Positions 1 through 55,480 of a stretch of 55,480 nucleotides of DNA are shown here, piece after piece. The DNA lies in the IMG/VR virus record IMGVR_UViG_3300010368_000014, positions 1 through 55,480 of that record. One strand, given 5' to 3'. The notes beneath the pieces were generated by a model. That model was not told the DNA's origin. It was given only the letters and a program-made list of their open reading frames with translations, and made no database searches. Every line of letters starts with the position of its first letter. Within the stretch, counting starts at the first letter, position 1. Position numbers and translations under genes: made by a program. This DNA comes from a virus.

Positions 1-459
1 GTTGGAATTGCTAATTTTACAATACTATTTCCTCATACGGGAATTAGATTTACACAAGATCATTTTCATCAGAAAGTTTCAATTATTAACAACACTATTA
101 TTGGTGCATCACATGAGGGCATATATTGCGGCATCTCAAAAGCTACTACTAACCCTTGCAATTTGATTCTTATTGCAGGAAACAATATATCTACAACAGG
201 GTGGGATTTAATTCAAGTAGGGAACTTTAAAAATACCTATATCACTAATAACATCATTAAAGATGGTGAAATAAAAAGAGATGCTGGGCAAGAACATTTT
301 ATTACTATTAACCCCAATTCATTAGCTTGGATATGGAATAATCAAATAACTGGTGATGGTAAAAAAATAGCTGTTTTAGATGCCAGATGTTTTTTTGAAG
401 CACCTGACAATTATAGTTTTAAAGGTTTTTATTTTAATGATATAATTAGATTACTTTAA
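1..459 (+). CDS. C-terminal part of a right-handed beta-helix protein (left edge partial)
   Basis: The reading frame is open from base 1, so the gene starts outside the window; the first ATG, at 163, is internal. The visible 152 residues show short repeated beta-strand rungs such as VSIINNTIIG, LILIAGNNIS and TYITNNIIKDG, the pattern of parallel beta-helix (pectate-lyase-like) folds. In phages this fold is common in tail spikes and fibres that bind or degrade host surface polysaccharide. No catalytic residues can be assigned from the fragment. It converges with the neck-like gene and overlaps its end by 14 bases. A tail-spike role is inference. Confidence 0.6.
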   Translation, partial: VGIANFTILFPHTGIRFTQDHFHQKVSIINNTIIGASHEGIYCGISKATTNPCNLILIAGNNISTTGWDLIQVGNFKNTYITNNIIKDGEIKRDAGQEHFITINPNSLAWIWNNQITGDGKKIAVLDARCFFEAPDNYSFKGFYFNDIIRLL

Positions 460-1579
460 AAGGCATTGGACTATAACTTAAAATTTTATTTAAATTTTCA
501 GCCTCACCTGCTTTTCTTTCAAGTTGTTTATCACTTCTTAAATCTGTCAGAAAATCTTGTAATTCAGTTTTTAATTCACTAAATTCTTCCTTAGCTTCGG
601 CTAATAAAATATCCCAATCAAGTTCTAATGAATCACCCCCCATGTTAACAAGCTTACCTTTAAACTTACCTCTTGCTCTTCCTAAGACTTGTTTGGTATA
701 AGCAGTCAACCATTTTCTTATCCAAGTCTTAGAGAAATGATTTAAATCACAGTAATCTTGTTTTGGTAAATCAATTTGTGTTGGTGAATAAATTTTTTCA
801 CAGTCTTTTCTACACTCTGCTGCATCTGAATCATTTAAAATGTTGGTATCATAATACTCATACCAAACTTTACACCTATACATATCTCTGTTAAAACTTC
901 TTGTTCTATTATTTTCAGGTAATGAAAATAAGTGTAACAATCTAGTCCCATTCGGCCCTTTTGTAATACGATATGTTAAATCAGAATTTAACATTCTATC
1001 AGTTATACTAAGGTGTGCAGCTCGTAAAATAACATCATGAGCTGGGAACAATGGGAAAACTCCACCTACACCTGCCCCACCAAATCCAAAACTACCATAG
1101 GGAGCTAACCCACTCCCACTAAGACCCATATTACCATAGCCCCATGAAGAAAATATAGCTGCATCAATCTGTGAGGGGGTCATAAATAAAACCTTTTTTA
1201 CTTCTCTACCAGCCGGAATTTGATATACTTGATTACCTTCAACTATATCTACAAATCCTTTTTGTAATTCAAATCGGCCACCTCTTGAAGATAAACCAAT
1301 ATCTTCACTATATGCTTGAGCTAATGTTAGTTCATAATCAAAAGAAGCAGTCGTCAACGACAGACACACATCATTTGATGTAACATTTTTACCAAAAAAT
1401 GATGAAAATTTATTATTAATTATCCACATGTGCAAATAAGCATAAAAATCATCAATTGTCAATCTTAATAATGAACACCAATCCTCATAATTAATTTCTA
1501 ACTCAAATCTACCCCCAGTTAACAAGATTTTAATATCTTGATATAGACATTTTAATTCTTCTGAACAATTGGTTTCCAT
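446..1579 (-). CDS. Neck/head-completion-like virion structural protein
   Basis: 377 residues. The middle contains the sequence QIPAGREVKKVLFMTP, then a glycine-rich loop (about residues 145-172), then FPAHDVILRAAHLSITDRML and GPNGTRLLHL. I recall this layout from neck or connector-type proteins of large T4-like myoviruses, so a gp13-like role is plausible but not proven. The C-terminus (about 325-365) is charged and helical. A CTATTTATA box lies 13 bases upstream of the ATG on the minus strand, the signal shared with the tail tube and capsid genes, which supports a late virion role. Alternative: another head-tail joining protein. Confidence 0.55.
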   Translation of the reverse strand: METNCSEELKCLYQDIKILLTGGRFELEINYEDWCSLLRLTIDDFYAYLHMWIINNKFSSFFGKNVTSNDVCLSLTTASFDYELTLAQAYSEDIGLSSRGGRFELQKGFVDIVEGNQVYQIPAGREVKKVLFMTPSQIDAAIFSSWGYGNMGLSGSGLAPYGSFGFGGAGVGGVFPLFPAHDVILRAAHLSITDRMLNSDLTYRITKGPNGTRLLHLFSLPENNRTRSFNRDMYRCKVWYEYYDTNILNDSDAAECRKDCEKIYSPTQIDLPKQDYCDLNHFSKTWIRKWLTAYTKQVLGRARGKFKGKLVNMGGDSLELDWDILLAEAKEEFSELKTELQDFLTDLRSDKQLERKAGEAENLNKILSYSPMPFKVI

Positions 1580-1592
1580 TTATAACTTTAGA

Positions 1593-1601
1593 TATAAATA
1601 G
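1593..1601 (-). promoter_or_regulatory. Putative late promoter box CTATTTATA
   Basis: Read on the minus strand, the box is CTATTTATA followed by TC, 13 bases before the ATG of the neck-like gene. Eight virion or virion-linked starts in the window have the same nine bases at 6-13 bases from the start codon. Confidence 0.6.
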
Positions 1602-1660
1602 TTATTAATAATATCTTCAAGATAAAAAACTACTCTATTTAACCGATCTCGTAAATCATT

Positions 1661-1726
1661 TTAAAGGTTATCATTATTCATAACCTCTTTAATTTGCGTT
1701 TTAATTTCTTTTAACTTGTTTCCCAT
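1661..1726 (-). CDS. Possible 21-residue peptide
   Basis: A short minus-strand frame (MGNKLKEIKT...MNNDNL) lies in the 156-base gap between two minus-strand genes, 9 bases after the end of the 113-residue gene. It is lysine-rich and could form an amphipathic helix. It has no recognisable motif and may be chance. The rest of the gap (1602-1660) shows nothing clear. Confidence 0.25.
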   Translation of the reverse strand: MGNKLKEIKTQIKEVMNNDNL

Positions 1727-1735
1727 AATTATTTT

Positions 1736-2077
1736 TTAATAAGATTGACCTTTATAATTTAATTCAATACCTGTTATTTCAAAATAAAGATTTTGAAGTT
1801 CATGGACGTATTCTATTGTTTTAATATGTGACATACTGGATAATGGATAAACATAATATTTTCTATCGCGTTTATAACTAATACTAAAACAAAAGTCTTC
1901 TTTTGTATAAAAACCACCCTTAAAGTTAAAATTAAAATTTTCAAACCAACCATGACCCAAAGGTATAGGTTTTATGTAAATTTTATTTTGTCGATAAGAT
2001 TCAAACCATTGATCAATTACTACTGGAATTCTCCATTTTTCATCAGGTCGTGATCTTGCTATTACAAAATTAGTCAT
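1736..2077 (-). CDS. Small hypothetical protein (113 aa)
   Basis: Not recognised. Soluble, rich in aromatic and basic residues (KWRIPVVIDQWFESYRQNK near the N-terminus), with no signal peptide or membrane segment. It lies 6 bases downstream of the 97-residue gene. Both proteins contain a short segment of the form (Y/V)YPL followed about 10 residues later by an IKxI-like stretch, so they may be distant relatives or partners. It is probably co-transcribed with its upstream neighbour. Confidence 0.6.
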   Translation of the reverse strand: MTNFVIARSRPDEKWRIPVVIDQWFESYRQNKIYIKPIPLGHGWFENFNFNFKGGFYTKEDFCFSISYKRDRKYYVYPLSSMSHIKTIEYVHELQNLYFEITGIELNYKGQSY

Positions 2078-2083
2078 TCTAAA

Positions 2084-2377
2084 TTAGCTTCCAAACTCAG
2101 AAAAAGAAAATCCTATCTCAATTTTTGATATTTTCATCACTTTTTTAATGTCGCCTATCGAATGTATCCCTTGAGCTGTATTGTCCAATGGATAAACAAT
2201 TGTATCCTTATTTAATAAGGGCGCAATTTCATTTGTCCAAGATAGTTCACCATTATTATTTCTTAATGCGACTTTTAGAAAATTATCTTCTATATTTTCT
2301 AAATACTGAATAGGTAATTCATCATCAATTAGTTTGATGTATCCACTGTCTTTTAAAATTCCAAATGTTGTACTCAT
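2084..2377 (-). CDS. Small hypothetical protein (97 aa)
   Basis: Not recognised. An acidic soluble protein (start MSTTFGILKDSGYIKLIDDE) with a VYPLDNTAQGIHSIGDIKKV segment that loosely resembles one in the next gene downstream. It sits 25 bases after the stop of the 1246-residue helicase gene on the same strand, so it may be a distal gene of that transcript. No late box was found before it. It could be an early accessory protein of the replication operon, by position only. Confidence 0.55.
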   Translation of the reverse strand: MSTTFGILKDSGYIKLIDDELPIQYLENIEDNFLKVALRNNNGELSWTNEIAPLLNKDTIVYPLDNTAQGIHSIGDIKKVMKISKIEIGFSFSEFGS

Positions 2378-2402
2378 AATTTATTTTTTTTAAGTGATAA
2401 AA

Positions 2403-5400
2403 TTAATCATTTATTTCCAAAGAAACAACCTTTTTTCTCTTTAATTCTTTTTTTTCTTCGTTAATGTATGTAGATACATCCTGAATTTCATACATACCTC
2501 TACCTTTATGCTCTAAGTTACAATAATATTGGAGCATTTTAAATGTCTGTGCTTCACTCACCGGACTCAGAAAATCAATTTTAGAACAAGCAAATAGATT
2601 TTTTCTAAAGTTAATGGTATATCTATTAATAAATTCTTTAGTTATATTATTTGGAATATTACCATTTAAAGCAGAATTTATTAATGATTTATACATGTGA
2701 TAATGTTCAATTTCTTCTGATTGACCATTAATACAACTTAATTTATATCTAATATTTTTATTAGCATCTAATACTTGTTCTATACAGAAAAATTGACTTA
2801 ATAAAGTCTTAGCATCTCCAAAAGAATCAATAGGAGAATCACCAACCTTAGTTTTAATATCATTAACTAAAGCAATTAATCCTTGCTTCAAATAAGAAGG
2901 TTTTTTATCTTCTTTAAACCATCTTTCATATCTATTTTTAAGTTCTTTTGCAAATAAACTATGATAGTCAACTCTATTGTCAAAGTATTTTTCACGCTCT
3001 TGCTTTTCTATACGTAACTGATTAGAGAATTTTTTATACCAAAGATTATTGAAAATATTATTTTGCCATTCTTCCATTACATTCCACACATCATTTAATG
3101 TCATATGGCGATATAAATAAACAATATTTTTTCTAATCTGAAATTCAAAATCTGGTAAATCACTTTTAAGTGCTAAAACATTAATATTTTCATCTTTAAT
3201 AGAATCTTTTATTTGATCTATTGTTTCATTCTCAATGATATTTGTTTTAATTGCAACCTGTTTTTCAAAAATATCATTTTTTATATTTCTTCTCAGGTTT
3301 TTTAATCTTTTTTTAGTGGCATTATCAATTGTTTCTTCAACAACAATATTACCCCTATATATCCAAGAATATTCCTTTAAAAGTTCTGCCATATATTCCT
3401 TATCTCGGTTACAGTATTGTAATTCTTTTAAATAAGCTTCATGGGCGATTGTAAGGTAGTTTATTTCATAGTTGTTATGACTTTTAAGGTACATGTGCAC
3501 CTGATTATTTAAAGTGTCTAAAAGCACCTTAGATTGAGTCTTATAAGTAATTTTCTTAATTTCATTCGTTAATTCAACTAATTCTTTCTGATATTGTAAT
3601 ATACCATCAAAATAGAAATCTGGAACCTCATCAGAGTATTTTTGATAGGTATAGATATTTTCAGGTACTGTCTTTCTAAATCTATTTACCACTTGTTCCA
3701 TAATATAGACAGACTCTGCTGTGCAAAAATGTAATGTTGATACATTTAAGTTATTAATATTTAATCCTTCTGCTACTAAAGAAGTACAGAAAACTAAATT
3801 ATATTTTTCCTCTATTAATTCTTTTTTAATAATGTGTTCAAAAGATGGATGGGTTTTATTATCATTATTTAGAAATAACATTTTTTCTTCTTCCCAACCT
3901 TTTTCAATAAAGTAGTTCTTAAATGTACCTAATTCACGCTCCATTTTTTTGGATTGTAAATAAATAATATTTAACCCATCTTTATTACATAAAGATTCAG
4001 TAGCTGCTGGCTTGTCAGAATATAATACATTGGAGAAATATTTTAATCTTTCTTTTATAACTTTTATAATTTCATAGTCTTGAAATTCAGGAATAATATT
4101 TTTTATATATGTTCCTGTCCACATAACAACCTTTTTAAAATAATTTAAGTGATTTAAAATAAACAACATGTCCTCAGCCCTAAATTTTTCAGATGATGAA
4201 GTTATGAAATTCTGAGCTTCATCAACATGTAATGAATAATCATCAATATTGTACTGTGGACTAGTGCTTAATATGTGAAATAATGCAGGAAAAGAACTAT
4301 ACGTGCAAATAATTAAATCCCTTTTTGGGTTAATATTCTTCTTTACACCATAAAACACACTTGCTTTATGAGCATTTTCCATTGATTCTAACAATGGAAT
4401 AACTGGGACTAACACAATTCTTTTTCCTGAAATATTAGAACAAATATTAGTAGTTTTACCAGTGCCCGTATAAGCCCACATGATAGTTTTATCACAATAT
4501 TGTAAATTAAGATCGCTTAAATATTGATCATCTTTAAGAACATAAGTATTTTTAGCAATTGTTTTTTCAGCAATTATTTTTTTCTCCCACTTTATACCAA
4601 ACAAATATGCATTAACTTCAAAAGTCCAATCATAATAATCATTTAAATCAATGTTATTTTCATTGACTTTATTTTCTTGAATATATGTTAGTGCATAATT
4701 TTTACTAATACCATTTTGCATAGTATTAACAAAATACTTATAAAGCATTTTATATTGATTACTTTCATCTAATATCAGGTAATCACCTACCTTACCAGAT
4801 ACATTTTCATGGACATTATATCCAGCTTCTTTTTTCTCATTTATAAGGGCAATCTGTTGTTCAAGACGTTTTTTTTTATCATTATCAACTACTACTCCAT
4901 AAATAAAATATGGATTACTATATATCTTATGGACTAGATATATGTATGTATTATTACTAGAATGATTTAACAAATATTCTATAAAAGTTTCCTTTGCTAT
5001 ACCTTTTTCTTTTACTGCAATTGTTAGTTCCTTGATGTTTTTCCGAGTAAAATTATTAATGTTTAATTTTGCCTCTAAAAATGAGATATAGTCTAACTGT
5101 TTTTTCAGAGTACCGACAAATAAAACGTTAAAATCAACAATTGTTCCTTCGATTTCATTTATACAATTTTCGTAAAAAGTGCCAAATTGTCCACCATAAG
5201 AATTATAGATTTGACTGGCAAACCCTGAAACGGTGCCAATATTTCTATAACCCAATAAAAGATTATATTTATCTTCATTAGCTTTATCTTCTAAGTAAGA
5301 TAAAGCAATTTCCATTTCAATTCCTAATATGTTTGTTTCTGAAAAATACTGTCTATAAAAATAATAGTTTAGTCTCCCTTCACTATTATTGATGCTATCA

Positions 5401-6143
5401 TCGTTTGAATACCATTTGTTAAGTACATACTCAAGTGTACTTACTTCATTTAACCCGTATAAATCTTTATTGAGATTAAAATTATTAACAATTTCTTTTG
5501 CTACAGGCTCAATAGCATCAATTTCATATGAATATGTACTAATATACATATCCGGGTCATAGGATAATGCATTTAATCTAGTAAAATCTTTAGTTGCTTT
5601 ATCTAGCTTAAGAAAATGCTGCCCATCAGTATATTGAGTAAATCTTTCTTCTATTAAAACCTTATAATGTTCCCATGTAGTAAGGTAATTTTTTAGTGTT
5701 AGACCATTAATTTTTAAAAGAAAGCCCATGCCGTTTAATCCGAATGATCTCCATGCGGCAACGACATAGGCTTCTGAAACCAAAAAACGTATGACATAAT
5801 CTAAATTATCTGTTTCATCTATATCATAATAGATATATGATGTCAGATTATCGTCAGAAAGTTCTGACTTTTTTCTTTTTTTACCTTTTAAATCAATAGA
5901 CCACGTAATAGCACCAGTGCTATTTTTTACATAGTCATAGTAATTAACCTTGACATTTTTGCCATATTGAAAAAGGTTATATATTTTTTCAGTATTCTTT
6001 TTTCCAGATATACGTGCTTGAATAATATCCTTTTTCAAGGGATTATTTTTTATAAATTCGTATCCCTGTTCAAGAGTTACAGATTCATTGCTAGTCCCAC
6101 TTTTGTTCAAGGCTTCAAACCTTGAAAATTTTATCTCAGTCAT
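2403..6143 (-). CDS. Primase-polymerase-like / superfamily 2 helicase fusion (1246 aa)
   Basis: The N-terminal ~220 residues resemble the archaeo-eukaryotic primase (PrimPol, BT4734/VirE-N-like) fold. There is an acidic YYDIDE motif at 106-110 in the position of the catalytic hhDhD, a glycine-rich SFGLNGMGFLLKI segment (133-145) and a DFTRLNALSYDPDMY segment (186-200). From about residue 550 a helicase core follows: Walker A YTGTGKT (~556-563), a DEAQ box in HVDEAQNF (~640), and a VVNRFRK motif (~818) like the motif VI arginine finger. The last ~350 residues are charged and helical with no recognised domain. It is the first gene leftward from the divergent control region, behind a TATCTTTG box. 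The fused domains suggest a replicative or origin-opening primase-helicase. The primase assignment is the weaker half. Confidence 0.65.
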   Translation of the reverse strand: MTEIKFSRFEALNKSGTSNESVTLEQGYEFIKNNPLKKDIIQARISGKKNTEKIYNLFQYGKNVKVNYYDYVKNSTGAITWSIDLKGKKRKKSELSDDNLTSYIYYDIDETDNLDYVIRFLVSEAYVVAAWRSFGLNGMGFLLKINGLTLKNYLTTWEHYKVLIEERFTQYTDGQHFLKLDKATKDFTRLNALSYDPDMYISTYSYEIDAIEPVAKEIVNNFNLNKDLYGLNEVSTLEYVLNKWYSNDDSINNSEGRLNYYFYRQYFSETNILGIEMEIALSYLEDKANEDKYNLLLGYRNIGTVSGFASQIYNSYGGQFGTFYENCINEIEGTIVDFNVLFVGTLKKQLDYISFLEAKLNINNFTRKNIKELTIAVKEKGIAKETFIEYLLNHSSNNTYIYLVHKIYSNPYFIYGVVVDNDKKKRLEQQIALINEKKEAGYNVHENVSGKVGDYLILDESNQYKMLYKYFVNTMQNGISKNYALTYIQENKVNENNIDLNDYYDWTFEVNAYLFGIKWEKKIIAEKTIAKNTYVLKDDQYLSDLNLQYCDKTIMWAYTGTGKTTNICSNISGKRIVLVPVIPLLESMENAHKASVFYGVKKNINPKRDLIICTYSSFPALFHILSTSPQYNIDDYSLHVDEAQNFITSSSEKFRAEDMLFILNHLNYFKKVVMWTGTYIKNIIPEFQDYEIIKVIKERLKYFSNVLYSDKPAATESLCNKDGLNIIYLQSKKMERELGTFKNYFIEKGWEEEKMLFLNNDNKTHPSFEHIIKKELIEEKYNLVFCTSLVAEGLNINNLNVSTLHFCTAESVYIMEQVVNRFRKTVPENIYTYQKYSDEVPDFYFDGILQYQKELVELTNEIKKITYKTQSKVLLDTLNNQVHMYLKSHNNYEINYLTIAHEAYLKELQYCNRDKEYMAELLKEYSWIYRGNIVVEETIDNATKKRLKNLRRNIKNDIFEKQVAIKTNIIENETIDQIKDSIKDENINVLALKSDLPDFEFQIRKNIVYLYRHMTLNDVWNVMEEWQNNIFNNLWYKKFSNQLRIEKQEREKYFDNRVDYHSLFAKELKNRYERWFKEDKKPSYLKQGLIALVNDIKTKVGDSPIDSFGDAKTLLSQFFCIEQVLDANKNIRYKLSCINGQSEEIEHYHMYKSLINSALNGNIPNNITKEFINRYTINFRKNLFACSKIDFLSPVSEAQTFKMLQYYCNLEHKGRGMYEIQDVSTYINEEKKELKRKKVVSLEIND

Positions 6144-6162
6144 ATATATCTATTGGTTTCCA

Positions 6163-6193
6163 CAAAGATAAGAGAAATGTTTTTACTATGCAA
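6163..6193 (-). promoter_or_regulatory. Bacteroidota-type promoter of the primase-helicase gene
   Basis: On the minus strand, TATCTTTG (6170-6163) matches the Bacteroidota -7 consensus TAnnTTTG. TTG (6193-6191) lies exactly 20 bases further upstream in the -33 position. Transcription would start roughly 10-15 bases before the ATG at 6143. The same TTG-N20-TATCTTTG arrangement occurs at 36958-36989 on the other strand. Confidence 0.65.
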
Positions 6194-6354
6194 CTCTTTT
6201 GATGAAAAATCTCACATATATATTTTTGTTATTTATAACTAATAGTATAACTTTTATTGTAAAAAGTTTATAATGTTTTATCTAATAAGAGTGATTCAGT
6301 ATTTTTAATTGCACTAAATAACTGATATACATTGTATTAAACTAGATTGAAAAA

Positions 6355-6378
6355 AAATTTTAACATATGTTAAAATTT
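6355..6378. repeat. 24-bp perfect palindrome, copy 1
   Basis: The core TTTTAACATATGTTAAAA is extended by AAA on the left and TTT on the right, giving 24 bp of perfect dyad symmetry centred on CATATG. It lies in the 293-base divergent gap, 58 bases before the 85-residue gene. Three further copies exist in the window (6792-6816, 21053-21072, 50286-50309). The size and symmetry suit a dimeric DNA-binding protein. As RNA it could also fold, but no T-run follows. Confidence 0.75.
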
Positions 6379-6436
6379 AAATGGCTGTATTAATAAGAAA
6401 TTTAAATAATTATATTATTATGAAAATATAATTATT

Positions 6437-6694
6437 ATGAATGTACCTGATATTTTAGGAGTCGAAGTGATAACGCCTGATGGGAGAGGAAGCATTTTAT
6501 CTTTAAATCCTGCAAGAGTTACTGTCCATTTAAACAGAACTCATCGTAATCAAGTAATGAAAGGCAGTCATGCTGGGATAGGGGCTTTGCATTATTCTTA
6601 TGAATATGATGAAGTTGAAATTATAAAAGGACAATATTGTTTTAACGATGAAAGGATCAATTGGCAATATGATAACATTAATATTAACCCATAG
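6437..6694 (+). CDS. Small beta-rich protein (85 aa) between two palindromes
   Basis: No named family recognised. The sequence GVEVITPDGRGSILSLNPAR followed by VTVHL and EYDEVEII has the strand pattern of a small SH3/KOW-like beta barrel. It is the first rightward gene of the divergent region and stands alone, with palindromes 58 bases before its start and about 98 bases after its stop. That placement suggests it is controlled by, or is, the factor that binds the palindromes; this is inference. Its promoter is not obvious: no TAnnTTTG or CTATTTATA box is seen upstream. Confidence 0.65.
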   Translation: MNVPDILGVEVITPDGRGSILSLNPARVTVHLNRTHRNQVMKGSHAGIGALHYSYEYDEVEIIKGQYCFNDERINWQYDNININP

Positions 6695-6791
6695 TTGTTT
6701 TTTATCATAGTATAATTAACTATATAGGGGGAAGCACACTTTTTAATGCATCTAACTAGTTAACTATAAGCATTTTATAATTCACAGTCAT

Positions 6792-6816
6792 AAAATTTTA
6801 ACATATGTTAAATTTT
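6792..6816. repeat. Palindrome, copy 2 (one base shorter on one arm)
   Basis: TTTAACATATGTTAAA is perfect (6797-6812) and the flanks AAAAT/ATTTT continue the symmetry if one base is skipped. It lies 33 bases before the glycosyltransferase start at 6849, in the 154-base gap that otherwise holds a 9-bp direct repeat TTAACTATA (6717-6725 and 6760-6768) and no gene. Confidence 0.7.
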
Positions 6817-6848
6817 GGCGGTTTTCTCTAAAATTTAATATTTTCATT

Positions 6849-7880
6849 ATGCAATTATATTTAAAAAAAAGAGAATACATGGATTTTTTGGAAAAAATAA
6901 AAAATAGGGGATCAACAGTATACTTCATTGATGTTGACCACAAGGGACAATATAGTGAAATTGTTGACTATTTTTATCAAATTGCTTTAAAGGTTTCTCA
7001 GACTCATAAAGTAATTATTTTACATGATAAGAAAGATTACGTCAAACCTTATTATACTACTCGATTTGATGGATTAGAACATTTATCGTTTGAGGAGTTA
7101 CAAGCGAAAGAAATAAAAATTTCGGCTGCTGATTTTATTTTCGTCATGGAATATTACCTTGATGTGGTAAAACAATTAAGAGAAACTAAAATTCCTGCTG
7201 AAATAGTTTTAGTGGTTGCCAATTTTAGTGCAATTTTACCCTCACTTGATATGGGTGATAATTGGTATAATTATGGCATTAAAAATGTTGTGGTTACAAA
7301 TGATTTTACTAGATCATTTTGCAGTAAGTTTTTTCCTACTATAAACTACCATGTTTATAATTCTAACTTAGAATTGCCACTAAAAGATAAAACAACTTTA
7401 GATAATCCTACTATCTTGATGGTAAATGGATCAGTCACAAAAATCGAAGATATTGTAAAAGGATTTTTTCTTGCCTATCCTCAATATAGTTTCGTTCCCA
7501 TTAAAACACTTGAGTTAAGTGAATATCAGAACATATATGAGCAATTTGATAATTGCAGTGTGGCTGTATTTATGGATGACTTGTCTTCTGAGTATGATTT
7601 ATTGAAAATGGCACTAACAAGAGGTGTAAATACAATAGGATTGATACCAAAACTTGCTCCTAGTTGGTTTATCAACGAAGAGGGTGCAATTAAATATGGA
7701 GAGTGGACAAATAACCCTTATCGTTTAATTGATTTACTAGCAATGCATTTTGATGCTTGGATTAGTGATAATAATAGACAACAAGAACCCGTCTCATTTT
7801 CTGTTTACGATAGTGACATTATGGATAAACTTATGGAAAACCGTATTGATTTTTTAGAAAAAATAGTAAATAAATCATGA
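6849..7880 (+). CDS. GT-B-like glycosyltransferase (343 aa)
   Basis: The N-terminal half has alternating strands and helices (TVYFIDVDH, HKVIILHDK, ADFIFVMEYYLDVV, KNVVVTNDFTRSF). The C-terminal half starts at NPTILMVNGSVTKIEDIVKG and has a second Rossmann-like set including SVAVFMDDLSSEYDLLKMAL. That two-domain layout is typical of GT-B enzymes such as family 4, which transfer a sugar from a nucleotide sugar. The usual EX7E motif is not clear. The stop overlaps the next glycosyltransferase start (ATGA), so the two are translated together. The target could be phage DNA, a virion protein or host surface sugar; nothing in the sequence decides this. Confidence 0.55.
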   Translation: MQLYLKKREYMDFLEKIKNRGSTVYFIDVDHKGQYSEIVDYFYQIALKVSQTHKVIILHDKKDYVKPYYTTRFDGLEHLSFEELQAKEIKISAADFIFVMEYYLDVVKQLRETKIPAEIVLVVANFSAILPSLDMGDNWYNYGIKNVVVTNDFTRSFCSKFFPTINYHVYNSNLELPLKDKTTLDNPTILMVNGSVTKIEDIVKGFFLAYPQYSFVPIKTLELSEYQNIYEQFDNCSVAVFMDDLSSEYDLLKMALTRGVNTIGLIPKLAPSWFINEEGAIKYGEWTNNPYRLIDLLAMHFDAWISDNNRQQEPVSFSVYDSDIMDKLMENRIDFLEKIVNKS

Positions 7881-8623
7881 TAGACGTTATAGTACCAGTA
7901 AAAAACATTGTTAGTGCCAAAGATAAGGAATTACTTATAAAAGCATTTCAATCGTTAAACAGCCAAGTAAACCGAGATTTTACAGTCAACCTTTTTATTA
8001 ATAATGCAGAAAGTGGCGTATTAACTGATTTGGTAACTTCTTTGAATAATCCTCCTTTAATTCATATTTATGATGAAGATTATTCATATACTGAATTAAT
8101 TAATTATGCATCTTCTATGTTAAAAAATGATTATTTTATCATTTTAGAGCAAGATGATGTTTTTCAATCAAAACACTTTCAAAATTTTTATAAAAATTCA
8201 CAGGAAAAATGTGCCATGTATCTAAACTTATCATTGGAACTATCTAATGGTAATGAAGTCATGGGGATTAGAAATGAAATTTTTTGGTCTGTAAACGTAA
8301 ACAATCAAATAGGTAACGTTTCTCATGAAATTGCAAAAAGAAATGTTAATAACCTTTCATTAGATGGTGCATTTATAAACAGAGAAAAATTTATTGAATA
8401 TAAGGGATATAGAGAAGATATTGAGATTTTCTTTAATCAGGAATTAATTTTAAGATTTGCATATAAGGGTGAAACTATATATGTAATACCTAAAATGGGA
8501 GTTCATCACATGATGAATAGAGATGGTTCATATTTAGATGTTTGTTCACAAAAATATTCTAGAGATGATATAGGTGAATTTCATACTAAAATGATGAAAA
8601 TTCACATGTTAAATAAAAAGTAA
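7877..8623 (+). CDS. GT-A family 2-like glycosyltransferase (248 aa)
   Basis: It starts with the typical family 2 entry MIDVIVPVKN, followed by LLIKAFQSLNSQ and TVNLFINNAE. The metal/nucleotide-sugar motif is EQDDVF (about residues 93-98). A second acidic site, DGAFINREKF, and the late GYREDIEIFFNQELILRF segment match the acceptor-side layout of the family. Length is normal for a single-domain enzyme. It starts inside the stop of the upstream GT-B enzyme and ends directly against the sigma-like gene, forming a three-gene unit. Role by analogy: glycosylation of DNA bases or virion proteins. Confidence 0.7.
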   Translation: MIDVIVPVKNIVSAKDKELLIKAFQSLNSQVNRDFTVNLFINNAESGVLTDLVTSLNNPPLIHIYDEDYSYTELINYASSMLKNDYFIILEQDDVFQSKHFQNFYKNSQEKCAMYLNLSLELSNGNEVMGIRNEIFWSVNVNNQIGNVSHEIAKRNVNNLSLDGAFINREKFIEYKGYREDIEIFFNQELILRFAYKGETIYVIPKMGVHHMMNRDGSYLDVCSQKYSRDDIGEFHTKMMKIHMLNKK

Positions 8624-9649
8624 ATGGACATTAAAAAAAAGAGGCGTTCAAAAATCAATAGGAATGAATATATAGATTTATTTCCTATTGATTTTGAAGA
8701 CATAGTAGAGAAAGGAGATAAAAATTTATTAACAAAAATAGCTATATCAATATATGATTTTTACATAGAAAACATAATTGGTTTTACCCCTACCAAAGAA
8801 TCATTTACCAATCTATTTCTTTCATATACCCGCACTTACAGGAAAGAAGATGAAATAAATTATTATTATTTCATCAAATATGCATTAGAGTTACATTATA
8901 AAATGCATAATCATAGGAGATATTTTTCAGAAAAAGAAGAACACGCATTTAGGGAATATATCTTTGCCAAAACTGAAAGAAGAAAAGAAATAATATATAA
9001 CAAATTTTTATATTATCCGCTTACAAAATTAGTGGAAAATATAATTAATACTTATAAACTTCGATTGGAAAAAATGTCATATGAAGATCAACATGTAGCA
9101 ACAATGGCATATGTCCATGAAAAAATAAATAAGTTTAAACCTACCTTAGAAAAAAAAGCATATTCATATTTTGGGACTATTATTAAACGTTATTTAATAA
9201 ATGAACGAAAGAAAGAAGCAAAAACTATTAAATTAGAAGATTCTTTCGATGCTCTAAGATCACACTTAATAGATGATGTTCAATATTCATATATTGAAAG
9301 ATTAGAGGAAGAAAATATAAATAATGATTTTTTCAATGAGTTGTTAACAATAATGGAATATTATATTAATGATCCTTTAAAAGTAGATTTTTTATCTGAT
9401 AAAGATATTACTGTTGGACAAGGGATATTGCAAATTATGAAAGATTGGGAAAATATATTTGATGGTGAAAATTCTATAACCATAACTAATAGGTTTCAAA
9501 AAAAATATGTTTTTAATGTTTTAAGAAATTATACAGGAATGAGTACTCCTGAAATTTCCTGTTCTTTAAAAGTGTTTAAAGGTGCTTATAAAACATGGAA
9601 AGCTGATTATATTAATTCTATATATAACCCCTTTGACAATTTTAATTAA
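8624..9649 (+). CDS. Sigma-70-like factor, candidate late sigma (gp55-type)
   Basis: 341 residues. The centre resembles sigma region 2 as seen in phage late sigma factors: PLTKLVENIINTYK (~134-147), then MAYVHEKINKFKP and KKAYSYFGTIIKRYLINERK (~177-197). The C-terminus (~292-330) has a helix-turn-helix-like stretch, VFNVLRNYTGMSTPEI, in the place of region 4. It follows the glycosyltransferases with no gap, and the first CTATTTATA box lies 2 bases after its stop. It would direct RNA polymerase to late promoters. A second sigma-like protein is encoded at 31874-32944; which of them reads the late box is unknown. Confidence 0.65.
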   Translation: MDIKKKRRSKINRNEYIDLFPIDFEDIVEKGDKNLLTKIAISIYDFYIENIIGFTPTKESFTNLFLSYTRTYRKEDEINYYYFIKYALELHYKMHNHRRYFSEKEEHAFREYIFAKTERRKEIIYNKFLYYPLTKLVENIINTYKLRLEKMSYEDQHVATMAYVHEKINKFKPTLEKKAYSYFGTIIKRYLINERKKEAKTIKLEDSFDALRSHLIDDVQYSYIERLEEENINNDFFNELLTIMEYYINDPLKVDFLSDKDITVGQGILQIMKDWENIFDGENSITITNRFQKKYVFNVLRNYTGMSTPEISCSLKVFKGAYKTWKADYINSIYNPFDNFN

Positions 9650-9651
9650 TT

Positions 9652-9660
9652 CTATTTATA
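9652..9660 (+). promoter_or_regulatory. Putative late promoter box CTATTTATA of the baseplate operon
   Basis: CTATTTATA followed by AATAAATT, 13 bases before the ATG of the gp6-like gene. It is the only such box before the run of overlapping genes from 9674 to 25319, so it may drive about 15.6 kb of virion genes. Confidence 0.65.
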
Positions 9661-9673
9661 AATAAATTATTAA

Positions 9674-11446
9674 ATGCAAAGTTTTAATGAAACTAGACTA
9701 GAGTTATTTGATTATATAAAAAGATTTTACCCAGACGTATATAATGATTTTAATGATATGTCTGTTGGTACAATGTTTATTGATTTAATATCATACCTAA
9801 ATTCTAGATTGTCTAGTTCTTATTCTAGTCATTTACAAGAAAATAATGTTGATGAAGCCCAATTATATTCTTCATTAAGTAATATAGCTAAAAAACACGG
9901 TATAAATGTATATGGTAAATCTGCCTCTACTACTTTATTAGAAATTAGTGTTAATTTACCTGTAAGGGGAGATGCCCCAGATTTAACTTATGCTCCCATT
10001 ATTGTAAGGGGTGCTCAGTTTACGGGTGGGGGGCAATTTTTTGAAACAATTTACGATGTAGATTTTAGCAATCCATTTTCTAAAAATGGTTCTCCCAATA
10101 GAACTATAACTCCTATATATGTAAATAATGTTATTCAATATTATAAAGTTACTAAAACTGAAATAGTTGTCAATGGATTGAGTAAATTTTACACTAAAGA
10201 AATAACTATTAATGAAAGTAAACCATTTTATGAATTAATATTACCTGATAGTGATATATTACAAGTTACTGATATAATTACAAAGCCGGGAAGAGGGCTT
10301 AACAGAACACCATCTTTAGAAGACCTATATGATGATAATTTAAGATGGTATAAAGTTGATAACTTAGCTCAACAACGAGTTTTTACCTATAAAAACCAAG
10401 TAACTAGTGGAGGAGCAATCAGGTTTTTAGGTGATTGGAAAACAGTAACAAAAAGGTATGTTACTGAATATACTGATAAATTTTTCTTAAAAATAAAATT
10501 TGGAGGTGGTAAATTAGTAGAAACTCAAATTGAGGGTAAATACCAATCATTAATTAATGAAATGTTAGATCGTTCTAATGTTCAATCTATGGGTTCAACA
10601 TTAGAACCTAATCATACTTTATTTGTAAAATATAGAATTGGAGGTGGTAAAAAATCTAATGTTGGTGCAGGAACAATAAATAGTATTGGTACTGCTAATA
10701 TATTTATAAATGGAGCTTCTAATCAAATAAATACTTCTGTAAGGCAATCAATAACTGTAACTAATCCTATCCCAGCTTTTGGAGGTAATGATCAACCTTC
10801 CTTGGAAGATTTACGTAATTTGGTAAAAAGAGTAGGAAATCCATCGAATACATATATTACTACTGCTGATTATGAATCTTTATTATTTACGATGGAACCA
10901 GAGTTTGGAAGACCTTATAAAATTAATAGTACAATTATTGATAATAAAAATATTATTAATATTTTAACATTAGATAGCAATAATAAATTATCACTATCTA
11001 TTCCAACAATTTTATCACAAAATGTAAGTAATTTTTTAAAGGGGAAAAAAAATCCTTCGACTTATATAGAGATAAGACCAACTAATGTAATAAATTATGG
11101 TTTAGATATTGTTTTATATATAGATAACAATATAAGCAGATTAGATATAGAAAATACAATCTATAATAAGATTATTACATGGAGTAATGTCGAAAATAAA
11201 AATATAGGCGAAAATATTAATATTACAGAAGTAGAATCTTTAATAGGTTCGACTACTGGTGTAATTTCATTACAATCATTACAGGTTAAATATAAAACAG
11301 GTTCAAATTATAGTTTAAGTGTACCTCAAATAGGAGTTGATTCTAATTTAAACATTAATGTTTTAAATAAAGTTTTATATGCTAATTTTGATGAAATATA
11401 TGAGATAAGAAACCCACAAACAGATATAAAAATTACTTTTGTATAA
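9674..11446 (+). CDS. T4 gp6-like baseplate wedge protein (590 aa)
   Basis: The N-terminus has the gp6 / baseplate J signature: DYIKRFYPDVYNDFNDMSVG, then DLISYLNSRLSSSYSSHLQE and a LSNIAKKHGINVYGK segment (about residues 13-90). A later part, QPSLEDLRNLVKRVGN followed by TTADYESLLF (about 376-412), matches the conserved block in which gp6-family proteins list vertices and then enter the C-terminal half. In T4 this protein forms the ring that ties the baseplate wedges together. It is the first gene behind the late box and its stop overlaps the start of a 53-residue membrane protein by one base. Confidence 0.8.
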   Translation: MQSFNETRLELFDYIKRFYPDVYNDFNDMSVGTMFIDLISYLNSRLSSSYSSHLQENNVDEAQLYSSLSNIAKKHGINVYGKSASTTLLEISVNLPVRGDAPDLTYAPIIVRGAQFTGGGQFFETIYDVDFSNPFSKNGSPNRTITPIYVNNVIQYYKVTKTEIVVNGLSKFYTKEITINESKPFYELILPDSDILQVTDIITKPGRGLNRTPSLEDLYDDNLRWYKVDNLAQQRVFTYKNQVTSGGAIRFLGDWKTVTKRYVTEYTDKFFLKIKFGGGKLVETQIEGKYQSLINEMLDRSNVQSMGSTLEPNHTLFVKYRIGGGKKSNVGAGTINSIGTANIFINGASNQINTSVRQSITVTNPIPAFGGNDQPSLEDLRNLVKRVGNPSNTYITTADYESLLFTMEPEFGRPYKINSTIIDNKNIINILTLDSNNKLSLSIPTILSQNVSNFLKGKKNPSTYIEIRPTNVINYGLDIVLYIDNNISRLDIENTIYNKIITWSNVENKNIGENINITEVESLIGSTTGVISLQSLQVKYKTGSNYSLSVPQIGVDSNLNINVLNKVLYANFDEIYEIRNPQTDIKITFV

Positions 11447-11607
11447 TGTGTTGCAATAAAGAAAATAAAAAAATTGAATTTATTCCATTTAGGCAAATTA
11501 TGATTTTCATGGGGGCGATTTTGTGTATACCATTTTATCCTTTTATTATCACTTGGTTATTTTGGGGAACTAATATAAAAATAAAAAATGATAATTCAAG
11601 AAAATGA
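11446..11607 (+). CDS. Small membrane protein (53 aa)
   Basis: The ATG shares a base with the stop of the baseplate gene (TAATG) and the end overlaps the next gene by 20 bases, so the frame fills the whole gap. The protein starts MCCNKENKKIEFIPF and has one long hydrophobic helix, IMIFMGAILCIPFYPFIITW (~18-37), continued by LFWG, with a basic tail. The tight coupling argues that it is real and made with the baseplate proteins. Function unknown; a membrane role in assembly, lysis or exclusion is possible. Confidence 0.55.
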   Translation: MCCNKENKKIEFIPFRQIMIFMGAILCIPFYPFIITWLFWGTNIKIKNDNSRK

Positions 11608-13981
11608 TAATAACGTAAAATCTAAAATTTTTCATTTATCCAATAATGTAAAACAGATAAGTGAACCATCTATAGACATAAATCAAGTAGATGAATATCC
11701 TCTTTCTACTAGCCAAAAAGGAATTATATCTGGTAAAGTTACATCTAATGGAGGTGTTGCAATACCTAATGCAAAAATATCAATTTTTTTATCAACCGAA
11801 GAAAATGAAGAACCCTATACTACTTTATATCCTTATCAAAACATTTTTGATAAAAATCAAGATGGTTTTAGATATAATTTATTAAATAAAAAGAAGAACT
11901 TTGGCTCTAAAAAATGTTATAATCCAACTGGCTCATTTTTCACAAAATCTGAAATATTATCTGACCCTTTTATAAATTACATTCATAGTAAATATTATAA
12001 GTTTACTGCTGTAACAAACAATAATGGAGATTATGTTATAACTGATTTACCCCTTGGATTAACACAAGTTCACGTAGATATAGATATTTCTGATATAGGA
12101 TTTCTAAGTCAAAAACCTTATGATTTAATAGCAAGTGGTGCATCAGAAAATTTATTTGAAAGTTTAAGTGTTTTTAAAAAATCACAAAATTTAGATACGC
12201 TCCCCCAAATTTTTTCATTTGACACAACAACAGATGTTTTACCAACTTGGAGTCAGGTAGAAGAAAAGGGGATTACCAGATTAGATATAGATTTACCATT
12301 AAATATTGTTCCAACAGCATTTATAGTATTTGGTAATTTTACAGATTCTTTAAAGGGTGCAGTGGCAAAAAGTGGAAGAGCTAGAAGAAAAACGGGTCGT
12401 AATTGTGAATTAGAATCAAGGGGGGGGACAGTTACTATTTTAAGAAAAATTTCTGACGATTCAAATGAAGTAGAAATTTTAAATAGTCAGACATTTAAAA
12501 TAGACAGTTTAGGTAATGCGGTGATTCCAGTGCCAATGAATCTTAATAAGATGGTTACTGATAACACAGGTAATTTAGTGCCTTCAAATGATCTTAAAAA
12601 CGGTATTGCTACTACTGCTAAAATAAGACTTAAAGTAACATTAGATGATTATGACAATGTTAAAAAAAGAACAGCAAGTTATTTAGTTCCCAATTTATAC
12701 AATGATTTTACATTTGATAATAATACACCTGAAAGAGATTTTTTTGAGGTAAAACGCAATAATATTTATACTGTTACTAACTATATACCTAGAATCCAAA
12801 AAACTAAACAACAAACTAATGAAAACTACATAGGTATAAAAAGAATAGGTGAATGTGAGGATAATCTTTCTATGCCATTTAATAGGGTACAGAGCGAATT
12901 TAACATATTATATTCTATACTGTGTTTGATAATTAATACTTTTGTGCTTATAGCAGATATAATAGATACAATAGTAGAGTTAGTTCCGTTTACTGGCGAG
13001 GGGTTAACTTTTGAATGTGATGGTGTTACTTATGATGATGCTAAAGATTGGAGGGATGAATGCGTAATGCCTAAAATTGCTGATTTTTTTGGTGTTATAG
13101 AATATGAATTTTATAATGATTTTCTAACAGGTTCACTTTATCATTTTAAATGGAGATTTAAAGCTAAATATAAGTCTAATAAAGATGCCATATTTTATAA
13201 ATATAGTGCATATAATTGTAGGGATTATGTTAGTTCTAATGATCCATCCGCAATTAACAGGTGTAGAGAATTAAATGTAGTGGATAGGAGAGATTATAAT
13301 AACGGAGCAGATTATTTTATATCAGATGAAGCCACTAGAACTTTTAACAGAGGTTTAATTGTAGAATATAATAATGATTTTTTTTATGCGGCCCGTAATG
13401 ATGTAAACATAAATTCTCCTAGTACTCAACCTCTTAATTTAAATGCATCTGTTACCGAAAAAAACAAGTTACTATTTGGGACTGATTTTATTAATTTAGG
13501 AATAACAGAACAGTGTGCCACAAATGAAGGATTTTTCATTCTAGATTTTTTAGAATCTACTACGTTTGAAGAAGAAGAAGGCAATAATTTCCTATATAAT
13601 ATTGGCAATTTTAGCTCTTGTTTCAGACCTAACAATATAGAGGAATTATTAATATATAAAATATCACAATTTGGTACTGAGGTGATAGGAGGAGAAGAAG
13701 ATGATTTAGATGGTAATTATTATTTAGATCATCAGTTAGTAAGTCAGCGCAGAGAGTTATCTCAGGCATTTAATACATATGGTTTATTTAACTATTTTAT
13801 TGAAGCACCAGATTTAATTGTGTCTCCTAGTGTAGGTGATGATATTGTAATATTGACAAACTCCATAAATAACTTAGAAGGAAATAGTATTATTCGAGCA
13901 GTTAGCCCTTATTTCCATTTTTTTGGATTGAAGAATAGTAAAACTTCATTAGATGTATTAAAAAATAATTTTTTATGTTAA
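11588..13981 (+). CDS. Large baseplate-operon protein with a carboxypeptidase-regulatory-like domain (797 aa)
   Basis: Residues ~43-162 have the pattern of a CarboxypepD_reg/CNA-B beta sandwich: GIISGKVTSNGGVAIPNAKI at one end and TAVTNNNGDYVITDLPLG at the other, with a long insertion between. A second strand-rich region follows (~240-370). A hydrophobic stretch, ILYSILCLIINTFVLIADII (~439-458), looks like a membrane or buried helix, which is odd for a virion protein. It starts inside the small membrane gene and its stop overlaps the next start. Position suggests a baseplate or tail component; no specific T4 counterpart is recognised. Confidence 0.6.
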   Translation: MIIQENDNNVKSKIFHLSNNVKQISEPSIDINQVDEYPLSTSQKGIISGKVTSNGGVAIPNAKISIFLSTEENEEPYTTLYPYQNIFDKNQDGFRYNLLNKKKNFGSKKCYNPTGSFFTKSEILSDPFINYIHSKYYKFTAVTNNNGDYVITDLPLGLTQVHVDIDISDIGFLSQKPYDLIASGASENLFESLSVFKKSQNLDTLPQIFSFDTTTDVLPTWSQVEEKGITRLDIDLPLNIVPTAFIVFGNFTDSLKGAVAKSGRARRKTGRNCELESRGGTVTILRKISDDSNEVEILNSQTFKIDSLGNAVIPVPMNLNKMVTDNTGNLVPSNDLKNGIATTAKIRLKVTLDDYDNVKKRTASYLVPNLYNDFTFDNNTPERDFFEVKRNNIYTVTNYIPRIQKTKQQTNENYIGIKRIGECEDNLSMPFNRVQSEFNILYSILCLIINTFVLIADIIDTIVELVPFTGEGLTFECDGVTYDDAKDWRDECVMPKIADFFGVIEYEFYNDFLTGSLYHFKWRFKAKYKSNKDAIFYKYSAYNCRDYVSSNDPSAINRCRELNVVDRRDYNNGADYFISDEATRTFNRGLIVEYNNDFFYAARNDVNINSPSTQPLNLNASVTEKNKLLFGTDFINLGITEQCATNEGFFILDFLESTTFEEEEGNNFLYNIGNFSSCFRPNNIEELLIYKISQFGTEVIGGEEDDLDGNYYLDHQLVSQRRELSQAFNTYGLFNYFIEAPDLIVSPSVGDDIVILTNSINNLEGNSIIRAVSPYFHFFGLKNSKTSLDVLKNNFLC

Positions 13982-15372
13982 TAAATACCTTTAACAATAC
14001 CTCACTAGTTAACCTTAATTTTTCTATGAATCAATCCATAGAAAAGAATTATGATGTATATGAAAATTATTTATTAAATCTTAATGATCTGGGTATTAGT
14101 GAAAGGGATAAATCTATTTCTTTTTTATTTAATATAGGCATAAAAAATATTGTTGACAATGTTTTATTTAACATTACTGGACAAAATTCTTATGCAACCT
14201 TAATAGAATCAAGGGCTTATAGTGAAGCTGAAGAAGTTTTTCAATATTCTCTAGATGAAGTTTTAACAAGTGTTAAATTTTGGGGCTATCGTACTACTCT
14301 CAGTGAAAATATATGTGATGTCAATAGTTTTTTTCCATTAAAGGATCAGCTAAAATTAAATACTTCTAATTACCATATGGCATTGAGTTATGAAAAATCG
14401 TATAGTGATTTAAAAATTAATGGTGTTAATTTATCTGATGGATTGAAATTATTTTTAATAACAGGTGAAACATATAAATCTAAGGATTTATATAAATGTG
14501 TAAGTGAAATTCCACATAATTTAGATGATACTTCACTTATAACACTATTTTCTAGTGGGGATACTATTGGTATTATATCAATTTATGATGTGCAAGATAA
14601 GTACACATTTTACATATCTAAAGATTATATATTAAATAACGGCATTTCTTTTAAAAAAAATATTCTTGGGTTAGATGTAGAATATTTTTTAGAGTCATGT
14701 ATAGAAAATAAGGTTGTTAATTCACATCTAGAGTTACAGTATGATGACAATCTTTTATATGACAAGGGTACACACATAAAAGATTGTTTATTAAATGTCC
14801 CTAACTCTTTTTCAGAAGCAATTCTTTTTTTTAAGAAAAACAATAATATTAATCTTAATCAAATCCAGTATGGTCTTGATACTTACATGGATGTTGATTT
14901 TTCAAATAAAAATAAAGTAAATAATTCAAATAGCTTTTCGTTGCAGATTAATAAAGATAATCCACTTAGGATAGTTGAATATGATCAAAGAAGCCAAGTC
15001 TATTCTACTATTAGTGAAATATATCATATTTTCAATACTGTTAATAGAGAAGATAATGGGTTCTATGAAAGCTATTATTATAAGCCATATTATGTTATTC
15101 CACTGAGAACTCTTACCCCAGTAAAAGTTACTAGTGAAAATATAGATCGAAATGGATATTATGAAAATGGGCGTTTATTCTATAAAAATGTTAATAATAA
15201 CCGCTTAAGTAATTTATATCCATTTTTAAATCAAAAACATATAGTAGAAGTTGATTATAGTTTTTACTTATATAGGCAGGATTTATATAACATTTATGAA
15301 AAAGGTAATACTTATAATTTTATTCATGAGTTACCTGAAAATTATAACTTAGTAGAATCATTGACATGTTAA
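13975..15372 (+). CDS. Baseplate-operon structural protein (465 aa)
   Basis: Not recognised by family. A soluble protein rich in Asn, Tyr and Ser, with no membrane segment, and with strand-rich stretches such as SLITLFSSGDTIGIISIYDV and KPYYVIPLRTLTPVKVT. It overlaps the preceding stop and the following start by 7 bases each, so it is translationally coupled in the baseplate operon. Composition and position point to a virion component, probably of the baseplate or tail. Confidence 0.55.
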   Translation: MLINTFNNTSLVNLNFSMNQSIEKNYDVYENYLLNLNDLGISERDKSISFLFNIGIKNIVDNVLFNITGQNSYATLIESRAYSEAEEVFQYSLDEVLTSVKFWGYRTTLSENICDVNSFFPLKDQLKLNTSNYHMALSYEKSYSDLKINGVNLSDGLKLFLITGETYKSKDLYKCVSEIPHNLDDTSLITLFSSGDTIGIISIYDVQDKYTFYISKDYILNNGISFKKNILGLDVEYFLESCIENKVVNSHLELQYDDNLLYDKGTHIKDCLLNVPNSFSEAILFFKKNNNINLNQIQYGLDTYMDVDFSNKNKVNNSNSFSLQINKDNPLRIVEYDQRSQVYSTISEIYHIFNTVNREDNGFYESYYYKPYYVIPLRTLTPVKVTSENIDRNGYYENGRLFYKNVNNNRLSNLYPFLNQKHIVEVDYSFYLYRQDLYNIYEKGNTYNFIHELPENYNLVESLTC

Positions 15373-16004
15373 ATATAAAAAACAAATTTAGTTATAATAT
15401 AGATGAAAGGCTTTATCGAAGTTTTTTATCTAAAAGTGTTGATAGTAATATTATAATTGATAACGATATTATTTATTCTACCTATGTGTTTTTACATGAT
15501 GAAATAATATATCAGTTAAAAAATGGGGTAGCAGATTTAAGCTACGGGGATTTAGGTTTTATCAAAGAAGATATAGATAAAAGATTAAATGGATTTATTA
15601 AATCTTATTTTTACATTAGATATAAAACCGAAAAAAATAATATAAACTCTGAGATTTTAAATGATGTTAAAATTCCCATACAATATTCATCTGATTTTTT
15701 CATAGATAATGTATTAAAAGATGTGTTTGATATAAAGGTTCTTTTTCAAACTAGTAACATTAATAAAAAAGGGCATGTAGTAAGATTGCCGAGAAATACC
15801 TATGATGTTTTATATTGTGATTTTATGTTTTTTAATGCTAAAAACGGTAGTTTAATAACATTAAATCAGGATATTATGTTTTCAAGAGAAGAAAAAGACG
15901 TAAAGATTTTCCTTTCAGATTTATTAACATTAAATTATGAAAATTCCTTTATAACAACCACAATAGGAAATAATAGATATATAAATTTGTATGCAAATAT
16001 ATAA
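15366..16004 (+). CDS. Baseplate-operon protein (212 aa)
   Basis: Not recognised. The N-terminal half is helical and polar (DERLYRSFLSKSVDSN, HDEIIYQLKNGVADL) and contains LSYGDLGFIKEDIDKRLNGF (~62-81). The C-terminal half is beta-rich. It overlaps its neighbours by 7 bases upstream and 14 bases downstream. The start ATG lies within the last codons of the 465-residue gene (TGACATGTTAA). By position it is a small baseplate or tail part. Confidence 0.5.
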   Translation: MLNIKNKFSYNIDERLYRSFLSKSVDSNIIIDNDIIYSTYVFLHDEIIYQLKNGVADLSYGDLGFIKEDIDKRLNGFIKSYFYIRYKTEKNNINSEILNDVKIPIQYSSDFFIDNVLKDVFDIKVLFQTSNINKKGHVVRLPRNTYDVLYCDFMFFNAKNGSLITLNQDIMFSREEKDVKIFLSDLLTLNYENSFITTTIGNNRYINLYANI

Positions 16005-16623
16005 TATAAAAAGTATAATTAACAAACAAACATTTGTTAATCCAATATCTGTAACATTAAACTCTGCTGATTGTATCAATATATCAGAAACCAGTTATGT
16101 TAATTTAATTAGTACATCTTATAATGATATAACACTTTTTTTTAATTTAAACAACAATTTAAACCATATAAATTATTATTCAGAGATATTTACTAGAAAT
16201 GTTAGTAAAACACATGAAATAATAAAAATAAATGTAATAGGCGAAATGGTTAATATCCCTATTTATAACAAGGCATATAATAGGTATTTAAATATAAATT
16301 TAAGTAGTGAAATAGGTAAATTTACTGGTGTTATTTCAAATGATGATCAATACTTAATTTATATTGTTAATGCAGATATTGGAAACTTAAATTCAGGAAT
16401 AAAATACAGAATTGATAAAAATGCTAAAACAACAACTATTATTTTTGATAGATATTATTTTAGTGACTTAACAAGATTTTTACTTATGAGAGATATTAGT
16501 ATACGTGTTAGTTTTATAGATAAAAAACAACTTTATATTTATAGGGGTGATGACGTTGATATAAATAATAACTTTCATCTTTTATATACTAGTCAAAATA
16601 CAGAAGAACTATGGGAGCAATAA
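15991..16623 (+). CDS. Baseplate-operon protein (210 aa)
   Basis: Not recognised. Almost entirely short beta strands separated by Asn-rich turns (for example NPISVTLNSADCINISETSY and YNDITLFFNLNNNLN), as expected for an all-beta virion domain. It overlaps the upstream gene by 14 bases and the downstream gene by 13. No cysteine pattern, signal peptide or catalytic motif is visible. Its role as a baseplate or tail-fibre attachment protein is inferred only from the operon. Confidence 0.5.
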   Translation: MQIYNIKSIINKQTFVNPISVTLNSADCINISETSYVNLISTSYNDITLFFNLNNNLNHINYYSEIFTRNVSKTHEIIKINVIGEMVNIPIYNKAYNRYLNINLSSEIGKFTGVISNDDQYLIYIVNADIGNLNSGIKYRIDKNAKTTTIIFDRYYFSDLTRFLLMRDISIRVSFIDKKQLYIYRGDDVDINNNFHLLYTSQNTEELWEQ

Positions 16624-17495
16624 ATTATGGAAGTGTTATACCTGCTAATGTAAACATACAGGATATAGAATTATGGTATACCAAACAAAGCAGAAATGGT
16701 ATAATAACTGATCCCATAAAATTAGATGCTACTACATATATTAATAAAACATATATTCCTAATAGTTTGGGAAGGTCTATTAGTGGATTATATAAATTAA
16801 ATATACCATCTAGTTTTTACCTTAATCAAGGTAATGGAACATATAGTTTTTACGTAATTCCAAGAAGTTTCGAGCTAACAATAAGTGACGTTAGTTTTTT
16901 AGATGGAACAAACATCAAGGGTCTGGTAATTAATACAAGCAACTTAGATTCATATATAAAAAACAAGCTTTTAAATGTAAATAATGTTTCAGGTTATTTA
17001 ATTCGTTATATTAATGACGAAAATGAAGAGGATAGTATTGTCAGTTCTCTTGAGCGTATAGTCTCTTACAATTATAGAGTTGAGGCTATTACTGCATCTT
17101 TAAACTCTAACATTAATCAATACGGGCTTAGATATAGAATTAATAATACATCTGATAACGTGTTATTAGTAGTCAATCCAACAGTAAGTGGAATCAATAG
17201 TTTTGCAGATGAGTTATTTATAGGTATAACTGGGCAAAAAATAGTTTTATCAAATACATATTTTGAACCTCAGTTAATAACAGTTGATTTTACAGATGTT
17301 GACTTACAAACTTTATTTGATGGGATATATGGTAATCAGACATTCAATTATGAAAAAGGGCTGCGTACTTTTTATGATGACAATGGTGCTATTATTCACC
17401 AAAGAATAGAAAGCACTGTAAAAAATAATGTAGGTGATGATATAAGAAAATTTGCAAAAAATACAGATGCAATAGATACTAGTGAAAGCATATAA
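16611..17495 (+). CDS. Baseplate-operon protein (294 aa)
   Basis: Not recognised. A beta-rich protein with a regular pattern of 6-8-residue strands (IQDIELWYTK, GTYSFYVIPRSFELTI, YNYRVEAITASL). The segment FYVIPRSFELTISDVSFLDG (~83-102) begins a second domain. The stop codon shares a base with the ATG of the 1230-residue gene (TAATG), so the two are coupled. It could serve as a chaperone-like or adaptor component for the large repeat protein that follows; that is a guess from position. Confidence 0.5.
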   Translation: MGAINYGSVIPANVNIQDIELWYTKQSRNGIITDPIKLDATTYINKTYIPNSLGRSISGLYKLNIPSSFYLNQGNGTYSFYVIPRSFELTISDVSFLDGTNIKGLVINTSNLDSYIKNKLLNVNNVSGYLIRYINDENEEDSIVSSLERIVSYNYRVEAITASLNSNINQYGLRYRINNTSDNVLLVVNPTVSGINSFADELFIGITGQKIVLSNTYFEPQLITVDFTDVDLQTLFDGIYGNQTFNYEKGLRTFYDDNGAIIHQRIESTVKNNVGDDIRKFAKNTDAIDTSESI

Positions 17496-20400
17496 TGGAG
17501 AATAATTTTATTAATAGTGAAAGAGTTTTTAGTGACCTAGAATATACTTTGATCAGAAGTTCAAATATTCTTAGCCAAGAAGTTTCATACAATAATCAAG
17601 TTACAGGGCTTGACTATAATAATGTAACAACACAAAAAATAGATTTCTCACAACCTAATACCTATATAAAATATGGGTCATTATCCAATTTATTAAAGCT
17701 TGGTATTGAATCTATAATAATTAATTATCCTAAATCTCTTAAGATAGAAACTAATGTTATAGGTAGATCAATTAGTGATGTTAACATATATAATATTTCA
17801 AACTTAGGAAATAATCAAAGTTTTAAAATTAATACAAATTACATAAGTAATCCTTTAGAATTAGATTACAGGGTTAACGATTCTTTACTTAATTATTATT
17901 TTGAATATGATAATAACGTATATAAGATTTTATCATATTCATTGCCAAATTCTCTACGAAATTCAAGTATATCTTTAACGGTTGAGGGTAAACCTTTTAA
18001 TAGTCTTTCTGCAATTAATATTAATGGCTATATTTTTAAAACTAGGGATGAAAGATTATTCACAGATTTTGAAAATTATTTACTAAGGGAAAGCTTTTTA
18101 TTCCAGCGTCAGTTAGAAGAACAATATACATATACTTATAATGAAGAATTTAAGTTTCCATTAATAGATAAGTATAATTTAGATATTAAAAGTGAGCTAT
18201 ATTTAACATTTTTAAATAGTCTTTTAGATATAGCGATATACTATGATGAAAATTATACTAATTTAGTTTCTAGGAAATATATACCCTCAATTTTACAAGA
18301 AATTACTTTAAGTTCTAATGGAACGTCTACACTAGGTAAAATTAATGTATTATTAGATGTTATAGCAGCATTTTTTGATAGAAAATATATAGAATCAGTT
18401 TCTTTACAAGAAAAAGAAATAACTTATGACTTTTTATCAGAACAAGATAGATATTCTATCTTATATGAACTGAATAAATTTGGAATAAAGATTAATAGTA
18501 CTAACGTAGGTTTATTTAGTATTTTCTTTTTATACCTAAACCGTTTTTATTTACAGTTTAATAAAGATAGTTTTTTTACCATACAGGAAATACTCAACAT
18601 TATGGGTATTCCAGATGAACTAATAGAATATAATGAGTACGTATATATTTATGAACCTATTAACATAGATTATTTAAACAATGTATTATTAAAAAAATAT
18701 GAGTTAATAGATTTACCATTAAATGCAGATGGTAGTGTAAATTTAGAGAGAATTAACACGCATTTTCAATCTAGTACTTATATTTCTAATTTAGAAAAAA
18801 TAGTCAATGCAGAAAACAGTGGTTTATTTAATGAAGAGCAATTTAAAACCAATCTTTATTTAACTTATAAGACCGACTTTAATACTGATGAAACTTTTTT
18901 TGATGTTGTAACAGAAGATACTTGTTTTATTATAAGTGGAGGTACTACTAGTTTTCTTCCTAAAATAATTGTTGATGAGTGTGGTTGCCCACTTGACCTA
19001 GATGATTTATCATATCAACTTGAAACTACTCATAATGATCCATATTCACTTTCTTGCCCAAAATTGCTTTTGGATATTGTTACCGAGTGTACTAGTTATG
19101 TGAGCAGCGGATTTACAGGTGATACAGAATGTTCTATTTCAGGTATTATTGTATCATCAGATGACCAATTAAATAAAGCAACAATTAATATTAACACTTT
19201 AAATGTTGACATGAAGTATAAAATATTAATTGCCGATACTTGTCAGGGTAATAGAGTTATCGAAAGAGATAGCCTAATATCTTGTGAGGTATTTAGACGT
19301 TATACCAATGATGCCTTTTTTGGTGCATCTGGTTATGTAACGTCTATAAGATTATATGATACTTTAGGTAATATTCCATTAGATATTAATTTAAATCCAT
19401 ATAGTAGCCCACACCTAACAGGATTTTATGGCAGTGTAACAACAAGTCAATTATTATATTCAAGTATTAATTGGGTAGGTAATATTAAAAAGCTAATTAG
19501 AAATGCACTATATGATATTTATGGTGCCGAAGATGGAGTGTCATATGTTTTAGATGTCAATGATTTTTTAGATGGTAATATAGAAATATGTTTTCTCTGT
19601 AAAAATAATGTGTTATTACCGCAATATAACATAGGCATAAATGAAAATGACCCACTTATAACATATTTTGATGGTGTCAATTCTCAATTTATCACTAACA
19701 GTAAATTAAAATATATTATTAATGATTTAATAGATACTGTTCCCACCATTTTAGGTAATTTAACATTTAGTGGAATGGTAAACGATGGTGAATTATCTAA
19801 CATTAATGGCAATTATAACTTTATTTCGTCTGTAACTGAAACATTATCATTGATTAATGTAAGTAATAATGGAGTTCTAACAGGATTGACTACTATGCCA
19901 ATTACATCAGAAGATGTGATAAGCGGGGCTTTTTTAAATTATACAACGTATGGCGGCATTGGCAATTTAACATTTAATGGTAATCAACCCCATCAATTTT
20001 TAAGTTCAGGTGAAACATTTTTTTCATATTTTACAGATGAAAATGGATGCCAGTCTAATTTAGTTTCAGGGGTAGTGTTGTGCCCTCCCGATCCATGTCT
20101 TTTTCAAGAGGTGGTTGAAACTATTAGAGTTACAACAAGTATAACTGAAACAACTGAAACTCTAAGTTGTCCTGATATAGCATTAACATGGGCATTAGAC
20201 CCAGTAGAATTACCAAATGATGGTTCTCCTAGTACTTACTCATTAAGTTTAAGATTTGAAAATTTTGTTGCTGATAATATTGATTATTTTGATGGTATTA
20301 TAACTTTTCCATCATATCCTCTCAATGAACCTATATTATTTACAGGCAATATAATACAAACTTACCACAGTATAAGTGCAACCGTTTTTAATACTCAAAC

Positions 20401-21187
20401 GGTGGATTTTTTATTAAATTTAAAAGTTTATATTAATGGTAAATGTGGGGTTTATGATTATGAAGTATTAATATCCCTACCTTTTGACGATTCGGCAGTA
20501 GGGAATGCATTAATTACAAAAGAAAATATAGTTATAACTAACGAGGTATCCACAATTGTAACAGAAACAGTTTATGAATTAATAGGAGGAACACCAATAT
20601 TGTCTTCAAATATTTCTTGTGCTGATAATGTAGCCACTGTTAATTTAACAGTAAGTGGAGGTACTGCACCTTTTAATTATTATGGATTGATAGATGGACA
20701 AGAAATAACAGAAAATGGTATCTATTCTGTCTATGTAGAAGATTCTAATGGCTGTAAATCAGATGTTATAGAAGTTTTAATAGATTGTATCACTGAGGTT
20801 AATTGTAGCCCTATAACTCTTATATCTGCGTTAGAAACCACTTCTTCTGATGATGAAAACAATACTTCTACTTTAACATACTCATATAGAGTTGATTTTA
20901 CTAATATTAGTGACCGAATAGATGAGGTAGGGTTAACAGTTCAAGGAATAAATGGTTCTGAGCTATATATGTTAGGCAATCCAGTTATACAAACATTTAG
21001 TACTGACTTTGGAGCAAAACAAATTTTCTTTAATTACAATCCATTTTCACCCATTTTAACATATGTTAAAATTTTTATGGTTGTAAAATTAGAGAATGGA
21101 TGTATATATAGTAGTGTTCATGAGTTATCAGTAGATGGTTCAACATTAATGAGTAGGCAGGAACAACAATTTATATTAGATAATTAA
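17495..21187 (+). CDS. Large tail/baseplate protein with SprB-like surface repeats (1230 aa)
   Basis: The N-terminal ~480 residues are helical and strand-mixed, like a structural anchor (YDFLSEQDRYSILYELNKFG, FFTIQEILNIMGIP). After ~470 the protein becomes cysteine-containing and beta-rich. At ~812-865 and ~1033-1100 it has segments with the SprB/PKD-like adhesin signature: LTVSGGTAPFNYYG, then ENGIYSVYVEDSNGCKSDV, and TDENGCQSN in the earlier one. Such repeats are typical of gliding-motility adhesins of flavobacteria. Their presence in a virion-operon protein suggests a receptor-binding or surface-decorating role. A palindrome copy lies within codons 1187-1193. It is coupled to the upstream gene and 2 bases from the next. 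Confidence 0.65.
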   Translation: MENNFINSERVFSDLEYTLIRSSNILSQEVSYNNQVTGLDYNNVTTQKIDFSQPNTYIKYGSLSNLLKLGIESIIINYPKSLKIETNVIGRSISDVNIYNISNLGNNQSFKINTNYISNPLELDYRVNDSLLNYYFEYDNNVYKILSYSLPNSLRNSSISLTVEGKPFNSLSAININGYIFKTRDERLFTDFENYLLRESFLFQRQLEEQYTYTYNEEFKFPLIDKYNLDIKSELYLTFLNSLLDIAIYYDENYTNLVSRKYIPSILQEITLSSNGTSTLGKINVLLDVIAAFFDRKYIESVSLQEKEITYDFLSEQDRYSILYELNKFGIKINSTNVGLFSIFFLYLNRFYLQFNKDSFFTIQEILNIMGIPDELIEYNEYVYIYEPINIDYLNNVLLKKYELIDLPLNADGSVNLERINTHFQSSTYISNLEKIVNAENSGLFNEEQFKTNLYLTYKTDFNTDETFFDVVTEDTCFIISGGTTSFLPKIIVDECGCPLDLDDLSYQLETTHNDPYSLSCPKLLLDIVTECTSYVSSGFTGDTECSISGIIVSSDDQLNKATININTLNVDMKYKILIADTCQGNRVIERDSLISCEVFRRYTNDAFFGASGYVTSIRLYDTLGNIPLDINLNPYSSPHLTGFYGSVTTSQLLYSSINWVGNIKKLIRNALYDIYGAEDGVSYVLDVNDFLDGNIEICFLCKNNVLLPQYNIGINENDPLITYFDGVNSQFITNSKLKYIINDLIDTVPTILGNLTFSGMVNDGELSNINGNYNFISSVTETLSLINVSNNGVLTGLTTMPITSEDVISGAFLNYTTYGGIGNLTFNGNQPHQFLSSGETFFSYFTDENGCQSNLVSGVVLCPPDPCLFQEVVETIRVTTSITETTETLSCPDIALTWALDPVELPNDGSPSTYSLSLRFENFVADNIDYFDGIITFPSYPLNEPILFTGNIIQTYHSISATVFNTQTVDFLLNLKVYINGKCGVYDYEVLISLPFDDSAVGNALITKENIVITNEVSTIVTETVYELIGGTPILSSNISCADNVATVNLTVSGGTAPFNYYGLIDGQEITENGIYSVYVEDSNGCKSDVIEVLIDCITEVNCSPITLISALETTSSDDENNTSTLTYSYRVDFTNISDRIDEVGLTVQGINGSELYMLGNPVIQTFSTDFGAKQIFFNYNPFSPILTYVKIFMVVKLENGCIYSSVHELSVDGSTLMSRQEQQFILDN
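21053..21072. repeat. Palindrome, copy 3 (inside the 1230-aa gene)
   Basis: ATTTTAACATATGTTAAAAT, 20 bp of perfect symmetry, inside the coding sequence, where it encodes ILTYVKI. The copy at 50286-50309, in an unrelated gene, encodes the same residues in the same frame. Confidence 0.7.
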
Positions 21188-21189
21188 AT

Positions 21190-23226
21190 ATGTGTGGAAA
21201 TTTAACAATAGTTAGTACTTTAAATGTTTTATCTTCAAGTGATCTAACACTGAATTTAACTGTAGATTTGTCTTTTGATGGTACTACTAGTCCTAATTTG
21301 ATTGGCTACTATAAAATGTTAGATGTTGATATAACAAGAGAGTTAACTTTTCCCCAGACTGTTATATCTCTTGTTAATGAGGGTACTAATATCGAATATA
21401 CCATTATTTGTGGAGATACAATTTATACGTGTGATGTATCTCCTACTAATTTAGTTGAAGAAATTTCACCAACAAATCAAACTTATGTTGTTACTTGTAA
21501 TAATTTAAACGGCAGATTAAATGTTATATCTGGTTGTACCAACCCAAATGCTTCTAATTATAATCCATTTGCTAATTTTAACGATGGATCATGTTATTTT
21601 ATATCTGGGTGTACAATTCCTTTAGCTGATAATTATAATCCCTTAGCTGCAATAGATGATGGATCGTGTGAATGTTCAAACTATGATGTTTATTTTAGAT
21701 TAGATGAAATTAATGATGTAATAAATATTACTCCATCTAGCGGTGAAACTTGCATGATTTCAGTAAAATTTAAATATGCAGTAGAAATAAACTGCGATAG
21801 TATCACTGATAGAATCTTAGAAAATAATATTAGACTTACTGATAAATTAAATGATTTACAAATTGATTTAAATCTGTATAATATTTCTGGTGATGTTATT
21901 ATGTCACAGCGGATATACACATATGATGAAAATCTTTCATTATATGGAGATGAAGGATTATGCAATTCAGTTTATGATTTATATTCATTTGAAAATGGGT
22001 TAAATTGTGATGATGATGTTTTGAGAAGATTTATACCTCAATATTTGAAAGCTGAAAAGGTTTTTCTTTTAAGTGAACCTGATATTAGAGTAGGGTTAAA
22101 TATTTCAAATTTTGATTTTGACCATAGAGTTCATATAGATGAGGTAGAAATTACTGTTTTTTGCAATGAAACAGTAAATGTTTGTAGATTAATTCCTGAT
22201 ACTTTTGGTTTTAATTTATATAAATCTATTTCAATTAAAGTTAACGATGAACGCGAGTATTTACTTAATTCAAAAGAAATTGATTTAAAAGTTAGTCCTC
22301 TTTATCATATTAATAATGATGTTATTAAATATTTTAATAAATATGGTTTCTATGGTAAACGAGATAGATTATTTGCACTTACATTAGACGAAGTAAAATA
22401 CGAACTAATAAATGTAAGATCGAGAAAGACAGACAGTAAATATTTTCATAAACACGATATATATGACATATATTTAAGTAATCAAGAATCATGTTCTTTA
22501 CCAAATAATCAATTAGAATATGATTATTTAGATGCTATATATGGGATTATTCCCAATAACTGGAATACTGTTATTGAACCATTTATTGATCCCACTTTAA
22601 TTAGAAATAATAGCACCTATATTTATGGAAATAACATATTCCACTGTGATAAATATGTTTATCGCAAATATACGTTAGATAAGGGATGTGATGCAGATGT
22701 CGATAATACTGTTGAAATTATCAATGATGATATATGTATTGCAAATAGTGAATATAAATCAAGATTTGAACTAATATCAGCAATTAATGATTTATGCGTA
22801 CCTTGTGAGGGTACTGGTATTACTTATTCTTTCTTTGATGATGGCATAAGTGAATCGGGGAGGTTAATACAATATACAGGAGATACCTTTACAGGTATAA
22901 CTGAAGTTATTAATTTTGATACAAATATTTTTTCAGATTGTGAGTGTGTTCCTGTTAATATAGAAATTACAGCATATTCTATTCCTTCCAAGAATGTATT
23001 ATTTGTTGAATTTATAACAAGTGGAGTTAATGATGTTAGTGAAATAAAAGCTTATGTTGATGGAGTATTACAAACGGGTATAAATACAAATATTAATTTT
23101 GACTTTAATACCCAAGCGGGAAACTATACTTATACAAACCATCAATTTGCAATTGATATACTTATTATAGTAGAAAATAACTGTGGAACTGACTCAGATG
23201 AATTAGTAGGTATTCCTACATTTTAA
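21190..23226 (+). CDS. Virion protein with tandem GCT..NYNP..DDGSC motifs (678 aa)
   Basis: Residues 115-135 and 140-160 are two copies of a short cysteine-bounded motif, GCTNPNASNYNPFAN... and GCTIPLADNYNPLAA..., each ending DGSC. The motif is frequent in secreted proteins of marine Bacteroidota and looks like an acidic metal-binding loop. The rest is beta-rich with scattered cysteines (CEGTGITYSFFDDG, CECVPVNIEI). It lies 2 bases behind the SprB-like gene and 14 bases before the next, and is probably a host-contact or fibre protein in the same structure. No enzymatic motif is seen. Confidence 0.6.
   Translation: MCGNLTIVSTLNVLSSSDLTLNLTVDLSFDGTTSPNLIGYYKMLDVDITRELTFPQTVISLVNEGTNIEYTIICGDTIYTCDVSPTNLVEEISPTNQTYVVTCNNLNGRLNVISGCTNPNASNYNPFANFNDGSCYFISGCTIPLADNYNPLAAIDDGSCECSNYDVYFRLDEINDVINITPSSGETCMISVKFKYAVEINCDSITDRILENNIRLTDKLNDLQIDLNLYNISGDVIMSQRIYTYDENLSLYGDEGLCNSVYDLYSFENGLNCDDDVLRRFIPQYLKAEKVFLLSEPDIRVGLNISNFDFDHRVHIDEVEITVFCNETVNVCRLIPDTFGFNLYKSISIKVNDEREYLLNSKEIDLKVSPLYHINNDVIKYFNKYGFYGKRDRLFALTLDEVKYELINVRSRKTDSKYFHKHDIYDIYLSNQESCSLPNNQLEYDYLDAIYGIIPNNWNTVIEPFIDPTLIRNNSTYIYGNNIFHCDKYVYRKYTLDKGCDADVDNTVEIINDDICIANSEYKSRFELISAINDLCVPCEGTGITYSFFDDGISESGRLIQYTGDTFTGITEVINFDTNIFSDCECVPVNIEITAYSIPSKNVLFVEFITSGVNDVSEIKAYVDGVLQTGINTNINFDFNTQAGNYTYTNHQFAIDILIIVENNCGTDSDELVGIPTF
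21532..21669 (+). repeat. Two tandem 25-residue cysteine-bounded repeats (coding)
   Basis: Period 75 bases. Each unit begins GCT, contains NYNP at position 10-13 and ends DGSC. The copies differ at about a third of residues, so they are old rather than recent duplications. Confidence 0.75.
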
Positions 23227-23240
23227 TATAAACAAAGATT

Positions 23241-25319
23241 ATGTCATATATAGTTGAAAGAGGAGAAAAATTAATCCTAACAAAAGTAACTGAAAGAGGA
23301 AGAAGAGCTATCGCAAGAGGTAACTTTAATTTTTCTTTTTATAGTTTAGGTGATAGCGAAATAGATTATAAAAATACTGATGGATTAGCTTTAATAAAAC
23401 CTAAAGATAATCACCCTACTCAAGTTTCTTTTCTTTCATTGGCAGATGAAGAAAAATATATCCCATTAACTACATTAAATTCTAATGTAGTTAAATTTTC
23501 TATTAAAAATAAGGCAAAAACTAGAGGTTTTTTTGATGAATGTTTTATTGATAATGCCACTTTTTTAGAAGAATGTACTAAAATACAAGGAACATTCAAA
23601 CTAGATAAATTAAATGGTACTAAAATATTGGATTTATCTGGTGTTATTGATAATACAGAGTTTAATCTTTTAAATGATGGTGATATTATAAAAATTAAAA
23701 TACCTAATTTAGCTATACCTACAAGTGGTTATACAACTACTGTTGATCCTCAACCGTATTTATATTTTGCATTGGAGAAAAATAGTATGAGTCCTGTTTT
23801 AAGTGTAGATAGATTTTTACCATCATATAACTATGTGAGTAATGGATCACTAATTGATGTTGCGTTTTGGGTTTTACCTAGAAAGGAAGATGCCATCACA
23901 TATTACTCGCCTAGTGGACAAACAATAGAGTGGAATTCAGAATTATTGGAGTTTTATGAAAATTGTGAAAGTGGCGACACTAAAGTTTGGAATTTTAATA
24001 GGGTATTTTGTGATAGTGTAATAGGTACTATTGAATGTGAAGAAGACTATCAGAATTATGGCTCACAGAATTATAGTTCTTTATTAGTTTACCTAAATGC
24101 ATGTAAGGCATGTTCTGACATCTCTTCTACTAATTGTAATGATAACCTAGAATCCAGTGAATTACCAAATACCTCATTATCTATTATTCATTTTTCTAAT
24201 TTTAACACAAGGAATGAATATGGAGAATACCTATACATTGACTCTGTAAATAAATTTTATTTATGTTTACCAGAATTAATGTGGCATAATAGAGATTTTG
24301 GCGGCTCCAAATTAGGTGATATTATGGGGATGAGATTTGTTAGCGATGTAACAAAAAAATATTTCTACCCTGAAACATTAAATTTAGAATATTTTGACCT
24401 AATTGAAGATGGGTTTTATGTTCAAAGTGGTGTTACTCCTCTAGTAGTAGGAAAAGTTTTCCCATCTTTGAAAATGGCTATTATCGAAAATGAAGAATTA
24501 CAGACTGTTCTTTCATACAAATCTAATAGAAGCTACTCTTTACCTAAATTAAAGGCCAGACAAATTTCACCAACTGGTGGCGTTAATACAGGTATTTTAA
24601 AAAGGGGTAAAAGAATATATCTAACATATTACTTAGAATCAAACAATGGTATTTTAAACGTATTACCTCAAGGAGTTATTAGTTACTTAGATAATGTGGG
24701 CAATATTGACCGGGATGTGGATTTTACTATTGAAGATGTAAATAAATTTCCTTATATGAGAAACTTAAATGATGGAAACTATGATGGATTAGGGTTTTTT
24801 GCAAATAAATTTAAAGTATTGTATCAAATACAGGATGTAGGGGTATACCCAAAATCAGATGAATGGCAAATTGTTGATTTTACGAATAATATTATTTTGA
24901 ACAATGAGCCTTTGGGAACCATTGAACCGTTGATCCTAGAACGACAACTTGCATCAGATAATAATTTTATCTTAAATGAGGCTCGTGTAGAAATGCATGG
25001 TTTAGGTTTATATGATAATACTTATTTCTGTATAGCATGTGACTCATCTAACTTAACAATGGGGGATGAAAGACTGTTTATTGGGAATGTTGAAACCTAT
25101 ATAGGAGCGGCTGTCTATAAAAAAGTAATAAATATTATTATAAAATCACCAGATTTGAAAAAAACTGATAATAATAGTTATGAAATTGGGAACAAGTTTT
25201 TAAGTGAGATTTCATTTTATAATTCTGATTATGAGCAAATTGCAGTATCTAAATTATCAAGACCTGTTCAAATAAGAGAAAATAGTACAACAGAAATTGA
25301 AATAATTTTTGATTTTTAA
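23241..25319 (+). CDS. Virion structural protein, last gene of the baseplate operon (692 aa)
   Basis: It begins MSYIVERGEKLILTKVTERG and continues RRAIARGNFNFSFYSLGDSE. I recall this opening from structural proteins of large myoviruses, where an N-terminal domain of the type 'leading strand, then GN.NF....GDSE' attaches to the baseplate. The long middle and C-terminus are beta-rich and contain cysteine pairs (CEEDYQNYG, CKACSDISSTNC). No membrane segment. It is 14 bases downstream of the GCT-repeat gene. After its stop comes only an all-AT inverted repeat and then a host-type promoter for DNA-metabolism genes, so the operon ends here. Confidence 0.6.
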   Translation: MSYIVERGEKLILTKVTERGRRAIARGNFNFSFYSLGDSEIDYKNTDGLALIKPKDNHPTQVSFLSLADEEKYIPLTTLNSNVVKFSIKNKAKTRGFFDECFIDNATFLEECTKIQGTFKLDKLNGTKILDLSGVIDNTEFNLLNDGDIIKIKIPNLAIPTSGYTTTVDPQPYLYFALEKNSMSPVLSVDRFLPSYNYVSNGSLIDVAFWVLPRKEDAITYYSPSGQTIEWNSELLEFYENCESGDTKVWNFNRVFCDSVIGTIECEEDYQNYGSQNYSSLLVYLNACKACSDISSTNCNDNLESSELPNTSLSIIHFSNFNTRNEYGEYLYIDSVNKFYLCLPELMWHNRDFGGSKLGDIMGMRFVSDVTKKYFYPETLNLEYFDLIEDGFYVQSGVTPLVVGKVFPSLKMAIIENEELQTVLSYKSNRSYSLPKLKARQISPTGGVNTGILKRGKRIYLTYYLESNNGILNVLPQGVISYLDNVGNIDRDVDFTIEDVNKFPYMRNLNDGNYDGLGFFANKFKVLYQIQDVGVYPKSDEWQIVDFTNNIILNNEPLGTIEPLILERQLASDNNFILNEARVEMHGLGLYDNTYFCIACDSSNLTMGDERLFIGNVETYIGAAVYKKVINIIIKSPDLKKTDNNSYEIGNKFLSEISFYNSDYEQIAVSKLSRPVQIRENSTTEIEIIFDF

Positions 25320-25343
25320 TTAGGTTAATTAAAATATTGTTCT

Positions 25344-25351
25344 TATATTTG
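25344..25351 (+). promoter_or_regulatory. Bacteroidota-type -7 box TATATTTG
   Basis: It matches TAnnTTTG and lies 19 bases before the TTG start at 25371. A clear TTTG at -33 is lacking. It would start a new transcript for the nuclease, methyltransferase and recombination genes after the late baseplate operon. Confidence 0.5.
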
Positions 25352-25370
25352 CCCTATAAACTAAAATAGG

Positions 25371-26693
25371 TTGAAAATAGGGAATAATTTATTTGAAGAA
25401 TTATCATATTCAGAAGTTTTTTTAGAAGAGGATAATCACATCTACATAAATAAAGTCACTGGAAAATTTTACAATTCAGTGACAGGGTTACTTTCATTGA
25501 TAAAAAATGAATTTAACCAAGATGAGGCTATAAAAGGCATAACTCGTCAATACCAAACTTTTCTTAGTTGGTTTAATTTTAGTAAAATTCCATCAGAACA
25601 TTTAATTGAATATCTTTCTCTTTATATAAATTATAGGCAGTTTACAGTAAGAGAAGAAAAAGAATTTGAAGGTCGTAAATATTCGGGTTATGCCATGCAA
25701 TTAAAAGATTATGTTACCCCATCAGAATTTTATATTGAATATTCTTTTTTAAAAGAAACTCAAGAAATTAAGCGTAAAAAAAATATATATATAGGACAAG
25801 ATGGTAAATTAATGAATAAGGCTAGTATATTGGAAATGTGGAAAGACATGACTGATATAGCTAATCATTATGGTAACATAGTACACGTTACTTTAGAGAG
25901 AGAAATCTTGGAAAAACAAGGGCTACTTGATTTAAAAAATGATGTTTTATTACAAGCCATACAAGACCATTTTTTTTGGATTAAAAAACATCTTCCACTT
26001 TTTTATGAAAAATATCCAAACTCAAATCATTCTTTTGAAGAATATGAATTAAATTGCACTTTAGGAGAATTAATGACTCATATTATTATTGAGTTTTACA
26101 AAGTACACCAATTTGTAGGAAGATGTATTGTACCTGAAAAGAGATTATTATATAAAAATTTAACTGGTACAAAAGACATTCATGAAGATATAGATGGTTA
26201 TCTTTTTAATACAGGTGACCATAAAACAAATAAGGATTTTTCTTTTACGTCAGAGTATAATCAAAGATTATTAGCACCCTTTAACCATTTAGTACAAAGT
26301 GAATTTAATCTTTATACTTTGCAATTATCAATATATAGCTTTATGGTAGAGCAAGTATATAATAAAAAATTAAATGGGCAATATATTACCTATTATAATC
26401 GTAAATATGGAGCATTTAAGAAATTTGAGATTCCTTATTTAAAGGATGAGGCAGAAGTATTAATTCAGTTAAATACTGATTGGATAGAAGAAAGAAAGAA
26501 ACGATTCCTTTGTTCATCGTTAGGTGGTTTAATTGAAGCAACAATTAAACCTATATGGATGGATCATTTTGCTAAGTCTTTTTACTACTTTGTTAAAAGT
26601 AGTAAAGAAAAGGGTGATACTGATGTAAAGGTATTTAAAGATTTTATTTTTCAATATGAGCATAAATATAAAAATGTAACTTATCATGGATAG
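25371..26693 (+). CDS. PD-(D/E)XK (RecB/Cas4-like) nuclease (440 aa)
   Basis: The opening HIYINKVTGKFYNSVTGLLS is the usual entry of phage PD-(D/E)XK exonucleases. The catalytic core is recognisable: YGNIVHVTLE with a motif-I-like glutamate, IDGYLFNTGDHKTNK giving the D...(x)D-x-K active site (~282-296), and LYTLQLSIYSFMVEQ with the QxxxY helix (~317-331). Such enzymes trim or recombine DNA ends. The start is a TTG codon at 25371, 19 bases after a TATATTTG promoter. It overlaps the methyltransferase by 8 bases. It probably works with the Mre11/Rad50-type pair downstream. Confidence 0.75.
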   Translation: MKIGNNLFEELSYSEVFLEEDNHIYINKVTGKFYNSVTGLLSLIKNEFNQDEAIKGITRQYQTFLSWFNFSKIPSEHLIEYLSLYINYRQFTVREEKEFEGRKYSGYAMQLKDYVTPSEFYIEYSFLKETQEIKRKKNIYIGQDGKLMNKASILEMWKDMTDIANHYGNIVHVTLEREILEKQGLLDLKNDVLLQAIQDHFFWIKKHLPLFYEKYPNSNHSFEEYELNCTLGELMTHIIIEFYKVHQFVGRCIVPEKRLLYKNLTGTKDIHEDIDGYLFNTGDHKTNKDFSFTSEYNQRLLAPFNHLVQSEFNLYTLQLSIYSFMVEQVYNKKLNGQYITYYNRKYGAFKKFEIPYLKDEAEVLIQLNTDWIEERKKRFLCSSLGGLIEATIKPIWMDHFAKSFYYFVKSSKEKGDTDVKVFKDFIFQYEHKYKNVTYHG

Positions 26694-27432
26694 AATAGTT
26701 TTAAAACAAGGAGATTGTCTTGAATTAATGAAAGATATAGAAGATTCTAGCATTGATATGGTATTTGCAGATTTACCATATGGAACAACTAAATGTAGAT
26801 GGGACGTTGTTATTCCATTTGAACCATTATGGGAACAATATGAGCGAATTATTAAACCTAATGGAGCACTAGTATTCACAGCTTCTCAACCATTTACAAG
26901 TGCTTTAGTTATGAGCAACCCTAAAATGTTTAAATATGAATGGATATGGGAAAAATCAAAAGCTAGTAATTTTTTAAATGCTAAGAAAAATCCGTTGAAG
27001 GCTCATGAAAATATTCTTATCTTTGGAAAGAAAAAAGTTAATTATTATCCTTTAAAAATAGAAGGTAAACCCTATAATAAAGGAAAGCGGAAAACAGAAA
27101 ATGGTTATGCAACAGATGTCTATGGTAAAATGGATAGTGATTTTTTGGTTGTAAATAAAAAAGGCTTGCGTTATCCAAGATCAGTACAATATTTTAAAAC
27201 TGCTGAATCAGAGGGTAAATATTTAGCTACTCAAAAACCAGTAGCATTAGTAGAATATTTCATAGAGACCTATAGCAAAGAAAATGACATTGTTTTAGAT
27301 AATGTTTTTGGTTCTTGTACAACAGGCATAGCCTGTATTAATAAAAATAGACGATTTTTGGGTTTTGAAAAAGACAACACGAATTTTAATATTGGTGAAA
27401 AAAGAATAAAAGAAAAATTTAATTTAATTTAA
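26686..27432 (+). CDS. DNA methyltransferase, N6-adenine/N4-cytosine type, beta-class order (248 aa)
   Basis: Motif IV, DLPYG, is at 29-33 after the strand SSIDMVFA, followed by the motif V/VI-like region IIKPNGALVFTASQPF. A basic middle segment (IWEKSKASNFLNAKKNPLKA) follows. Motif X-like TQKPVALVEYFIETYS and motif I VLDNVFGSCTTGIACI come last (~184-215). Motif IV before motif I is the beta-class order of amino methyltransferases. It transfers a methyl group from S-adenosylmethionine to the exocyclic amine of A or C in DNA, probably protecting phage DNA from restriction. No restriction partner is adjacent. Target site not predictable. Confidence 0.85.
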   Translation: MDRIVLKQGDCLELMKDIEDSSIDMVFADLPYGTTKCRWDVVIPFEPLWEQYERIIKPNGALVFTASQPFTSALVMSNPKMFKYEWIWEKSKASNFLNAKKNPLKAHENILIFGKKKVNYYPLKIEGKPYNKGKRKTENGYATDVYGKMDSDFLVVNKKGLRYPRSVQYFKTAESEGKYLATQKPVALVEYFIETYSKENDIVLDNVFGSCTTGIACINKNRRFLGFEKDNTNFNIGEKRIKEKFNLI

Positions 27433-27434
27433 TT

Positions 27435-28526
27435 ATGAACAAAACAGAAAAAATGTTAAAGGGGTATGGGTTTGATGATGTAACAATTATCCCTTATGCT
27501 GAAAACAGTATTAAATCAAGAGGTGAGATAGGGATCAATTTTAATGAGTTAATTTATGTATCTCCTATGGATAGCATCATTAATGATGCCAACATAGATT
27601 TCTTCAGGAACAGAGGTATCATAGTACCACAAGTACGTAATATGTGGAAAAATGATAAATTAGCTAATTCGGGCTATGTTACTTTTTCATTGTCAGAAGC
27701 TAAGAATTTAATTGACCATAAAGAATCAGATGAGTTTGAATATATGAGCAATCAATTAAAAAATAATAAAAAAGTTAATTTACTAATTGATATAGCAAAT
27801 GGCCATTTAACCGAATTATGGTCTGTTTGTTCGCAGATAAAGTCTTATTATAAGGATTATCTATATCTTATAATTGGTAATATTGCAAATCCTAATACAT
27901 ATAAACATATATGTGACATGGAAATAGCAGATGCAGTAAGAGTGGGAATTGGAGGTGGTTCAAGATGTCATACATCATCTAAAACTGCTATTCACTATCC
28001 AATTATTTCACTATTAAGTACAATCAAGGATATTAAAGATAAATATAATTATAAAGTTGATATTATAGCGGATGGTGGAATAAAAAATTCATCTGATATA
28101 ATTAAGTGTTTTTGTGCAGGTGCTGATAAAGTTATGATGGGAAGTGTATTTGCAAAGACTTTAGAGTCTGCTGGTAAAAAATTTTTTACTGATGAAGATA
28201 AATATATTTTACCAGTAATGGATGCCAAAATTGATGGTATTGATATTGATATGGTGGAAAGATACCGTAGTGGACAAACAATATATAGTGAATATAGAGG
28301 TATGTCAACTAAAGATGTACAAATAAAAGAGGGAAAAGCTGCACCAACTTACGAAGAAGGTTTTATTGAAAATATAAAAGTTGAATATATGTTAGATGAA
28401 CTTTTGATAGAAATTAATAACTCGTTAAGATCAGCTTTTTCTTATTGTAATGCGAGAACATTATCGGAATTTTATACAACTTCAATTTTCATACAAAATT
28501 TTAATAATAACCACAATAGTTTATGA
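27435..28526 (+). CDS. IMP dehydrogenase / GMP reductase-like enzyme (363 aa)
   Basis: A TIM-barrel enzyme of the IMPDH/GMPR family. The N-terminal GYGFDDVTIIP parallels the family's FDDVLLVP, with SPMDSI in place of the usual SPMD. The catalytic cysteine loop is GIGGGSRCHTS (~172-182), followed by the phosphate-binding IIADGGIKNSSD and GADKVMMGSVFA, and YRGMST near the end. No CBS pair is present, as in GMP reductases and minimal IMPDHs. It interconverts IMP with XMP or GMP using a nicotinamide cofactor, so it would shift the purine pool during infection. The two activities cannot be separated by eye. It is 2 bases after the methyltransferase and overlaps the nuclease gene by 4. Confidence 0.8.
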   Translation: MNKTEKMLKGYGFDDVTIIPYAENSIKSRGEIGINFNELIYVSPMDSIINDANIDFFRNRGIIVPQVRNMWKNDKLANSGYVTFSLSEAKNLIDHKESDEFEYMSNQLKNNKKVNLLIDIANGHLTELWSVCSQIKSYYKDYLYLIIGNIANPNTYKHICDMEIADAVRVGIGGGSRCHTSSKTAIHYPIISLLSTIKDIKDKYNYKVDIIADGGIKNSSDIIKCFCAGADKVMMGSVFAKTLESAGKKFFTDEDKYILPVMDAKIDGIDIDMVERYRSGQTIYSEYRGMSTKDVQIKEGKAAPTYEEGFIENIKVEYMLDELLIEINNSLRSAFSYCNARTLSEFYTTSIFIQNFNNNHNSL

Positions 28527-29341
28527 TAAAAAAAATATATCATAGTGCTGATTGGCAATATTGTGTCAGTCGTACTGAAAATTTTGACAATGCAGCTTCT
28601 CAATATTTTAAATTAATAGTAGAAGATATAAAAAAATATGGTTTAGATAATAAAGAAGTTTTACAAGTCATTGCAGGTGATATTTTTCATAATAAAATGA
28701 AATCTTCTGTACAAGATTTTCTAGCAATAAAAGATTTTCTACGAAAATGTGGTGAAATATCAGAGGTTATTGTAACGGTGGGGAATCATGATTATGACAT
28801 GAAAAATAAACAAAGAGGTGATATGTTGTCATTAGTTTTTAATAATTTTTTGATACCAAATGTCAATTATTATTTAAACAGTGAGATTATAGAGTATGAA
28901 AATTTAAGATTTTTTATTATATCTAACTATGATGACAATAAGTTTCCAGATAATTACTCTACAGATATAGAGAAGAAAGATAAATTTAAAATCGGTATAT
29001 ATCATGATACGCTAGTAGAGGCATCTAATTATGGTGACGCTGGTAGTTCAAAGTTTTTTAAGAACTCTCTATCATTAAAGAAATTTAATGGCTTAGATGC
29101 GCTTATAATGGGTGATATACACAAAAGACAAATATTATTATTATCTAATGGTGCAAAAGCGGTGTATAGTGGATCACCATATCAGCACCATTATGGTGAG
29201 AGTATAAATAATCATGGCTTAGTTGTTTGGGATATAGATAACGAAATTACCCCTCACTTTATAGACATCGAACCAAGACAACGATTTATAAAAGCAAATT
29301 TCATAAATAATAAACTAAAAGTTTTAAATGAAGAAATTTAA
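28523..29341 (+). CDS. Mre11/SbcD-like nuclease subunit (T4 gp47 type, 272 aa)
   Basis: A calcineurin-like phosphoesterase. Motifs: HSADWQ (7-12), AGDIFH (51-56), VGNHDYD (86-92), YHDTLVEA and MGDIHKRQ (in the C-terminal half). The first motif is normally DxH; here the histidine position is glutamine, Q12. With its Rad50 partner it would process DNA ends for recombination-dependent replication. The protein ends soon after the phosphoesterase core and lacks the usual C-terminal Rad50-binding part. A segment of that kind appears at the N-terminus of the next protein. The stop overlaps the next start by 14 bases in the +1 frame. Confidence 0.8.
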   Translation: MIKKIYHSADWQYCVSRTENFDNAASQYFKLIVEDIKKYGLDNKEVLQVIAGDIFHNKMKSSVQDFLAIKDFLRKCGEISEVIVTVGNHDYDMKNKQRGDMLSLVFNNFLIPNVNYYLNSEIIEYENLRFFIISNYDDNKFPDNYSTDIEKKDKFKIGIYHDTLVEASNYGDAGSSKFFKNSLSLKKFNGLDALIMGDIHKRQILLLSNGAKAVYSGSPYQHHYGESINNHGLVVWDIDNEITPHFIDIEPRQRFIKANFINNKLKVLNEEI

Positions 29342-31880
29342 TAAAGAAGACCGTTTTAAATTATATGTTAATGGTACGTTAACAAAAAATGAGTTAAATA
29401 TACAATTACACGAGTCGGCTAAAATTCTAGGTGTCCCTATTGAAAACATCCAAATTTTTTCTACTGGCAATGAAATGGAAATTATAAGTGAAGTTATAGA
29501 AGATAAACTTTCTAGTGTAACGGGCTTACATAATTTATATGAAGAGTGGTTAAATAAATGTACTGATGTAGAAAAAGAAGAATTTTATAAAATTGACCAA
29601 AAAGTAAATATTAAATTTGAAGAAAAAACAAATAAGTCAAATTATAAAATTTTATATGTAAGGGGTAAAAATATAAGATCATTTGGTGAGTTTCAATTTA
29701 ATTTCTTTGAATACAGTGATTTATTATTAATTAATTCTACTCCGCAAAACTATGGAGGTAAAACTAATTTTTTCAAGTTATTTGATATACTTTTATGGGG
29801 TAAATGTCGAAAAACAGATGAATGGGCAAAATTAGATGAAACAGTTAATATTTTTGCTAATAAAAATGACACATATTTTATTGAAGGTATTGTTGAGGTA
29901 TGTGACAAAAGTTATTTTTTAAGAAGAGACTATTTTGTTAATAAGGCGGGAACAGTATCTCATAAATTTAAATTGTATCTCATAACGGATGAAAAAACAG
30001 CTAATTCTTTTATTGAAATAGAAAATGATAATGTTTATTTTCATAACAAAGATAATCATAATCGCTCTATGGATGGACATTGGGCAATTAATCTCACTGA
30101 GGAAACTGCCCATGAATCACTTAAAGTTTATCAGAGGGAAATAGGAGATATAGAGGAAAATTTAAAAATTTCACATTTTAATGCTGAAAACATCTATGAA
30201 TTATTAATGACAAAACCATCTGAAAGAACTAGAAATTTCTTTAACTTGTTTGGTGGTGATTTTTTCACTAAGAAAAAGGAAGAAGCAAAAGTTTTACATA
30301 AGTCATTTCTCACTAATTCTAAAATTAAAACATATGATCCATCAGTTATTTTACAATCTATTGATGATTTAGGTATAGAAATGGTAGAGTTAAATAGTAA
30401 TTTAGATTTAATATTAATTGAAAAAGAGCGAGTTGAACAAACAATTAATCAACTTAATATTAATACCGAAACTTTAAAAGAAAGTTTAAAAAAAATACCT
30501 CAAAGCCCGACTGATATTTTTTATTTAAAGTCTGAACTTGAAAGCTTAGAAAAAATAAAAGTAAATTATGCAGGAAAAATTAAAGAATGTACATATGATT
30601 TAAGTTTTGAAGAAAAAATTAGCACTATAAAAACTCAGCTTTCAGAGTTAAACCATAAATATAATGAGGAACTTATTGAATTGAGGGTAAAAATCATAGA
30701 AGTGGAAGGAACAGGTTTATCCAACTATAAAGCCTATGTCGATTTACACGATACATATAAAACAAAATCTTCATTAATAGAAAATTTTATTAAAGAGAAG
30801 GAGGTTATTTTAAAAGAATTAGATAATATAGGAACAAATTTAATTTGTGGGAAATGTGGTCAACCTGTAAAAAATAGGAACGAAGAAAAAAATACATTAA
30901 ATAAAAGATTGCAGGAAATAATAGAGGAACTAGAATCATGTGATACAAACCCCCTATTAAATAAACTTAAAATTCTTGAGAGTAATTTCAACGCAAGAAA
31001 AAATAATGCATTAATTCAATATAAAAAAAATGAGAGTGAAAACAAATCATTACATGATATAAATAAAAAAGAATTAGAGCAAGAAATTATTTCACTAGAA
31101 TCGCAAAAAGAAATCTTTCAATTTAATGAAACAATAATTGCACAAATTGAAACTGTTGATTTAAAAATTTCTAATGTAACCGAGAAAATTGTTTTATTTA
31201 ATACTCATATAGCTGATATAAAACATAATGAAAATGTTCAAGCACAAATTAGCTTATTAAAAGAAAAAGAATCTTTGGAAAAATCTAATTTAGTTCTTAT
31301 AACAAGAAATTATGATGTATTAAAAAGTACTCAACAAATTAAAAGAGATCAAATTGCTCACCAAAAAGCAATATTAGAACAAATAAAAGGTGATATTATA
31401 ATTGATAAGGCATTTAAATTATATGTCGAGGCACATGATAAAGATGGAATCATAAATAATTTAATGCTTAACTATATAGGTGTTATTAATGAAGAGTTAG
31501 ATGTGATCATGGGTGATTTACCATTTAAATGTTATGTGGTACTTGAGAAGGGCATAATAGATTATATTATAGAAAATAATGAAACTAAATATAATTTAAA
31601 AAATGGGTCTGGTATGGAAAAATGTGCATCTATGTTAGCATTAAATTTAGTTCAAATTAATTTTTCTAAAATAAATATACCTAATTACATAAGAATTGAC
31701 GAAATTTTTGGGCCAATTGGAGGAGAAAATATCGAAATTATCTTAAAAATCTTAGAGAGATATAAATCAGTTTTTGAAAAATGTTTTATAATTTCACATC
31801 GTGAAGATATAAAAGATGCTTTTTTAAATGCCGAAGTTTTAACTATTAAAAAAGAAGGAAAAATAAGTAAATTATGTTAG
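29328..31880 (+). CDS. Rad50/SbcC-like ATPase subunit (T4 gp46 type, 850 aa)
   Basis: The ATPase head begins near residue 107 (YKILYVRGKNIRSFGEFQF), with a Walker A ending NYGGKT (141-146). Long coiled coils flank a CGKCGQP zinc hook (~508). The C-terminal head has NGSGMEKCASMLALNL in the signature position (SGGE in the family) and Walker B YIRIDEIFG, followed by a FIISHRED H-loop. The first ~105 residues are extra relative to T4 gp46 and look like an Mre11 C-terminal domain (DRFKLYVNGTLTKNELN). With the upstream nuclease it forms the ATP-driven end-processing complex. Confidence 0.85.
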   Translation: MKKFNKEDRFKLYVNGTLTKNELNIQLHESAKILGVPIENIQIFSTGNEMEIISEVIEDKLSSVTGLHNLYEEWLNKCTDVEKEEFYKIDQKVNIKFEEKTNKSNYKILYVRGKNIRSFGEFQFNFFEYSDLLLINSTPQNYGGKTNFFKLFDILLWGKCRKTDEWAKLDETVNIFANKNDTYFIEGIVEVCDKSYFLRRDYFVNKAGTVSHKFKLYLITDEKTANSFIEIENDNVYFHNKDNHNRSMDGHWAINLTEETAHESLKVYQREIGDIEENLKISHFNAENIYELLMTKPSERTRNFFNLFGGDFFTKKKEEAKVLHKSFLTNSKIKTYDPSVILQSIDDLGIEMVELNSNLDLILIEKERVEQTINQLNINTETLKESLKKIPQSPTDIFYLKSELESLEKIKVNYAGKIKECTYDLSFEEKISTIKTQLSELNHKYNEELIELRVKIIEVEGTGLSNYKAYVDLHDTYKTKSSLIENFIKEKEVILKELDNIGTNLICGKCGQPVKNRNEEKNTLNKRLQEIIEELESCDTNPLLNKLKILESNFNARKNNALIQYKKNESENKSLHDINKKELEQEIISLESQKEIFQFNETIIAQIETVDLKISNVTEKIVLFNTHIADIKHNENVQAQISLLKEKESLEKSNLVLITRNYDVLKSTQQIKRDQIAHQKAILEQIKGDIIIDKAFKLYVEAHDKDGIINNLMLNYIGVINEELDVIMGDLPFKCYVVLEKGIIDYIIENNETKYNLKNGSGMEKCASMLALNLVQINFSKINIPNYIRIDEIFGPIGGENIEIILKILERYKSVFEKCFIISHREDIKDAFLNAEVLTIKKEGKISKLC

Positions 31881-32944
31881 AGGAAAACAGATTTTTATAT
31901 GACCACGTAGGGCAGTATTACAAACCTATGAAATTATCAGAGCAAATGGATCACTTAATCATGTATTTAAATACTAAAAATTTAAAATATAGAAATGATC
32001 TGGTTTTTGCAAATTATAAATTAATAAAAAAATGTGTAATTAATATTTCACGTAACTGGAATTTAAAAGATGATCAACAACATGACATGTTTTTTTATGC
32101 TGTTGAGAGCGCATTAAAATCGTTAGACAGGTACACTATTGGAAGAGGCACTACAACTGTTCCTAGTTGGATAAATACTTGCGTAATGAATGATCTTTAT
32201 GCCTTATTAAAAAGAAGTTATACCGAAAGAGGTAATTTAAATATAATTGATGTAAGCCCTTCCTATAAGGATAACATAATTAATGATAGGAAAATTTATA
32301 ATCAAGTCATAAAAACAAATGAAGTCCCCATAAAAAATATAAAATACAATGTGGGAGGAGAAGAGCTTGTTTATAGGGGTACTAATGACATATCTTTTTT
32401 TTCTATTGATGAGTTAGAACATTTTGATTTATGTGATAATACGGACGTAGAAACAGAATTGAATAATGAATTATTAGAAATTATAAAAGACATTCTTTCT
32501 AAGCGCGAATTTTTAATTTTTAAAAATATAGCTTTAGGTATACGTACAAAAAAAGATATTATATATGAAATTCCACCTTTGAACAGTCAAGAACTTGAAA
32601 AACTTGAAAACCGAGGAAAAAACGAGATTATTATAAATAATAAATTAATAGAAGTAATATGGAGTAAGTTTTACAAGGGAGAAAAAGAATCTGTTAAAAA
32701 TGGTACATATGTATTTTCTTCCTCAGAACTCACAGAAGTTATTTATAATGGGAAAGATGTAAAACCAAGATTTATTAATTCTAAATATTTATATAATATA
32801 AAACTTGATAATGAAGGTTATTCAATAAGTGGAATGAGTGCAGGAATTATATATAATGAAGCATTGACAAAACTTCGAAATTTTTTAATTAAAAATAAAA
32901 TAAAAAATATAACAGATTATGCAGACAAATTTACAAAAGTATAG
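31874..32944 (+). CDS. Second sigma-70-like factor (356 aa)
   Basis: Residues ~20-110 resemble sigma region 2: LVFANYKLIKKCVINISRNW, then DMFFYAVESALKSLDRYTIG and VPSWINTCVMNDLYALLKRS, the last being the -10-binding helix area. The C-terminal part has ILSKREFLIFKNIALGI (~205-222) and finally SAGIIYNEALTKLRNFL (~323-339), like a region 4 split by an insertion of about 100 residues. In T4 the late sigma gene 55 lies in the same part of the genome as 46 and 47, so synteny favours a gp55 role. It overlaps the Rad50-like gene by 7 bases. It competes for that role with the protein at 8624-9649. Confidence 0.55.
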   Translation: MLEENRFLYDHVGQYYKPMKLSEQMDHLIMYLNTKNLKYRNDLVFANYKLIKKCVINISRNWNLKDDQQHDMFFYAVESALKSLDRYTIGRGTTTVPSWINTCVMNDLYALLKRSYTERGNLNIIDVSPSYKDNIINDRKIYNQVIKTNEVPIKNIKYNVGGEELVYRGTNDISFFSIDELEHFDLCDNTDVETELNNELLEIIKDILSKREFLIFKNIALGIRTKKDIIYEIPPLNSQELEKLENRGKNEIIINNKLIEVIWSKFYKGEKESVKNGTYVFSSSELTEVIYNGKDVKPRFINSKYLYNIKLDNEGYSISGMSAGIIYNEALTKLRNFLIKNKIKNITDYADKFTKV

Positions 32945-33194
32945 TTCATATATTATGATTGGGCTTGCTTTACTATTACTTTTGGTATTATCTAATAAAT
33001 GTAGTTTAAAAACACAGCTCATGTTAGAAAAAAAATCTAGAGAAGCTGATAAAAAAGAATTCATGTTAAAATTATCTAATATTGATTCTCTTTTCTTAAA
33101 TGAAAAAAAAGAAATTCTTTTACTAGAAAAGGAATTTGATAATCCAAATACAACTCTAGAAGAATTAAAAAAAAGGTTAAATGAAAATAACTAG
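32919..33194 (+). CDS. Single-pass membrane protein with a coiled coil (91 aa)
   Basis: One N-terminal membrane helix (YIMIGLALLLLLVLSNKC, ~11-28), then a charged helical region likely to form a coiled coil (LEKKSREADKKEFMLKLSNI and KKEILLLEKEFDN). This N-in, helix-out plan with a periplasmic coil is also that of inner-membrane spanins, but no outer-membrane partner lipoprotein is visible next to it. It overlaps the sigma gene by 26 bases and the next membrane gene by 14. Function open; a lysis or envelope role is a guess. Confidence 0.55.
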   Translation: MQTNLQKYSSYIMIGLALLLLLVLSNKCSLKTQLMLEKKSREADKKEFMLKLSNIDSLFLNEKKEILLLEKEFDNPNTTLEELKKRLNENN

Positions 33195-33987
33195 AGGCAC
33201 ATTAATTGCAGTAACAGTTGCTTGTTTAGTTCTATTTTATTTGGGATTAGGTATTACAAGTGTTTTTCACAGTATTTATTTTTGGCATATTTTTAATGAA
33301 CAGTTTTATGCTTATTTACTAGCCATAGGTGTTTTTTTAGGAATTGCATCGGTATTGCTACTAACGTTCTTGAAAATAGGTACTAATTTTACCAAAGCAA
33401 TGATCTTCTTTCCCACCTTATTTGCAGAAATATGTGGGAATGTTTTTTATCAATATATAAAAATTGATATTGCTTCTTTAGATTATCAGGCATATTTAGA
33501 ACTTATGACTCCATTACTTAACTTTTTTAAAATAATGGAAGATGCTGAATTTAGCTCTTATTTAAAAAGTATGACAGCAGTTATATTTGGATTATGGATA
33601 CCGATTGTTCACTTAGGAGTATTTTGGGGTCTTATGAGCATAATTAAAGAAGTAGACGTTTTTAATGAAAGTGAACAATCTGATGTAGATGTTAATTCTA
33701 ATCAAGACGAGATTATTAAAAATGATGAACCTATTGTAGAAGATAAAACCATATCTTTAGATGAAGTGATTATTGAAAATCAAAAAGTTATTATCCCACT
33801 TGAAGAAAAAGAAGAGGAGATTCTAATATCTGATAATAAAGCTGATTTAACAAAAGAAGTTTTATTACCTATACTATCCGAAGATTTGTCTAATACTGAA
33901 ATTAGCGATGTGACATATGAAAACAAGATAATATTAAAAGATACAGATAGTTCTGTTAAAAAAGGAAAAAGAACTATTAGAGAATAA
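33181..33987 (+). CDS. Multi-pass membrane protein with an acidic tail (268 aa)
   Basis: About four membrane helices in the first 155 residues: GTLIAVTVACLVLFYLGLGI, YAYLLAIGVFLGIASVLLLT, FFPTLFAEICGNVFYQYI and MTAVIFGLWIPIVHLGVFW. The C-terminal ~110 residues are acidic, low-complexity and end in KKGKRTIRE. No family recognised. It overlaps the single-pass membrane gene by 14 bases, so the pair is co-expressed with the recombination genes. After its stop a late-type box opens the next region. Possible roles are a holin-like, superinfection-exclusion or membrane-remodelling function; none is supported by motif. Confidence 0.5.
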   Translation: MKITRGTLIAVTVACLVLFYLGLGITSVFHSIYFWHIFNEQFYAYLLAIGVFLGIASVLLLTFLKIGTNFTKAMIFFPTLFAEICGNVFYQYIKIDIASLDYQAYLELMTPLLNFFKIMEDAEFSSYLKSMTAVIFGLWIPIVHLGVFWGLMSIIKEVDVFNESEQSDVDVNSNQDEIIKNDEPIVEDKTISLDEVIIENQKVIIPLEEKEEEILISDNKADLTKEVLLPILSEDLSNTEISDVTYENKIILKDTDSSVKKGKRTIRE

Positions 33988-34000
33988 AATATTAATTTTA

Positions 34001-34009
34001 CTATTTATA
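34001..34009 (+). promoter_or_regulatory. Putative late promoter box CTATTTATA
   Basis: CTATTTATA followed by GATAATG. It precedes a 107-base leader rather than a long gene directly; the first long gene starts at 34116. The ATG 4 bases later opens only a 21-residue frame (34014-34079). Confidence 0.55.
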
Positions 34010-34015
34010 GATAAT

Positions 34016-34099
34016 GCAAGAACAATTTCTGTTTTTTATACTTATCATTTGTGCAGACGGGAAAATTGGCTATAGGTAAAAAAATGGGTTGTTCTTGCT
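34016..34099 (+). ncRNA. Possible structured leader or small RNA
   Basis: GCAAGAACAA (34016-34025) is the exact reverse complement of TTGTTCTTGC (34090-34099). Inside it TTTTTTA (34030-34036) can pair with TAAAAAA (34078-34084), so the 84 bases can fold into a long stem with a ~40-base head. A TTTT tract follows at 34100. It lies between a late box and the 114-residue gene. The span also codes for a 21-residue peptide, MQEQFLFFILIICADGKIGY plus R, so a leader peptide is the alternative. Confidence 0.35.
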
Positions 34100-34115
34100 T
34101 TTAACATAAAAATAT

Positions 34116-34460
34116 ATGACGTTTTTCATATCTGAAGAGGTATTAACATTACCTAATGATAATGATTTTTTAAATGATGCTAAAACAAATATTATTGAGT
34201 TAGCAGGTTCTTTGTCAGTAAGCTTTGACGATATTACTTACGATTATGAAAATAATATGTTTCAATGGTCAGGTTCGTTTGGTGATAAAATTAAGTGGTT
34301 ATTTACTATGGGAAAAGGCAACAGTGGGTTTTATTTAGAAAATGCTTCCATGTTAAGATTAGAACCTACTGTATTACAAGCTTTATTAAAACTACAAGGA
34401 TATTTTAATGTTGGATTCACTAAAGCTGTAAATGAAAAACTAGCAAAAAAAGATTTTTAA
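34116..34460 (+). CDS. Small hypothetical protein (114 aa)
   Basis: Not recognised. A soluble protein with a central tryptophan-containing strand segment (FQWSGSFGDKIKWLFTMG) and a helical C-terminus (TVLQALLKLQGYFNVGF). It is the first gene behind the late box at 34001 and the possible structured leader, and is 10 bases from the acidic gene that follows. Late-type control suggests a head or tail component. No further assignment is possible. Confidence 0.55.
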   Translation: MTFFISEEVLTLPNDNDFLNDAKTNIIELAGSLSVSFDDITYDYENNMFQWSGSFGDKIKWLFTMGKGNSGFYLENASMLRLEPTVLQALLKLQGYFNVGFTKAVNEKLAKKDF

Positions 34461-34470
34461 TAAAAAACAT

Positions 34471-35229
34471 ATGAATAATAATAACACAAGCCCAGAAATA
34501 TTGGAAATTAAGGCAGAGATGTCTGAAAATGATTCAGGTGCTTATGAAACTCCATTGGTACTAGAAGATGACTATATAGAATTGACCACAGAGCAATTTG
34601 AAAAAATGGTGATCGAGAAATTAATGGAATCACAAGTCTATTCAGTTGCTGCTGATTTAACAAATAAATACATAAAGTCTAGTAAAACTAAGGCTAAAAA
34701 ACCAGCTAAAAGTGGTTATTTCTTTCCTAAGTCAGATAGCAGTAATCCTCACAATACTGAGGATATGGAAGTTGAAAGAGGGAATAATGGTCTTGATTCT
34801 ATGGAATCCGCAGTTGATGGTGATGCCATAGGAGAATCAAAAAAAGAACAGATATTGGCCACTGATAAAGAAACTGGTAATTCAGTGGAAGGGGTTGGAA
34901 AAGAATTGGTTAAAGACAATGATAACCGAGCAAAAGAAACTTCAAAAGATGATGTTACACAAGTTGGAGACAACCCAATTAAACTTTCTGAAAACATAAA
35001 AAAATATGTTTTAAAAGATAAGAGCTATTTAAATGAAGAATCTTTAGAGCGTATTTTAGAAAAATATCAATCTAAAATGAAGGGGAGTGTGTTTATCATC
35101 CAAGATGGGCATGATAATGTCTACAAGATAGACTGGTCGCAAAATAAAGCTGAAATACTTGAAAAACACGATATAAATCATTACGCCAAACAAATAGCGT
35201 TACAAGAAAGATTATTTAAATTATTTTAA
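34471..35229 (+). CDS. Acidic, low-complexity protein, possible prohead core or scaffold part (252 aa)
   Basis: It begins with an Asn-rich acidic stretch, has a basic patch (SSKTKAKKPAKSGYFFPK, ~70-88), a long charged disordered middle (~90-170) and a folded helical C-terminus (SLERILEKYQSKMKGSVFII). T4-like prohead core proteins have such charged, helical make-up, but so do other proteins. It is in a run with the 114- and 89-residue genes under a late box. Function is therefore only suggested by composition and context. Confidence 0.45.
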   Translation: MNNNNTSPEILEIKAEMSENDSGAYETPLVLEDDYIELTTEQFEKMVIEKLMESQVYSVAADLTNKYIKSSKTKAKKPAKSGYFFPKSDSSNPHNTEDMEVERGNNGLDSMESAVDGDAIGESKKEQILATDKETGNSVEGVGKELVKDNDNRAKETSKDDVTQVGDNPIKLSENIKKYVLKDKSYLNEESLERILEKYQSKMKGSVFIIQDGHDNVYKIDWSQNKAEILEKHDINHYAKQIALQERLFKLF

Positions 35230-35230
35230 C

Positions 35231-35500
35231 ATGGATGTATATAATGTCAGGTCATACAATGGAGGTTTAATTTTACAAATTTTTAATGAAAATGGTACTT
35301 TTTATTATTTTGATGCTACTCGTAAGGAAATCATAAGCAGTAATAGTCCTTCTATTAGAAATTTAGTTTTAGATGATCTAATAATAGATTGTGCATCTAT
35401 ATGTCTTACTTTTGAGATTGATTGTGTAGATGGAGCATTATTAACAAATGCTGCCTTTTGCTTGGTTACAAATGGGGGTGATCCAATAGTAGGAAATTAA
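35231..35500 (+). CDS. Small hypothetical protein (89 aa)
   Basis: Not recognised. A beta-rich protein with four cysteines in the C-terminal half (DCASICLTFEIDCVDG and AFCLVTN). The cysteine-strand pattern recalls the virion protein at 47907-48299 (NCAKICIRSCELFD); the resemblance is limited to the C-A-x-I-C core. The ATG lies one base after the upstream stop. It converges with a minus-strand membrane gene with a 4-base overlap. Confidence 0.5.
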   Translation: MDVYNVRSYNGGLILQIFNENGTFYYFDATRKEIISSNSPSIRNLVLDDLIIDCASICLTFEIDCVDGALLTNAAFCLVTNGGDPIVGN

Positions 35501-35862
35501 GATTTTTTTTCATCGTTGTTAATGGCAGAGAGTTCATTTAAAAGAACCGCTGCCATTTCATTTTTCCAATTATCTGATTTGTAATAAATCATTTGCTGTA
35601 AACTGTTTATGAATAAAGATACTGCTCCCGATAAGCTACCACTAGCTATATAGGATAATAATGTATATTGAAATTCAATATTATGAATAGGTGTTCCAGT
35701 GAAATGCAGAAAAATTCCTACCCAAAAACCAGTACATAGTGGACAAATAAATAATAACCCAAAAAAATTAGGTGATATTTTTTTAAAAAAATCTCTGAAT
35801 CCTTGAAAAATAGAGCTATTTGTTATTATGATAGTAATAGCATAACAAATTAATAATATCAT
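35497..35862 (-). CDS. DUF1360-like membrane protein (121 aa)
   Basis: Two or three membrane helices (ILLICYAITIIITNSSIF, FFGLLFICPLCTGFWVGIFL, ASGSLSGAVSLFINSL). The CPLCTGFWVG motif in the second helix is like that of the DUF1360 family of small membrane proteins found in phages and bacteria. Its biochemical role is unknown. It overlaps the upstream minus-strand gene by 4 bases and is the last gene of a four-gene minus cluster (36950 to 35497). The family assignment rests on the one motif and the hydrophobic profile. Confidence 0.5.
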   Translation of the reverse strand: MILLICYAITIIITNSSIFQGFRDFFKKISPNFFGLLFICPLCTGFWVGIFLHFTGTPIHNIEFQYTLLSYIASGSLSGAVSLFINSLQQMIYYKSDNWKNEMAAVLLNELSAINNDEKKS

Positions 35863-36110
35863 TGTACTAAATTTATTGCACCTTGAAATCTTGTTTCTCC
35901 TATAATAATAGTAACTTCCTCTGAATTTTTATCAATAATGTGATAATTTTCTTTTAAAAGTTTCATTTCATTCATAAGAAAATTTATTTTTTCTTCTAGT
36001 GTATTTGGCTCATCAAAAGTTTTTTTGTTTTTATCCATGTACTCAAAAAGACTTTCATTTTTTGTTGAAACTCTTTCTAAAAGTTTACTGGTATCATGAT
36101 TTGGTTGCAT
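35859..36110 (-). CDS. Small charged helical protein (83 aa)
   Basis: Not recognised. Highly charged and helical, probably a coiled coil in the middle (EEKINFLMNEMKLLKENYHI), with a short hydrophobic C-terminus. It overlaps the next gene by 4 bases and its upstream neighbour by 17 bases in the minus-strand cluster, which supports its being translated. No signal peptide or enzymatic motif. Confidence 0.5.
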   Translation of the reverse strand: MQPNHDTSKLLERVSTKNESLFEYMDKNKKTFDEPNTLEEKINFLMNEMKLLKENYHIIDKNSEEVTIIIGETRFQGAINLVQ

Positions 36111-36384
36111 CTAAATGTATTTTAATTTGTTCTTTAACTATTTTCGTTATTAATATTTCTAACGCATTAACATTAAATATTTCGCTTTTATTATTATAAG
36201 TAGATGAGTCAGTCTTTTTTTTATTTAACCTATCCTCTATATTTTGAGTATGGGTCATTATTCTATTTAAAAAAACATTTCTTTCATCGGTTGTTAAAGG
36301 CTCTACTATTTCATCACCAACTGCTAAAACAGCATATTCAGGTGGTATAACGGGAGTAGCTTCTTTTTTAAAAGCTTTTTTCAT
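36094..36384 (-). CDS. Small hypothetical protein (96 aa)
   Basis: Not recognised. The segment TPVIPPEYAVLAVGDEIVEP is followed by LTTDERNVFLNRIMTHTQNI, a helix that resembles in outline the LTTEEKIAAIKKVM helix of the 45-residue gene at 37490-37627. Both may use the same short interaction helix. It overlaps its neighbours by 17 and 4 bases in the minus cluster. Function unknown. Confidence 0.5.
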   Translation of the reverse strand: MKKAFKKEATPVIPPEYAVLAVGDEIVEPLTTDERNVFLNRIMTHTQNIEDRLNKKKTDSSTYNNKSEIFNVNALEILITKIVKEQIKIHLDATKS

Positions 36385-36950
36385 AATATATATGGTTTAT
36401 AAAGAGTTTCATATTTTATGTCAAATTTTTTAATGATATTTTCATTATATAAACTTCTCATTCTTTTATTTAAAATACCTAAATAAATATTTTTTTTACT
36501 AAGTAATATATTCTGAGCAAAAAATGAAGCCTCTCTTTTATTTGTACAAACTATAAGATAATTTTTCTTATCCTCTGCTTCAAATATAATCTTATTAAGA
36601 AAAATATAAAAGACATAACCCTCTAATGAAGAAACTTCGTTATATCTTACATATGCTTTTTCTGGATATGAATAAAATAATCTCTCTTCATATATGTTTT
36701 TAATTTCTAAAACTTTATAGCCATTACTTGTTGTATATCCTAACCCTTTAGTATACGGGTTATTAGTTATTAACAGTAATTGATGTTTTATTGCTTTTCC
36801 ATTCTTATAGGTTTTATAAAATTCTATATTTTTATTTTCTTTTAAAATTTTATCATATTTGTTTTTTATAATTACATATTTTTTATTTAATGCAATTGTA
36901 GTTTTTTCTACGCTATTCTCTATTTTAATAATTTTATAAAAATATTTCAT
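36381..36950 (-). CDS. Hypothetical protein (189 aa), first gene of a minus cluster
   Basis: Not recognised. A lysine- and tyrosine-rich protein with alternating strands and helices (LQ-free, NNPYTKGLGYTTSNGYKVLE near 62-81, GYVFYIFLNKIIFEAED near 111-127). No membrane segment. It is the promoter-proximal gene of the four-gene minus cluster, divergent from the 159-residue gene with a 63-base gap that holds the rightward TATCTTTG promoter. No clear leftward promoter was found in that gap. Confidence 0.5.
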   Translation of the reverse strand: MKYFYKIIKIENSVEKTTIALNKKYVIIKNKYDKILKENKNIEFYKTYKNGKAIKHQLLLITNNPYTKGLGYTTSNGYKVLEIKNIYEERLFYSYPEKAYVRYNEVSSLEGYVFYIFLNKIIFEAEDKKNYLIVCTNKREASFFAQNILLSKKNIYLGILNKRMRSLYNENIIKKFDIKYETLYKPYIL

Positions 36951-36957
36951 AAATAAA

Positions 36958-36989
36958 TTTGGTTATCTGGATAAAATATATTATCTTTG
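36958..36989 (+). promoter_or_regulatory. Bacteroidota-type promoter TTTG-N20-TATCTTTG
   Basis: TTTG at 36958-36961 and TATCTTTG at 36982-36989 with 20 bases between match the Bacteroidota -33/-7 consensus well. The next gene starts at 37014. This is the clearest host-type promoter in the window. Confidence 0.75.
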
Positions 36990-37013
36990 CACTAAATAAT
37001 AAATAAATATTTT

Positions 37014-37493
37014 ATGATAGAATTATTAGAAGATGGCAATGATGTCAAAAAATTAGTTGATGATTTTTTTGACCGCACAGGAAATGACAACTATATGTCA
37101 TATCACGTTTTTTCATTTGAAATGAGGTTCAATAAACAACGAGATATTGGAAAAGTGGTTGTCTTAAAAGAAGATGAAAAAGAAATTCTTATTGCTGAAG
37201 GTATTAAAGAACCTGTCGATGTAAGAATCTTTTTTGATAGCAATGCTATAGATGAATTACGATCCATGTCTATAAATGAAGGTGATCCTAACCTACCTAA
37301 ATTGGCTGTTGACCGTATATTGGAGGGGATTTGGTATGATCAAGAAAAAGATAAGGTCATGTACGATAAACCAACAGTACAAGAATATACTGGCATATTA
37401 ACATCATATGATCCTGTTGTAGTAACAGAAGTCTATAGAGCTGCTATTGATCAAATAGAGCAAAAGAGAAAAGAACAAAAAAATGGGGGTTAA
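37014..37493 (+). CDS. Hypothetical protein (159 aa) behind a strong host-type promoter
   Basis: Not recognised. An acidic, soluble, mixed alpha/beta protein; segments DVRIFFDSNAIDELRS and EYTGILTSYDPVVVTEVYRA suggest a compact fold. It has its own near-consensus promoter 24 bases upstream, unlike almost all neighbours, and is monocistronic: the next gene is on the other strand with a 4-base convergent overlap. A well-promoted single gene suggests an early host-takeover or regulatory protein; that is inference. Confidence 0.55.
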   Translation: MIELLEDGNDVKKLVDDFFDRTGNDNYMSYHVFSFEMRFNKQRDIGKVVVLKEDEKEILIAEGIKEPVDVRIFFDSNAIDELRSMSINEGDPNLPKLAVDRILEGIWYDQEKDKVMYDKPTVQEYTGILTSYDPVVVTEVYRAAIDQIEQKRKEQKNGG

Positions 37494-37627
37494 CGAGTAA
37501 TACCCATAACTTTTTTTATCGCAGCAATTTTTTCTTCTGTTGTTAAAGGCTGCTGTCTAACAATATTATTAAAAGTTGCTGCGGTATTAGTTGCAGTATT
37601 TCTTGAACCTCTTGTACAATTACACAT
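37490..37627 (-). CDS. Small protein (45 aa) with an N-terminal Cys pair
   Basis: The start is taken as ATG at 37627, giving MCNCTRGSRNTATNTAATFN and ending TTEEKIAAIKKVMGITR. A longer frame from 37675 would run into the divergent amidase gene and is less likely. The stop overlaps the stop of the 159-residue gene. The protein has a Thr/Asn-rich N-terminus and a helical C-terminus. Function unknown. Confidence 0.45.
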   Translation of the reverse strand: MCNCTRGSRNTATNTAATFNNIVRQQPLTTEEKIAAIKKVMGITR

Positions 37628-37628
37628 T

Positions 37629-38486
37629 ATGAAAATCGTTTTAAATAAATATTTAAATAAAATAAAATTTATCATAAAAAACGATAAAGTATTGTTTTTT
37701 CAGATAGTATTATTATTGTTATTATTATTAGTTATTTATCGTGGATTTCATCACTTACCTGATAAAACAGAAATAAATGAAATTCTCATGAATAGTAAAC
37801 AAAAAAACCTGTATATTATTGATGTTGGACATGGATATACAGGTGAATGTAAGGGTAATCATGTAAAATTGGAGGATGGTAGTTGTTTTTACGAATATCA
37901 ATATTGCTATGATCTTTATAAAAAGATAGACATTATGTTAAAAAAATCTAATATTTTTTCCATTTTATTAGATACTAATGTTTTAGTGCAAAACATGCCT
38001 ATTAATACAAGAGTAAGAGAGGTTAATAATATAGTAAGAAAAGTTAATAGAGCAAATATTACAACATTAGTGATTAGCTTACATGCAAATTATACTAGTA
38101 AAAACCCTGATGCAACAGGAGTTGAAGTTTATATAAACTTAGAAAAGCAAAAAAATATTTTAGATGCAAGTTTATATAATGAAGCAATGACAAATGCAGC
38201 CATACTTTTTGCTAATAACCTAGCTCATTATAGTGGACTACCATTAAGAAAGTCTAGGGGTAAGGAATATAAATTATCAGAATTAAGGCCAGAAGATTGC
38301 GGCATTTTAAAAAGAACAAAGTGCTATGCGATTTTAACAGAAAACGGTTTTTTCTCCAATGAGAAAGAAAGAAATAAAATGCAAACCGATAAATTTAAAA
38401 CAAATATTGCGTATGCACATTATGCCAGTATATGTGAAATAGAGGGAATTATCCCTTATCCTATAAATATTTTTTATGAACAATAA
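37629..38486 (+). CDS. N-acetylmuramoyl-L-alanine amidase with a signal anchor (endolysin candidate, 285 aa)
   Basis: An Amidase_3 domain with its zinc ligands in order: IIDVGHGYTG (H68), YEYQY (E89), VISLHANY (H~152) and the catalytic glutamate in LTENGFFSN (~238). The domain cleaves the bond between MurNAc and the peptide stem. The N-terminus has a basic start and one hydrophobic helix (VLFFQIVLLLLLLLVIYRGF, 21-40), so the enzyme is exported or membrane-tethered and may not need a holin to pass the membrane, like SAR endolysins. It is divergent from the 45-residue gene and overlaps the MazG-like gene by 11 bases. Confidence 0.85.
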   Translation: MKIVLNKYLNKIKFIIKNDKVLFFQIVLLLLLLLVIYRGFHHLPDKTEINEILMNSKQKNLYIIDVGHGYTGECKGNHVKLEDGSCFYEYQYCYDLYKKIDIMLKKSNIFSILLDTNVLVQNMPINTRVREVNNIVRKVNRANITTLVISLHANYTSKNPDATGVEVYINLEKQKNILDASLYNEAMTNAAILFANNLAHYSGLPLRKSRGKEYKLSELRPEDCGILKRTKCYAILTENGFFSNEKERNKMQTDKFKTNIAYAHYASICEIEGIIPYPINIFYEQ

Positions 38487-38940
38487 CTTAAAAAAAGTAG
38501 AAGAATTTCAATTATTCTTTGGTAAACCAGTAAGAAAAAAACCTACATTAATTTCAAAACCAGAATTTGAGTTGAGGGTTAAACTTCTAAAAGAAGAATT
38601 ACAAGAATTAGAAGATGCTTATGAAGCAAATGATTTAATAGAAATTGCGGATGCGCTTATTGATATTGAATATATTTTGCATGGTACAACATTAGAAATG
38701 GGGTTTGGTGATTATAATGAAATTCTGTTTGATGAAGTACATTCTTCTAATATGAGTAAAGCCTGTGATACGTTAGATGAGGCTAACTTATCTATTTTGT
38801 CTTATAAGCAAAAAGGAGTAGAAACCTATTCCTTATATAAGGAAGAGTATGGCAAATATTTGATTTTGCGTAGTGAAGATAATAAAATTTTAAAATCAAT
38901 AAATTACAACGAAGCTAACTTAACTAATTTTTTTAACTAA
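38476..38940 (+). CDS. MazG-like nucleotide pyrophosphohydrolase (154 aa)
   Basis: The helix pair KEELQELEDAYEANDLIEIA followed by DALIDIEYI (39-67) carries the all-alpha NTP pyrophosphohydrolase pattern, EExxE then ExxD, which binds magnesium. The C-terminal half is strand-rich and matches phage MazG/HisE-like proteins with an extra tail. It would hydrolyse a nucleoside triphosphate or a related nucleotide to the monophosphate; in phages such enzymes are linked to (p)ppGpp or dNTP control. It overlaps the amidase gene by 11 bases. The substrate cannot be read from sequence. Confidence 0.75.
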   Translation: MNNNLKKVEEFQLFFGKPVRKKPTLISKPEFELRVKLLKEELQELEDAYEANDLIEIADALIDIEYILHGTTLEMGFGDYNEILFDEVHSSNMSKACDTLDEANLSILSYKQKGVETYSLYKEEYGKYLILRSEDNKILKSINYNEANLTNFFN

Positions 38941-38962
38941 ATTAATCAAAACTTTAATTTTT

Positions 38963-41080
38963 ATGAACAAACTTAATTTAAATGATGGTTCTTTCTTATA
39001 CCAAATGACTAGTGAGTTAAATACTCAGGTTGTTAAAGAAGAAAAACAAAAACATTATTGCATTGCAATAGATGTTAGTGGGTCGATGCATTATTCGCTT
39101 GAATCTATTCGAGAACATTTAGGAAATCAGATTGCAACGTCATTGGCTGAAAATGATTTGTTGTCTATTATCTATTATTCTTCTAATGGTGATTTTGGAC
39201 TTATCTTAGACCGTTTTATCTATAAGGGGATAGATTCTCTTATGTCGGCTAAAAATGCCGTCAAAATGCTTAAATCACGTAATTTAACTGGCTTTTGTGA
39301 TCCTTTGAAATTGGCAAAGAAAACTTTTACTCAATCTGAAACCAATATTTTTATTTTCATGAGTGACGGGTATGAAAATCAGAATTCAATTACCTCAGTA
39401 TTGAATGCAACATCTGATTTAGCATCTGTTGTTGATTATGGTATTGTTATTGAGTATGGAGATTACGCTAACCACGATTTGTTGCTAAAGATGGGTGATA
39501 TTTTAGGAACAACAATATATGCAAAAAATGTTCAGACCTATAATATTCAACTAGACACCATTGTTAAAGGAACATATTCTTCTAATACTATTAAAATTCC
39601 TAGTACAGATATTGAGCAAATTTTCTTTGTACAGGATGGATTAACAGTTGTTCCTAAGTTGGTAGATAACGAGTATATTATTCCTATTGACTTGGTGTAT
39701 TATGTTGTTTCATTTAATTCTAATTATGTACCAGCAAAAGAGATAAGTCAACTAAATCAAGGGTTACTGGGATTATGTTACATCAATGAATCTAAGCCTA
39801 GTAAAGTATGGGAATATTTGGGACAATTGGGTAGTATATCATTAATTGACCAATATTCTGGGGCCATTGGCAATCAAAAATTAAATGAGTTTCAACAAAA
39901 ACTTCTTTCTTATATTGTAGCTGAAACAGAACTATTTGAAGGCGGGTTTGACTTAAATTATTTACCACCATCTAATGAATTCAATCTTATTGATTTGTTA
40001 CAATTATTGAGTGAAGATGAAGAAACAAAAGTTTACACAAGAGATGATCGTTTTAACTATAGTAAGATTGGTTCATCTAAGGTTCAAACATCAACATTAG
40101 ATGAAGAGAATCCTTATAAGTTGGATTATGAATATGTTGACCTCATTGAAAAAGGTAATCCCTTGGAATTAGTATATAACTCATCTCGTGCAAACATTTC
40201 ATTTCAAGTTAATCATAAAGTTAGTGTTGATCTAACACCTGTTATTAATGCTAAAAAATTAGTAGGGTTGCCTGAAAAAGTGGAAACAATTATTTTTAGA
40301 AATTATACTATTGTAGCTGATTTAATTTTAAATCTAAAACAAATGGTTGTAACTACATCTGAAGAAACACTAAAAATCATTCCTACTGATTTGTATGAAA
40401 TTGTTAATGGTAGAGTAGTTTTGTTTTTAGATAAGTTATCGCTTACCAATCGTGATATGATTGCTAGTGTTGACATGGAAGCATTTGCAGAACAAGTCTT
40501 GGATGATAAAATGTTAGCTTATCGCCAACGTGTTTTTAATTCACTATCAAAAGAAAATGAAGTAAAATCATATTCTAATCCTTTTGTTGAAAAATATGGT
40601 GAAGAAGTGGCAAATCAATTATCAGAACTTGGAATTGGTAATAATGGTTTTTCTCCTAAAGTAGTTAGTGTGAGCGGTCAAGATATGTACTATGCTCCTG
40701 AAATTACTACTAAGGTAGCTGGGATACAATCAGTCCCAAGTTTGGATAATGTGATTAAAAAAGTAAATGAAAAAGGAGAAGCAAAATTAACTCCGGGTGA
40801 AACAATTCTTTATGGAATTTATAAAGAATACCTAACATTTATCTCTATGCCACATTATGTTAATTCTGCTGATCAAAAAGCATTATTAATCAGTTATTTG
40901 GAAACAGAACAAAAGTCTATCCGAAAAGTAAAGCGTAATATCCTTTATAATTTATCAAAATCAATTTTCGTAGCTTTGCTGAGTAAACAAAAAATTGACA
41001 ATGATCAGTATGAAGTAACAAAGGAAAATAATAAATTTTCTATCACAATTGACCAAAAGGTTAAAGAAGTGCTTATTTAA
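38963..41080 (+). CDS. Von Willebrand factor A (VWA) domain protein (705 aa)
   Basis: The VWA domain occupies about residues 30-190 and has a full metal-ion-dependent adhesion site: DVSGSM (37-42), the threonine in RNLTGFCDP (~109) and the aspartate in FMSDGYEN (~132). The fold binds partner proteins through a metal. The remaining ~500 residues have no recognised domain and are mixed, with a helical C-terminus. There is no signal peptide, so it acts in the cytoplasm. Codon choice looks slightly less AT-extreme than that of the neighbours. The gene ends at a bidirectional terminator. Possible roles are a chaperone-like or host-complex adaptor; unproven. Confidence 0.75.
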   Translation: MNKLNLNDGSFLYQMTSELNTQVVKEEKQKHYCIAIDVSGSMHYSLESIREHLGNQIATSLAENDLLSIIYYSSNGDFGLILDRFIYKGIDSLMSAKNAVKMLKSRNLTGFCDPLKLAKKTFTQSETNIFIFMSDGYENQNSITSVLNATSDLASVVDYGIVIEYGDYANHDLLLKMGDILGTTIYAKNVQTYNIQLDTIVKGTYSSNTIKIPSTDIEQIFFVQDGLTVVPKLVDNEYIIPIDLVYYVVSFNSNYVPAKEISQLNQGLLGLCYINESKPSKVWEYLGQLGSISLIDQYSGAIGNQKLNEFQQKLLSYIVAETELFEGGFDLNYLPPSNEFNLIDLLQLLSEDEETKVYTRDDRFNYSKIGSSKVQTSTLDEENPYKLDYEYVDLIEKGNPLELVYNSSRANISFQVNHKVSVDLTPVINAKKLVGLPEKVETIIFRNYTIVADLILNLKQMVVTTSEETLKIIPTDLYEIVNGRVVLFLDKLSLTNRDMIASVDMEAFAEQVLDDKMLAYRQRVFNSLSKENEVKSYSNPFVEKYGEEVANQLSELGIGNNGFSPKVVSVSGQDMYYAPEITTKVAGIQSVPSLDNVIKKVNEKGEAKLTPGETILYGIYKEYLTFISMPHYVNSADQKALLISYLETEQKSIRKVKRNILYNLSKSIFVALLSKQKIDNDQYEVTKENNKFSITIDQKVKEVLI

Positions 41081-41090
41081 TATTACGTTG

Positions 41091-41122
41091 GGGGGAAAGA
41101 AGCTATTATTGTTCTTTCCCCC
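41091..41122. terminator. Bidirectional terminator hairpin
   Basis: GGGGGAAAGAA (41091-41101) pairs with TTCTTTCCCCC (41112-41122): 11 perfect pairs, 5 of them GC, with a 10-base loop, in a very AT-rich setting. It lies between the convergent ends of the VWA gene and the tail tube gene. On the plus side ATATTTTAAT follows. Confidence 0.8.
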
Positions 41123-41127
41123 ATATT

Positions 41128-41619
41128 TTAATAGAGTAATATACAACGCTGTGGTTGTATAGTAAAACTAAGTTCTATTACACCTTCTCCTTCCATCTCA
41201 TAGTCACCAAAACTGATTTCATCTACAAGAATACAATTCTCATATCTCCATACTGATATAGCAGTACCTGCGGGATCGAGAATTTCAAAATCAATATCTT
41301 TAGCATATCCAACTGCATAACCTGATCGACCTGTTACAGCTTCATGGTGTAATCTTTGCCATTCTATTAGTGCCTGAGTAGTAGATGGTGCAATAAAGTC
41401 ACGAGTAACCACTGACAGTGAACCCCAAACACTTTTACCAATAACATAAGTCTCAGTATTTAAGTACCCCATTACCACTTTATTATTTGTAACTTTAGGG
41501 GCTTGAAAACTTTTTATCATAAAAGGCAATATTCCTATATCATTAGGAAATCTAGCTACAAATCTATGCTTTTGTTTTGGTTCAGCTTGTATAGGGGCTT
41601 GAAATAGTAAATCAGCCAT
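41128..41619 (-). CDS. Tail tube protein (T4 gp19-like, 163 aa)
   Basis: Length and sequence fit the gp19 family: RFVARFPNDIGILPFMIKSF near the N-terminus, GSLSVVTRDFIAPSTTQALI, and the C-terminal ENCILVDEISFGDYEMEGEG followed by SFTIQPQRCILLY. The last part is the inner-tube strand pattern ending in a 'polar, then beta' motif. Copies of the protein stack as rings to form the inner tube of the contractile tail. A CTATTTATA box lies 13 bases before the ATG, and the gene ends at the hairpin at 41091-41122, so it is a separate, probably very strongly expressed late transcript. Confidence 0.85.
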   Translation of the reverse strand: MADLLFQAPIQAEPKQKHRFVARFPNDIGILPFMIKSFQAPKVTNNKVVMGYLNTETYVIGKSVWGSLSVVTRDFIAPSTTQALIEWQRLHHEAVTGRSGYAVGYAKDIDFEILDPAGTAISVWRYENCILVDEISFGDYEMEGEGVIELSFTIQPQRCILLY

Positions 41620-41632
41620 ATATTATTTTTTA

Positions 41633-41641
41633 TATAAATAG
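41633..41641 (-). promoter_or_regulatory. Putative late promoter box CTATTTATA of the tail tube gene
   Basis: Read on the minus strand: CTATTTATATAAAAAA, 13 bases before the ATG at 41619. Spacing equals that at the baseplate operon and the neck-like gene. Confidence 0.7.
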
Positions 41642-41651
41642 TTATTATTAA

Positions 41652-42500
41652 TTATTTTGTATATTGGAATTTCATATATTTTTTAAAAATTTCTTCAAAG
41701 GCATCACTATCTAAAATTTTATAAACATGTATTCCAAACTTCTTTAGTTTAGTATCTGTAAATTTTAATTGATATAAGGCTCTTCCCATGTGGGGTATCA
41801 TTATTTCTGCACTAACATCAATGGCCTCATTTAAAGAAACTCCGTTCTTTAATACTTTAGTAAGAATAGTAATATCTGCATCTTCTATTTGAGATTTAAG
41901 CTCTCTTTTTAATTTAGTTGTTATTAATGGAAAATAATCTAATATGCCATCCATTAATTCATATCTTGCTCGTTGTTCTTTGTTACCTTTAGCTCGTAAC
42001 CAATTAATTCCTTTTTTTACCTGTTTTATTTGATCTTTAGTTTTATTACCATAGCTTTTTTCATTTATTGTTGCTAAATCTAAAATTTCAGGGATTTCAT
42101 TAACCATGAAAAATTGCATATTATTAATAATGTCTGCCTTAACTTTAGGTTGAGACAAATATTTTTCAATGGCTCCTTGGTAAGCAATATCTATTTTTTT
42201 CTCCCCACTAATATTTTTAAAAAAAGAAGGTTGAGAAGCATATATGTAATAATCTATAAATAATCTTGCGAAAAGTTTATAAAAATCTTGTGTTTTACCA
42301 TTCTCATAATCATTTAATACTTGTAATAAGCTTATTCTACTTGCTAAGGTAGGCATTTTTTTCTTTATATAATTTGAGAAATCACCACCAAAGATTTCCG
42401 CAATTTTTTTTATTATGTTTTTATTTAAATTACGCTGTTCGCTTGTAGATAATCTATCCATCAATGAATCTATAATTCCAGCTTCTACTAATATTTGCAT
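41652..42500 (-). CDS. Hypothetical helical virion-linked protein (282 aa)
   Basis: Not recognised. Largely helical and basic (DRLSTSEQRNLNKNIIKKIA, KQVKKGINWLRAKGNKEQRA), with no membrane segment. It begins MQILVEAGIIDSLMDRLS; the short start of type 'xxxILxE' is also seen in head/prohead-linked genes of T4-like phages and in proteins at 42910 and 49254 here, weak evidence for a common class. It follows the 113-residue gene by one base and is under the late box at 42850. A tail assembly or head role is likely from context only. Confidence 0.5.
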   Translation of the reverse strand: MQILVEAGIIDSLMDRLSTSEQRNLNKNIIKKIAEIFGGDFSNYIKKKMPTLASRISLLQVLNDYENGKTQDFYKLFARLFIDYYIYASQPSFFKNISGEKKIDIAYQGAIEKYLSQPKVKADIINNMQFFMVNEIPEILDLATINEKSYGNKTKDQIKQVKKGINWLRAKGNKEQRARYELMDGILDYFPLITTKLKRELKSQIEDADITILTKVLKNGVSLNEAIDVSAEIMIPHMGRALYQLKFTDTKLKKFGIHVYKILDSDAFEEIFKKYMKFQYTK

Positions 42501-42501
42501 T

Positions 42502-42843
42502 TTATTGTATAACGTTTATGATAATTTCTTCTTTTAAAGGTAAAATATATTGACCTTCTTCATTTATGATAATAATTTTCATTCGATATTTCCCTATTTT
42601 TTTTGTTAGTATTAATGGAATTTTGTAACTAAGAAAAAACTTATCTGGGCAATCATTACAATTAGGTACTTCTATTAATTTGACCTTTCCACATTTAACC
42701 AATGTTTTACAATTATCATATGTTTTAATTATAGATGATATTTCAGATGCTTTTAAAATATTTAAATAATCATTTTCGGTATATCTATTGAATACCAATT
42801 GCATATGAGGTAAATCACTATTTTGTCGTATGTAGAAATCCAC
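42502..42843 (-). CDS. Small beta-rich virion protein, possible BppU-like domain (113 aa)
   Basis: Start codon GTG at 42843, 6 bases after a CTATTTATA box. The opening MDFYIRQNSDLPHMQLVF has the form of N-terminal beta domains of phage baseplate upper proteins (FYIKQ.DT.P). Later strands, LSYKIPLILTKKIGKYRMKI, fit an Ig-like sandwich. A Cys set (CKTLVKCGKVKLIEVPNCND) is inserted. The nucleotidyltransferase at 46874 begins with nearly the same seven residues (MNFFIRQ). Role as a baseplate or surface domain is a moderate guess. Confidence 0.5.
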   Translation of the reverse strand: MDFYIRQNSDLPHMQLVFNRYTENDYLNILKASEISSIIKTYDNCKTLVKCGKVKLIEVPNCNDCPDKFFLSYKIPLILTKKIGKYRMKIIIINEEGQYILPLKEEIIINVIQ

Positions 42844-42849
42844 TTTTTA

Positions 42850-42858
42850 TATAAATAG
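42850..42858 (-). promoter_or_regulatory. Putative late promoter box CTATTTATA
   Basis: Minus-strand reading CTATTTATATAAAAAG, 6 bases before the GTG start at 42843. It is divergent from the plus-strand box at 42894, with 35 bases between the two. Confidence 0.65.
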
Positions 42859-42893
42859 TTTTATATATTTTTATAACAACAATTTTTCATTAT

Positions 42894-42902
42894 CTATTTA
42901 TA
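42894..42902 (+). promoter_or_regulatory. Putative late promoter box CTATTTATA
   Basis: CTATTTATATGTAAAG, 7 bases before the ATG at 42910. It forms a divergent pair with the minus-strand box at 42850-42858. Confidence 0.65.
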
Positions 42903-42909
42903 TGTAAAG

Positions 42910-43602
42910 ATGTATAGGATTAATAAGAAAAAGTTGGCTGCTGCACTAAATGAAGCAGTATTACTTCAGAAAAAAAACTATAAAAATTTAACATTTGTTG
43001 ATGAGATTTTTAATTCATTTGATATACATATAGATAACATCAAGCATATTATTAGAGAGAGAAGTACAAACAATGCTAAAAGATTATATACATACCTTTT
43101 AGAAGAATGTAATTGTAGCAGCAGATATGATGATGTTGCACCTAAGTTAAATTATCCACCTGAGGAAACTATGCTATATGATGATGATGTCAATGAACAA
43201 TATGGAGATGAGTATTATGATGATGATTATAGCTCGGTAGACGATAATATAGAAAAAACAAGGGATGTTTTTCGTATTATTTATGACAGAGAACCAACAG
43301 ATGAAGAGTTAGAAGATTTTATGGATAGTGATATATTCCACGATTATATCAGAAGTGAAGAAGAATCAAGGGGAGATGCCCAGCATGATTTTAATCGAGA
43401 TATGGCCTTAGGAGAATCAAGTGATGAAGAAGATCAAACACCAAGTTTTTGGGCAGCATATAATGAATCTGTTAAAAAAATGAAAATAGCTAGAAAAAAA
43501 CTTAGTGAATCTGACGTATTAAAAATTAAGTCAGAAGGTTATGACGTTAAAGCTTTCGTGAATGAAGATGATATGATGGAATATGTTAAATCCCTAAAAT
43601 AG
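42910..43602 (+). CDS. Acidic virion-linked protein (230 aa)
   Basis: The N-terminal helix is basic (MYRINKKKLAAALNEAVLLQ). An extremely acidic tract follows in the middle (YDDDVNEQYGDEYYDDDYSS, ~92-111) with more acidic segments to ~180, and the basic C-terminus contains MKIARKKLSESDVLKIKSEG. Such a distribution fits internal head or scaffold-type proteins, and the late box supports a virion role. The gene ends inside a 15-bp hairpin and overlaps the convergent Clp-like gene by 9 bases. The terminal residues YVKSLK mirror the YVKSLF end of that neighbour because of the inverted repeat. Confidence 0.5.
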   Translation: MYRINKKKLAAALNEAVLLQKKNYKNLTFVDEIFNSFDIHIDNIKHIIRERSTNNAKRLYTYLLEECNCSSRYDDVAPKLNYPPEETMLYDDDVNEQYGDEYYDDDYSSVDDNIEKTRDVFRIIYDREPTDEELEDFMDSDIFHDYIRSEEESRGDAQHDFNRDMALGESSDEEDQTPSFWAAYNESVKKMKIARKKLSESDVLKIKSEGYDVKAFVNEDDMMEYVKSLK

Positions 43603-43615
43603 GGATTTAACATAT
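43581..43615. terminator. 15-bp hairpin at convergent gene ends
   Basis: ATATGTTAAATCCCT (43581-43595) pairs perfectly with AGGGATTTAACATAT (43601-43615) around a 5-base loop. On the plus strand AATTTTTTGTTTTC follows, so it can terminate the acidic-protein gene; the minus side has no T-run. It contains the stop codons of both convergent genes. Confidence 0.6.
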
Positions 43616-45582
43616 AATTTTTTGTTTTCTTTTAAAAGGTTCTTAAAATTTCTAGCCGTCATTTTTTCATTAAATGCTTTTTGAATAATAGCACTAGTAA
43701 TTTTAAGACTATATATCTTAGCAAATTTTTTATAATCATTTAATAATAGCCCATCAAAGTTAATTATATTTGTTATTGCATCAGAAAAACTTTTAGTAAA
43801 ATATTTTTCAAGATTTATTACATTTTCGTTTTGTACATATGAAATAAGATTATTCTTATTAAGACTACTAATGAAAAATATAAAAGCGTTTTCAAATGAA
43901 AACTCATCTCCTTTACCATCTAATAATACACCATTTTCAAGAATACTAGAAAATAGATCAATAAAACTTGGGTGTGCCAATTCTATGTTTTCAACTATGA
44001 TAACAGTATTAGGATTATTATGTATATAATTAGTTAATAACCCACCCTCTGAATACCCAACATACCCTGCGCTTGCACCAATTAATTTGTTTATACTAAT
44101 CTTATCTGTGTATTCACTTGCATTAATTATCAATTTCTTTTTGTTACATAATTCATTGGCAATTAACGTGGCTAAATATTTTTTACCCATTCCTTTCTCG
44201 CCATTTAACAGGAATGATATAACTCCTGATTCATTTCCATTATTATATAGAGAAGAAATGATTTTTTGTACACCAAGTTCATTACCTGCATATTTCTTCA
44301 TAATATTATTATAACAGTCCTTATAAAATCTTTTACTATTTTTCACAATAGAAATATCATAATTATCTGTAAAAGTTGTTTCTATATCTTTCAAGGTGAC
44401 AATAACATTTTCAGTGGGGGCAGTTTTAATTTTTACTTTTGAGTAGGCACAGTCTAAAATTTCTAAAGCAGCATCAGGCATATATAGATCATTAAGGTAT
44501 TTTACTCCATTGTCATATATAGATTTCAATGCTTTTTCATTACATGAAAAATTGTTTGAGGCTGCAAAATTTTGCATAATTTTTATTGTAGTGTGTTCAT
44601 CAGTTTGATTGATTTGAATCTTACTAACTCTTCTCACAAAAGCTTTGTCTTTTTTTAAATGTCTGTTAAATTCATCATTAGTAGTTGCAAGAATCACCTG
44701 TAATTTACCCCTTGCCATTGGTTCTTTTAAAACATTTAAAATAGATAAACCATCTTCTCCACCTGCTCCATTAATCAATACATGAGCTTCATCGAAAAAT
44801 AAAACTATGTTTTCATTATCCTGAAAATCTTTTATTAAAAATTCAAGTTTTTTCTCCAAATCACCTCTAAATTTAGTTCCGCTTACTAATTTATTAACAT
44901 CAATGTGGAGAATTTTTTTATCTATGTAGTTTGGTAAACTTTCCACTATTTTAGTTTTACCAACCCCAGCCTGACCTACTAATAGTATATTACGTTTAGT
45001 AATTTTATTTAATATTTCTATGCATAGTTTTATTTCTCTATCTCTACCATATAAAATATTATTATTAGGGTTCAATTCAGAAAGATAATCTTTTTGGGGG
45101 CTAACTTTCTGAACAATTTCATCTTCTTCTGATAAAAAATCTTCTCCATCGTTGACAAATTCATTTTCAAAAAACACTTCTGACCCGCTAAGATTAAAAT
45201 CTTGTTCATACGTTTCAATAAATGTTTTTTGCGAAACGTTAAGATAATTAATTGCTCCGTAAGCAAGCCATCTCATATCAAATAGTTGTATAAAAATATC
45301 ATATACTGTTGCTTCATTAAAACATTCAAATGATGCCATGAATCTAATCAGTTCATCTGAATATTTTTGATCAGTAATTGGATATTTTTTTACATTTGCC
45401 TCTATTTTAGAAGTTACCATAGGTATTTTACTATCCAATCCCTCTAATGTATGAATAATAGTACTATAGCCTTCTGCTAATATAGAATACAAGAAAATCT
45501 CCGTGGTAACCACATTACTTTCAAAGATTGAAAAAGCCCATCTTTCAGAATCTTCCAATAAATTTTTTCCGTTTAGTATCAT
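43594..45582 (-). CDS. ClpA/ClpB-like double AAA+ protein (662 aa)
   Basis: The N-terminal ~165 residues are helical, as in Clp N-domains. The first AAA+ module has Walker A GQAGVGKT (203-210), Walker B IVLFFDEAHVLI (~260) and a sensor-like ILATTNDEFNRH. The second module has FLLNGEKGMGKKYLATLIAN (~459-478), where the usual Thr/Ser after GK is Lys, and IIVENIELAH where Walker B normally has DE. The second site may therefore be inactive or altered. It would unfold or remodel proteins with ATP; no ClpP partner is seen. It is behind a TATCTTTG box and divergent from the KTSC gene. Confidence 0.75.
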   Translation of the reverse strand: MILNGKNLLEDSERWAFSIFESNVVTTEIFLYSILAEGYSTIIHTLEGLDSKIPMVTSKIEANVKKYPITDQKYSDELIRFMASFECFNEATVYDIFIQLFDMRWLAYGAINYLNVSQKTFIETYEQDFNLSGSEVFFENEFVNDGEDFLSEEDEIVQKVSPQKDYLSELNPNNNILYGRDREIKLCIEILNKITKRNILLVGQAGVGKTKIVESLPNYIDKKILHIDVNKLVSGTKFRGDLEKKLEFLIKDFQDNENIVLFFDEAHVLINGAGGEDGLSILNVLKEPMARGKLQVILATTNDEFNRHLKKDKAFVRRVSKIQINQTDEHTTIKIMQNFAASNNFSCNEKALKSIYDNGVKYLNDLYMPDAALEILDCAYSKVKIKTAPTENVIVTLKDIETTFTDNYDISIVKNSKRFYKDCYNNIMKKYAGNELGVQKIISSLYNNGNESGVISFLLNGEKGMGKKYLATLIANELCNKKKLIINASEYTDKISINKLIGASAGYVGYSEGGLLTNYIHNNPNTVIIVENIELAHPSFIDLFSSILENGVLLDGKGDEFSFENAFIFFISSLNKNNLISYVQNENVINLEKYFTKSFSDAITNIINFDGLLLNDYKKFAKIYSLKITSAIIQKAFNEKMTARNFKNLLKENKKLYVKSLF

Positions 45583-45604
45583 AAATATTTTATTATATTT
45601 ATCA

Positions 45605-45612
45605 CAAAGATA
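45605..45612 (-). promoter_or_regulatory. Bacteroidota-type -7 box TATCTTTG of the Clp-like gene
   Basis: Minus-strand TATCTTTGTGATAAAT, 22 bases before the ATG at 45582. No clear -33 TTG is visible at the usual distance. The box directly precedes the ATG of the divergent KTSC gene (45620). Confidence 0.55.
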
Positions 45613-45619
45613 TAAAAAA

Positions 45620-45946
45620 ATGCTAGTATATACTAATAGAGATGAAGGTATTTTAGAAGAAAGTTACTTTTCATCATCTAATGTCCTATGTATCCGTTAT
45701 TTAGAAGTTGAAAAAATAATGGAAGTGTTATTTAATTCTGGAAGATTGTATACCTATCATGAAATACCCAGAGATTTCTTTATTAGAATTAGAATGGCTG
45801 ATAGCCAAGGAAGTAAAATTAACGAATTATTGGTAAAAAAACAAGTTGGTAAAAAATTATATAATGAAACATTGAGTGGAATAATTTCACCTGAAGATAT
45901 TGCAAAAATAAAAAATTTTATAAATGAGAAAAGTAATAAATTATGA
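45620..45946 (+). CDS. KTSC-domain protein (108 aa)
   Basis: The start is placed at ATG 45620, which lies just past the divergent promoter; a longer frame from 45503 would run antisense into the Clp-like gene. The sequence SSNVLCIRYLEVEKIMEVLF, then SGRLYTYHEIPRDFFIRI and RMADSQGSKINELL, is the KTSC fold: short strands ending in a Ser-rich last turn, named after the KTSC motif of lysyl-tRNA synthetase-linked proteins. In phages and bacteria the domain is small and thought to bind nucleic acid or partners. It overlaps the thymidylate synthase start by 23 bases. Confidence 0.65.
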   Translation: MLVYTNRDEGILEESYFSSSNVLCIRYLEVEKIMEVLFNSGRLYTYHEIPRDFFIRIRMADSQGSKINELLVKKQVGKKLYNETLSGIISPEDIAKIKNFINEKSNKL

Positions 45947-46853
45947 AAATAGTTATATAAAACTATTAGAAACAATAATGGAAGATGGGTATGATCATGA
46001 TGACCGTACAAGCATTGGAAGAAAATCTATACAGGGTTATCAGATGACCATTGATATGAAAAAATCATTCCCCATGTTATCTTCAAAGTATGTTAATTTT
46101 AATAATATTAAATATGAATTATTTTGGTTCTTAGGTTATCACATGAATTTACCTGAGTATAAGTCTCTTAACCTTACAAATATAAAATATTTGGTTGATA
46201 ATAATGTAAATATTTGGAATGAATGGCCTCACCAAAATTATCTTAAACAGACGGGTAATTTCATATCATTAAAAACTTTTAAAGATAATATCAAAGAGGA
46301 TTTTGACTTTGCGAATAAATGGGGTAATTTAGGAAATGTATATGGAAAACAGTGGTTGAATTGGAATGGCACAAATCAAATAGAAAAAGTTATTGCCTCT
46401 ATTAAAAATAATCCTTTTTCCTCAAGGCATATAGTTTCTGCTTGGAATGTTGATGAATTAGGTGATATGTTATTACCACCTTGCCATAATATGTTTCAAT
46501 TTTTAGTAAATGATCAAAATGAGTTAAGCTGTATTTTTAATATGCGTTCGACAGATGTTTTTTTAGGATTACCATATAATATCGCATCTTATGCACTGTT
46601 ATTAGAGATAATAGCAAAACATTGTGGGATGGGGGTTAACTTATTAATTTATAATGGAGGTGACGTACATATATATCACAATCACTATGACGCTATCAAA
46701 CAACAATTATCGAATTATAATAATTTAAACAATACTCTAACTCCACAGTTAATTTTGCCAAATTATGAAAATATTAATGATATTAATATTAGTGAAATAT
46801 TCATACAAAATTACACACATAGTGGAGTAATAAAAGCACCTGTTGCAGTTTAA
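45924..46853 (+). CDS. thyA: Thymidylate synthase (ThyA type, 309 aa)
   Basis: Methylates dUMP to dTMP with methylene-tetrahydrofolate. Family landmarks are present: DDRTSIGRKSIQGYQ near the N-terminus, the SSRHIVSAWN phosphate-binding arginine region, the catalytic cysteine in LLPPCHNMFQF (~188), RSTDVFLGLPYNIASYALLL for dUMP/folate contact and GDVHIYHNHYDAIKQQL. The length is within the normal range for the family, and the C-terminus ends APVAV, the usual terminal mobile segment. Together with the dCMP deaminase at 50806 it would raise the dTTP supply for this AT-rich genome. Confidence 0.9.
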   Translation: MRKVINYENSYIKLLETIMEDGYDHDDRTSIGRKSIQGYQMTIDMKKSFPMLSSKYVNFNNIKYELFWFLGYHMNLPEYKSLNLTNIKYLVDNNVNIWNEWPHQNYLKQTGNFISLKTFKDNIKEDFDFANKWGNLGNVYGKQWLNWNGTNQIEKVIASIKNNPFSSRHIVSAWNVDELGDMLLPPCHNMFQFLVNDQNELSCIFNMRSTDVFLGLPYNIASYALLLEIIAKHCGMGVNLLIYNGGDVHIYHNHYDAIKQQLSNYNNLNNTLTPQLILPNYENINDINISEIFIQNYTHSGVIKAPVAV

Positions 46854-46854
46854 A

Positions 46855-46863
46855 CTATTTATA
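46855..46863 (+). promoter_or_regulatory. Putative late promoter box CTATTTATA
   Basis: CTATTTATAATAAAAT, 10 bases before the ATG at 46874 and overlapping the last bases after the thymidylate synthase stop. It separates the early-type thyA gene from the head gene run that follows. Confidence 0.65.
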
Positions 46864-46873
46864 ATAAAATACA

Positions 46874-47905
46874 ATGAATTTTTTTATTCGTCAAGGTATA
46901 TTAAAAGAGTCTATAGATTTTAAATCTTTTCAAATTAAAGACTCTCTTAACCCAGAAATTTTTAATGATAATAGTAAAATGAAAAAGGAAGTACGAAAAA
47001 GTCTACTTGAAATGGCAGAAAACTTTTATGATTTTTTACAATTTGATTGGTTAGCTGAAAAATATTCAGATGTATGGTTAGTTGGTTCAATGGCTTCTTA
47101 TAATTGGTCTGAAAAATACTCTGATATTGATGTTCATCTAATCATGGATTTATCTTTAATTTCTAATCATATTGATCTCCTTAAAAGTGATTTGTGGGCA
47201 TCAAAAACATTATATAACGATGAACATGATTTAACAGTCAAAAATTATAATGTTGAGTTGTACATGCAAGATATAAATGAAAAGATAGAAAGCAATGGTA
47301 TTTTTTCTATCTTAAAACAAACATGGATTAAAAAACCTGTGAAATTAGAACATATAAATACTAACCAAAAAAGGGTTAGTTATTATGTGGGGATGATAGA
47401 AAAAAGAATGGAAGAAGCCATAAAACAATTTAGATTAGGAAACTATGATGAAGCTAGATCATTAAATTCTGATATTTTAGAAGATGTTATGAATCTTCGA
47501 AAAGAAGGTTTAGCCGAGGGAGGTGAATTTTCAGATAAAAATATTGCATATAAGTCATTAAGACGTGATGGCACGATGGATAAACTTAATAGATTAGATA
47601 TTCTTGCATTTGATAAAAAAGTTTCCATAGATACAACCAATAAAGAGAAATTAGATAATGGAGAAATAACCCCCCAGAAAAAAGCCGAATTACCCAATGA
47701 TGAAACTAGCGATCAAAAAAATGGTGGAGCTGAAGAGGAAGAGGATACTGATGGCTACACCGATGGTATTAATTATGTTATTAATGGCCGTAAATTTAAT
47801 TCACTGCGACAAGCAGAGGAAAAACTAGGTGTGGCAAAATCTACCATAGAATATAGAGTAAATTCAGAATCAGATAAGTGGAAGGGATATAAAAAATTAA
47901 CTTAA
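46874..47905 (+). CDS. Nucleotidyltransferase-fold protein with a C-terminal NUMOD-like segment (343 aa)
   Basis: Residues ~60-110 carry the polymerase-beta-type nucleotidyltransferase signature, VWLVGSMASYNWSEKYSDID, with GS at 71-72 and the metal-binding pair D84/D86. The middle is helical and charged. The last ~50 residues (YVINGRKFNSLRQAEEKLGV, then AKSTIEYRVNS and KWKGYK) look like the NUMOD/homing-endonuclease-type DNA-binding helix-turn-helix. That combination is unusual. The start MNFFIRQ matches the start of the 42502 gene. With a late box and a position before the head genes, it may be packaged or act in head assembly; the chemical reaction is unknown. Confidence 0.65.
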   Translation: MNFFIRQGILKESIDFKSFQIKDSLNPEIFNDNSKMKKEVRKSLLEMAENFYDFLQFDWLAEKYSDVWLVGSMASYNWSEKYSDIDVHLIMDLSLISNHIDLLKSDLWASKTLYNDEHDLTVKNYNVELYMQDINEKIESNGIFSILKQTWIKKPVKLEHINTNQKRVSYYVGMIEKRMEEAIKQFRLGNYDEARSLNSDILEDVMNLRKEGLAEGGEFSDKNIAYKSLRRDGTMDKLNRLDILAFDKKVSIDTTNKEKLDNGEITPQKKAELPNDETSDQKNGGAEEEEDTDGYTDGINYVINGRKFNSLRQAEEKLGVAKSTIEYRVNSESDKWKGYKKLT

Positions 47906-47906
47906 T

Positions 47907-48299
47907 ATGTTTAATTGTAGAGACGTAATAACCTCTGATTATACCATTAATTGTGCAAAAATATGTATTAGATCATGTGAATTATTTGATGCATTGCATT
48001 TCTTAGAAGAAAATGTATTATATGCAACTGAAATAGTAGGTGCTACTTATACATGGAATATATATTCTCAATATAAGTTAGAATTATCATTGGGGAGTGG
48101 GCAATATAATGATGTTATTTCAATTGACCCTGCTCTTGGAATTTATGGTGAATTAAATGTAGGTAAAAGTTTTTTACTGTTAAAACAATTATTAACAGAT
48201 AATAACATATTTATAGAAAGCGGATGTTTTACTATTGAATTAGAAATTGAAACATCTTGCTATAAAAACCAAAAAAAAATATATTTGTTTAATGGATAA
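47907..48299 (+). CDS. Small beta-rich protein (130 aa)
   Basis: Not recognised. It has a Cys cluster near the N-terminus (CRDVITSDYTINCAKICIRS) and a mostly beta fold after it (YTWNIYSQYKLELSLGSG). The Cys segment resembles that of the 89-residue protein at 35231. It starts one base after the nucleotidyltransferase stop and overlaps the next gene by 8 bases. By context it is a head-linked structural component. Confidence 0.5.
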   Translation: MFNCRDVITSDYTINCAKICIRSCELFDALHFLEENVLYATEIVGATYTWNIYSQYKLELSLGSGQYNDVISIDPALGIYGELNVGKSFLLLKQLLTDNNIFIESGCFTIELEIETSCYKNQKKIYLFNG

Positions 48300-49248
48300 G
48301 AATACAAAAGCAAGAAGTGGCAATTTACTAGAAGCCATGATAAAGCTTACCAAAGAAAAGAAAGTTTTTAATTCATATTTCTCTAAAAAAATTGATGAGA
48401 CGCAAATCTATGTCATAAAGGAGAAAGGTAATTATATCTTAGTAAAAGAGGCAAATAACCCAGTTGGTTATGAGCGATATAGCAAACATAATTTCAAATC
48501 ATTAAATGGCGCAATTAATAATATTAATCTTCTTATAACAGAAGCTGAAAAATATGTTATTAAAGAACCCATCCCAGCATCATCTGTTGATGATATGGGT
48601 GGAGCTGATGATTTTGATATGGACAGTGATAGTGAAGAAGTTTCACTAGATGACGATGAAATGTCAGCAGAAGAAGATCAAGGTGAAGCCATTGAAACAG
48701 ATTTATCTGAATATCAAGAGCTGGCAGGAAAATTGGCTTATATCTTAAAAGATGAAGCTGATGAACTAGATGATTATGATGCTACTGTAAAATATGTTTT
48801 TAATACTTTGTTAGCATCTTTAAAAATTGATACAGTTAGCCCTGAATTGTTAGATAGCATTAAAGAAAAGCTAACAAAAAATGAAGATACACCCGAAGAA
48901 CCAACAGATGAAGTTGTAGAGCAGTATGTTCATGAAATGGCTAAGAAAAAAGGATATGTTGTTGAATCTGTATTTAAAGATAAAACACTCTTAAAAGAAT
49001 ATGGAGAAGAGGATTCTCCTTGGGATGATTATTCTTTGACCGATAAGCAAGTACAATATGATAAAGATCAAACAGGTCTTCCTTATTATATGAATAGTAA
49101 AGAAGATTTAGTAGATGATAGTCTTGATGACGACGACGACGACGATTTTGACGACGACGATAGTCATAATAAGGGCCATTGGTTTCACGGGTTTGACAAT
49201 TATGCAGATTACGATGATTTATTAAGTGATAATTTTTTAAAAGTATAA
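48292..49248 (+). CDS. Highly acidic protein, prohead core/scaffold candidate (318 aa)
   Basis: The start is placed at ATG 48292, 8 bases before the stop of the upstream gene; a longer frame from 48247 would overlap it by 53 bases. The N-terminal part is basic (MDKNTKARSGNLLEAMIKLT). The rest is rich in Asp and Glu, with long acidic runs at ~95-135 and a (GAC)n-encoded Asp tract near ~279-291. Long charged helices (KLAYILKDEADELDDYDATV) resemble prohead core scaffolds of T4-like phages. It lies four genes before the capsid gene, the usual place for such proteins. Confidence 0.5.
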   Translation: MDKNTKARSGNLLEAMIKLTKEKKVFNSYFSKKIDETQIYVIKEKGNYILVKEANNPVGYERYSKHNFKSLNGAINNINLLITEAEKYVIKEPIPASSVDDMGGADDFDMDSDSEEVSLDDDEMSAEEDQGEAIETDLSEYQELAGKLAYILKDEADELDDYDATVKYVFNTLLASLKIDTVSPELLDSIKEKLTKNEDTPEEPTDEVVEQYVHEMAKKKGYVVESVFKDKTLLKEYGEEDSPWDDYSLTDKQVQYDKDQTGLPYYMNSKEDLVDDSLDDDDDDDFDDDDSHNKGHWFHGFDNYADYDDLLSDNFLKV

Positions 49249-49253
49249 TAATT

Positions 49254-49859
49254 ATGAAAAACATTTTAGAAAAATACGGCAAGTTGGTTACAGAAGCCGA
49301 AGAAACACAATTAACCCCTTCTGATGTAGAAAATGAGGCATATACACTTTTAGGTAAAATAAAAACATTTTTACAAAAAGCAAAACCTCATATCTCAGGA
49401 GATCAACAAGCTATTTTAAAGGGTGCAGCTACTGTTCTTGCCAGTTTATTAAATATTGAAGACACTAAACCTGTTGAAGAAGATGTCAAGATGGATGTCA
49501 AGACTTATACAGATATGCCTGACCAAGATATAAAAAAAATTACTGATAAAGGAAATGAAAATAGTATTACACTTACTGAATCCGAGGGCAGTGTTAAACC
49601 TACTCAATTTTATCAGCCACAAGGAAGTCAAAAATATAACGTTACGGTTAATTTTTCAAAGTTTTACGCTAATGATAAAAAACAAGTTTTTGATTTCTTT
49701 TCAAATATGGAAACAAAATGGGATTTAGGTATTAAAGTAACAGATATTGACGGTCAAGGAGACTCACAAATCAATGAAACTTATACTAAAAATCAGGTCA
49801 TGGCACTAATAAGTGCAAAGAAAAAAGGTTATATAGTTGAGGGTATTGAAGTGATATAA
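49254..49859 (+). CDS. Head-linked hypothetical protein (201 aa)
   Basis: Not recognised. It opens MKNILEKYGKLVTEAEETQL, a short start of the type seen in head genes with a basic N-terminus and acidic follow-on. Residues ~45-65 form a likely helix (HISGDQQAILKGAATVLASL), and the C-terminal half is beta-rich (QKYNVTVNFSKFYANDKKQV). It is 5 bases behind the acidic gene and shares a base with the next start (TAATG). It is likely a prohead or capsid-accessory protein by position. Confidence 0.5.
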   Translation: MKNILEKYGKLVTEAEETQLTPSDVENEAYTLLGKIKTFLQKAKPHISGDQQAILKGAATVLASLLNIEDTKPVEEDVKMDVKTYTDMPDQDIKKITDKGNENSITLTESEGSVKPTQFYQPQGSQKYNVTVNFSKFYANDKKQVFDFFSNMETKWDLGIKVTDIDGQGDSQINETYTKNQVMALISAKKKGYIVEGIEVI

Positions 49860-50782
49860 TGAAGGAACAGGTACAAAGAACATATTCCATATTAGATGAA
49901 ATATTTAATATTTCAGAATTTTATAGTTTAGAAGATTATAAAAAAGATTATACCTATGTTTTTAATAAAAAAAAACAGGTATTAAATCAAATTTATAAAA
50001 CATCTGATTTCCAACAAATAAAACAAGCCTATGAACTTAATATCCAAGATATAGAAATTTTTGAAGATAATAATGAGGAGCAAATAAAAAGTGCCATACT
50101 TTCTTTTTTCTCCATTTTTTCTAAGTCAAAAGTTACTATCCACCTAGAAAAAGATGATTTATTTAGCTTACTACATAAAGTAAAGAATAATAATAAGGAA
50201 AAATATATTTCTGATAATATCTTAAATTATATCAGAAATGATGTTAAAAGAGGAAATTCATCACTTGAACCAGAGTCTGAGAAAAAAATTTTAACATATG
50301 TTAAAATTTCCGAACAATCATCAGATATTAACATGGAACAACTCATAAAGTATTTAATATTAGTTGGTTATGTAAACAACATATCTAAGTTTTTTTTCAC
50401 TGAGTCTATATATAATCAATTCAATAAGAGTTATTCTAAATGGATAAAGTATTATTCCTTTAATGATTGTTATAAATTTATCAATACAGGTAAGTATATA
50501 CCCAATGATTCATACATGCAATATAAGAATGGATTATCTATTAGTGGATTAAATACTATTATCATATTAAGAACGGGGGTAAAGTTATTAATGTTAAAGA
50601 ATTTAAATCTTCCAAATATTAATTCATTGGAATTAGAGCTTTTAGGTGATATTATTTTTGAAAAAGTTTCAAGGATAAATCCAGATTTAGAGGTATTAAC
50701 AACCCAGCTATATGATTTGATGTCTAAAAGTGAAAATGATCTAAATCAAATTATTTTTAAATCTCTTTGTAATATCAGATAA
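49859..50782 (+). CDS. Helical hypothetical protein (307 aa), carrying a palindrome copy
   Basis: Not recognised. Largely helical and charged, with a coil-like N-terminus (VQRTYSILDEIFNISEFYSL) and no membrane segment. A 24-bp palindrome (50286-50309) occurs inside codons 143-151, where it encodes KILTYVKIS; the same ILTYVKI is coded by the copy in the 1230-residue gene. It is coupled to the upstream head-linked gene and precedes the deaminase by 23 bases. Function unknown; head assembly is likely from context. Confidence 0.5.
   Translation: MKEQVQRTYSILDEIFNISEFYSLEDYKKDYTYVFNKKKQVLNQIYKTSDFQQIKQAYELNIQDIEIFEDNNEEQIKSAILSFFSIFSKSKVTIHLEKDDLFSLLHKVKNNNKEKYISDNILNYIRNDVKRGNSSLEPESEKKILTYVKISEQSSDINMEQLIKYLILVGYVNNISKFFFTESIYNQFNKSYSKWIKYYSFNDCYKFINTGKYIPNDSYMQYKNGLSISGLNTIIILRTGVKLLMLKNLNLPNINSLELELLGDIIFEKVSRINPDLEVLTTQLYDLMSKSENDLNQIIFKSLCNIR
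50286..50309. repeat. 24-bp perfect palindrome, copy 4 (inside the 307-aa gene)
   Basis: The core TTTTAACATATGTTAAAA with AAA/TTT extensions is identical over all 24 bp to copy 1 at 6355-6378, though inside a coding sequence and about 44 kb away. Confidence 0.75.
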
Positions 50783-50805
50783 TTTTTTTATATTTTATAG
50801 AAAAT

Positions 50806-51282
50806 ATGAATTTATCTAAATGGGATTTAAGATTTATCAAGCGAGTTGATGAAGTGGCAAGCTGGTCAAAAGATAATTCTACTAAAGTTGGCTGTTTATT
50901 TGTGAAGAATAAAAAAACCTTAGTAGAAGGTTATAATGGTTTGCCAAGCTATTTAAATGATAAAAATGAATATTATCATAAAGCTCCACAAAAATATTTT
51001 TATTTTGAACATGCTGAAAGAAATGCGATTTATTTAGCACAGCAGAATGGTATTTCTTTAGAGGGGTCAACCTGTTATCTCAATTGGATTCCTTGTCCAG
51101 ATTGTATGAGAGCGATTTTATATCAAAAACCAGAAAAAATTCTTTGTGATTTAACTATCCGTGAAAAACGAGAAGATTGGAAAGATAAATTCCAAGCATC
51201 TATTCATTTGTCTAAAATGGCTGATGTTATTATCTTATTCACCCACGATGGAGTAAATTGGTCAGAACAACATAATCTTTGA
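50806..51282 (+). CDS. dCMP / cytidine-type deaminase (158 aa)
   Basis: The zinc-dependent deaminase motifs are complete: EHAERNA (H69, E71) and IPCPDCMRAI (C97, C100). The N-terminal MNLSKWDLRFIKRVDEVASW with SKDNSTKVGC is typical of phage and cellular dCMP deaminases. It converts dCMP to dUMP, the substrate of thymidylate synthase encoded at 45924. No clear allosteric extension is visible. It lies between head genes, an odd place for a nucleotide enzyme, and is followed by the late box of the capsid gene. Confidence 0.85.
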   Translation: MNLSKWDLRFIKRVDEVASWSKDNSTKVGCLFVKNKKTLVEGYNGLPSYLNDKNEYYHKAPQKYFYFEHAERNAIYLAQQNGISLEGSTCYLNWIPCPDCMRAILYQKPEKILCDLTIREKREDWKDKFQASIHLSKMADVIILFTHDGVNWSEQHNL

Positions 51283-51290
51283 TTAATTAC

Positions 51291-51299
51291 CTATTTATA
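51291..51299 (+). promoter_or_regulatory. Putative late promoter box CTATTTATA of the capsid gene
   Basis: CTATTTATATAAAAAA, 12 bases before the capsid ATG at 51312. The 16 bases are identical to those of the box before the tail tube gene (minus strand, 41641-41626), the two genes expected to need most protein. Confidence 0.75.
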
Positions 51300-51311
51300 T
51301 AAAAAATATAA

Positions 51312-53018
51312 ATGGTTAATCATTTAACAGGATTAAACAAATCTTTTATACCGACCGATAATCTTTTAGTAGAAAAATACAGTAATTATTCTGAACATGA
51401 TAAATTTGGGCAGTATGATAATTATAACTTCTTATTAGAAAAGACTGAACCTGAAAAGGAACAATTAAGTTTGCTTTTAGAGAATGTGTCAGGAAATGTG
51501 TCAGGTGTTTTCGCTTCTATTGCATTTCCACTTATTAAGCGTACTTTTGATAATATCATATCAAAAAGCCTAGTTACATTTTACCCAATTGATAAAGCAT
51601 CAAGTAAAATTTTCTTTTTTTATCCTAAAGTATCATCTCGCAGAGAAAGCGGTGGTAAGCAAATTCACATAGAAAATACAAGTGATTATAAATGTTTAGG
51701 ATTAAATTGCCCTGAGCCTTTTGTGGAAAGCTGTAAATCATTTTACGATCAGCTTTATAATGATTCTTTTTATGATCAATCTAAAGGAGCGTATGAAGTT
51801 ATAGTTGCTACTGGGACTCCTTTTTCATTTGATGCAGATAGTTGTATAGTACCTTATACAGATGTCACCTCACAAGATAATACTATTAGAGCCATTGGTT
51901 TTAAAATAACTGGATTAAATAACAAGCCAGTCTTTAGTAATGGCAGAGGAAATGAAATAGCTGTTGAAGAATTTATTACATCTTTTAGAGTTATAAACTC
52001 TGGTGCTCCTATTGTTGATTCATCTGATAATGTAATATATCAAACAGGTGATGAAGTTAAGGGAAGATTTTTCGCACAAAAATATGGGGATAGTATTGTA
52101 CATGTTGATGATTTATGCGATGAAAATGGGTATATTTTATATGAAATTGATTTAAAACATCCTGTTAGTTCTGGCAATCCAACAACATATGATGGATATG
52201 TTGGAGTTTTACCTAACGTTAATATTTCTTCAAATTTTACATTTACTTGGAAACGATATGATACCCTAGAAAATAATGGACAAATTAGTGAATATGGTTT
52301 TGATTTACGTGGTATAGATTTACAAGTTGTTGATCGAATGACTAGAGCGATATGGTCACCACAACTTCAAATGGATTTACAAGCATATCAAAATATTAAC
52401 GCTAATAAAGAATTTATTAATTCTATGTCGCAGCAAATTGCCTTAGAAATTGATAGAGAGATTTTACTTGATTTAAAAAACGCTGCGCCTTGGGCATTAA
52501 GATTTGATTATTTAGGATGGCAAAATACCACTCAAACTTACAATCAAGAGTTATGGAACAAAAAATTATTCGACAAGATTAATGAGGTTTCAGCACAAAT
52601 ACATAAAACGACTAATTGTGGTGGAGCAAATTGGGTTGTTCTTAGTCCTGAAGCTTCTGCTCTGTTCCCTAATTTAAGCATTTTAAGAGAGGGAGAGACA
52701 CTTACAGAAAAAGATAGGTACAACATAGGTCTAAAGAGAGTAGGAACCTTAGGAGGGAGATATGACGTATTTATTGATGCTTTTGCTAAACCTAATGATA
52801 TACTTATTGGGTTTAAACCAGAATCATTGACAAATGTGGGGTATATTTATGCACCATATGTTTTAGCACAACCAAGTGTTCCTGTTATGAATCCAAATAA
52901 TTTCTCTATAAATCAGATGTTAATGACTAGATATGCAAAGAAATTTACTAATAGCAAGATGTATGGGAAAATTTACGTAGATAATATACCTACATTTAAT
53001 ACATTTGAAAGTCGATAA
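51312..53018 (+). CDS. Major capsid protein (T4 gp23-like, 568 aa)
   Basis: An HK97-fold capsid protein of the gp23 type. The conserved C-terminal half is clear: RMTRAIWSPQLQMDLQAYQN, then NSMSQQIALEIDREIL (~373-386), and INEVSAQIHKTTNCGGANWV followed by GGRYDVFIDAFAKPNDILIG and MLMTRYAKKFTNSKMYGKIY at the end. The N-terminal ~65 residues may be removed by a prohead protease in maturation; no cleavage site is certain. The long middle (~100-330) holds an inserted beta-rich domain. Late box 12 bases upstream of the ATG and a strong hairpin 29 bases after the stop. Confidence 0.88.
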   Translation: MVNHLTGLNKSFIPTDNLLVEKYSNYSEHDKFGQYDNYNFLLEKTEPEKEQLSLLLENVSGNVSGVFASIAFPLIKRTFDNIISKSLVTFYPIDKASSKIFFFYPKVSSRRESGGKQIHIENTSDYKCLGLNCPEPFVESCKSFYDQLYNDSFYDQSKGAYEVIVATGTPFSFDADSCIVPYTDVTSQDNTIRAIGFKITGLNNKPVFSNGRGNEIAVEEFITSFRVINSGAPIVDSSDNVIYQTGDEVKGRFFAQKYGDSIVHVDDLCDENGYILYEIDLKHPVSSGNPTTYDGYVGVLPNVNISSNFTFTWKRYDTLENNGQISEYGFDLRGIDLQVVDRMTRAIWSPQLQMDLQAYQNINANKEFINSMSQQIALEIDREILLDLKNAAPWALRFDYLGWQNTTQTYNQELWNKKLFDKINEVSAQIHKTTNCGGANWVVLSPEASALFPNLSILREGETLTEKDRYNIGLKRVGTLGGRYDVFIDAFAKPNDILIGFKPESLTNVGYIYAPYVLAQPSVPVMNPNNFSINQMLMTRYAKKFTNSKMYGKIYVDNIPTFNTFESR

Positions 53019-53029
53019 ATTTACTGTAT

Positions 53030-54121
53030 ATGTTATACACATTATTATGCATATTATGTTTTATAAACATAATATGCATTTTTTTTAATTTTTTATTTTA
53101 TAAGCGTAATTATTATAAAATAAAAATTATAGATGGAATACAAAAAAACAGTCAGGTTTGCATATACGTTAAAGATAAAAATCATAGATTTAATTTTGTA
53201 ACTGATAATTTTGAAGAATTTGCACCATTATATAACGTGTTTGGATTTACAGATTATGATTTTTTCCCTAAAGACATTGCTGATAAATTTAGAGAGGGAG
53301 ACTTACATGTGAGGTCAACACATGAAAGGTTAAATATTATTGATGCATTAGAATTAGGAGATAATGTTTTATATTATAATTCATCTAAATTTATGATTGA
53401 TAACGAAAACATGTGTGGTGTAAGCATAGATATAACTAATGAAATTAAAAAAAGTGAAAAGGTACAAGAAACGAATAATTTTTTAACTCATATAAATTAC
53501 ATAATAAGACATGATTTATATAACTCAATAAATTTAGTTAATCAGTTTTTTATTAAAATCGAAAAAAAAATTGAAATAGAATATTTAGAAGAGCATAAAA
53601 TAATTGGAGCTTTTAAAGCTTTAAAACAATGTATTTTTACTTTAAAAGAAACCTTTCAAGGGATTTGTGATTTTAGTATAATGTTGGATGATCATAAAAA
53701 ATTACCTGTTGAAAGTTTTTACTTAAGTGTAATATTAAATGATTTTTTAAAAAAAACCGCTTATTATTCATATGTAGATATAGATGAAGAAATGGGAATA
53801 ATTACAGCAAATAAATCATTGATGATAACGGCTCTTATCAATTTAATAAAAAATGGAATTAAGCACAATAATTCACAAAATAAAAAAGTAAAAATTTATA
53901 AATGTGAGAATGATCTACTTATAGAAGATAATGGGTATGGTATAACAGATGAACAACTTTCTAAATTTATAAAGCCATATTCACAAGCAAATGATAATGG
54001 TGAGGGATTAGGGTTAGGATTATCAATAACAAACCTAATTTTAAAATACCATAATTTAAATTTATCTGCTTTACCTAAAGAAAACGGTACTATTTTAGTA
54101 ATAAAAAATATATTCATATAA
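53030..54121 (+). CDS. Membrane-anchored sensor histidine kinase (363 aa)
   Basis: An N-terminal membrane helix (LLCILCFINIICIFFNFLFY, 5-24) is followed by a PAS-like domain (~35-135; NSQVCIYVKDKNHRFNFVTD, then FGFTDYDFFPKDIADKF). The HisKA-like helix has IIRHDLYNSINLV with the phospho-acceptor H161. The HATPase part has the N-box LINLIKNGIKHN (N271/N275), G1 EDNGYGI (299-305) and G2 GEGLGLGLSI (324-333). All landmarks for ATP-dependent autophosphorylation are present. No other phage gene here has this shape. A terminator-type hairpin overlaps codons 6-19. It is directly behind the capsid gene and followed by a response regulator. Confidence 0.8.
   Translation: MLYTLLCILCFINIICIFFNFLFYKRNYYKIKIIDGIQKNSQVCIYVKDKNHRFNFVTDNFEEFAPLYNVFGFTDYDFFPKDIADKFREGDLHVRSTHERLNIIDALELGDNVLYYNSSKFMIDNENMCGVSIDITNEIKKSEKVQETNNFLTHINYIIRHDLYNSINLVNQFFIKIEKKIEIEYLEEHKIIGAFKALKQCIFTLKETFQGICDFSIMLDDHKKLPVESFYLSVILNDFLKKTAYYSYVDIDEEMGIITANKSLMITALINLIKNGIKHNNSQNKKVKIYKCENDLLIEDNGYGITDEQLSKFIKPYSQANDNGEGLGLGLSITNLILKYHNLNLSALPKENGTILVIKNIFI
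53047..53086 (+). terminator. Strong intrinsic terminator after the capsid gene, inside the kinase start
   Basis: ATGCATATTATGTTT (53047-53061) pairs perfectly with AAACATAATATGCAT (53065-53079) around a 3-base loop, followed by eight T (53079-53086). It fits a classical rho-independent terminator of the capsid transcript. Its stem lies within the first codons of the histidine kinase, so readthrough would set kinase expression. Confidence 0.75.
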
Positions 54122-54130
54122 TATATTTTT

Positions 54131-54139
54131 ATATTTATA
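54131..54139 (+). promoter_or_regulatory. Weak late-box variant ATATTTATA
   Basis: One base off CTATTTATA, 16 bases before the response regulator ATG at 54156. The variant may be chance in an AT-rich gap. If active, it would express the regulator separately from the kinase. Confidence 0.25.
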
Positions 54140-54155
54140 TGAAAAAAAAGTTTTG

Positions 54156-54602
54156 ATGTTTAGCAACTATAAAATAAAAACACTTTTATGTGTTGAAGAT
54201 GATATATTTTATTCATATCTTTTTCAAGATGCAGCAGAAAGTGTAGATTTAGCAATAAAAGTAAAAGCCATTCATTCTTCTGATGAAGCAGAAGAATGGT
54301 TTATTAAATCAAGAAAGCGGGGGGATGTTCCTGATTGTATTTTTGTGGATGTAAATCTTAAAGGGTCTTCTTTTTCTGGGTTAGAACTTATAAGAAAAAT
54401 TAATTTTGAACATGGAAATAACGTTGTTATTGGTGTTATATCAACATCTAATGATGATCAAGAAAAAGCAACAGCAGTAAAAAATGGGGCACAATTCTGG
54501 ATTTTGAAAGACACGTTAGATTTAGAAAAAGTATTAATTGATTTTAAAGATGATTTTATAGGTTTTCAAAACAGATTATTACCATTTAAAACCTATAAAT
54601 AA
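54156..54602 (+). CDS. Single-domain response regulator (CheY-like, 148 aa)
   Basis: A receiver domain with all key residues: the acidic pair in VEDD (E14, D15, D16), the phospho-acceptor D65 in IFVDVNLKG, the switch Ser/Thr in VISTSND (96-98) and the lysine K118 in WILKD. No DNA-binding or other output domain follows; the protein ends shortly after the receiver. It is therefore a phosphate-dependent interaction partner, not a classical transcription factor. The start is ATG 54156. It lies 34 bases after the histidine kinase stop and shares a base with the start of the next gene. Confidence 0.85.
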   Translation: MFSNYKIKTLLCVEDDIFYSYLFQDAAESVDLAIKVKAIHSSDEAEEWFIKSRKRGDVPDCIFVDVNLKGSSFSGLELIRKINFEHGNNVVIGVISTSNDDQEKATAVKNGAQFWILKDTLDLEKVLIDFKDDFIGFQNRLLPFKTYK

Positions 54603-55204
54603 TGATTATTGATGAAAAAACATTTGAGGCTCTATATGAATTAAAAGAAACACAGGAGATTTTTTTGAGTGGAGATATAATAAAATTTATAGAGCCTCAA
54701 GATGAATTACAAAAAGTATATTTGTTTGAATGTATTACTTTATATAAAAATTCTATAAGAAATCGTTTAAGTACTTCACAACTAGTTTTAAAACAAAATT
54801 TACAACTAGTAAAAAAGGAAACTATTTTATTAGAAACGTTAGAACAATTAAGAATTGAAAGTGAAGCAGTAAAAGAAGAAAAAAATAGAACTAAAGAAAT
54901 ATTAGTTTTAACCGAAAGAGATAAAGTTTCTGCTGAACAGCAAGTAGAGATACTCAAAACCAGTAAAAAATTAGACATATTAAATAGAGGGTTACTTTTT
55001 AGTATGATAGCTATATTTACTATTATTGTTAGTGTTACTCTTATTCAAACTGCTTTTCTGTATAAAAATTTAGAAACTGATCAAATTATAGGCAATGTGT
55101 TTAATATATACAATATCTTACTAACTGGTTTACTTACAATAGTCAGCAGTGTCTTAGGGGTAAAAATAGGGTTAAATAATAATAAGGAAGAAAAAACAGT
55201 TTAA
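54602..55204 (+). CDS. Coiled-coil membrane protein (200 aa) linked to the two-component genes
   Basis: A long helical coil (~60-135; VLKQNLQLVKKETILLETLE, then KEEKNRTKEILVLTERDKVS) followed by two membrane helices (LLFSMIAIFTIIVSVTLIQT and IYNILLTGLLTIVSSVLGVK) near the C-terminus. The coil would be cytoplasmic. The topology suggests a membrane platform or effector for the kinase/regulator pair. The start shares a base with the regulator stop (TAATG), so it is co-translated. No family recognised. Confidence 0.6.
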   Translation: MIIDEKTFEALYELKETQEIFLSGDIIKFIEPQDELQKVYLFECITLYKNSIRNRLSTSQLVLKQNLQLVKKETILLETLEQLRIESEAVKEEKNRTKEILVLTERDKVSAEQQVEILKTSKKLDILNRGLLFSMIAIFTIIVSVTLIQTAFLYKNLETDQIIGNVFNIYNILLTGLLTIVSSVLGVKIGLNNNKEEKTV

Positions 55205-55247
55205 ATATTTTCTTTCACCGTTGGCAACCCTTATATTTAAAATAAAA

Positions 55248-55480
55248 TTGAAAGAGGATATTAACATAGAAGTTTATTTTATGGCACGACAAGTTGGAAA
55301 AACAATGAGGGCAATTGAAAGATTTGTTATGAACTATGATAAATCTATATTTATCAATCCTAATAATGAGTCAACTAGATCAACAATTGAAACAATCCTT
55401 CTTAATTACCCTCATCTAAATCCCGGATTTTTAAGTAAAAAAGTTTTCTCGCTTAATGCTAATAGAAATAAATACATGGA
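55248..55480 (+). CDS. P-loop NTPase, 5' part (right edge partial)
   Basis: The frame is open to the window end. The Walker A-like segment is VYFMARQVGKTMRAIERF; residues before ARQVGKT form the strand that P-loops need. An ATG at 55281 would begin right at the P-loop and lose that strand, so the TTG at 55248 is preferred as the start; a TTG start is also used at 25371. A TATATTTA box lies 9 bases upstream. Continuation reads NYDKSIFINPNNESTRSTIE. A helicase, terminase or recombinase ATPase are all possible; the fragment cannot decide. Confidence 0.5.
   Translation, partial: MKEDINIEVYFMARQVGKTMRAIERFVMNYDKSIFINPNNESTRSTIETILLNYPHLNPGFLSKKVFSLNANRNKYM

Follow-up and report, generated by a model that had tools for sequence, protein, structure and literature searches.

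Three adjacent, co-directional genes situated behind the major capsid gene of a T4-like phage encode a histidine kinase, a single-domain receiver and a coiled-coil protein ending in a two-helix membrane hairpin; the layout of these genes agrees with that given in a preliminary description of this DNA. We tentatively regard the cassette as a phage-borne two-component pair with a membrane partner, located in an accessory slot and possibly forming a relay, and we rate this reading, with the relay included, at somewhat under an even chance.

Phage Record and Capsid Locus

The window, i.e., the whole stretch of DNA analyzed, is an IMG/VR virus record of 55,480 bases, which corresponds to positions 1–55480 of a 132,834-base record (G001) and to positions 7746–63225 of a 92,950-base record (G002). 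The sole mismatch between the window and these two records (position 28990) is the same in both and lies outside the cassette, and G001 and G002 show no differences below 80 kb of G001. The three are assemblies of one phage. The cassette is identical in all of them and, because they do not differ there, selection on it is unmeasurable. The neighbor of the cassette, itself outside it, is the gene for a major capsid protein of the gp23 type (51312–53018, plus strand; Pfam Gp23, 4.6e-42). The best 80 of the 578 other relatives confirmed in viral contigs, which were taken as loci, share at most 38% identity with it. The host is probably a member of the Bacteroidota; a promoter-like motif, TATCTTTG, which resembles the TAnnTTTG box associated with Bacteroidota, was found in 11 upstream regions, where 0.15 were expected.

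Catalytic Features of the Kinase and the Receiver

The first gene of the cassette (53030–54121, plus strand) is an ORF of 363 aa with a PAS-like region, a DHp region containing H161 and a catalytic ATPase domain. The last of these matched the HATPase_c family at 1.6e-12, with 48.3 bits against a Pfam cut-off of 26.4. In an alignment of the kinase with 14 bacterial relatives (14 of 48 loci were used; 20–25% identity), no substitution is seen at N275, D300, G302, G304, G328, or G330, and the columns of H161 and N271 are conserved in at least 90% of the 15 sequences. Two elements that characterize two-component histidine kinases are thus present, viz. a GHKL/HATPase_c domain carrying the N, G1, and G2 boxes and a phosphoacceptor histidine in a DHp helical hairpin, and the motifs that had earlier been called intact are borne out. 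The motif DYDFFPKD of this protein is common to other kinases. No Pfam match to HisKA was obtained, though this fold is predicted. The PAS assignment is less secure: the match to PAS_4 (21.6 bits) falls just below the cut-off of 23.1, whereas a PAS-like fold is predicted from residue 43 onward.

The AF2 model of the kinase, built from the 15-sequence alignment, has a mean pLDDT of 75.2 (about 58–66 for the DHp helices) and a predicted PAS, DHp, and ATPase arrangement that matches HK853 and other solved kinases with Z scores of 17–18. Residues 142–363 matched 6rgy_A (HK853) with a Z score of 17.5 and an rmsd of 3.8 Å over 216 residues, and the match to 8f71_B had a Z score of 18.0 (5.4 Å, 157 residues); a profile of the kinase and its 14 relatives likewise matched many solved kinases. 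HK853 of Thermotoga and the output domain of the bacteriophytochrome RpBphP2 possess the same DHp/ATPase core and the same H, N, G1, and G2 motifs; the present kinase differs from them in being phage-encoded, in lacking a secure membrane helix or a HisKA match, and in sharing only 18–19% identity with these structures.

The second gene (54153–54602, plus strand), which starts at TTG 54153 or ATG 54156, encodes a receiver that matched Response_reg at 2.6e-10 (40.9 bits; Pfam cut-off 30.2). Numbered from ATG 54156, its residues D65, S96, and K118 align with those of NarL, and E14/D15 of the acidic pocket align with the response regulator 6xvu, so that the acidic pocket, the Asp, the Thr/Ser, and the Lys of response regulators are all there. 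A stand-alone receiver with intact D65 and K118, as had been proposed, is therefore confirmed. Judged from their sequences, the motif sets of the kinase and the receiver are not due to chance. No output domain is found C-terminal to the receiver, whose 149 aa comprise the receiver only, and the earlier suggestion that it acts on a protein partner stands as the simplest output, a DNA-binding one being absent. In terms of start context among 88 phage genes, the receiver ranks at the 10th percentile from the ATG and at the 31st from the TTG. It gave no match to cREC_REC (PF20274) at E ≤ 1. The same phage carries a separate cREC gene outside the window (G001 118658–118987, minus strand; cREC_REC, 2.8e-26); this protein and the cREC proteins of jumbo phages share the receiver fold, but the cassette receiver belongs to Response_reg and not to cREC_REC. 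The cRec domains of jumbo phages are reported never to occur with histidine kinases (PMC7824862).

The Membrane-Hairpin Protein

The ATG of the third gene (54602–55204, plus strand) shares one base with the receiver stop codon (TAATG). Its product of 200 aa is predicted to form a coiled coil and, at the C-terminus, a membrane hairpin of two helices: two hydrophobic segments start at residues 132 and 166, and a model based on the single sequence (pLDDT 70.6, pTM 0.30) contains helices at 35–156 and 159–199. The long helix and the two hydrophobic segments uphold the earlier view of a coiled-coil protein with two membrane helices. As its sequence contains no histidine, this protein cannot be a phosphotransfer step; it is the best candidate for the partner of the receiver, whose stop codon its start overlaps. 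Searches of Pfam, PHROGs, and NCBIfam gave no significant match for it, a PHROGs endolysin match with an E value of 0.26 being noise; the two-helix topology is compatible with a holin or lysis effector. PADLOC models gave no match to the kinase, the receiver or the third protein at E ≤ 1. The only structure match of the third protein below an E value of 1 was a weak one to A0A6J5PRT3 (E 1.1e-3, 25% identity), an uncharacterised protein of an uncultured phage, which we retain as a lead.

A Probable Capsid Gene Terminator and the Start of the Kinase

A perfect 15-bp stem with a 3-nt loop, followed by a T-tract, is present at 53047–53079 (plus strand), a position that corresponds to codons 6–17 of the kinase ORF. 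Its fold energy of −15.7 kcal/mol (z −4.98) was matched by none of 200 shuffled sequences. The 132.8-kb record contains only three perfect hairpins of at least 15 bp with loops of 3–8 nt, and those at 43581 and 107341 of that record span the ends of convergent genes; in five Markov random sequences, the numbers of 15-bp perfect hairpins were 0, 0, 0, 1, and 0. The count of such hairpins covers the 83 of 86 capsid loci in which 150 nt or more follow the capsid gene, namely our phage, 77 relatives from viral contigs and five from the phages collection; L034, L096, and L103, which fall short of this length, were left out. A terminator-like hairpin, defined as a perfect stem of at least 7 bp with a T-rich tail at most 140 nt from the capsid stop, follows the capsid gene in 68 of these 83 loci (our phage and 67 of the 82 others). 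The corresponding control counts were 26 of 830 (3%) for windows drawn at random from these loci and 38 of 514 (7%) for windows placed behind other plus-strand ORFs of at least 150 aa. The hairpins of the relatives start mostly about 20–30 nt past the capsid stop, and that of our phage at 29 nt. The hairpin at 53047–53079 thus probably functions as the terminator of the capsid gene.

The preliminary description considered the kinase to be membrane-bound. This is not secure, as the hydrophobic N-terminus (residues 2–23) is encoded by the hairpin and the T-tract, and the membrane helix is doubtful because its codons coincide with a probable terminator whose counterpart is present in most relatives. 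Compared with the other hydrophobic segments of this phage (26 in all), the stretch has the lowest content of Ala, Val, and Gly (none, tied with one other segment) and the fewest codons with G or C in first position (0 of 22; the next segment has 2). The G+C content at the first codon position is 3% over codons 1–33, whereas the genes average 38% and the kinase as a whole has 32%. The start context of ATG 53030 is at the 3rd percentile among 88 phage genes, whereas that of ATT 53126 (codon 33), from which an alternative soluble frame (53126–54121, plus strand) could be read, is at the 89th. Arguing for coding, on the other hand, none of the other segments is as hydrophobic as this stretch, and a frame open over it by chance has a probability of P = 0.033; it also counts against ATT 53126 that ATT starts are rare. 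No in-frame ATG, GTG or TTG was found between the kinase ATG and the GTG at codon 70. A start at either codon 1 or codon 33 would leave the PAS-like fold, predicted from residue 43 onward, whole. The apparent membrane helix is probably, though not surely, the translated capsid terminator, and between a soluble kinase starting at ATT 53126 and a membrane-anchored one starting at ATG 53030 we lean somewhat to the soluble form. Behind a conserved phage terminator, the choice of the longest ORF can produce a false membrane helix.

Late-Promoter-Like Motifs and Expression of the Cassette

The motif CTATTTATA is present in 11 copies in the 132.8-kb record, eight of which sit 15–22 nt 5′ of gene starts, viz. 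those of the capsid gene (51291–51299, plus strand, 21 nt before the start) and of seven others. We call it a late promoter because it precedes the capsid gene and because of its likeness to the T4 late box. A similar motif, ATATTTATA, is located at 54131–54139 (plus strand), 22 nt before the TTG and 25 nt before the ATG of the receiver; with a matrix built from the eight other sites it scores 13.5 and ranks 11 in the whole record. Of the best three matrix sites that did not serve for training, two lie 14–22 nt 5′ of a start. Nothing similar was found 5′ of the kinase with the same matrix, the best score being 1.9. The receiver and the third protein are probably late genes, because a late-type motif precedes the receiver, whereas expression of the kinase, with no late motif before it, would depend on read-through of the capsid terminator or on an unrecognised promoter. 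The T4 late consensus TATAAATA occurs at 31 plus-strand sites of the record, which is a raw count only; its copy at 54594 was rejected as a promoter of the third gene, as it ends just before the ATG and is too close to it. A scan for sigma-70-type promoters (60 found, 68.6 expected in shuffled sequences) carries no information.

The preliminary description placed the cassette in a late virion region. This holds in so far as a late-promoter-like motif precedes the capsid gene, but the probable terminator closes that gene, and membership of a virion operon is not supported, the cassette being positioned after this terminator in a variable slot.

Accessory Slot, Distribution and Origin

In the 55 loci with more than 2.5 kb downstream (our phage included), the genes after the capsid gene vary in length and in strand. 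As the genes behind the terminator vary among relatives, the cassette occupies an accessory slot behind the capsid terminator. The content of this slot was sampled in ten hand-picked, mostly larger genes, each the first downstream on the plus strand. Matches above the Pfam cut-off were to acetyltransferases and ROS/MUCR-type proteins (two each), a subtilase and a GEVED-domain protein; matches below it were restriction-nuclease-like in four cases and of another kind in one, and two genes had no match.

No ORF resembling any of the cassette proteins was found in 85 related loci at E ≤ 0.01, and neither HATPase_c nor Response_reg was detected in any of the 47 related records that were searched whole (47 of 80 fetched; mostly the longer ones, yet with many fragments among them). 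As these relatives are distant, absence from them gives no date for the acquisition. Scans of viral contigs with each of the three proteins singly, which reach close relatives only, matched nothing beyond G001 and G002; a family alignment of four kinases added four weak kinase/PAS matches. Within the reach of these scans, the three-gene order sought in other T4-like phages is seen only in other assemblies of this one. In the phages collection, nine records gave weak matches to the kinase, and no match was obtained for the receiver at E ≤ 0.01 or for the third protein at E ≤ 10. Among plasmids, 25 records matched the kinase at E ≤ 1e-5 (22–35% identity for the ten listed), and none matched the third protein at E ≤ 1. 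At the phylum level, 22 of 345 genomes matched the kinase at E ≤ 1e-10 with 25–38% identity. Among 395 genomes from the order to which a Lutibacter genome belongs, no kinase match reached 1e-15, and in the 345 genomes no match to the third protein reached 1e-4; both of these searches came back empty without a known positive and therefore show nothing. Matches to the third protein in five of the 395 genomes (E 2.5e-4 to 0.006) were discarded because of stops inside the matched frame in all five.

The homologues found for the kinase and the receiver, with 20–38% identity, are too divergent to place a source. The codon usage of the three genes is phage-like (kinase at the 95th, receiver and third protein at the 86th percentile among 133 genes), their GC3 is 0.14–0.15 against a mean of 0.196, and the GC content of the kinase (22.4%, 4th percentile of phage genes) is low even for this phage. 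These values argue against a capture in very recent times from a host richer in GC, and phage-like codon usage together with intact catalytic residues argues against a fresh or decayed capture. Absence of homologues from related phages had been taken earlier as a sign of a recent, non-functional capture; the absence holds for the 47 records, but the intact catalytic residues and phage-like codons speak against that conclusion.

Relationship to Known Systems

Well-known phage signalling systems serve the choice between lysis and lysogeny in temperate phages. Phage histidine kinases are already known, and it is the combination of a kinase, a receiver and a coupled membrane-hairpin gene in one cassette that is new. 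As in the present phage, histidine kinases are found in BFVD entries A0A6J5L941, A0A6J5L9N4, and A0A8D9FRZ3, which come from uncultured Caudovirales phages (25% identity to our kinase over 351 columns; 31% over 230) and an uncultured marine phage (30% over 219 columns). Stand-alone CheY-type receivers following PAS kinases in bacteria have the same gene order and similar lengths (e.g., a receiver of 146 aa at L116), the matches in the 395 genomes of one Bacteroidota order showing 25–35% identity; unlike these pairs, the present one is followed by a coupled membrane-hairpin gene 3′ of the receiver. The phage phiCDHM1 also carries a histidine kinase, AgrC, but this is found with AgrB/AgrD in a quorum-sensing context and reportedly without a response regulator (PMC3901668). 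Word and phrase searches of a limited set of papers, judged chiefly by titles and the beginnings of abstracts, found no report of a phage cassette comprising a kinase, a receiver and a membrane hairpin.

A Possible Relay and Its Alternatives

In the relay that we tentatively propose, the receiver and the hairpin protein would be made late from their own late promoter, and the kinase in smaller amounts, with transcripts that read past the capsid terminator or start at a weak promoter. The PAS-like domain of the kinase would read a small ligand or the energy or redox state of the infected cell, the kinase would phosphorylate D65 of the receiver, and the phosphorylated receiver would bind the hairpin protein at its cytosolic coiled coil; the assembly of the hairpin protein in the inner membrane would then change and adjust late events, e.g., the timing of lysis or the exclusion of a second phage. 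The signal sensing, the phosphorylation of D65 and the output steps from receiver to hairpin protein are read from gene order and fold type only, and lysis timing and second-phage exclusion are guesses as to the output. Conservation lends this proposal no support, because the domains are absent from all 47 records and the 85 loci hold no similar ORF. The poor start contexts of the kinase and the receiver also count against it, as do the AT content of the kinase gene, which is higher than in almost all genes of the phage, and the lack of a match of the hairpin protein to a known effector family.

It is conceivable, though rather unlikely, that the kinase and the receiver feed into host phosphorelays as a source, sink or decoy for phosphate, with the hairpin protein being an unrelated late membrane protein. 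Such a diversion of a host pathway, which the preliminary description also considered, is favored by the fact that single-domain receivers can serve as a phosphate sink. It is further favored by AgrC of phiCDHM1, a kinase that reportedly has no phage-encoded receiver and for which its authors propose a response mediated by the host (PMC3901668). In our phage, however, the kinase comes with a receiver, and the start of the hairpin gene overlaps the stop codon of that receiver, which favors a self-contained path.

We consider it unlikely that the cassette is a passenger of host origin in the variable slot, its kinase severed from start and promoter by the terminator, little expressed and of no benefit. 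The kinase ATG upstream of the terminator, the best late-motif score of just 1.9 before the kinase and the absence of kinase and receiver from the 47 related records would all fit such an origin, but the intact catalytic residues of both proteins, the phage-like codon usage and the late-type motif before the receiver do not. Lower still we rate the idea that the relay excludes superinfecting phages or acts as a phage-borne defence, detecting a second phage or membrane damage and opening a two-helix membrane effector, which is distinctly improbable. A two-helix membrane hairpin does lie behind the signalling pair, and the slot in relatives is shared with acetyltransferase, protease, and (below the cut-off) nuclease-like genes; against this, the PADLOC search was negative for all three proteins, and late expression would come late for exclusion.

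A more specific possibility, in our estimation improbable as well, is that a T4-like phage with a lytic life cycle operates a phosphorelay of its own. In it, the 5′ end of the kinase gene would double as the capsid gene terminator, read-through of the strongest late transcript would set the dose of the kinase, and the receiver would gate a dedicated two-helix membrane effector; if true, the late programme or the permeability of the cell would answer to a sensed signal. Returning to the relay that we favor, its interest lies in a kinase–receiver pair that is complete and testable, and its apparently intact state suggests that the phage may sense or steer the infected cell. A self-contained late set of kinase, receiver, and membrane protein in a gp23-type phage would offer a defined and testable example of a virus that senses the host cell late in infection.

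Promoter-like Motifs and Hairpins at Gene Ends

Within the window, copies of the motif CTATTTATA are located at 9652, 42894, 46855 and 51291, and on the minus strand at 1601, 41641 and 42858, lying 15–22 nt upstream of gene starts. An eighth copy is found at 106932 (minus) in G001, the 132,834-base record of the same phage. This motif is a probable phage late promoter. Another motif, TATCTTTG, was observed at 37 sites in the whole G001 record, 20 of which are within 150 nt upstream of gene starts, and 17 of these 20 lie past 58 kb; in the window it occurs at 6170 (minus), 36982 and 45612 (minus). This sequence probably represents a host-type promoter.

A terminator-like hairpin is present at most 140 nt downstream of the gp23 gene in 67 of the 82 capsid-gene relatives (loci L010, L011, L026–L028 and L031–L110, minus L034, L096 and L103), and the stems of several of these hairpins are related in sequence (e.g., GGGACAAGAAATTGTCCC). 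In the window, two convergent genes overlap at their ends, and a perfect 16-bp hairpin (43581–43615) spans this overlap.

Other Genes of the Phage

The position before the capsid gene, which in most of the relatives listed holds a gene of ~400–580 aa, is occupied here by a dCMP deaminase gene (50806–51282; phrog_174, 2.4e-25) immediately upstream of the capsid gene. In G001, adjacent serine recombinase-like and TnpB-like genes, read by eye (100769–102543), look like a candidate IS607-style pair; this candidate region possibly also takes in 98177–99999. Another TnpB-like gene, likewise a by-eye candidate, ends at 99999. A large secreted-looking protein of G001 (66091–68340) carries an HExxHxxGxxH-type zinc-protease motif, also spotted by eye. 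Apart from its canonical receiver, the same phage encodes a cyclic-phosphate processing receiver, cREC (118658–118987 of G001, minus, corresponding to 18658–18987 of locus L019; cREC_REC, 2.8e-26).
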